Virus record (IMG/VR): IMGVR_UViG_3300031841_003573
Coordinates: 1 to 28,446 of that record
DNA from: a virus
Direction: 5' to 3' (one strand)
DNA: 28,446 nt
The position numbers and the translations under genes were made by a program. Below are positions 1-28,446 of this stretch, piece by piece (position 1 is the first letter of the stretch; each line of letters opens with the position of its first letter). The notes under the pieces are model-generated. The model searched no databases, was not told the DNA's origin, and was given only the letters and a program-made list of their open reading frames with translations.

Positions 1-300
1 GACCGATGTATCGAGCCGTGGCTCGTTACGTGGGAGCTTGAGTATATGGAAAAGCTCCTGACAGAACAGCAGAAAGACGCTGACTCGCACTATATTGAGT
101 TCGATAGGCGTGGGCTGATTCGTCACTCATTAACAGAGCTGGCAGAGGCTGATCGCAAGTATCGTGAAATGGGCAAATACAGTGTCAACGACCTGCGAAG
201 GCGTGACAATGAGGAGCCTGTTGACGGCGGCGATGTTTATCATATTCCGGTCAATTGGGGAGTGCTGAATCAAACAGTTCAAAGCGTCGACGAGCAATAA
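1..300 (+). CDS. Phage portal protein, C-terminal fragment (HK97 family)
   Basis: The reading frame is open from base 1 and the gene starts upstream of the window. The fragment begins with the motif IEPWLVTWELEYMEKLL, which matches the segment of HK97-type portals where the protein positions an acidic/aromatic helix before its C-terminal tail. Portal proteins form the 12-subunit ring at the capsid vertex through which DNA is packaged and ejected. The clamp helix, tail and TAA stop are visible; the main portal domains are outside the window. The position directly before a ClpP-like protease and an HK97-type capsid gene strongly supports the call. Its last 32 bases overlap the proposed start of the protease gene in another frame. 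Confidence 0.82.
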   Translation, partial: DRCIEPWLVTWELEYMEKLLTEQQKDADSHYIEFDRRGLIRHSLTELAEADRKYREMGKYSVNDLRRRDNEEPVDGGDVYHIPVNWGVLNQTVQSVDEQ

Positions 301-952
301 GCGTGCTGAAATTATTTTCTATGGCGACGTTGGTGGATGGGACGGCATTACCGCTGCGGACTTCCTGAAGGTCGTCAACGATCTTGGCGAAGTGTCTGAT
401 ATTACGCTGCGTCTGCACAGCTATGGCGGCGACGTCTATGACGGCGTGGCCATTTACAACACGCTCAAGCGTCACTCCGCGAAAGTTCGCGTTGAAGTCG
501 ACGGTGCTGCGATGTCCGCTGCCAGCTTTATTGCAATGGCTGGCGACGAGATCGCAATGGCCGAGAATGCCATCTTCATGATCCACGATCCGTGGACTGT
601 TGTTATGGGCAACGCTCGCGACATGCGAGCGATGGCGGATTCAATGGACAAGGTTCGCGACACGATCACTGGAGTGTACCACTCGCGAACTATGTTGCCG
701 GTTGTTGATATTAACGACTGGATGGCTGCCGAGACTTACTTCGACGCTGATGAGGCGTTTGCTGTTGGCTTCGCCACTGAAGTGATGCCCAACAAGGGCG
801 TCAGTGACCTCAATGCATCTGTGATCCGAAATCGGTGGAAGTCGTGCCCGGATCACCTGATTAACAAACTGGAAACGCCAGCGGAATCGGTTGATTCTAA
901 ACTGGAAAACATGAGGCGGCGTGTTGCTGTCTTTTCTCAGTGCCGTGGCTGA
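269..952 (+). CDS. ClpP-like prohead protease (serine protease, non-ATG start)
   Basis: This is a ClpP/S49-type prohead maturation protease of 227 residues if started at ATC 269. The ClpP fold is clear: GDVGGWDGITAADF near residue 20, the SYGGDVYDG loop near 51-59, nucleophile Ser83 in GAAMSAAS, then IAMAGDE, and catalytic His106 in MIHDP (compare MIHQP of ClpP). An acidic segment YFDADEAFAVGFATEV follows. It should cleave the capsid scaffold domain during prohead maturation. The first ATG (392) would delete the first beta strand and the conserved GDVGGW region, so it is not the start. No ATG, GTG or TTG lies between the in-frame stop at 266 and 392. ATC 269 has a good Shine-Dalgarno GGGGAG at 257-262, six bases upstream. 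CTG 356 and GTG 383 are poorer alternatives. Confidence 0.85.
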   Translation: MKQFKASTSNKRAEIIFYGDVGGWDGITAADFLKVVNDLGEVSDITLRLHSYGGDVYDGVAIYNTLKRHSAKVRVEVDGAAMSAASFIAMAGDEIAMAENAIFMIHDPWTVVMGNARDMRAMADSMDKVRDTITGVYHSRTMLPVVDINDWMAAETYFDADEAFAVGFATEVMPNKGVSDLNASVIRNRWKSCPDHLINKLETPAESVDSKLENMRRRVAVFSQCRG

Positions 953-955
953 GTG

Positions 956-987
956 CCTGCGGACACGTTTTTTTGATCGCCCGCAGG
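956..987 (+). promoter_or_regulatory. RNA hairpin directly upstream of the capsid ribosome binding site
   Basis: A perfect 7-bp inverted repeat, CCTGCGG (956-962) and CCGCAGG (981-987), encloses an 18-base loop with a run of seven T. It ends four bases before the strong AAGGAG (991-996) of the capsid gene. The stem is GC-rich and should form in mRNA. It could protect the 5' end of a processed capsid mRNA or adjust translation. The T-run is in the loop, so a terminator is unlikely. Confidence 0.45.
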
Positions 988-1000
988 GGCAAGGAGTTGA

Positions 1001-2287
1001 ATGAGTCAGAGTGTTAAGGCGTTGTGCGAGAAGCGTGGCGAGATTGAGCATCAGTTGAATGCGATTCTCGACGCGGCTGGTAGTGATCAGCTTACGGCAG
1101 AGGCAGAGCAGCAGTTCGACGCTCTGTTTGAACAGGATCGTGAGCTGAAGAATCGGATCGAGAAGATCGAGAGCGTCAACGCTCTCAGTTCCGAGTTGAA
1201 TGATCTGCGAGATGAGACGGTTCAGCGGACTGGCAAGAAAGAGCTTGCCGATCCTGAGCTGGAGAACAAGGCGATTCGGGGCTGGCTCGATTCGCAATGG
1301 GATGAAACGCGGCAATACGTCAACGACGAAGCTCGCAAAGCAATGAAGGCTTTCGGCATCGACGGTAAAGCGTTGATGTTGAATGGCGTTTGTCGTGGTG
1401 CGAACTTCCGCAATGACCTGACGACCGGAACCAGCTCGGGAGATGCCGGTAACGTCATTAACCAGCGTCTGGTTGCCAGTCTTACTGAGGCGTTCACATT
1501 CTTCGGTGGAATGACTCAGGTGGGCGAGGTGATTACCACTGCCAATGGTCGTGACTTCATCTGGCCGACGTTCGACGACACGTCGAATACTGGCGTGATG
1601 GTCGCTGAGGCAGGTGCTGTGGGTTCGGCGAGCAATCCGACTTTCGCAAAGACGACGCTGTCGGCTTACAAGGGATCGTCAAACATCCTGAAGCTGACAT
1701 GGGAATCGATGCGTGATGCGGACGTCGATCTGATTCCGCTGATCGGTCGTGCGTTTGGTGAGCGGCTGGGGCGACTGGTCAACACGAAATGCACGGTTGG
1801 CGACGGATCAGGGACTGCAACCGGCATTACGGTTGGTGCGGCCGCTGGTGTGACTGCCGCTGCAACGGGTGCGATCACCTTTGACGAGCTGATCGATCTG
1901 GAGCATGCGGTTGACGTTGCTCACCGTGCTGGTGCTCAGTTCATGGTCAATGATGCGACTGTCAAGTTGCTGCGGAAGATCAAAGACGCTGACAACCAGT
2001 ACATCTGGCAGCGTGCCGTGACTGCCGGTGCTCCGAGTACGTTGCTCGGGTATCCGGTCGTTGTCAACAACGACATGGCAACCGCTGCGGCGAGTGCCAT
2101 TACTGTCCTGTTTGGCCAGCTTAGTGCGTACAAGATTCGACTTGTCGAACAGGTTCGCATCTACCGGCTGGAAGAACTCTACCGGGCGAACGATCAGGAT
2201 GGTCTGGTTGCGTTCAACGCGTTCGACGGCAAGCTACTGAATGCTGGAGATGATCCAGTCGTCAAGTTGACTCAGGCCGCTGCCTAA
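1001..2287 (+). CDS. Major capsid protein, HK97 fold
   Basis: The 428-residue product has the HK97-type layout. The N-terminal ~100 residues are a charged coiled-coil scaffold (delta) domain, rich in Glu, Lys and Arg. The capsid domain follows, with a typical N-arm (VINQRLVASLTEAFTFFGGM), the E-loop region around PTFDDTSNTGVMVAEAG, a spine helix region WESMRDADVDLIPLIGRAFGERLGR, and the late VNDATVKLLRKIKD / LLGYPVVVNNDM / YRLEELYRANDQDGLVAFNAFDG segments. The upstream protease would be expected to remove the delta domain after prohead assembly. ATG 1001 has a near-perfect Shine-Dalgarno AAGGAG seven to eight bases upstream. The gene is bracketed by RNA hairpins on both sides, suggesting separate control of this most abundant protein. 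Confidence 0.95.
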   Translation: MSQSVKALCEKRGEIEHQLNAILDAAGSDQLTAEAEQQFDALFEQDRELKNRIEKIESVNALSSELNDLRDETVQRTGKKELADPELENKAIRGWLDSQWDETRQYVNDEARKAMKAFGIDGKALMLNGVCRGANFRNDLTTGTSSGDAGNVINQRLVASLTEAFTFFGGMTQVGEVITTANGRDFIWPTFDDTSNTGVMVAEAGAVGSASNPTFAKTTLSAYKGSSNILKLTWESMRDADVDLIPLIGRAFGERLGRLVNTKCTVGDGSGTATGITVGAAAGVTAAATGAITFDELIDLEHAVDVAHRAGAQFMVNDATVKLLRKIKDADNQYIWQRAVTAGAPSTLLGYPVVVNNDMATAAASAITVLFGQLSAYKIRLVEQVRIYRLEELYRANDQDGLVAFNAFDGKLLNAGDDPVVKLTQAAA

Positions 2288-2306
2288 TTGTTGCTGTGTG
2301 AGTGTT

Positions 2307-2350
2307 GCGGGGCTGGGTGGTTTGTTCCTTCCATTCAGTCCCGCGTTTTG
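2307..2350 (+). terminator. Terminator-like hairpin after the capsid gene
   Basis: GCGGGGCTGGGTGG (2307-2320) and CCATTCAGTCCCGC (2331-2344) pair over all 14 positions in RNA, three of them G-U pairs, around a 10-base loop. A short GTTTTG follows. The stem is strong but the U-tract is short, so it may be a partial terminator or a 3'-end-protecting structure for capsid mRNA. The G-U pairs occur only in RNA, which argues for an RNA element rather than a DNA operator. Confidence 0.6.
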
Positions 2351-2351
2351 T

Positions 2352-2424
2352 CCCGGCGTGGGATGTTGGTTCCCAGCGAGGCTCATTATCTCGTGGCACG
2401 CAGGTTCGATTCCTGTCGCCGGCA
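2352..2424 (+). tRNA. tRNA-Met(CAT)-like gene, slightly atypical
   Basis: The 73-base sequence folds as a cloverleaf. The acceptor CCCGGCG (2352-2358) pairs with CGCCGGC (2417-2423) at six of seven positions, with a C-C mismatch at 1:72. The D-arm is GGGA/TCCC with GG in the loop. The anticodon stem CGAGG/TCTCG carries loop CTCATTA, giving anticodon CAT at 2384-2386. The T-arm GCAGG-TTCGATT-CCTGT (2400-2416) has the invariant TTCRA. The discriminator is A2424 and no CCA is encoded. Oddities are only one base between acceptor and D-stem and a six-base variable loop. It could be an elongator Met or an Ile2 tRNA; the 1:72 mismatch recalls initiator tRNA, but the G-C-rich anticodon stem of initiators is missing. 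It may also be a degenerate tRNA or a processing mimic. Confidence 0.68.
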
Positions 2425-2428
2425 TTTG

Positions 2429-2496
2429 CTGACGGGTGGTCCGTTTATTGTTGTTGTGCATGGTGGCGGGGTTCGGACTGCCCGTCAGTTTTCTTC
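2429..2496 (+). terminator. Long hairpin with U-tract downstream of the tRNA-like sequence
   Basis: CTGACGGGTGGTCCG (2429-2443) and CGGACTGCCCGTCAG (2474-2488) form a continuous 15-bp RNA stem, two pairs being G-U, with a 30-base loop. TTTTCTTC follows directly. The stem plus T-rich tail fits an intrinsic terminator, although the loop is longer than usual. It lies between the tRNA-like sequence and the connector gene ATG at 2508. Confidence 0.55.
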
Positions 2497-2507
2497 ATCA
2501 GGTGTGA

Positions 2508-3074
2508 ATGGCTGACGCGTGGAATTACGAGAACCGGCTGACTCTGGTGGGTTCGATTACAGAGCCTGTCACTGTCGATGAGCTGAAGCTGTACTGCGGC
2601 ATTGACACCTCGTTCACGGTCGATGATGCGTTGCTGGCAGCGGCCGTTACGGCGGGTCGTGAGTTTGTTGAGAACGAGACAGGGCGACAACTTCCGTCTG
2701 CCACGTACGACCTCACACTGGACGCGTTCCCGAAGATGCTGTACCTGCCGCGGTCGCCAGTGGCGTCGGTGGTGAGTATTAAGTATCAGGACACATCGAA
2801 CGCAGAACAAACGCTGCCGACTGATGTGTATGCCACAGATATTGTCGATCCTGAGCGGGTGAGTCGGATTGTCCTGAAGCCTGCCCAGCAATGGCCTGCT
2901 ATCTACGATTCCATTAATGTGGTTGTTGTGCGTTTCACGTGTGGTTACGCCACTGTGCCGGCCCAACTACTGGCAACCGTGAAGCAGTACGCGAAAGAGC
3001 TGTATGACTTCGGTGAGCCGGATATTGAGAAGCTCCGCATGTGGCTGGCACCGTATCGGGTGCATCGATGGTAA
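2508..3074 (+). CDS. Head-tail connector protein, gp6-like
   Basis: The 188-residue product resembles the HK97 gp6 / SPP1 gp15 connector family, which forms a ring beneath the portal. The family pattern is visible: an N-terminal EPVTVDELKLYCGID segment, helices around DDALLAAAVTAGREFVENETGRQL, the strand region YDLTLDAFPKMLYLPRSPVASVVSIKYQD, and a C-terminal GYATVPAQLLATVKQYAKELYDFGEP helix. Length fits the family. The ATG follows AGGTG closely. The gene overlaps the next by 7 bases (ATGGTAA), showing translational coupling. The product should act in the capsid neck. Confidence 0.85.
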   Translation: MADAWNYENRLTLVGSITEPVTVDELKLYCGIDTSFTVDDALLAAAVTAGREFVENETGRQLPSATYDLTLDAFPKMLYLPRSPVASVVSIKYQDTSNAEQTLPTDVYATDIVDPERVSRIVLKPAQQWPAIYDSINVVVVRFTCGYATVPAQLLATVKQYAKELYDFGEPDIEKLRMWLAPYRVHRW

Positions 3075-3421
3075 AGTACAGGCCAAAGCGTGATACATCG
3101 CTGCCTCGCAGTGTATTGCGTGAGCGCGCTAACGTGGGCGTCACGTTTGAAAGCTACTCGCTGGCTCAGGATGCAGCCGGCGAGGAAGTGAAGTCATGGG
3201 CATCACTGGCGACGCGTCAGGGGCTACTGTTGCCGATGAGCGGCTCGCAACGTGCCGAGCGGTCAGCGACTCACACATTGAGCGTGAGATACGTGAGCGG
3301 CCTGTCACGCGATCAGCGGCTGCTGATTGGTACGGACTACTACGAGATCCACGATGTGATTGATGTGGATAACGATGGCAGAGAGCATGTCTGCCGCATT
3401 CGCCAGATTGAGGCGAATTGA
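3068..3421 (+). CDS. Head-tail joining protein (SPP1 gp16 / Phage_H_T_join-like)
   Basis: The 117-residue product fits the small stopper/joining proteins that close the connector after packaging. The family pattern is visible in RERANVGVTFESYSLAQDAAGEEVKSWASLATRQG, followed by a basic segment and RYVSGLSRDQRLLIGTDYYEIHDVIDVDNDGREHVCRIRQIE, typical of these beta-barrel proteins. ATG 3068 is preferred over ATG 3041, because 3068 overlaps the upstream stop and gives the usual length. Order (gp6-like, then this, then gp10-like) matches HK97-type phages. Confidence 0.8.
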   Translation: MVKYRPKRDTSLPRSVLRERANVGVTFESYSLAQDAAGEEVKSWASLATRQGLLLPMSGSQRAERSATHTLSVRYVSGLSRDQRLLIGTDYYEIHDVIDVDNDGREHVCRIRQIEAN

Positions 3422-3960
3422 TGGCAGGCACTACCCGCGACTACGGGGTCGGTTTTGTTACGATCGAAGCAATCGGGACTCGTAAGCTGTTAAAAAAGCT
3501 CGACGCAATGCCAGTTCGTATCCGTACTAGAATTGTCAAAAAAGCCGTCAGTAGAGTAACTACGGTTATGAAACGTGAACTCGTGATGAGAGTTCCCGAA
3601 GGCACTGAAAAGCCGAAGGGGGTCGAGGGTAAAGATGAGAAGCCCAGAAAGCGACTAAAAAAATCGATCATAAAGAGCACACGTGTGAGAAAAGGCGGCA
3701 AGGTGATGATCGGTTTAGTCGGCGTCCCATCGTATTATCCGCGTTTTGTGTACATGCTACATCATGGCATTGCGCCGCACGTGATCGAGGCGAAGAACGG
3801 TCGATCGATGTCCTTCGCTGGCGGTCGATATTCAAGCGTTAATCATCCCGGCGTACGTGCGATGTCTTTCATGGATGACGCACTTGCCGCCAGTATTCCG
3901 AAAGCGAGGTCAGCGATGGCGAGGGCACTCAGGACAAGCCTGGCGAGCGTGACACGATGA
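3421..3960 (+). CDS. HK97 gp10-like head-tail/tail completion protein
   Basis: The 179-residue protein begins with IEAIGTRKLLKKLDAMPVRI, the N-terminal pattern of HK97 gp10-family proteins (a helix that finds a lysine-rich surface), and ends with NHPGVRAMSFMDDAL, equivalent to the family's HPGTxxxPFLRPAL. These proteins sit at the head-tail interface. The start is ATG 3421 in a TGATG overlap. TTG 3418 is possible but unnecessary. The middle is very rich in Lys and Arg (residues ~60-100), and the DNA is visibly more A-rich than its neighbours, perhaps a replaced segment. Confidence 0.8.
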   Translation: MAGTTRDYGVGFVTIEAIGTRKLLKKLDAMPVRIRTRIVKKAVSRVTTVMKRELVMRVPEGTEKPKGVEGKDEKPRKRLKKSIIKSTRVRKGGKVMIGLVGVPSYYPRFVYMLHHGIAPHVIEAKNGRSMSFAGGRYSSVNHPGVRAMSFMDDALAASIPKARSAMARALRTSLASVTR

Positions 3961-4355
3961 TCAATGAAGAATTGTATGCACGGCTGACGGCGGATGGCAC
4001 AGTGTCTGGACTGGTTGCCAGTCGCATCTACCCGCACAAAGCACGATTCACACCAACGTACCCGCACGTCATCTATGAAGTGACAAGCGAGGAGCCGAGC
4101 TACTCGTTTGCGGGTGTGGCCAGTGCCAGAGAAGCCAACGTGACCTATCAGTGCATTGCAGAAACATACCGCGAAGCACGCACAATCGCAGCGGCCATTG
4201 AGTCTTCGCTAAGTGGGTTCCGAGGGTTGCTGACGACTCATTTTGTTCATGCCACGTTTGTTGATGGTGTGCGTGATGACAAGATCCAGAAAACGGAAGA
4301 CGCAGATTCGTTCTATTACGCGGTCAACGTTCTAGTCTCGGTGCATTATGAATGA
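3957..4355 (+). CDS. Tail completion protein, DUF3168/gp17-like
   Basis: The 132-residue product matches the DUF3168 pattern: an N-terminal MINEELYARLTADGTVSGLVASRIYP, PTYPHVIYEVTSEEPSYSF, a helix with EARTIAAAIESSLSGF, and a last strand DADSFYYAVNVLVSVHYE. SPP1 gp17 and relatives cap the tail tube for joining to the head. The start overlaps the upstream stop as ATGA. Position before the tail tube gene supports the call. Confidence 0.85.
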   Translation: MINEELYARLTADGTVSGLVASRIYPHKARFTPTYPHVIYEVTSEEPSYSFAGVASAREANVTYQCIAETYREARTIAAAIESSLSGFRGLLTTHFVHATFVDGVRDDKIQKTEDADSFYYAVNVLVSVHYE

Positions 4356-4650
4356 TGATTGCTACGACTCCAACGCTTTGCCTGTTTTCTACTGTCGCAG
4401 TTGCGAGCCTGATGAGTGTGATGACTGCAAAAGAATGGGAGTGATTGCATCTATTGCTGCTGATAACTGTGGCATTGAACTGGAGTCTGTGTTTCACGAC
4501 ACCAAGGGACACTGGATTACAGTAAATGTTGCGAAGGCTGATTATGAGCGTTACCTGTACCATTTGGAAAAGTTGTGCTGGTTTGTGTTTGGGTGCAGCC
4601 ATGACCAGGGGAACAAATACGGCATTGTTTTTCACGTGGAGCCATTATGA
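4348..4650 (+). CDS. Small Cys-rich protein, putative zinc knuckle
   Basis: The 100-residue protein is not recognised. Its N-terminus contains FYCRSCEPDECDDCKRMG, a C-x2-C-x4-C-x2-C arrangement (Cys16, 19, 24, 27) that could bind zinc. The rest is a mixed alpha/beta segment with further single Cys residues and no transmembrane segment. It overlaps the DUF3168 gene by 8 bases and the next gene by 4, so it is translated as part of the tail operon. It could be a minor tail factor or an inserted accessory gene. Confidence 0.6.
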   Translation: MNDDCYDSNALPVFYCRSCEPDECDDCKRMGVIASIAADNCGIELESVFHDTKGHWITVNVAKADYERYLYHLEKLCWFVFGCSHDQGNKYGIVFHVEPL

Positions 4651-4838
4651 ATGACACAGTTTGTTTGAAGGTTCGCACTGCTTCCGGCGTGAGTGAGCTA
4701 AATGTAATTGAACTGATCGAGGTGGACGGCAGGACGTACCTGCCGTCAGGGGATTTTCTGGAGCGAATGGCATTCCTTGAGGGGCGGCTTCATTCACTCG
4801 AAACACAATTCGCAGCCGCACTGGCTAACGGGGGTTAA
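4647..4838 (+). CDS. Small hypothetical protein in the tail operon
   Basis: The 63-residue product is not recognised. It has a short beta-rich N-terminus (LKVRTASGVSELNVIELIEVDG) and a C-terminal helix with heptad-like Leu/Phe positions (FLERMAFLEGRLHSLETQF) that could form a coiled coil. It is joined upstream by an ATGA-type overlap and downstream by TAATG to the tail tube gene. The tight coupling supports a real gene. Confidence 0.55.
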   Translation: MNDTVCLKVRTASGVSELNVIELIEVDGRTYLPSGDFLERMAFLEGRLHSLETQFAAALANGG

Positions 4839-5236
4839 TGGCGTCGCTTGGATTTGGAACGGCTATCACGTTCTCATCGGGTTTCTGTGCTGAGATTACT
4901 GACGTAAAAATCGGCGGACTGTCACGCGAAGCTATCGACGTGACCAACTTCGGCTCAACGGGTGGCTATAAAGAGTTTGTGCCATCCTCGCTGATTGATT
5001 CGGGCGAGCTGGAAGTGGAGTTGATCTACGACACGGACACTGCACCGCCTATCAGTGGTGCAGTCGAAACGGTCACGATCACTTTCCCGCTCAAGTCGGG
5101 CGAAACGACTGCGGCGACAATTGCATGCAGCGGATTCCTGACTGACTCTGAGGAAGCAGTTCCGATTGATGACAAGATGTCGCAATCAGTGACGATTAAG
5201 TTTACTGGTCAACGTACCTATACACCGGGAGCGTAA
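4838..5236 (+). CDS. Major tail tube protein
   Basis: The 132-residue beta-rich protein fits the siphophage tail tube family. The strands ITDVKIGGLSREAIDVTNFGS, KEFVPSSLIDSGELEVELIYD, VTITFPLKSGETTAATIACSGFLTDSEEAVPIDDKMSQSVTIKFTGQ are characteristic; DVTNFGSTGGYKEFVPSSLIDSG is a hallmark of these proteins. Subunits polymerise as hexameric rings around the tape measure protein. The start overlaps the upstream stop (TAATG). The next gene, a tail assembly chaperone, starts two bases after the stop. Confidence 0.9.
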   Translation: MASLGFGTAITFSSGFCAEITDVKIGGLSREAIDVTNFGSTGGYKEFVPSSLIDSGELEVELIYDTDTAPPISGAVETVTITFPLKSGETTAATIACSGFLTDSEEAVPIDDKMSQSVTIKFTGQRTYTPGA

Positions 5237-5238
5237 TC

Positions 5239-5589
5239 ATGTTGCTCACGCGTGAGCAGATTCTGGCGGCGGATGACTCGTCAATTGAGACGGTCAAGGT
5301 TCCAGAGTGGGGCGGCGAGGTTGGGGTCAAGACTCTCAGCGGATTCGAAAAGGATCTCTGGGAGTCGGAGCGGCAGACCAAAGATGGTGGGTTCAATCTC
5401 GAAAACATTCGAGCGTCACTCGTTGCGATTGCTGCATGTGACGAGAAGGGGCAGCGGCTGTTCTCGCTGGCTGACGTGGTTGATCTCGGCAAGAAGTCCG
5501 TCAGGGCACTCGACCGAGTGTTTCAGGCGGCAAAGAAACTCAACAACGTCACCGATGAGGAGTTGGATGAAATCGAGGGGGAGTCCTAA
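5239..5589 (+). CDS. Tail assembly chaperone, G-type product
   Basis: The 116-residue acidic protein lies between the tail tube and tape measure genes, the conserved place of the G/GT chaperone pair. The sequence has the family features: an N-terminal beta strand (SIETVKVPEWGGEVGVKTLSGFEKDLWE), a helical middle (LENIRASLVAIAACDEKGQRLFSLADVVDLGKKSVRALDRVFQAAKKLN) and an acidic end. It should bind the tape measure protein and recruit tail tube subunits and is absent from the finished virion. GGAG lies about seven bases before ATG. The gene ends just where a second frame continues with GT-type sequence. Confidence 0.85.
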   Translation: MLLTREQILAADDSSIETVKVPEWGGEVGVKTLSGFEKDLWESERQTKDGGFNLENIRASLVAIAACDEKGQRLFSLADVVDLGKKSVRALDRVFQAAKKLNNVTDEELDEIEGES

Positions 5590-5888
5590 GCCCTGAAGGT
5601 CGCGATTGGTGTTTTTTCGCTTATCGCGTTCTCGGTTGCACGGTCAGTCAGGCGAAGCGGATGACCTCGTACAAAGAGTTCATCCGCTTTCGCGTATACC
5701 GGCAGATTGAGCCGTGGGGCGATGATTGGGATCAATCGGCAATCATTGCGGCAACGGTTGCGAATTCGATGCGGTCCAAAGGCAGGGCACTTAAGAAAGA
5801 CGACTTCAGGCCGGTATATAAGCGACGATCACGGCAGACGGATGATGAGATTGCAACAACGCTGATGGCGTTTTTTGAAGTGGGGTGA
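5571..5888 (+). CDS. Tail assembly chaperone, T-type extension made by -1 frameshift
   Basis: This frame has no start that suits the protein: ATG 5661 would lose the conserved part. The frame is open from 5571 and encodes SPEGRDWCFFAYRVLGCTVSQAKRMTSYKEF, followed by RFRVYRQIEPWGDDWD, typical of GT extensions. The sense is therefore a G-T fusion of about 216 residues made by -1 slippage within 5571-5589. The T part binds tail tube subunits in lambda. The stop is at 5886-5888, close to the tape measure start at 5892. Confidence 0.72.
   Translation, partial: NRGGVLSPEGRDWCFFAYRVLGCTVSQAKRMTSYKEFIRFRVYRQIEPWGDDWDQSAIIAATVANSMRSKGRALKKDDFRPVYKRRSRQTDDEIATTLMAFFEVG
5575..5589 (+). other. Probable -1 ribosomal frameshift site
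   Basis: The end of the G-type chaperone reads GAG GGG GAG TCC TAA. Slippage by -1 on G GGG GAG (5577-5583) enters the T frame before the stop. The P-site re-pairs perfectly; the A-site pairs only partly, so efficiency should be low, as is usual for this system. The allowed interval is 5571-5589 because the T frame is closed by TGA at 5568. Confidence 0.5.
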
Positions 5889-5891
5889 TGA

Positions 5892-7802
5892 CTGGCGAGC
5901 ATTGGTGGTTTTAGTCTATCGGTCACAGCAAACACGGCCGGGCTGAACAAGGGATTCAAGAAGGCGAAGGGCCTGACCGCTGGGTTCGCTGCCGGGATTG
6001 GCAGGCTCGGGGCTGGTGTTGCTGCTGTTGGTGCTCCGGTCGGTCTGATTGCGGGCATGGCAAAGCTCGTATCGGTCGGTTCTGAATTCCAGAATCAGAT
6101 GAGTAACGTGCGGGCATTCGTCAACGGCACGGATGCCGAGTTCCAGCAGCTTTCAGACACGGCTGAATCGCTCGGAGCGTCAACGTCATTCTCAGCAGCT
6201 CAGGCAGCGGCGGCAATGACTGAGATGGGGAAGGCTGGACTGACTGCCAATCAGATTCTTGGTGCATCTGAGGGCGTCCTGACGCTTGCTGCGGCTGGCG
6301 ATATCGAGATGGCAGAAGCGGCAACAATCGCCGCCGCTGCGTTGAACCAGTTCGGTATTCCGGCTGCTGAAATGGGCAGTGTGGTTGATCGTCTGGCGAA
6401 GGCTGCCAGCAGTGGCTCAATCAGCCTCAGCGGCATGGGAACGCAGCTCTCATATGCGTCAGCGTCCGCGACGGCGTTCGGTATGGATCTGGGTGAAACG
6501 TCCGGCATCATCGCAACACTCGCAACAGCACTCGGCGAGGACAAAGCCGGTACGGGATTCCGGGCGATGATGTCATCGTTGCAGGCACCGACAGCAGGAG
6601 CGGCACAGCAGCTGGCTGCGTTGGGGATTTCTCTGACTGACTCGGCGGGCAACTTCCTGACTCTGCCTGCGATTGTTGATCAATTCAATACTGCACTCAG
6701 CGGCATGGCGAGCGGCGAGAAAGCAGCAGCGATGAGTGCGATCTTCGACACTCGCGGCGTTGGTGCGTTCAGCACTCTGATGCGTCAAGGTGCTGCCGGG
6801 ATGCGTGAGATGACAGCATCGGTCAACGACTCCGATGGATTCGGACTGTCGGTTGCTGAGGAGAAGTTGGACAACGTATCGGGGGCATTCACGAAGCTGC
6901 AAAGTGCCGCCAGTGGGATGGCGATTGATATTTTCCAGACGTTTCAGGGACCATTGCAGGCGGCACTTGAAGGCACCGCCAACTTCATCAGCGGGCCAAT
7001 GATTACTGGATTCCAGACGTTCATGGAATGGATGGGTGCATTCGCTACGGTTGCTGAGTTTGCGTGGAATAATTTCGGAGCACTGGCGGGACTCGCTGCA
7101 CTCAAAGCGTTATCTGCGATGACAACTCTGAGTGAGGATATCCAGCACTTCTTCGGCACCAATATGGGCGAGGTGTTTGACTGGTTGTTTACGAATTGGA
7201 CCAGCATATGGTCAGACATGGCGGCAGTGACGCTCGGCGTATTGGAGAACATCGGCCAGAACGTGCGGAACGTGTTCTCGGCGGTTTGGGAAACGGTCAC
7301 CTCACTGGGTGAGACTCCGTTGACGTTTGACATGGTGCCGCTCCTTGATGGTGTGCAGACCGTGACAGCGGGGCTGGAGCTGACACAGCGAACGGTTACC
7401 GCTGATGAGCGAGACTATCAGCGTGAGATTGAAGAAATCGGCTCGGCCTTGAACGGCAACTTTGAGGAGTTCCTGAACAGCACATTTGAGGATATCGGCA
7501 GTATGGCGGCTGGAGCTGATCAGGCCGCCGTGACAGCCGGAGCAGTCGACTTTGATGCGTCGAAGAGTGCTGCGGGTGTCTCTGCTGCTGAAAGCAAAAG
7601 CAATCGCGATCCACTGGGTATCGCATTCAAGGGCAGCAAGGATGCGTTTGACGTGATCAATCGAGCCATCAAAGGCAGCAGCGACAATCACCTGAAAACG
7701 GTTGCCAAGCAAGCGGAGAAGCAAACCGCACTGCAACAGAAACAGGTCGATCTACTTGAGGATATGGCTGATGTTTCCGATGTTGAGGTTGTTTCCATTT
7801 AA
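5892..7802 (+). CDS. Tail tape measure protein (CTG start)
   Basis: The 636-residue product contains the TP901-type core: segments such as QLSDTAESLGASTSFSAAQA, AMTEMGKAGLTANQILGA, ALNQFGIPAAEMGSVVDRLA and LGEDKAGTGFRAMMSSLQ. Hydrophobic stretches follow (~residues 335-365) and a helical C-terminus. Tape measure proteins set tail length and enter the host envelope. ATG 6057 would remove 55 residues, including SLSVTANTAGLNKGFKKAKG typical of this family's N-terminus. The frame has no ATG, GTG or TTG between TGA 5889 and 6057. CTG 5892 follows GGGGTGATGA, so CTG is the likely start. At 0.15 nm per residue this suggests a tail of roughly 95 nm. Confidence 0.88.
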   Translation: MASIGGFSLSVTANTAGLNKGFKKAKGLTAGFAAGIGRLGAGVAAVGAPVGLIAGMAKLVSVGSEFQNQMSNVRAFVNGTDAEFQQLSDTAESLGASTSFSAAQAAAAMTEMGKAGLTANQILGASEGVLTLAAAGDIEMAEAATIAAAALNQFGIPAAEMGSVVDRLAKAASSGSISLSGMGTQLSYASASATAFGMDLGETSGIIATLATALGEDKAGTGFRAMMSSLQAPTAGAAQQLAALGISLTDSAGNFLTLPAIVDQFNTALSGMASGEKAAAMSAIFDTRGVGAFSTLMRQGAAGMREMTASVNDSDGFGLSVAEEKLDNVSGAFTKLQSAASGMAIDIFQTFQGPLQAALEGTANFISGPMITGFQTFMEWMGAFATVAEFAWNNFGALAGLAALKALSAMTTLSEDIQHFFGTNMGEVFDWLFTNWTSIWSDMAAVTLGVLENIGQNVRNVFSAVWETVTSLGETPLTFDMVPLLDGVQTVTAGLELTQRTVTADERDYQREIEEIGSALNGNFEEFLNSTFEDIGSMAAGADQAAVTAGAVDFDASKSAAGVSAAESKSNRDPLGIAFKGSKDAFDVINRAIKGSSDNHLKTVAKQAEKQTALQQKQVDLLEDMADVSDVEVVSI

Positions 7803-8650
7803 TGTCGATCACTGTTGCTGAACAATACGAGGACCGATCTACAAAGATCGGAATCTTTCAGAAACGCGACCATACCCGGCGTTTCGTGGCTGAGACGACA
7901 GCGAACGAGGGCAGTTACGCCGTGGCAACGGCGACAGGTGTGCCGGTGTTGGGGAACGCTCACCCGGAAGACGCTGCCTCGCTCTGCACTGATGTTGATG
8001 CGAAGCCGACATCGGCCCCCAATGTATGGATCATCACCTGCAAATACACCAACGACCTGCCGAGCGACGATATTGATGAGGAAGATCCAACGCTGTTGCA
8101 GGTCGATGAGTCGTGGGGATTTGACGACTTCTCGCGGTTTGTTTCTGAGGATCGAGACGGCAACGCGATCCTCAACACTGCTGGTGATCGGTACGAAGAC
8201 CCCATCGAGATGGTGGACAGCTTCCCGACTCTGACCATTAAGAAGAACAAGCTATCTTTCAGTGCAGCGGACGCGTTCGCCTACAATAACTCCACGAACT
8301 CGGACACGTTCAAGGGAGCTGCTCCCGGCACTCTGCGAGTGAGGATCACTGCCACGAAAGAATTTCGGGGCGGCGATGTTTATTGGGCTTACACATACGT
8401 TTTTCGGTACAACCCTGAAGGTTGGCAGCCGAAGGTTCTGGAGACAGGTCTGTATCAGCTTGATGGCAGTGGCAACAGGATTCCATGCACTGAGCTGGGT
8501 GCTGCTGCTCACGATTCTGAGCCTGTCACACATCCGGTGCCACTGGATGTGAACGGGTTGCAGATTGATCCTTCTACCCTGCCGGGTGCCGCATATTACA
8601 CAACGTGGAATGTGCTGCCAGAGTTACCATATGCGAATCTGGGGGTTTAA
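7802..8650 (+). CDS. Unknown tail protein after the tape measure gene
   Basis: The 282-residue protein is not recognised. It is acidic and beta-rich, with a long aspartate-rich middle (NDLPSDDIDEEDP) and a C-terminal segment rich in Pro and Thr. There is no transmembrane segment or signal peptide. It starts in a TAATG overlap with the tape measure gene and ends where the HNH gene starts. In siphophages the gene at this position is often a distal tail or baseplate protein, so that is the best guess from context only. Confidence 0.7.
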   Translation: MSITVAEQYEDRSTKIGIFQKRDHTRRFVAETTANEGSYAVATATGVPVLGNAHPEDAASLCTDVDAKPTSAPNVWIITCKYTNDLPSDDIDEEDPTLLQVDESWGFDDFSRFVSEDRDGNAILNTAGDRYEDPIEMVDSFPTLTIKKNKLSFSAADAFAYNNSTNSDTFKGAAPGTLRVRITATKEFRGGDVYWAYTYVFRYNPEGWQPKVLETGLYQLDGSGNRIPCTELGAAAHDSEPVTHPVPLDVNGLQIDPSTLPGAAYYTTWNVLPELPYANLGV

Positions 8651-8943
8651 TCGCTCGCAGTCCCAAGAACAACAGACGCACGCCAGTGGTGAAGACGACG
8701 CCCACTCGGCAGCGGCTGACCGCACATCAACGCGGCTATAATTACGAGTGGCAGAAGGCGCGTGTGTTCTGGTTGCAGGCTAACCCGGTGTGTGCTGAAT
8801 GCAAATGGATTGACGTACCACGGAAGATGGTAGTCGACCACATTCAGCCTCACCGGGGTTGCCGTTTATTGTTCTGGAACCGATCAAACTGGCAGACACT
8901 CTGTCGCCGCTGTCACAATCAGAAAACAGGCAGAGGTGAATGA
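8650..8943 (+). CDS. HNH endonuclease (ATC start likely)
   Basis: The 97-residue product shows the HNH zinc form: C-x2-C at residues 48-51 (NPVCAEC), VDHI with Asp63-His64, Asn80 in NRSNWQ, and C-x2-C-H at 85-89 (LCRRCHN). The N-terminus is strongly basic. Phage HNH proteins can be homing nucleases or assist DNA packaging; the usual packaging-type HNH sits near the terminase genes, which this one does not. The only ATG (8605) lies inside the upstream gene, whereas ATC 8650 forms a TAATC overlap identical in layout to the TAATG junctions at 4838 and 7802, with GGGGG at 8641-8645. The product would be MARSPKNNRRTP at its start. Confidence 0.82.
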   Translation: MARSPKNNRRTPVVKTTPTRQRLTAHQRGYNYEWQKARVFWLQANPVCAECKWIDVPRKMVVDHIQPHRGCRLLFWNRSNWQTLCRRCHNQKTGRGE

Positions 8944-9347
8944 GCGGAGTTCAGTTTGATCGACGCAGTGCGAGAAGAATTGCCACTGCAACAAAACGAG
9001 TCGAGGCGATGCCGCGGGGCGGTAACGCTGACCGACGAGGCACGTTGCCATCGACTCAGGTGCTGTTTTTTGTATTGCAGGACTCGCTTGACGTTGCCAC
9101 TGATCCACTAACTGGAGCCACTGCGGCGAAGGCGACGGTGTATGCCGGCGATCCTGCGAATCCACCGAACGCAGCAGCGGACGGGTCTACTTACACACCA
9201 CAGGAGCTGGTCACGTCGGATACGCCTCGCACTGAGTGGGTTGTGAATCGGTCGCGTGATTTCTCTGCGGATACTGGAGCCATTGGCGTGGCCGTCCGAG
9301 TGAATGGTGAATTGCTTGTTTTCTGGGTTGATTGTTCGAGTTCATAA
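8940..9347 (+). CDS. Hypothetical protein between HNH and fibre genes
   Basis: The 135-residue protein is not recognised. The first ~40 residues are basic (RRSARRIATATKRVEAMPRGG). The rest is a small beta-rich domain with Ala- and Thr-rich loops (ATAAKATVYAGDPANPPNAAADGSTYTPQ) ending in VRVNGELLVFWVDCSSS, typical of a structural protein. It overlaps HNH by ATGA and its stop overlaps the fibre gene by TAATG, so it belongs to the tail operon. Confidence 0.65.
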   Translation: MSGVQFDRRSARRIATATKRVEAMPRGGNADRRGTLPSTQVLFFVLQDSLDVATDPLTGATAAKATVYAGDPANPPNAAADGSTYTPQELVTSDTPRTEWVVNRSRDFSADTGAIGVAVRVNGELLVFWVDCSSS

Positions 9348-10750
9348 TGGCTGACACAAAAATCACTGAAATGGTTGCTGGTAGTATGTCTGCCAGTGAC
9401 CTGTTGACGTTCGTTTCTGATCCTTCGGGAACGCCAGCAAACAAGAAGATCGCTCTATCGGCTTTCGAGACTGGCTTAACTGTGACCGAGTCGCAGATCA
9501 GCGACCTTGGAGCCTATGCCACGGTCAGCTATGTTGATTCTGCGATTGCAGGCCTGACGGCCCTCGAATCAGAAGATATCGACACGCTCGCTGAGATCAA
9601 TGCAATCATCAGCGATGCGACTCTGATCAGCTCGACAGCGACTGACGCCAGTGGTTATGGCTGGGTGATTGACGAGGATGACATGCTGTCAGACTCGGCA
9701 ACAAAGGTGCCGACTCAGCAGAGTGTCAAGGCATACGTTGACGCTGAGGTTGCAGGTGCTGGTTCATCGCTGCCAGTCGTTGACACAACCGGCATCGCAA
9801 AAGGGTCTGTCGACACAACAAAGGTTGTGCGACTGGAAGTGGACGGGCTGACGGCCAGTACAACTCGCGTGCTGACGGTTCAGGATGCTGACGGAACGAT
9901 TGCTCTGACGGGTGACAATATCGCAGCCAGTCAGGTTACGTCTGGCACGCTGGCTCATGAACGCGGCGGCCTTGAGGCGGACGTGTCCGCTTACGCCGGC
10001 GTGCCATTGATCGACAGTGGGTCAACGAGCGAACTGAAGTACAATCTGACAGCGACGACCACCCCCGGCGTTGGTGACGACTCGGCCGACGGCTACACGG
10101 TCGGCAGTCGATGGGTCAATGTGACGCTCGACAAAGAGTTTGTCTGTCTTGACGCGAGTACCGGAGCGGCTGTCTGGACGGAAACGACAGCCGGGGCAGA
10201 CAGTGGTACAGGTAGTACCGCCACAAATTCGCCGGCTGCGTTGTTCAGTGACGCAAAGTTTACAGTCCCACACGTCGGAGGATTCAGCATCGCCGGGCAG
10301 TCATTGCCGTCAGGGAAAATACTGTTCTTGCCAGTATGGGTGCCGGCAGATGTGACGTTGACCAAGATTGGATTTCAGACAGCGACGAACTACGCCGGAG
10401 AAACCGCAGTCGTGGGGCTTTATTCTGACAACGGCGGGCCTGACGCGTTGCTTGTTCAGTCAGGCGAAGTTGCATTAGACACCGCTGGGTTTTTTGAGGA
10501 AACAATCTCAAAGGTTGTCGAGGCTGGGTGGTACTGGTTGGCGGTAATGGCTTCGGCGACTGTCTCGATCAGTGGGATACCTTCAGCCAACTTGACTCGT
10601 GAACTCGGCATTAGCTGGTCGGGTGCAACGATCACAGGGCAGACTCATTACAAGCTGAGTGAAACATACGCCGCAACGATGCCAAATCCAGCAACAAGTG
10701 GCACAAAGACAATCGACGGCGGCGGGTGTCCGGCAATCTTTGTCGGATAG
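9347..10750 (+). CDS. Tail fibre / receptor-binding-like protein
   Basis: The 467-residue protein is low in Cys, rich in Thr, Ser, Gly, Ala and Asp, and has the fibre signature LSDSATKVPTQQSVKAYVD followed by repeated short beta segments (VVRLEVDGLTASTTRVLTVQDADGTIALTGDNI). The N-terminal part (KITEMVAGSMSASDLLTFVSDPSGT) resembles the attachment domain of trimeric fibres. The C-terminal ~170 residues form a different beta-sandwich-like domain (VPADVTLTKIGFQTATNYAGETAVVGLYSDNGG), plausible for carbohydrate binding. It is followed directly by three glycan-modifying enzymes, which could act on this fibre. ATG 9347 is chosen over 9332 because of the overlap with the upstream stop. Confidence 0.8.
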   Translation: MADTKITEMVAGSMSASDLLTFVSDPSGTPANKKIALSAFETGLTVTESQISDLGAYATVSYVDSAIAGLTALESEDIDTLAEINAIISDATLISSTATDASGYGWVIDEDDMLSDSATKVPTQQSVKAYVDAEVAGAGSSLPVVDTTGIAKGSVDTTKVVRLEVDGLTASTTRVLTVQDADGTIALTGDNIAASQVTSGTLAHERGGLEADVSAYAGVPLIDSGSTSELKYNLTATTTPGVGDDSADGYTVGSRWVNVTLDKEFVCLDASTGAAVWTETTAGADSGTGSTATNSPAALFSDAKFTVPHVGGFSIAGQSLPSGKILFLPVWVPADVTLTKIGFQTATNYAGETAVVGLYSDNGGPDALLVQSGEVALDTAGFFEETISKVVEAGWYWLAVMASATVSISGIPSANLTRELGISWSGATITGQTHYKLSETYAATMPNPATSGTKTIDGGGCPAIFVG

Positions 10751-10770
10751 TCGTATCGGCAGCTTTGTTA

Positions 10771-11844
10771 ATGATTTCAGGCGATGCCATGCAAGCGATA
10801 TGTGAGCACCGAAAACCACGTGAGACGAACAGCCTGTTCGGCTGCCGGGTGAAGGGCGTCTGCACGCCCGCCGAATGCGAAACGTGCGACAGTCACACGG
10901 CACGGGAAAGCAACGGCGTTGCGTGCATGATGCGGAAGCCGCAAACGATCGGTGAGGGATATCACCGCAGCGGGTGGCCGTTTGCTGTTGCCGCAATGCG
11001 GTCGATTCATTCTGGCCGGGCGTCGCTTTTGTTCGACGACTTCGTCGAGCAGACGTGGGTTTACAGCGGTCGCCAGGAACCGATTCGTCAGCCGTGGGCG
11101 GGCATCGTTCATCATCCGCCAAACCCACCACAATGGACGCGACAGCAAGATCGGCTTGACCAGTTGCACACGCTGCCGGGCTTCGCCGAATCGATGCCGC
11201 AACTTCGGTTGGCAATCTGCTTGTCAAAGTACGTGGCCGACTGGGTCGAAGCAAACTGGCAAGTGCCAACGGCTGTTGTGAAACACCCGACCGAAGTGCC
11301 CGAAACAAAGTGGCAGCCGGATGCATGGTTGCAGCATCGGCGGTTGCTGCAATGCGGTTGGTACTTGCGAAACGTCCGACTGATTCACCAAGTCGCAACA
11401 GATCAACACCGGACGCGGTTAATGCCTCGCCGGCCGGCGATGATCGAACATGAGGCCAATTGTCATCGAGAATTCAGCGGCCGACGGGAGCACAATCCGG
11501 GCGACGTGCTCGAATTAGACTACATCGACAACGACGGCTTCGACTACCTGCTTGGGCGGGCGGTCGTTTGCATGGAAGTGCTCGACGCGTCTGCCAACAA
11601 CGTGACGATCGAATGCCTTGCACGCAACACGCCGTTGATTGTCAATCGGCATCCGGCTGTTGCTGAGTATCTCGGCGAGGACTATCCGCTGTATTTCGAT
11701 CACGTTCGCGATGTCGCGAAAATGATCAGCAACGAGGATTTGATCCTGTCGGCTCATGAATACCTGAAGCAACGCGACAAATCGTTTCTGCCGGGTGCAG
11801 AGTTCGCCAATGGTGTCGCGGCAGCACTGGAGTCCGTGCAATGA
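10771..11844 (+). CDS. Glycosyltransferase with N-terminal Cys-rich domain
   Basis: The 357-residue protein combines two parts. Residues 1-40 hold Cys11 (CEHR), Cys25, Cys31, Cys36 and Cys39 in a zinc-ribbon-like pattern. The C-terminal part has GT-B features: NNVTIECLARNTPLIVNRHPAVAEYL (276-301), where the E..A.. helix binds the nucleotide sugar, and EDYPLYF. A middle segment contains HPPNPP and LSKYVADWV, typical of GT1/GT4-type enzymes. It should transfer a sugar from a nucleotide donor. ATG 10771 is preferred since 10726 lies in the fibre gene. The next gene overlaps by ATGA, giving a three-gene cassette with a methyltransferase and a sulfotransferase. Confidence 0.82.
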   Translation: MISGDAMQAICEHRKPRETNSLFGCRVKGVCTPAECETCDSHTARESNGVACMMRKPQTIGEGYHRSGWPFAVAAMRSIHSGRASLLFDDFVEQTWVYSGRQEPIRQPWAGIVHHPPNPPQWTRQQDRLDQLHTLPGFAESMPQLRLAICLSKYVADWVEANWQVPTAVVKHPTEVPETKWQPDAWLQHRRLLQCGWYLRNVRLIHQVATDQHRTRLMPRRPAMIEHEANCHREFSGRREHNPGDVLELDYIDNDGFDYLLGRAVVCMEVLDASANNVTIECLARNTPLIVNRHPAVAEYLGEDYPLYFDHVRDVAKMISNEDLILSAHEYLKQRDKSFLPGAEFANGVAAALESVQ

Positions 11845-12383
11845 TGGTGTCACCAGAGCAGCACGCGGTGATCTTCGAAGAGCTACGCGAGGCATTGAAC
11901 CACGCGGGCGACGTTGTCGAGGCGGGATGCAACGAAGGAAGCACGAGCTGCCAGCTTGCGAATTGGCTGGCATGCACCGATCGTGTACTTCACCTGTATG
12001 ACAGCTTCGAGGGGTTGCCAGAGGAGTCAGGCTATGGCGGACTGATGCAGACGACGCAGGCAAAGCTGGAATCAAACATCTGCCGAGCAACGGGCTGTGA
12101 AACGTTACCTGCGAACGTGCATGTGTATCCCGGATGGTTTCGCGACACGCTGCCAAGATCGCTGCCAGGCAAAATCTGCTTTGCGTTTCTCGATTGTGAT
12201 GTGTACGAATCAATGATCGATGCAATCAAAGATGTCCTGCCTCGACTGACGGGCGTCATGATCCTGCATGATTACTCACACTTCCGATGGGGTGCAGGAG
12301 TGCGTCGAGCTGTTGCTGACTGCGGTCTGATCGTCACCGAAAAAGCCGGAATGGCCATTGCATGGAAGGCGGATCAATGCTGA
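11841..12383 (+). CDS. TylF/MycF-like sugar O-methyltransferase
   Basis: The 180-residue SAM-dependent enzyme shows motif I VVEAGCNEGS (~25-34), LYDSFEGLPE (52-61) that is diagnostic for the TylF/MycF family, FLDCDVYESMIDAIKDVLPRL, and GVMILHDY near the C-terminus with the metal/base-like Asp residues. Family members methylate sugar hydroxyls of macrolides and surface glycans. The protein is somewhat shorter than classical TylF (~250), lacking the lid helices. It overlaps the glycosyltransferase gene by ATGA and the sulfotransferase gene by 7 bases. The likely substrate is the sugar placed by the upstream enzyme. Confidence 0.85.
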   Translation: MMVSPEQHAVIFEELREALNHAGDVVEAGCNEGSTSCQLANWLACTDRVLHLYDSFEGLPEESGYGGLMQTTQAKLESNICRATGCETLPANVHVYPGWFRDTLPRSLPGKICFAFLDCDVYESMIDAIKDVLPRLTGVMILHDYSHFRWGAGVRRAVADCGLIVTEKAGMAIAWKADQC

Positions 12384-12997
12384 TTAGCGACGCACACAAG
12401 TTCGCGTTCATCCACGTCCCAAAGACGGGGGGCGATTCAGTGACGGCTGCTCTGAAGTCTTATGCTGAATGCGACGGCTCGATCGGGCGGGTGAAGCATT
12501 GGACGGCACGGCACTTGAAGCAGTTATTCTTCAGGGAAGAGGTTGGCCGCGTCTGGAGTCAATATCATACGTTTGGAATGATCCGCAATCCGTGGCAACA
12601 GGTTCACAGTGACTATTGGTTCTGTCGAAATTCGCCTATCCCTGGCGTCGAGCTAGGATCGTGGCGAGACAAGGTGATCCGGGCTAAGGGGCAGACGTTC
12701 GCTCAATTCGTTGTTGATATTTGCGGTGAACATGGCACGGATGGGCGGGGGCTGTTTCACACATACCTCGCCGGCAATGACGGCAATCAACTGGTCAGTG
12801 ATGTTATCCGGCTGGAAGATATTGCTACTGAGTGGCCGAAGTTGTGCGGTGCTATCGGATTGCCAGGCATTGAGCTGCCGTGTCGCAATATGACGCCACG
12901 TCGGCCCGATTACCGCGATGACTACGACGACCGGTCGAGGTTTCTGGTCGGTCGAAAGTTTGCCGATGATATTCGGCGGTTTGATTACTCGTTTTGA
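12377..12997 (+). CDS. Sulfotransferase family protein
   Basis: The 206-residue protein has both PAPS-binding signatures: the 5'-phosphosulfate loop FIHVPKTGGDSV (11-22) and the 3'-phosphate motif GMIRNPWQQVHSDYW (67-81, Arg70, Ser78). This is the carbohydrate sulfotransferase type. It should transfer sulfate from host-made PAPS to a sugar or protein group. ATG 12377 overlaps the upstream stop; ATG 12362 lies inside the previous gene. The length is at the short end of the family but both motifs and a C-terminal helix are intact. No PAPS synthesis gene is present, so the phage depends on the host. Confidence 0.87.
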   Translation: MLISDAHKFAFIHVPKTGGDSVTAALKSYAECDGSIGRVKHWTARHLKQLFFREEVGRVWSQYHTFGMIRNPWQQVHSDYWFCRNSPIPGVELGSWRDKVIRAKGQTFAQFVVDICGEHGTDGRGLFHTYLAGNDGNQLVSDVIRLEDIATEWPKLCGAIGLPGIELPCRNMTPRRPDYRDDYDDRSRFLVGRKFADDIRRFDYSF

Positions 12998-13006
12998 GGT
13001 TGACGG

Positions 13007-13198
13007 ATGCCGGACGGTATACTGATGGAAGATGGCGGACTGATGCTGCATGAGGGCAATAATCAAATACTGCTGGAAGGTGAAGATTCCACGCTCGTTA
13101 TTCCGGCTCGTACAGCGTTGGGTCTACGTGTTGGCGGTGAGTCCGTTAACACCGGATTGAAGATTGCGAGTGAGTCAGTGAACGGAGCAAGCGTTTAA
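13007..13198 (+). CDS. Small repetitive structural protein
   Basis: The 63-residue product contains short degenerate repeats around ILMEDGGLMLHEGNNQILLEGE, of the type seen in small phage virion proteins made of repeated ILLEDG units. A second half repeats VGGESVN and ASESVN. It has no known function, and may decorate or join the fibre. It lies 9 bases after the sulfotransferase stop and overlaps the next gene as TAATG. Confidence 0.6.
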   Translation: MPDGILMEDGGLMLHEGNNQILLEGEDSTLVIPARTALGLRVGGESVNTGLKIASESVNGASV

Positions 13199-13815
13199 TG
13201 GCAGTGCAGAAGATTAACGAGCTGACGTCTTTCGAGTACGTTGGTCAGATTCAGGATGCAGCGGGTGCCAATCAGTTATTGTCAGCGACCGAAGCTATCC
13301 TGCTGACGGTCTACGACGCAAACTCGAAAACCGTACTGCGAGACACTGAAGACGTCAGGAATGTGAATCAGGTCGCCATCGACGCGAGCGGTGCGATCAC
13401 GTTACAGGTTCGCCCATTCGAGACTCGATTCGTCAACACTGACGCAGGTTCTGGCGACGGCGAGGATCACAATCTGCTGTTTCGGTTTGTGTGGAACTCG
13501 GCAACAACCAGCTCGCTGACTAATGCCTACGCCACAACATCCGGCAGCAAGACTGTCACCGTTACGCATGTGGCTCACGGACTGAGTGTTGATGATCACG
13601 TCGTAATTGTTGGCGGCGATGAGGTTGGTGGCCTGAACATGCAGGGCGTTCAACTGGTCGCCAGTGTGGTGGACGCGAACACGTACACGATCACCCATTG
13701 CTGTGCTGCAACGTCAACGGCAACCGGCGGTGGATCAGCAACGAGCTATGATCTGCCAGAAACATCAACGCACGCGTATAAGTTCCGAGTCGTTCGCAGG
13801 GATATCGTCTGTTGA
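13198..13815 (+). CDS. Unknown virion protein with small beta domain
   Basis: The 205-residue protein is not named. The N-terminal half forms a beta domain (ESVYDANSKTVLRDTEDV-like pattern near ILLTVYDANSKTV), and residues ~125-165 contain HGLSVDDHVVIVGGDE...GVQLVASVVDANTYTITH, a beta domain that recurs in phage tail and baseplate proteins. It is therefore a likely virion component. The start is TAATG-linked to the previous gene and its stop overlaps the TTG start of the next. Confidence 0.65.
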   Translation: MAVQKINELTSFEYVGQIQDAAGANQLLSATEAILLTVYDANSKTVLRDTEDVRNVNQVAIDASGAITLQVRPFETRFVNTDAGSGDGEDHNLLFRFVWNSATTSSLTNAYATTSGSKTVTVTHVAHGLSVDDHVVIVGGDEVGGLNMQGVQLVASVVDANTYTITHCCAATSTATGGGSATSYDLPETSTHAYKFRVVRRDIVC

Positions 13816-15905
13816 GTGTTCGCCCCGGTCACGCTGGTTGCCATTGTTGTGATGATGAGCCAGCGGCAACGTATGCCGAGTTTCATCGCGACCTCGTCAC
13901 TGGTGATGTTCCGGCCGCACCAAACGAACTACTCGACGCTGTCGAGGAACTCTGGCGTTGTGATGATGGAGATGTTACGGGGCTGACTCAGGAAACAGTT
14001 CTTGTCAACTGCACTGGCACGGCGTCAGTCTCGCAGTATGCAGGAAACGGGCCCGACGCAACGCCCGGATCGCTGCGGTTTGAATTTGACGATATCGCAC
14101 CGACTGCCGACGAGTTCCATGCGGTGCAGATTCTCTGGACCGGCGAAACATTCGACGCATTCTCTCACGTGTCGCACATCGCTGCCGGATCAGTATCAGC
14201 TCTCGCCACGGGTCGCAGTCAGTCGTTTTCGGAGTCACCGCCAGTTTCTGGCGACTGGCCGTCGTGGGTCGGGCCATCAACCAGTCGGACGTGGGGGATC
14301 GCGATTCGTGCCAACGGCCTGCTGTTTTTGTATGGCGGAGCGTTCGGGTATTCCGATCCGCTGCTCTTTCCGCCCGTGGAAGATCGCTGCTGGCACTCGC
14401 AACAAACAACATTCGCCCGCGTATTGGATGGGTCAGGCGAGTATCGTCTTGCCACCATCGACGAGCTGCGTGCTGCCGGGCTGACAGTCGACGCAATTGC
14501 TACACAGCAAACGCACGAAGTCGGACTTTTTGTGATGCTGCATCGTGTCGATGTTGTTAGTCAGTACACAGGACTGGTCACTAATCCGCCGGCCGCGTCG
14601 TCTGTCTCGGCAAAGATCGGACTCGATACGGTTGGCATCTACGCTCAGTATCGGCTGGCCTGCACCGCAGCGTTCGTCAACCTTTCCACACTTACCGCTT
14701 CGATGCCGGACCACACCGGACAAAGCAATGTGGAACCATACGAGATGCGGGGTATCAGTTGCCCGCTAACACTGGAATCGACACCGACATGGGATGAAGA
14801 CCTGCACTCGCCGATCCTCAGTACCGTCTACGGTACTGGCTACGTTTATCGCGGCACTACGACGTTCGCCACGTACCGAGCCGGACAGGGCGGCACATCA
14901 GAAACCGCGACGCTCGAAATCTGGTACGCTCCCTGCGTGCAACTCGTCGGACGTGTGACGGTGCCGAGCAAGACTTACGACGGTTGGTTCTCGATCGACC
15001 ATTCCGACGAATACAGCTCTGACGCCTGCACTGGCTCTGGAGATAGTGCAGCAGGCCGAGCAACCGCACCGACTTTCGCCGGTCATTTTCAGCGAGACAT
15101 CCGGTTGCCGTGTCAATCAGCGGGCGTTGGCGATCGGTTATCAGTGCCGTGGTACGGCAGTGACTGCGCAGGTCGATCAAATGAAACGAGCTGGGTCAAC
15201 ATTCACGGCATCTTGGGCAAGTGTCAGCAGCCAATGCCCGGTTCCAGCGATCCGGTCTGCACGACAGGGCTATTGCCGAATCAGCTCACTCAACTGACCG
15301 ACTGTTACAGCCTCGACCCGGTCGCCATCGGGTATCGGCGGCGAATCACCAATCAGTTTGGACTCGGCGGATTTGGTCCGTGCGGTTCCGCAGCCGCACC
15401 GCTGGACAAGAGCTATCCGAACAACGCTGAGAAGCACGAGGCCAGTGTCGTTAATCCGTTCTCTTCAACGTCCGGCTCGGCAGAAATTACGATCAGCCTG
15501 CCTGGTCATGGATTCAGCCAGACAATCCCCGGATCACCGGGCATAGTCGCGAACAGTGAGACGCGTGACGCACTGCTGGACTTTATTCAGAACTCGGGCA
15601 ACTGGCCGGCGATCCCGCCGGGGCAAGGGATCAACGTCGATGCGTATTGGGACTGGATCGACGCCAACACACTCAGCGTGTACGTCACTATTGGAGTCTT
15701 CGGCGGGGCAATGGTGCCGTTTGGGGCGACCAGTAGTGGCAGTGGTGGCGGTTCGTTCGATTTCGTTGGCCGACAGGCGTGGGGGCACAATTGCCAGCTC
15801 GACGTGCTGCTGAGTCTGGGGCTGGTTGGCTTCAGCCTTGACACAGTCATCGGAGTTGGTTCGCAACTCGTCGCCGGGCATCTTTACATTGACATCACGG
15901 AGTAG
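13812..15905 (+). CDS. Large unknown tail/virion protein
   Basis: This 697-residue protein is the largest unknown in the window. It is Ser-, Thr-, Gly- and Asp-rich and beta-strand-like throughout, with scattered Cys residues (start GHAGCHCC) and Gly-rich segments near the C-terminus (ATSSGSGGGSFDF). It has no signal peptide or obvious transmembrane segment. Position and composition fit a minor tail, fibre or baseplate protein. The TTG start at 13812 overlaps the previous stop (TTGA). It could carry an adhesin or depolymerase domain that cannot be judged by eye. Confidence 0.7.
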   Translation: MSVRPGHAGCHCCDDEPAATYAEFHRDLVTGDVPAAPNELLDAVEELWRCDDGDVTGLTQETVLVNCTGTASVSQYAGNGPDATPGSLRFEFDDIAPTADEFHAVQILWTGETFDAFSHVSHIAAGSVSALATGRSQSFSESPPVSGDWPSWVGPSTSRTWGIAIRANGLLFLYGGAFGYSDPLLFPPVEDRCWHSQQTTFARVLDGSGEYRLATIDELRAAGLTVDAIATQQTHEVGLFVMLHRVDVVSQYTGLVTNPPAASSVSAKIGLDTVGIYAQYRLACTAAFVNLSTLTASMPDHTGQSNVEPYEMRGISCPLTLESTPTWDEDLHSPILSTVYGTGYVYRGTTTFATYRAGQGGTSETATLEIWYAPCVQLVGRVTVPSKTYDGWFSIDHSDEYSSDACTGSGDSAAGRATAPTFAGHFQRDIRLPCQSAGVGDRLSVPWYGSDCAGRSNETSWVNIHGILGKCQQPMPGSSDPVCTTGLLPNQLTQLTDCYSLDPVAIGYRRRITNQFGLGGFGPCGSAAAPLDKSYPNNAEKHEASVVNPFSSTSGSAEITISLPGHGFSQTIPGSPGIVANSETRDALLDFIQNSGNWPAIPPGQGINVDAYWDWIDANTLSVYVTIGVFGGAMVPFGATSSGSGGGSFDFVGRQAWGHNCQLDVLLSLGLVGFSLDTVIGVGSQLVAGHLYIDITE

Positions 15906-15907
15906 TG

Positions 15908-16216
15908 ATGGGTCTGCACGATCGATTCAGTCATCTGCCACCCGGCCGTCAGGCGGCGTATCGGCAAATGCTAAAACAATCGCCAACTCTTACTCCCGAA
16001 CCGTTCGAGCCATCGCTAGTAGCTGATTCATCCTGCCGATATCGGGGCAGACAACGCGGCACGTGCGAGCTGCGGCGGTGTTGTGGTCAGCCGGCGGTCG
16101 ATCCTGTCGATGTCTGGGAATGCGAGCTACTCAAGGGCGGCTGTGTGCTGTATGGCACGCCGATAGAGTCGGACATCGAGACCTGCTTAACCTGCTCGGA
16201 TCGTCAGCCTGCCTAA
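15908..16216 (+). CDS. Small Cys-rich protein, zinc-ribbon-like
   Basis: The 102-residue protein has eight Cys residues in its second half: Cys43 (CRYRG), 53, 58, 59, 72, 79, 93, 96 (CLTC). The pattern C-x-[HY]-R ... G-x-C-[TV] ... C-x2-C also occurs at the N-terminus of the glycosyltransferase (10771). The N-terminal 40 residues are hydrophilic and Pro-rich. The function is unknown. ATG 15908 is used; GTG 15905 is possible. Confidence 0.65.
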   Translation: MGLHDRFSHLPPGRQAAYRQMLKQSPTLTPEPFEPSLVADSSCRYRGRQRGTCELRRCCGQPAVDPVDVWECELLKGGCVLYGTPIESDIETCLTCSDRQPA

Positions 16217-16224
16217 TTGCAGGC

Positions 16225-16980
16225 ATGAATCCAACACACTGGGAACGCGGCACATACTCCCCTGCCGCAGCGTACTGGCTTTGCCAGTGTTCTGACCAAT
16301 CGTACCAGGCAGAGGATGTGGCTGTTGCCTACTACGCCCGGCATGGATTCGACATGCAACGCATCACTCGCGGGCATCTGTCGGTGGATGTGGCACGCAA
16401 GGGCAATACGCTGATCGTGGCGTTTGCTGGCACCAATGATATTGATGACTGGCTGACTAATCTCAGCGTTGGCAAAGATGACTGGCGTGGTTATCAGCTA
16501 CACAGCGGCTTCCACGCTGGTGAGGAATCACTGACAGCGGGCGGTGCTGACCTGTTTGGTGCCGATATCGCATCGGTATGGGTGACAGGTCATTCGATGG
16601 GCGGTGCGTTGGCGTCGTTGTTCGCGTTGCGGATCGTGGACGGACTGTGTGGAGAGGTGCTCAGTGGTTGCTACACGTACGGCTCGCCTCGCTGCATGGA
16701 CCGGCGATCTGCTGAGATGTTCGATCTGCTGGCGTTTGATCGGCATTACCGGCACGTGAACGGCAACGACATCGTGCCACGTGTTCCGTCCTGTCTGCGG
16801 TTTCGCCACAGTGGAAACCATGTTCGGATTAACAGGCATGGCGATGTGATTCACAATCCGTCACCGTTTTACTCGCTATATGATCGGGTGCTTGGTTATC
16901 GGGCGGATCTGGTTCGCAATCACTTTGTGGACAAATATCTGACGCCACTGTTATGGCGTGATGTGGAGTCGGTGATATGA
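16225..16980 (+). CDS. Class-3 lipase-like hydrolase
   Basis: The 251-residue alpha/beta hydrolase shows the lipase class 3 layout: FAGTNDIDDWLTNL (67-80, oxyanion loop), GHSMGGALASLFALR (122-136, nucleophile Ser124), TYGSPRCMD, NGNDIVPRVP (Asp182) and NHF near the end (His233). It should cleave acylglycerols or phospholipids. No signal peptide is evident, so it would act in the cytoplasm until a holin opens the membrane, or as a virion part. It is coupled by ATGA to a secreted protease gene. ATG 16225 lies 8 bases after the upstream stop; the longer frame starting at 16063 would overlap the Cys-rich gene. Confidence 0.85.
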   Translation: MNPTHWERGTYSPAAAYWLCQCSDQSYQAEDVAVAYYARHGFDMQRITRGHLSVDVARKGNTLIVAFAGTNDIDDWLTNLSVGKDDWRGYQLHSGFHAGEESLTAGGADLFGADIASVWVTGHSMGGALASLFALRIVDGLCGEVLSGCYTYGSPRCMDRRSAEMFDLLAFDRHYRHVNGNDIVPRVPSCLRFRHSGNHVRINRHGDVIHNPSPFYSLYDRVLGYRADLVRNHFVDKYLTPLLWRDVESVI

Positions 16981-18257
16981 GAGAAAAGATCTGGTGGGGT
17001 GTCGCCATGTTGGTGATGCTGCCGGGATTGTCGCTCGCGAATGAATCGGCAGTTGTGCGGCTCAGCTCCGGCTGTTCGGGTGTCTGCGTTTCTGCTGATG
17101 GGCTGATTCTGACTGCGGATCACTGCGGTGATGCCGAGATCGTGAAGGTGACGTTCCCGGACGGGTCAGTGTTTTCGGCTGAGCTGGAACATTCGCCACC
17201 AATTAACGGTATTGACGAGGTGCAAACGTACCGAGTACGCACTGAATCCCGATTGCCGTTTGCGGCTGTTGCAAGCACATCTGTCAAGTCAGGTGATCTC
17301 GTGTGGTCGGCAGGCTACCCCGCTGGCAACTATCAACTCAACCGAGGCACTGTGTCTCGTGTTGGATTCACCATACGTGATGGTTCAGCGTTTCAGGTTA
17401 AGCTGTCTGGCGGTGTCGTTACTGATTGGGGCAGCGACGCTGGTAACAGTGGCGGACCACTGTTCAATGCCGCGGACGAAGTTGTCGGCATACTCTCGAT
17501 GAGTGGCGATGCGAAATCGTACTGGATCGGGCTGGATTCTATTCGTGTGGCGATGAATGAGCGGCAAGTTCTGACTGCCTACGATCGGCAAACGGTTGTG
17601 GTTTTTACCGCTGATGGGTGTGGGCCGTGTGAGAGGCTGAAGCTTGACGCGAAGGCAGGACGTCTCGGCGAATACGAGTTTCGGTTCGTCAACTGGAACC
17701 CTGACCTCAGGGCGTGGAGTGATCCGGCGTTGGCGAAGGAGTTTTCAGCTACTGCTGAAGCTCCGGCGGGGCTGGGTTTTCCCGTCATCTGGGTGCGAGG
17801 CACTGACAAATATCGAGTTGGCTATGAGCCTGATCGACGTGGCGGGCTGGTTGGTTGGATCGCCAGCGTCTTCGATGGGCTGGCACGGTTAATCGTGGGC
17901 GAAAAGCCATCGCCAAAGTTTCCGCCACTTGACAGATCTTCACCGGCGGCTCCGCCTGCCGAGGATGCTGCACCATCGCCGCAGGTCAATAGTGCCTTGG
18001 AATCGGTCAAGCGAGTTGAGGCGGGGTTACTGAAGGCCAAAGAGGATATCGGCAAACTTCAATCTGCCAACCCGCTGACAAAGCTCAAAGGGGTGGTTGC
18101 ACTGAAGTCGGATGTGGCAGACATCAGAGAAGATGCAGCGACCGCTCTGTCCGAAATCAAAGGCGTGAAAGACAGTGCCAAAGAGAAGCCGCTGACTTAC
18201 CTGTGGGGTCTGTTTGGTGTGCTGTCAGGACTCGTACATCGGAGGTTCGCACACTGA
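16977..18257 (+). CDS. Secreted trypsin-like protease fused to thioredoxin-like domain
   Basis: The 426-residue protein starts with a signal peptide (hydrophobic 6-21, cleavage near SLA-NE). A trypsin-like domain follows (25-200): His49 in LTADHCG, Asp80 in GIDEV and Ser158 in GNSGGP. A thioredoxin-like domain (~205-285) begins VVVFTADGCGPCERLKLDA with CGPC at 215-218. Next come a Pro-rich linker (~311-335), a coiled-coil-like helix (~340-395) and a short hydrophobic stretch (LTYLWGLFGVLSGLV) near the C-terminus that may anchor it. It should act in the periplasm or envelope, perhaps cutting envelope proteins after disulfide reduction. It is followed by two small membrane proteins. Confidence 0.88.
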   Translation: MREKIWWGVAMLVMLPGLSLANESAVVRLSSGCSGVCVSADGLILTADHCGDAEIVKVTFPDGSVFSAELEHSPPINGIDEVQTYRVRTESRLPFAAVASTSVKSGDLVWSAGYPAGNYQLNRGTVSRVGFTIRDGSAFQVKLSGGVVTDWGSDAGNSGGPLFNAADEVVGILSMSGDAKSYWIGLDSIRVAMNERQVLTAYDRQTVVVFTADGCGPCERLKLDAKAGRLGEYEFRFVNWNPDLRAWSDPALAKEFSATAEAPAGLGFPVIWVRGTDKYRVGYEPDRRGGLVGWIASVFDGLARLIVGEKPSPKFPPLDRSSPAAPPAEDAAPSPQVNSALESVKRVEAGLLKAKEDIGKLQSANPLTKLKGVVALKSDVADIREDAATALSEIKGVKDSAKEKPLTYLWGLFGVLSGLVHRRFAH

Positions 18258-18469
18258 TGGGAACAGTTGCGGGAATCATTGCAGCGTTCGCAACAAGCCA
18301 TCTGGGGGGTTCTGCTCTCGGTGGTTTGCTGGCGTCAAAGGGCTGGCTCGGCTTCGCCGGGCAAGCGGGCAAACTTATCGCAAAACGCAGGCTCGAAAAA
18401 CGAGCCGAGCGGGCTGCGGCTGATTTGAAAAGCTGGCTGGACGATAACGCAGAAGGGCCACGGGAGTAG
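18257..18469 (+). CDS. Small membrane protein, holin candidate
   Basis: The 70-residue protein has a hydrophobic Ala/Gly-rich N-terminal region (MGTVAGIIAAFATS, then GSALGGLLASKGWLGFAG) and a basic C-terminal helix (KRRLEKRAERAAADLKSWLDD). This fits one or two short membrane segments with a charged tail, as in class II-like holins. ATG 18257 forms a TGATG overlap with the protease gene. The holin role is inferred from size, hydrophobicity and position. Confidence 0.55.
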   Translation: MGTVAGIIAAFATSHLGGSALGGLLASKGWLGFAGQAGKLIAKRRLEKRAERAAADLKSWLDDNAEGPRE

Positions 18470-18757
18470 ATGCACAGCGACACATGGAGACAGGCAGTAG
18501 TGACTCTCGCCACGGTGGTGATTGCAATGGCAGGGTTCTGGATGATTGAAGGCCGTGAGTTTGTTACGCGAGTCGAGGTTGCCGGCATAGTTCAAGCGGA
18601 GTCACCCTACCTGCCGGACAGAGCGATGATCCAATCGAGACTGGCCGACAGCGTGGAAGCGACACGGGCATTAACGAAGGCAGTCAGCAATCTGGAAGTC
18701 ACGCTGGCTCGACTGGATGAGCGGCTACGGCACAACGAGGGCCGGAACGGGCAGTGA
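18470..18757 (+). CDS. Small membrane protein with coiled coil, holin/spanin-like
   Basis: The 95-residue protein has one N-terminal transmembrane helix (~9-26, VVTLATVVIAMAGFWMI) followed by a charged helical C-terminal half (SRLADSVEATRALTKAVSNLEVTLARLDERLRHNEG) suited to a coiled coil. This architecture is that of an inner-membrane spanin-like or a single-pass holin-accessory protein. The start follows the previous stop directly (TAG-ATG). Confidence 0.55.
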   Translation: MHSDTWRQAVVTLATVVIAMAGFWMIEGREFVTRVEVAGIVQAESPYLPDRAMIQSRLADSVEATRALTKAVSNLEVTLARLDERLRHNEGRNGQ

Positions 18758-18758
18758 G

Positions 18759-18778
18759 GCGGGCTTACCACCCGCTTT
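18759..18778 (+). terminator. Weak terminator-like hairpin
   Basis: GCGGG (18759-18763) and CCCGC (18771-18775) enclose a 7-base loop and are followed by TTT. The stem is short and the T-run weak. It lies directly after the last membrane-protein gene and could end the late operon; the 18758-18835 gap holds nothing else that is evident. Confidence 0.25.
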
Positions 18779-18835
18779 ACCACCCAACGTCAGGTGCCTC
18801 GCAGTGTTATTTGGTGATTTTCGGGAATCCACGGT

Positions 18836-19174
18836 ATGACCATCAAACGACAATGGTGCCGGTGCCATACGTGCGGCGAGATGGGTAAGCCGGGAAAGCA
18901 TTTGTGCCCGCCGAAGATCGCACGTGATGATTGGGTTGACGTCAAAGGCAGCGTGACGCGTCTTGTGGCGTTCCATTGTCCGCAGTGTGAGGCTCAGTGT
19001 GCAACGAATTCTGTTGAACCGGACAAGCAGCCCGCAAACTCGTATGGCACGGCGTGGTACACGTGCGATGGCTGTGGCGTGCATCAAAAAGTGCTCTTCG
19101 ACCGATGGCCAATGAAGCCTCAGAGGCCGCCTGCACGACGTAAATACCATCGAGGCGACACATACGGCACATGA
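18836..19174 (+). CDS. Zinc-ribbon-like small protein
   Basis: The 112-residue protein has three Cys clusters: Cys8, Cys10, Cys13, Cys24; Cys48-x2-Cys51 (HCPQCEAQC); and Cys77-x2-Cys80 (YTCDGCG), spaced as in zinc ribbons. The function is unknown; such proteins often bind nucleic acid or RNA polymerase. The C-terminus is Arg/Pro-rich. No convincing Shine-Dalgarno is visible upstream of ATG 18836, so translation may be weak or the start different. Confidence 0.55.
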   Translation: MTIKRQWCRCHTCGEMGKPGKHLCPPKIARDDWVDVKGSVTRLVAFHCPQCEAQCATNSVEPDKQPANSYGTAWYTCDGCGVHQKVLFDRWPMKPQRPPARRKYHRGDTYGT

Positions 19175-19377
19175 TGGCATCATTCGTGACAGCGTTCGTG
19201 CTGAAGCTGTTCAGTGAAGGTGTCGGCCGGTGGGCAGAGAACTGCTATCTCACCGGACGTGCGTGGTGTGCTGCGTGCGGCACATCGCTGATCGTCGCGG
19301 CCAATGTTTCGCTGGCGGGGCGGACGGGTTCAGAAACTTTCCGAATTCTTTCCCGATTCTTAAAACGAAAGCGTTGA
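19171..19377 (+). CDS. Small hypothetical protein
   Basis: The 68-residue product is not recognised. It has an amphipathic N-terminus (FVTAFVLKLFSEGVGRWAENC), a Cys-containing hydrophobic middle (AWCAACGTSLIVAANVSLAG) and a basic end (RFLKRKR), so it may be membrane-associated. It overlaps the zinc-ribbon gene by 4 bases (ATGA) and its stop lies inside the promoter at 19374. No homology can be claimed. Confidence 0.45.
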   Translation: MMASFVTAFVLKLFSEGVGRWAENCYLTGRAWCAACGTSLIVAANVSLAGRTGSETFRILSRFLKRKR

Positions 19378-19402
19378 CACGCGGGGCGGTTGCCGATAAA
19401 GT
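19374..19402 (+). promoter_or_regulatory. Sigma-70-type promoter
   Basis: A perfect -35 TTGACA (19374-19379) is followed by a 17-base spacer and TAAAGT (19397-19402), four of six matches to the -10 consensus. Start would be near 19409, about 35 bases before ATG 19444. It overlaps the stop of the previous gene. Two interleaved inverted repeats cover it, suggesting repressor control. Confidence 0.6.
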
Positions 19403-19423
19403 TCGTGTCAGACAACGGCAACC
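19375..19423 (+). promoter_or_regulatory. Interleaved inverted repeats over the promoter (operator-like)
   Basis: Two perfect inverted repeats interlock: TGACACG (19375-19381) with CGTGTCA (19404-19410), and GGTTGCCG (19388-19395) with CGGCAACC (19416-19423). The first overlaps the -35 element, and all four arms flank the -10 element at 12-16 base intervals. Such an arrangement is typical of dyad operators bound by dimeric repressors, perhaps two proteins or two states. Confidence 0.5.
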
Positions 19424-19443
19424 AACTCAATCGGGGAAACACG

Positions 19444-19845
19444 ATGACAACAGCAACGAAACTCGCACCAGTCGGAACTGCCCGCCTTTACTTCAGCCGC
19501 AACGGGGTTGAGCTGGTGGATCATCCGGCGAACGGAATGAGCCACACAGGACTAGGGGCAGTTGTCGCGACAATCGGCAACGTAAAGTGTCGCCGATGCG
19601 TATTTGTTTCCGGCAGGGATCACAATGGACTTCGGACGTTTGTTTTGAATGAATGTGATTTTGGCGGACCGGTGATGGTCAAGGCGTGGTACGCGGATAA
19701 AAGCAACAACGAGACATTTGCCCTGTGCGACCCATCATCAGCGGTGGACAGGGGCGGCAAGTTGACCGGTCACAATGACGACCATATTGGCCGCGACGGC
19801 CGCGGAGTTGACTTTCAGGGACATGAGCCGTTCAGCGAGATGTAA
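19444..19845 (+). CDS. Hypothetical protein behind the main promoter
   Basis: The 133-residue protein is not recognised. It contains short beta segments (RLYFSRNGVELVDHPANG, KCRRCVFVSGRDHNG, FVLNECDFGGPVMVKAWYADKSNNETFALCDPSSA) and no membrane segment. The start follows GGGGAA by 7 bases. As the first gene after the 19374 promoter it may be an early gene, possibly a host-takeover or regulatory factor. This is inference. Confidence 0.5.
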   Translation: MTTATKLAPVGTARLYFSRNGVELVDHPANGMSHTGLGAVVATIGNVKCRRCVFVSGRDHNGLRTFVLNECDFGGPVMVKAWYADKSNNETFALCDPSSAVDRGGKLTGHNDDHIGRDGRGVDFQGHEPFSEM

Positions 19846-19860
19846 TCAACGCGGCAAGCT

Positions 19861-19890
19861 GCCGGCAGCATTGGCCGGCAGCATTGGCCG
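19861..19890 (+). repeat. 13-base tandem direct repeat
   Basis: GCCGGCAGCATTG occurs twice in tandem (19861-19873, 19874-19886) plus GCCG of a third copy. Each unit starts with the palindrome GCCGGC. It could be a protein binding site (iteron-like) or simple slippage. Confidence 0.6.
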
Positions 19891-20121
19891 CCGTATTCGT
19901 GACGACGTTTGCAGGCTGCAAGCATCTGCGGCGGTCGTCGTGATCAGTCGACCGGGTAAGCAAAGTCGATCAGGGCGTTAACGAACCAGCGGATGCCCTT
20001 TCCGATGATAGGGGATTTTTCAAATTTCCAACATTTGTCGCAACCCTTTTGCATACAAAGCGTTGCGTTTGTTTTGATTGCTTTAGGGTTCTTATTTTGG
20101 TGCTATTTTTGAATCACACGG

Positions 20122-20150
20122 TTGACTGACTCGTAACTTGCTCCTACTCT
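20122..20150 (+). promoter_or_regulatory. Possible weak promoter
   Basis: TTGACT (20122-20127) is five of six for a -35 box; after 17 bases TACTCT (20145-20150) matches three of six. It lies downstream of the T-rich stretch (possible UP element) and upstream of the ORF at 20205. Only moderate support. Confidence 0.3.
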
Positions 20151-20204
20151 CCGCTCCGTCGCAGCGGGCAGTCACAAAAAAAACACTGAATGAGGAACAC
20201 CACC

Positions 20205-20453
20205 ATGCAGACACCACCAGTATTCGCGTCACCCAACGAACTTCACAAACTGGCTCAGCGTTTTCAACGCATCGCCAATGCACTGACACGACTGGCCGAG
20301 ACGGCTCGGGATTATCCCATGCTGCTCAAGCTAGGCACGCTTGGCGGAGCACATCTGCGACGCATTGAGCAGTCTCTGAATCGTGTTTGTGCTGCCGGTG
20401 CCCGGCAGGTGGTCGAGGTCAATGACGAAATAGGAAGGAGTCTCCTCGCCTGA
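20205..20453 (+). CDS. Small hypothetical protein
   Basis: The 82-residue protein is mostly helical (LHKLAQRFQRIANALTRLAETARDYPMLLKLGTLGGAHLRRIEQSLNRV), probably a small dimeric helix bundle. No family is recognised. ATG 20205 follows GAGGAA by about 9 bases and is preferred over ATG 20190. Its stop overlaps the HTH gene (TGATG), suggesting a common transcript, maybe from the 20122 promoter. Confidence 0.5.
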   Translation: MQTPPVFASPNELHKLAQRFQRIANALTRLAETARDYPMLLKLGTLGGAHLRRIEQSLNRVCAAGARQVVEVNDEIGRSLLA

Positions 20454-20632
20454 TGCAGATTGATTCCAAGCAACTCTACAACACCGATGACCTGATGAAG
20501 ATTCTCCAGTGTGGACGTAAAACGGTCTACACATACATCGAGAAAAGGAAGCTGCCAGTTATCCGCCTCAGCCGCCAGAGAATCATGGTGCTGGGTAGCG
20601 AGTTACTTAGCTGGCTGAAGGAACAACGCTAG
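20453..20632 (+). CDS. Excisionase-family helix-turn-helix protein
   Basis: The 59-residue product has the MerR-like/excisionase fold of HTH_17 proteins: LYNTDDLMKILQCGRKTVYTYIEKRKLPVIRLSRQRIMVLGSELLSWLKE. Residues ~9-30 form the helix-turn-helix and the later part the wing with basic residues and terminal helix. It should bind DNA as a small regulator or as a directionality factor; no integrase is in this window. The start is ATG 20453, overlapping the upstream stop, with AGGAAGGAG upstream. It is short but a clear domain match. Confidence 0.8.
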   Translation: MQIDSKQLYNTDDLMKILQCGRKTVYTYIEKRKLPVIRLSRQRIMVLGSELLSWLKEQR

Positions 20633-20641
20633 AGAACGGAG

Positions 20642-20689
20642 TCTCGCCGCTGGCGAGATGCTTTCGCCGCAGTCGTTCGCGACGGCTGC
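20642..20689 (+). other. Tandem RNA hairpins after the HTH gene
   Basis: Two strong hairpins follow each other. TCTCGCC-GCT-GGCGAGA (20642-20658) is a perfect 7-bp stem with a 3-base loop. The second, 20669-20689, pairs GCAGTCGTT with GACGGCTGC-type sequence (nine pairs including two G-U). Both lack long T-runs, so a protective or regulatory RNA role is as likely as termination. They occupy the 20633-20767 gap, which otherwise holds no gene. Confidence 0.45.
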
Positions 20690-20767
20690 CCACCAATCCC
20701 TGTCAATGTGCCCTGTTGATTTATCGACACGGTGCAACGGCTGTAACTACGCACGGAGATAACAGAC

Positions 20768-21121
20768 ATGGAGTCACTACTCACACAACGCATGCGGCAA
20801 CGCAACCTCACGGCTGTCGGTGTCAGCAACATGATGCGGCAGCGGAGCCAGCGGGCGATTGAATATGGCGACCACTTAATCCGGCGAGCGTACTCAGCAC
20901 GAGCCGTCAGCAGCGTGATGCGGAACCCTGACCATTTCGCGATCGGCTCGATCGTTGATGCCATCGACTCTGCTCTGCCGCCACTTACGCCGCAGCATGC
21001 CACCAGCGTGGAAGTTGGTAGCGAAGACAGAATTGCAGTGTACGCACAACGCTTTGCACGCGGCGAGGCACTATTTCACTGTGACGACATTTCCCATTAC
21101 AACAACGGAGAACAACTATGA
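20768..21121 (+). CDS. Hypothetical protein upstream of the sliding clamp
   Basis: The 117-residue protein is not recognised. It is basic and mainly helical in its N-terminal half (TQRMRQRNLTAVGVSNMMRQRSQRAIEYGDHL) with a mixed C-terminal half. No membrane segment or Cys cluster is seen. GGAGATAA precedes the ATG and its stop overlaps the clamp gene (ATGA), so it may work with the clamp. Confidence 0.5.
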   Translation: MESLLTQRMRQRNLTAVGVSNMMRQRSQRAIEYGDHLIRRAYSARAVSSVMRNPDHFAIGSIVDAIDSALPPLTPQHATSVEVGSEDRIAVYAQRFARGEALFHCDDISHYNNGEQL

Positions 21122-22194
21122 GATGTTCAGTTGAGAAACTAAAAGCCGCATGGAAGCAGGTTGCAGGGATCTGCCCGGCAAAGACGCCGAAGGAAATCTA
21201 TCAGTACGTTCGGCTCGACATTGCAGGCACGGCGTTCTCACTGGCTGCCACCGATGGTGAGGTGTTCGTCACTATTGGCGACTGTGCAACGCCAGAGTTC
21301 TCGCGGCTGTTGCCGGCAAAAGCGTTTACACGTCTCCTCGATGTGGCAACCGGTGACGAGATCGAATTCTCTGAGCAGTCGATCACCTGCGGGGCTGACA
21401 CATGGGAGCTTCAATCCCCAGATGTCGATGACTGGCAGTTTTCAGGTGTGCCTGACACTGGCCGCAACTACAACGTCGACTGCGATGCAATTACTAACGG
21501 GTTGGCAATCTCGATCCTGTCTGTAGATGCCGAGTCAACTCGATATGCACTCGGTGGAGTGCTGTTCGACTTCATTAACGCGGACACACTCGGTTTGGTG
21601 GCAACTGACGGACGCCGTCTCAGTATTTGCGAGATCGATTGCGAGTGTGAAGGCAATGCCGACAGTGATACTGACGCCGTCGTTCCGCTCAAAACGCTCA
21701 AGACGTTAATGGCAATTTGCGGCAATGCTGGTGAGATGTCGTTTGCCTACGGCCTGACTGGTGGCATCGTGTTCCGCTGCGGTGATGCGGTGATTCACTC
21801 ACCACTCGTTGCAGGCCGGTTCCCTGACTGGCGGAAGGTGATGCCTGACACAAAGCAAAGCCAGTTTGAGTTTCCGGCGGGCGAGCTTTCGGCCAGCTTG
21901 AAGTCAGCTGCCATCACAACGAGCGAAGAGTCACGCGGACTGAATGTAACCTTTAATGATGCTGGTATCACCATCACCAGCCACGCTGCCGATGTTGGGC
22001 GAAGTCGTATTACTCGCCAGCTTGAGTTTGGCGACATGGCCCGCATGACCATAAATTCAGACTACCTGTTGCCACTGCTTAACAAAGTCGGTGGCGACTG
22101 CGAACTCACTCTCGATTACATCGATAGCGAGTCACCATTGCTGTTCTCGCATGATGGCGGGTTGCGTTACCTGCTGATGCCGCTTTCCGCTTAA
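21118..22194 (+). CDS. dnaN: DNA polymerase III beta subunit-like sliding clamp
   Basis: The 358-residue protein matches DnaN over its length. Diagnostic segments are VDAESTRYALGGVLFDF (domain 2; compare the ESxYALNGVLF-type strand), LVATDGRRLSICEI, VPLKTLKTL, VAGRFPDWRKVMP (close to the GRYPDYRKVLP clamp motif), and the C-terminal YLLMPLSA (compare YVVMPM). Three clamp domains are therefore present. The ring would tether a polymerase to DNA and also serve as a platform for partners. Many phages use the host clamp, so an own clamp is notable. The gene overlaps the upstream ORF by ATGA and lies 13 bases before a sigma-like gene. No polymerase gene is visible in the window. Confidence 0.92.
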   Translation: MRCSVEKLKAAWKQVAGICPAKTPKEIYQYVRLDIAGTAFSLAATDGEVFVTIGDCATPEFSRLLPAKAFTRLLDVATGDEIEFSEQSITCGADTWELQSPDVDDWQFSGVPDTGRNYNVDCDAITNGLAISILSVDAESTRYALGGVLFDFINADTLGLVATDGRRLSICEIDCECEGNADSDTDAVVPLKTLKTLMAICGNAGEMSFAYGLTGGIVFRCGDAVIHSPLVAGRFPDWRKVMPDTKQSQFEFPAGELSASLKSAAITTSEESRGLNVTFNDAGITITSHAADVGRSRITRQLEFGDMARMTINSDYLLPLLNKVGGDCELTLDYIDSESPLLFSHDGGLRYLLMPLSA

Positions 22195-22207
22195 TGGGAG
22201 CAACGTC

Positions 22208-22693
22208 ATGGAAGGTCCATTCGGAGTACCCGGACGCACTCGCAGAGGCTCTGAATCTGATTGTCTGTTGACGCTACTGGTCGACAGCACAGCTGAGCGT
22301 GTCAAGTTTGGTTATTCGCTGAACGAGCACGACGCTGAGGATGTGCGGCAGGAAATATTCCTGCACGTTCTCAGCAATTGGAAGCACTGGAATCCTGACA
22401 AATGCCACATCGGGGCTGCGTTGCGAGTCATGGTGGGTCAGGGATGTTCGCGGGCGATCGCGAAGATTAAAGGCAAAGGCGACATGCGAATCGTCCTGGC
22501 CACAGATACGGCAAACGAGGACGGCCAGGACTTCCTCAATTGGGTGCCGCTGGTCGACGGCACTGGCGACGCCGAGTGGTCACCGGACCACTCGGAAGAG
22601 ATTGATTTACCAACTCCACACTCACACAAGAAGGATGCGAAATGTTCTACAAAGAAGACGCCGACAGACTCTCAGCAGTCTTTGCTGTGGTAA
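22208..22693 (+). CDS. Small sigma-factor-like protein (region 2 only)
   Basis: The 161-residue protein shows sigma-70 region 2: HDAEDVRQEIFLHVLSNWKHW (41-61) is the region 2.1-2.2 helix that binds the beta' clamp helices, and the following ALRVMVGQGCSRAIAKIKGKGD (71-92) fits regions 2.3-2.4 that contact the -10 element. No region 4 helix-turn-helix is seen, so it is shorter than an ECF sigma. The tail is acidic then basic and ends exactly with QQSLLW, resembling the clamp-binding motif QxxL(L)F. It follows the DnaN-like gene by 13 bases. It could direct host RNA polymerase to phage late promoters, like T4 gp55. The overlap with the next gene restricts its last 17 codons. Confidence 0.7.
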   Translation: MEGPFGVPGRTRRGSESDCLLTLLVDSTAERVKFGYSLNEHDAEDVRQEIFLHVLSNWKHWNPDKCHIGAALRVMVGQGCSRAIAKIKGKGDMRIVLATDTANEDGQDFLNWVPLVDGTGDAEWSPDHSEEIDLPTPHSHKKDAKCSTKKTPTDSQQSLLW

Positions 22694-22929
22694 GGCCCAT
22701 GACACAACTGCAAGGCTGCGTGACTGACCTGATCGCGGCTCGTGAAGATTGCCAAACAGCAATCGAGCACACGATGAATGCCAATAACAACCTCGCTGAG
22801 TTTGTCGGGCCGGGCGAGGACAGGTGGGTCGTAATCGGACAGGCCGTTCACCACATCGCAAACGACGATGGCACCATATACATCGACACTTACATCAGGG
22901 AGAAAACAGATGCCGCTGAGCACATCTAA
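22642..22929 (+). CDS. Hypothetical small protein in the replication operon
   Basis: The 95-residue protein is not recognised. The N-terminal half is helical and polar (EDADRLSAVFAVVRPMTQLQGCVTDLIAAREDCQTAIEHTMNANNNLAEF), the C-terminal half forms short strands (WVVIGQAVHHIANDDGTIYIDTYI). It overlaps the sigma-like gene by 52 bases and the Sak4-like gene by 20. ATG 22642 has AAGGAT upstream; ATG 22699 would avoid most overlap. The call depends on operon context. Confidence 0.5.
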   Translation: MFYKEDADRLSAVFAVVRPMTQLQGCVTDLIAAREDCQTAIEHTMNANNNLAEFVGPGEDRWVVIGQAVHHIANDDGTIYIDTYIREKTDAAEHI

Positions 22930-23638
22930 GGGTAAACAACATAAGCCGCGGCGAGTGTTGCTGTATGGCGTGCATGGGATCGGCAAAAGCACGTTTGCGG
23001 CAGATGCACCTGACGCTGTGTTCCTGCCAACTGAGGACGGGATCGCAGATATCGACTGCGAGTCGTTCCCGCTGTCGCAGACGTTTGAGGAATTTGACGG
23101 CTACCTGCAACAACTGGCGAGCGAAGACCATGACCGGAAGACACTCGTGATTGACTCACTCGACTGGCTCGAGCGGCTCATCTGGGGTGCTGTCGAAATC
23201 GAGCACGGCGTGAAGTCGATCGAAGATATCGGCTACGCGAAGGGCTACACGTTCGCCCTGAAGCAGTGGCGGCAAGTGCTGCGGGCGTTGGATTGGTTGC
23301 GTGACAATAAGGGCATGACGTGCCTGTTGCTGGCACACGCGAAGATTGAGCGTTTTCAGCCGCCAGACAATGACGCCTTCGATCGGTACTCACCAAAGCT
23401 ACACAAGCTCGCGTCAGGGATTGTGCAGGAATGGTGTGACGAAGTGTTGTTCGCGAATTATCAGACCTTCGTAAAAACCAGTGGCGAAGGGTTTGACAAG
23501 CGAACGCAGGGAGTGGGAGTGGGTGAGCGGATCGTTCACACCAGTGAGCGACCGTCGCACCTCGCCAAGAACAGGGCAGCGTTGCCCGAAACTCTGCCAC
23601 TCGTGTGGTCGGAGTATCAATCAGCAGTTTCATTTTGA
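22910..23638 (+). CDS. Sak4-like RecA-fold ATPase (AAA_24)
   Basis: The 242-residue P-loop protein has Walker A GVHGIGKST (20-28) and Walker B KTLVIDSLDWLE (77-88), with RVLLYGVHGIG and FLPTEDGIADID in the layout of phage Sak4 / AAA_24 proteins. A helical middle (YTFALKQWRQVLRALDWLRDNKGMTCLLLAHAKIERF) contains the family's LLAHxK motif. These single-strand annealing or RecA-like proteins act in phage recombination and often lie next to DUF669 (single-strand DNA-binding-like) genes, as here. ATG 22910 has AGGGAG upstream and is preferred to 22868. Confidence 0.85.
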   Translation: MPLSTSKGKQHKPRRVLLYGVHGIGKSTFAADAPDAVFLPTEDGIADIDCESFPLSQTFEEFDGYLQQLASEDHDRKTLVIDSLDWLERLIWGAVEIEHGVKSIEDIGYAKGYTFALKQWRQVLRALDWLRDNKGMTCLLLAHAKIERFQPPDNDAFDRYSPKLHKLASGIVQEWCDEVLFANYQTFVKTSGEGFDKRTQGVGVGERIVHTSERPSHLAKNRAALPETLPLVWSEYQSAVSF

Positions 23639-23649
23639 GGGATCGCGTT

Positions 23650-24096
23650 ATGAGTTTGGTCAGTGGGTTTGATGCGTCACAGGTGGAGCCGAGCAAGCCG
23701 TTCGAGCCGTTACCAAACGGTGATTACGTTTGCGTGATCTCGGCCAGCGAAGAGAAGTCGACAGCGAGCGGCAACGGTCATTATCTGGAACTCAACATCG
23801 AGGTGATCGATGGCGAGTGCAAAGGCCGGCGAGTGTTTGAGCGGCTGAATCTCGACAACCCGAATGCAACGGCAGTTGAGATTGCCAAGCGAACGCTGTC
23901 TGCGATCTGTCATGCAGTCGGTGTGATTCAGCCGCGAGACGCGATGGAGTTGCACGGCAAGCCGTTTGTTGCATCGATCAAAGTAGAAGCCCGCAATGAT
24001 AAGCCGGGCGAGTTCACAAACCGCATTGCTGGTTATGCCGCTGTGAGTGGTGCATCGGCTAAGCCAGCGACAGCTGGCGTTCCTTGGGCGAAGTAG
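23650..24096 (+). CDS. DUF669-like single-strand DNA-binding candidate
   Basis: The 148-residue protein matches DUF669: the N-terminal FDASQVEPSKPFEPLPNGDYVCVISASEEKST, YLELNIEVIDGECKGRRVFERLNLDNPN, KRTLSAICHAVGV and VEARNDKPGEFTNRIAGY. The domain is OB-like and regularly pairs with Sak4 ATPases, so it may coat ssDNA for annealing. The C-terminal tail is Ala/Pro-rich. It starts 11 bases after the ATPase stop. The exact biochemical role is inference. Confidence 0.83.
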   Translation: MSLVSGFDASQVEPSKPFEPLPNGDYVCVISASEEKSTASGNGHYLELNIEVIDGECKGRRVFERLNLDNPNATAVEIAKRTLSAICHAVGVIQPRDAMELHGKPFVASIKVEARNDKPGEFTNRIAGYAAVSGASAKPATAGVPWAK

Positions 24097-24104
24097 AAAG
24101 GTGA

Positions 24105-24461
24105 GTGCGAATCAACTCACGCAACAAAGGCAAACGCGGAGAACTGGAAGCCGCGAAAGCAGTTACCGACGCTCTGGGGATTGCTGCTCGACGTGGGCAG
24201 CAATTCTCTGGGCTGGAAGGTGAAGACATCGTTACTGATCTGGACGGTGTGCATTTTGAGGTCAAGCGAACTGAACGACTCAACCTGTATGCCGCGATGG
24301 ATCAGGCGACGATGGATGCCGGCGTAGACGATGTGCCGGTCGTGCTTCACCGAAAGAACAAACAGCAATGGGTGGCAATTGTGCCACTCGCACAACTCAC
24401 ACAACTGGCCGAAAGGATTCACTCAAAATGCAGCTCAGGGACTACCAGTCAGCCGCCGTAG
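24105..24461 (+). CDS. PDDEXK nuclease / Holliday-junction-resolvase-like
   Basis: The 118-residue protein has the PDDEXK layout: an N-terminal INSRNKGKRGELEAAKAV helix, GEDIVTDLDGVHFEVKR (39-55) with Asp41 and the E-x-K pair Glu52/Lys54, then DQATMDAG and VPVVLHRKNKQQWVAIV. This matches small phage nucleases related to archaeal Hjc-type resolvases. It would process branched recombination intermediates produced by the Sak4 pair upstream. The start is GTG 24105 (MRINSRNKG), although AAAGG at 24097-24101 lies only 3 bases away. The C-terminal 11 codons overlap the helicase gene. Confidence 0.8.
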   Translation: MRINSRNKGKRGELEAAKAVTDALGIAARRGQQFSGLEGEDIVTDLDGVHFEVKRTERLNLYAAMDQATMDAGVDDVPVVLHRKNKQQWVAIVPLAQLTQLAERIHSKCSSGTTSQPP

Positions 24462-26077
24462 ATGCTGTCTATCAATATCTCGGCAACAACAGCGGCAACC
24501 CTGTTGTTGTCATCCCTACTGGCGGCGGAAAGACTCCGCTTCTCGCTCAGATTTGCTCCGATGTGGTTATTCGGGGTGGGCGGGTGCTGGTTATCTCACA
24601 TGTCAAGGAACTACTACTGCAACAACAACAGGCGTTGCAGGCCATCTGCCCTGACATCGAAGTTGGGCTGTACTCGGCGGGACTCAATAGCCGGGAGAAA
24701 GATTCGCCGGTTGTGGTCGCGGGGATTCAGTCCGTCTACCGGCGAGCCACTGAGCTGGGCCGTTTTGCCCTGATCATTGTTGACGAGGCACACCTGGTGC
24801 CGCTCAATGGCGAGGGGATGTATCGGCAACTGCTGGCAGATGCGTTGGTCGTTAATCCTGCGTTGCGGGTGGTGGGTCTCACCGCTACGCCGTACCGGCT
24901 CAAAGATGGGTTGATCTGCGAGCCTGATCACTTTCTCAATGACATCTGCTATGAGATCGGTGTGGCTGAGCTGATTGATCAGGGATTTCTATGCCCGCTG
25001 AAATCCAAGAGCGGAACGCAAAAGGCTGACCTGTCAACAGTGCATGTGCGTGGTGGCGAGTACATGCAGGACGAACTGGAAGACGCCTTCAACGATGACC
25101 TGCTAGTTGGCCGTGCGTGCGGCGAGATCGCGGAACTGACCGCCGATCGGCATAGCGTGCTGATCTTTACCAGCGGCGTGCAGCACGGCATGAACGTCGC
25201 CTACAACATCAACAACTTCGCAGCCAAAGAATGCGGGTTCATCTGCGGTGAAACCGACAGCGATGAGCGAGCAAAGACGCTTGCTCGCTTCAAGTCGGGT
25301 GAGCTGAAATATCTGTCAAACGTCAATGTGCTGACGACTGGATTTGACGCTCCGAATGTGGATTGCGTGGTGTTGTTGCGGGCGACACTTTCGCCGGGTC
25401 TGTATTACCAGATGGTCGGGCGAGGGTTCCGGTTGCACGATTCGAAAAGTGACTGCCTGATTCTCGACTATGGCGACAACATCGTCAGGCACGGGCCGGT
25501 TGATCGAATTCAGGTTGTCAACAAACGGCCAACGGGCGGCGGTGAGGCTCCGGTCAAGGAATGTGAGAACTGCCACGAACTGGTGGCTGCCGGGCATCGT
25601 GAATGCCCGGAATGTGGCAATGAATTTCCACCACCGGAGAAAGACCCACACTCCACCACGGCAAGCGACCAGAGCATCCTCAGCAAGGACGAGCCGCAAT
25701 TCACAGATGAGACGTTTGAGGTAACAGACATTGCCTACAGCGTCCACAAAAAACGCGGAGCGGCTGACGATGCTCCGCGAACGATGCGAGTGACGTATTC
25801 CATCTACCTTGGTGGCAACGTCAGTGAGTGGGTGTGTATTGAGCACACCGGATGGGCGAGAAGTAAAGCGAAGGCGTGGTGGGAGAAACGTACCGATCTC
25901 GACTGCCCTGAGGACACTGACGAAGCGGTCGAGCTGGCTGACGCGGGCCATCTGCAATGCCCGCATTCGATAGTGGTACGCACAACAGCCGGCAAGCAGT
26001 GGCCGGAGATCGTGGCTGTTCACATGGGCGAGCCACTAACCGTCAATGTTAATGATGAAAGTGAGGTGCCGTTTTGA
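24428..26077 (+). CDS. SF2 DEAH helicase, RadD-like
   Basis: The 549-residue protein has the SF2 set: Q-motif-like LRDYQSAA, motif I IPTGGGKT (29-36), Ia VISHVKEL, II VDEAH (118-122), III LTATP (151-155), V NVLTTGFDAPNVDCVV and VI QMVGRGFR. A zinc-ribbon C-x2-C..C-x2-C (ECENCHE.. ECPECGN) follows the motor, then a C-terminal domain, as in RadD/YejH. It should unwind DNA or remodel branched structures in recombination and repair. ATG 24428 gives the standard N-terminus; the longer frame from 24368 would run through the nuclease gene. Confidence 0.9.
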   Translation: MQLRDYQSAAVDAVYQYLGNNSGNPVVVIPTGGGKTPLLAQICSDVVIRGGRVLVISHVKELLLQQQQALQAICPDIEVGLYSAGLNSREKDSPVVVAGIQSVYRRATELGRFALIIVDEAHLVPLNGEGMYRQLLADALVVNPALRVVGLTATPYRLKDGLICEPDHFLNDICYEIGVAELIDQGFLCPLKSKSGTQKADLSTVHVRGGEYMQDELEDAFNDDLLVGRACGEIAELTADRHSVLIFTSGVQHGMNVAYNINNFAAKECGFICGETDSDERAKTLARFKSGELKYLSNVNVLTTGFDAPNVDCVVLLRATLSPGLYYQMVGRGFRLHDSKSDCLILDYGDNIVRHGPVDRIQVVNKRPTGGGEAPVKECENCHELVAAGHRECPECGNEFPPPEKDPHSTTASDQSILSKDEPQFTDETFEVTDIAYSVHKKRGAADDAPRTMRVTYSIYLGGNVSEWVCIEHTGWARSKAKAWWEKRTDLDCPEDTDEAVELADAGHLQCPHSIVVRTTAGKQWPEIVAVHMGEPLTVNVNDESEVPF

Positions 26078-26613
26078 CTTGGACGCAAACATACACAGGC
26101 AAGAAGTTTGACATCTTCAACCCTGATCCTGACGCGATCTGCATTGAGGACATTGCAGGCGGCCTCGGTCAGATTAACAGGTTCAATGGTGCAACGATGT
26201 TTCCTTATTCTGTGGCTGAGCACTCGCTGCTCGTGTGTGACCTGTGCCCTGATGGCTTCAAGCTCGCGGGGTTACTGCACGACGCGGCAGAGACGTATCT
26301 CGGCGACTGGCCGGGACCGTGGAAAGATGAAGTGCATATCGGGTGCCTCGATATTCACGAGGTGGAGGCCGGCATCGATCGCGCGATTTGTGAAGCGTTC
26401 AAGGTGCCGGAAGTGTTTCAGCAAATACGCAGTCGTGAAGTTTACAACGCTGACCAGCGAGCACTAGCCACGGAACGCCGCGATCTGATGCGTTCAGGTT
26501 TAGTGTGGCCGTCTGACGGCAAATACGAGCCAAGCCCGTGGCCGATCAACTTGTGTGAGGCTTGGGAAGCTGAGCAGATGTTTCGCACACGATTTAAGGA
26601 ACTAACAGCGTGA
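26074..26613 (+). CDS. HD-domain phosphohydrolase (YfbR-like)
   Basis: The 179-residue protein carries an HD domain: His50 in VAEHS, His69-Asp70 in LAGLLHDAAETYLGDWPGP, and a distal Asp in NADQRAL. The pattern with H..HD..D resembles 5'-deoxynucleotidases of the YfbR type, which cleave dNMPs and tune nucleotide pools. Phage homologues also process modified nucleotides. The start is TTG 26074, overlapping the helicase stop (TTGA); no ATG is near. It is translationally coupled to the SF2 genes on both sides. Confidence 0.8.
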   Translation: MTWTQTYTGKKFDIFNPDPDAICIEDIAGGLGQINRFNGATMFPYSVAEHSLLVCDLCPDGFKLAGLLHDAAETYLGDWPGPWKDEVHIGCLDIHEVEAGIDRAICEAFKVPEVFQQIRSREVYNADQRALATERRDLMRSGLVWPSDGKYEPSPWPINLCEAWEAEQMFRTRFKELTA

Positions 26614-28031
26614 ATGATTACCATGAATTCATTAAACGGAAGACGCGAACACTAAAACCTCAAGGCTTTAGTGTTGACTCACTGCCTTATGACCTGTTCG
26701 ATTGGCAACGAGCCGTCGTTCTTTCATCCCTGCAACGTGGCCGGGCTGCACTGTTTGAGGACTGCGGCCTTGGTAAAACCAGGCAACAGCTTTCGTGGGC
26801 TGCGATGGTTGTTAAGCACACCGGCCGGCATGTCATGTTGCATTGCCCGGTCGGAGTACGCCAGCAAACAATCCGTGAGGCGGACGCCTGCGGAATCGAT
26901 GTACCTGTTGTGGCAGTTAATTCTGGTGAAGATATTCCAGATGCCGCCGGCATTGTTGTTACCAATTACGAAAAACTGCACAAGTTCGACCCGTCACAGT
27001 TCGCCGGTGTGGTGCTCGATGAATCCAGTATTCTGAAGTCGTTCACCGGCAGCACAAAACGTGGATTGATTGAGGCGTATGCTGAGACACCATACCGACT
27101 TGCATGCACGGCAACACCGGCTCCGAACGATTACATGGAACTCGGCAACCATGCAGAATTCCTGGGCGTTATGCCGTCCAATGAGATGTTGTCGCGGTGG
27201 TTCATCAACGACACGATGAAGGCCGGCGGCTATCGGATTAAAGGCCACGCGACTGCTGATTTCTGGGATTGGGTAGCGAGCTGGGCGACGTGCCTGGAAC
27301 GCCCTTCTGATATGGGGTGTTTCAGCGACGACGGATATGAACTCCCACCGTTAAGAACGCAGGAGCATACCGTAGAAATTGAAACGAAGCCGGACTCAAG
27401 AACTGGACTGCTGTTCGGGGCGTCGATGGAATTGAATGCAACATCGATTCATTCCGTCAAACGGCAGAGTGCTTCCTCACGTGCAGATTGTGTCGCGGAA
27501 CTGATTGCAGCAGATGAGTCCAACGGAGCTTGGTGCGTCTGGTGTGACACTAACTACGAAGCAGATGCCCTGCTCTCTGCGATTCGTCCGATTGAGCCTG
27601 ACGTTATTGAAGTCAGGGGCAGCGACAAAGAACGGGACAAAGAGCGGAAGCTGAATCAGTTTTCAATAGGTGAACGCCGTGTGATTATCAGTAAGCCAGA
27701 GATTGCCGGGTTCGGCATGAACTGGCAACACTGCCGTAACACGGCATTTGTGGGACTGAGTTATAGCTATGAGCGGTTTTATCAAGCCGTGCGACGTATC
27801 TGGAGATTCGGTCAGACTCAGGCAGTGAACTGTCACATTGTCGCCGCTGACGGTGAAGGATGTATCTCACAAACGATTGACCGCAAGCGTTCTGAGCACG
27901 AGGCAATGAAGGCAGAGATGGTACTGGCGATGCAGCGGGCACAACACAGTGCCGCACGAATGGAACTAGTTCGTGACAAATACTCACCACAAGTTGAAAT
28001 GGAGATTCCGTCATGGTTGCTCAATGTCTGA
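26610..28031 (+). CDS. SNF2-like SF2 helicase
   Basis: The 473-residue motor protein has motif I EDCGLGKT (50-57), II VLDESS (135-140, DES- instead of DEAH), III CTATPAPND (166-174), and motif VI YQAVRRIWRFGQTQ as in SNF2 helicases. The start is GTG 26610, overlapping the HD gene stop. Phage proteins of this type are usually followed by a DNA methyltransferase, as here. They may help replication or repair; a defence/antidefence role is conceivable. The second SF2 motor near a RadD-like helicase is notable. Confidence 0.88.
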   Translation: MNDYHEFIKRKTRTLKPQGFSVDSLPYDLFDWQRAVVLSSLQRGRAALFEDCGLGKTRQQLSWAAMVVKHTGRHVMLHCPVGVRQQTIREADACGIDVPVVAVNSGEDIPDAAGIVVTNYEKLHKFDPSQFAGVVLDESSILKSFTGSTKRGLIEAYAETPYRLACTATPAPNDYMELGNHAEFLGVMPSNEMLSRWFINDTMKAGGYRIKGHATADFWDWVASWATCLERPSDMGCFSDDGYELPPLRTQEHTVEIETKPDSRTGLLFGASMELNATSIHSVKRQSASSRADCVAELIAADESNGAWCVWCDTNYEADALLSAIRPIEPDVIEVRGSDKERDKERKLNQFSIGERRVIISKPEIAGFGMNWQHCRNTAFVGLSYSYERFYQAVRRIWRFGQTQAVNCHIVAADGEGCISQTIDRKRSEHEAMKAEMVLAMQRAQHSAARMELVRDKYSPQVEMEIPSWLLNV

Positions 28032-28446
28032 ATGTTGAATCAGGTGAAGATTGGACTCTTTACAACGGCGACTGCTGCGAAGTGTTACAAGGACTGCCTG
28101 ATGACTCGATACACTTCGGGATTCACTCGCCACCGTTTTCGTCATTGTATATTTACAGTGACAGCGAAAACGATATGGGGAACGCAGCTAGTGATGCTGA
28201 GTTTTTTCAGCACTACTCATATGCCATTCGCGAAATGTTTCGCGTTACCATGCCGGGACGGATCTGTGCGATCCACGTTAAAGACCTGCCGCGTTACGCA
28301 AACATCTACGGAACGACTGGTCTGATTGACTTTCCGGGTGCATGCATTCAGGAGTTTGAATCTGCTGGATGGGTATTCCACAGTCGCACAACGATCTGGA
28401 AATGTCCCGTCACAGAACGTGAGCGAACTAACAATAACGGGCTGCT
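28013..28446 (+). CDS. DNA methyltransferase (N4/N6 type), 5' part
   Basis: The gene starts at ATG 28013, inside the end of the helicase gene, and runs out of the window after about 144 residues. Motif IV is SPPF (about residues 39-42 of IHFGIHSPPFSSLYIY), the catalytic P-P-F/Y of amino-methyltransferases. Segments YNGDCCEVLQGLPDDSI (motif-III/IV lead) and WVFHSRTTIWKC (motif VIII-like) fit. SPPF suggests N4-cytosine or phage N6-adenine type. It may protect phage DNA from restriction. The motif I/X half lies beyond the window. Confidence 0.87.
   Translation, partial: MVAQCLNVESGEDWTLYNGDCCEVLQGLPDDSIHFGIHSPPFSSLYIYSDSENDMGNAASDAEFFQHYSYAIREMFRVTMPGRICAIHVKDLPRYANIYGTTGLIDFPGACIQEFESAGWVFHSRTTIWKCPVTERERTNNNGL

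Follow-up and report, generated by a model that had tools for sequence, protein, structure and literature searches.

The virus DNA analyzed here as a whole (the window, a 28.4-kb linear IMG/VR virus record of 28,446 nt) encodes, just downstream of a sliding clamp, a 161-aa sigma-like protein that we propose to be an RNA polymerase-binding factor built on region 2, in which a tether to the phage's own beta clamp would have taken the place of region 4, coupling gene expression to replication. Both genes, their linkage, a conserved tail motif, a conserved clamp pocket and region-4-bearing counterparts in cousin phages can be read in the sequences themselves, and on this basis we give the proposal a probability of roughly 0.57. 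Its ancestor would be a sigma factor with two domains; the region-2-like core would bind host RNA polymerase, and the lost region 4 would have given way to a flexible linker of 25-30 aa that ends in a beta-clamp-binding peptide (Q-P/S-L-L-F/W). By docking in the pocket of the phage DnaN-type clamp encoded just upstream, this tail peptide would tether the polymerase to clamps that remain on phage DNA undergoing replication, and the genes served, most simply the late, structural ones, would be expressed at the time and place of phage DNA replication. The steps that we infer are the binding of RNA polymerase and of the clamp, the recognition of promoters and the coupling to late genes.

The first 19 kb of the window hold capsid, tail and accessory genes and are followed by a replication and recombination block, with all called genes on the + strand. 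Within this block, the clamp is followed by the 161-aa sigma-like protein, a 95-aa gene, an AAA_24 ATPase of the Sak4-like type, a DUF669 (SSB-like) gene, a nuclease and helicases. The features of the locus, in window positions, are listed here (L005, L006 and L035 are relatives described below).

20768-21121, + strand: small gene on the 5' side of the clamp, 117 aa; matches no family; its last 4 nt lie within the start of the clamp gene; conserved in L005, L006 and L035
21118-22194, + strand: DnaN-type (bacterial beta) sliding clamp, 358 aa; PF02767/PF02768, PHROG 947; pocket largely kept
22208-22693, + strand: sigma region-2-like protein, 161 aa; Sigma70_r2; no region 4; C-terminal clamp-binding-like tail
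22313-22450, + strand: region 2.1-2.3-like stretch, residues 36-81, YSLNEHDAEDVRQEIFLHVLSNWKHWNPDKCHIGAALRVMVGQGCS, from the alignments
22586-22675, + strand: unconserved linker, 30 aa, from the alignment with L006 and L035
22673-22690, + strand: putative clamp-binding motif QQSLLW, C-terminal; its QSLLW part aligns with the QPLLF found in L006 and L035
22642-22929, + strand: next gene, 95 aa, no assigned function; in the window, its first 52 nt lie within the sigma-like gene
22910-23638, + strand: Sak4-like AAA_24 recombination ATPase (PF13479 4.2e-48, PHROG 124); conserved, anchoring the module on its downstream side

In IMG/VR, two independent scans with conserved blocks, together with profile-based searches, placed the sigma-like gene in four distinct viruses and no others: the window (of which L002 is a 100% copy), L035, L006 and L004/L005, the last two records sharing 8 kb at 100%. 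With the sigma-like protein and the conserved blocks as queries, no further homologue was found in IMG/VR beyond these four, and none in phage records or in a collection of 84,980 genomes of bacteria and archaea, which thus gave no match pointing to a host. In each of the four viruses, the gene lies 10-13 nt after the clamp. Among 17 other records with a related AAA_24 gene, many of them fragments, the sigma-like gene is found in none and a clamp match, partial and distant, in two, and Microcystis, Thermus, Alteromonas and Aurantimonas phages with more distant DnaN-like clamps gave no Sigma70_r2 match.

As for the clamp, the sequence-only reading had placed a DnaN-like protein 13 nt before the small ORF, and Pfam and PHROG 947 agree in confirming it. 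Beta-clamp domains 2 and 3 match above cut-off (1.7e-15 and 1.1e-7, respectively), domain 1 matches weakly and below threshold, and PHROG 947 ("DNA polymerase processivity factor") covers the protein over its full length (4.5e-49). Moreover, a profile built from the four clamp relatives matches bacterial beta clamps of solved structure over the full length (2e-24). A published list gives 18 pocket residues for the Escherichia coli clamp (PMC11139829), and the window clamp is identical to E. coli DnaN at 12 of them (R152, L155, T172, G174, R176, L177, P242, V247, N320, Y323, M362 and P363), and the remaining positions are mostly conservative, with H175R, V344E/D and R365S/A specific to the family. 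Judged by these alignments, the window clamp is a DnaN-type beta sliding clamp in which the client-peptide pocket is conserved. Since family A, B and C DNA polymerases and clamp-loader subunits were searched for in the four records and none was found, the phage clamp would be loaded and used by host enzymes, a reliance that fits the keeping of a standard bacterial pocket and motif.

The sigma-like assignment, region 2 without region 4, likewise stands. Sigma70_r2 is the sole Pfam match of the 161-aa ORF, at E = 2.4e-4 and 21.2 bits against a curated PF04542 cut-off of 24 that the window protein does not reach; it is still the best match for three of the four family members, and Pfam detects no region 4 in the window protein. 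Most of the family's better NCBIfam matches are sigma factors. When the four-member profile was compared by hhalign with region 2 of the sigma factors of syntenic cousin phages, the alignment was collinear with probabilities of 47-78%, as against at most 1.1% for 40 column-shuffled control profiles. Asp45 and Gln48 are invariant in the alignment of the four members, and we take them to be the core-contacting sigma70 region 2.2 residues D403 and Q406. The DNA-facing half of region 2 has fewer basic residues and lacks an aromatic residue in the 2.3 stretch, GAALR[VI]MVGQG (GAALRVMVGQG in the window), where Ala is found at the position occupied by Phe or Trp in most cousins and in RpoE. From its sequence, the promoter-melting half of region 2 is thus atypical in this family. 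An AlphaFold2 model of the sigma-like protein from the four sequences reached a pLDDT of 35.

The cousin phages show what else can occupy this locus. Those that cover it (L007/L008/L027, L011, L012, L013, L015 and L016/L018) carry, directly upstream of AAA_24, a sigma factor with both region 2 and region 4. It sits at the same place before the AAA_24-DUF669-helicase block, and its region 2 aligns with that of the family, but it differs in having kept region 4, and the cousins have neither a clamp nor a clamp-binding-like Q..LF end. The tail motif is present in three of four family members and in none of six cousins (L007, L011, L012, L013, L015 and L016; Fisher P = 0.03, on a small sample of four distinct viruses that makes for thin statistics). 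By this comparison, the locus seems to exist in two alternative states, one with a clamp and a sigma that lacks region 4 and usually has a tail, the other with a complete sigma and no clamp. The cousins would then offer a natural before/after pair, region 4 without a clamp on one side and a clamp tether without region 4 on the other. As a separate observation, the complete two-domain sigmas in the cousins' early/recombination block look like a phage sigma factor family of their own.

The window protein ends DSQQSLLW, L006 ends EDAQPLLFDAFNDGD (its last part being QPLLFDAFNDGD) and L035 ends VEQQPLLFDAVN, so that the latter two share QPLLFDA[FV]N (QPLLFDAVN in L035). The linkers between core and motif, of 30 aa in the window, 29 in L006 and 25 in L035, are not conserved. 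L006 and L035 are identical in only about half of the core and have dissimilar linkers, yet the motif is conserved, and the seven codons for QPLLFDA differ at synonymous sites only. QPLLF matches the CBM consensus at Gln1, Leu4 and Phe5, with Pro at position 2, where an aliphatic residue is usual, and it is one residue away from the crystallized MutL CBM, QPLLI (PMC11139829). The pattern Q-phi-x-[LM]-[FL] in a flexible segment is met by QPLLF in L006 and L035, and the QSLLW of the window is near-consensus only. The resemblance to the clamp-binding consensus originally noted for QQSLLW therefore holds in near-canonical form for two relatives and more loosely, with its Trp end, for the window itself. 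The fourth member, L004/L005, stops at the end of a core that is 73% identical, with no tail and no motif; thus, of the two traits looked for among homologues, clamp adjacency is general, and a C-terminal Q-x-L-L-[WF] is found in three of four.

The tail motif is more than chance would produce. In shuffled tails, the loose pattern Q..[LMI][FWY] arises in 0.6-0.9% and Q.LL[FW] in 0.01-0.07%, and among 90 called genes (window and 40.8-kb relative), only the two sigma-like orthologues carry Q..[LMI][FWY] in their last 40 aa. The caution, raised at the outset, that the motif lies in a gene overlap is justified for the window, where it sits inside the 52-nt overlap with the next ORF, but does not extend to L006 and L035, whose motifs precede the start of the next gene. 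We consequently rejected gene overlap as a general origin of the motif. The window motif is the least canonical of the three, with its Trp end and overprinted frame, and because of that overprinting, it may have been re-made or be partly fortuitous. In L006, the clamp and sigma-like ORFs are in frame across the clamp stop and were modeled as one chain by AlphaFold2, which gave a reasonable prediction for clamp domains 1-2, while clamp domain 3, the sigma part and the tail stayed under a pLDDT of 50.

It had also been suggested to test for a -10-like motif shared by late genes; our search before the structural genes found none, and it returned nothing convincing by way of T4-type late promoters (TATAAATA-type). 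One exact TATAAATA occurs in an origin-like region of the L006 contig. We set the TATAAATA cluster there aside as a probable AT-rich origin element, since it sits between inverted and direct CTCGGAAGTT repeats after the primase gene. The origin-like region itself (L044:18952-19240, L006 contig 38952-39240) follows the primase gene and displays direct and inverted CTCGGAAGTT/AACTTCCGAG copies around AT-rich stretches (TATAAATATAAT; AATAATATACATATAAATCTATATATAATAAC).

These results bear on three other accounts of the protein. It might bind RNA polymerase and the clamp and yet not be a promoter factor, serving to inhibit or redirect host transcription or to prevent polymerase-replisome collisions on phage DNA. 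We consider this unlikely, although the preserved polymerase-binding half of region 2, with its invariant Asp45 and Gln48, next to an atypical DNA-facing half would suit it, as would the outcome of the late-promoter search. Set against it are the ordinary two-domain sigmas at the cousins' locus, which make a sigma role the parsimonious ancestry, and the precedent of T4 gp55, in which region 2 has strongly diverged in a true promoter factor (PMC2988020). That the sigma similarity is an inherited fold with no role in transcription, and the protein a clamp-binding replication or repair adaptor, strikes us as distinctly improbable. The better family matches (in NCBIfam, mostly) and the syntenic counterparts are sigma factors, the latter full ones, and this weighs more with us than the position of the gene within a replication/recombination block (clamp, Sak4-like, DUF669 SSB-like, nuclease and helicase genes) or the usefulness that an adaptor to host enzymes could have for a phage with a clamp in which no polymerase or clamp loader was found.

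There is a similarly small chance that we are dealing with an ordinary small phage sigma-like protein, with a tail motif due to chance or serving another purpose and a clamp adjacency that is mere operon structure. The tail-less L004/L005 gene does still adjoin a clamp, the window motif does lie in an overprinted frame, and homologues are few. However, two diverged viruses have QPLLFDAxN in common, after unconserved linkers and outside any overlap, shuffled tails seldom produce the motif, and the clamp pocket is conserved. A region-2 factor tethered to the clamp is the account that we favor over all three. Counting against it are the tail-less L004/L005, the Trp-ended and overprinted motif of the window, the Sigma70_r2 score below cut-off, the 2.3 stretch with no aromatic residue, and the searches for a gp33-like partner and a shared late -10 motif, which found neither.

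The closest known parallel to such a factor is the gp55/gp45 pair of T4. In both cases a small region-2 protein without region 4 continues into a divergent linker with a clamp epitope, a putative one here, at the C-terminus, and the clamp is encoded by the phage itself. In T4 gp55, region 2 is followed by such a linker and then by the epitope (PMC2988020, PMC7892883), its tail being SLDFLYEAND. Removal of this epitope impairs activation without abolishing it (PMC7892883), and since the epitope is an improvement rather than a necessity, a tail-less L005 is tolerable for the T4 analogy. On sequence grounds, the resemblance to gp55 is in anatomy only, as hhalign detected no homology between it and the sigma-like family (probability 0.3%, E 0.2). 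The two systems differ in other respects as well: the clamp is DnaN-type here and PCNA-like in T4 gp45; the motif is of the bacterial QxxLF type here and LDFL in gp55; T4 has the co-activator gp33, whereas no gp33-like partner, polymerase or clamp loader was found here; and in these phages, with a genome of about 40 kb and an integrase in the L006 contig, the sigma-like gene comes immediately after that of the clamp. The CBM-bearing clients of the bacterial beta clamp (Pol II, Pol IV, Hda and MutL, with its QPLLI) have the same type of motif and would share the predicted pocket, but they are replication, repair and regulatory proteins and are not sigma-like.

Whether this amounts to a second, independently evolved clamp-activated system, in which a phage sigma swapped its -35-binding region 4 for a beta-clamp tether and late transcription became tied to replication outside the T4 family, is a bolder claim, to which we would give somewhat less than an even chance. 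The sequence-only reading had arrived at much the same idea. A 2010 review knew of no natural instance of a sliding clamp acting as a direct transcription activator beyond T4-related phages (PMC2988020), and in the openly licensed literature that we searched, clamp-activated transcription is described for T4-related phages only. If the claim is true, coupling of replication and transcription by a tracking clamp evolved more than once, here on a bacterial beta clamp, and the small parts and well-studied beta clamp would make for an easily testable system.

Other features of these genomes deserve mention. The 40.8-kb L006 contig encodes terminase, portal, integrase, primase, methylase and metallophosphoesterase genes and, at its end, a serine/threonine-kinase-like gene (L045:1701-2822, PHROG 2361). 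A 30-nt sequence, ACAAAAAATGGCACTAAACCAACGGAGCTG, occurs twice in this contig, at its start just before the first late gene (L043:4-33) and in non-coding DNA before the kinase gene (L044:19371-19400); it may serve in packaging or regulation or reflect an effect of the contig end. The window has a hairpin (CCTGCGG...CCGCAGG, 953-1000) with a T-run in its loop immediately before the capsid gene, conserved in the L006 contig, and a tRNA-Met (CAT) gene within its structural operon (2351-2425), where it is flanked by the capsid gene and the head-tail genes; the same gap of L006 has a tRNA-like sequence. Further along, possible surface- or sugar-modifying genes are found among the structural genes (10771-12997), including a TylF-type methyltransferase (11841-12383) and a sulfotransferase-like gene (12377-12997), and the segment at 16977-18257 encodes a trypsin-like protease with a downstream CGPC that resembles a thioredoxin site.
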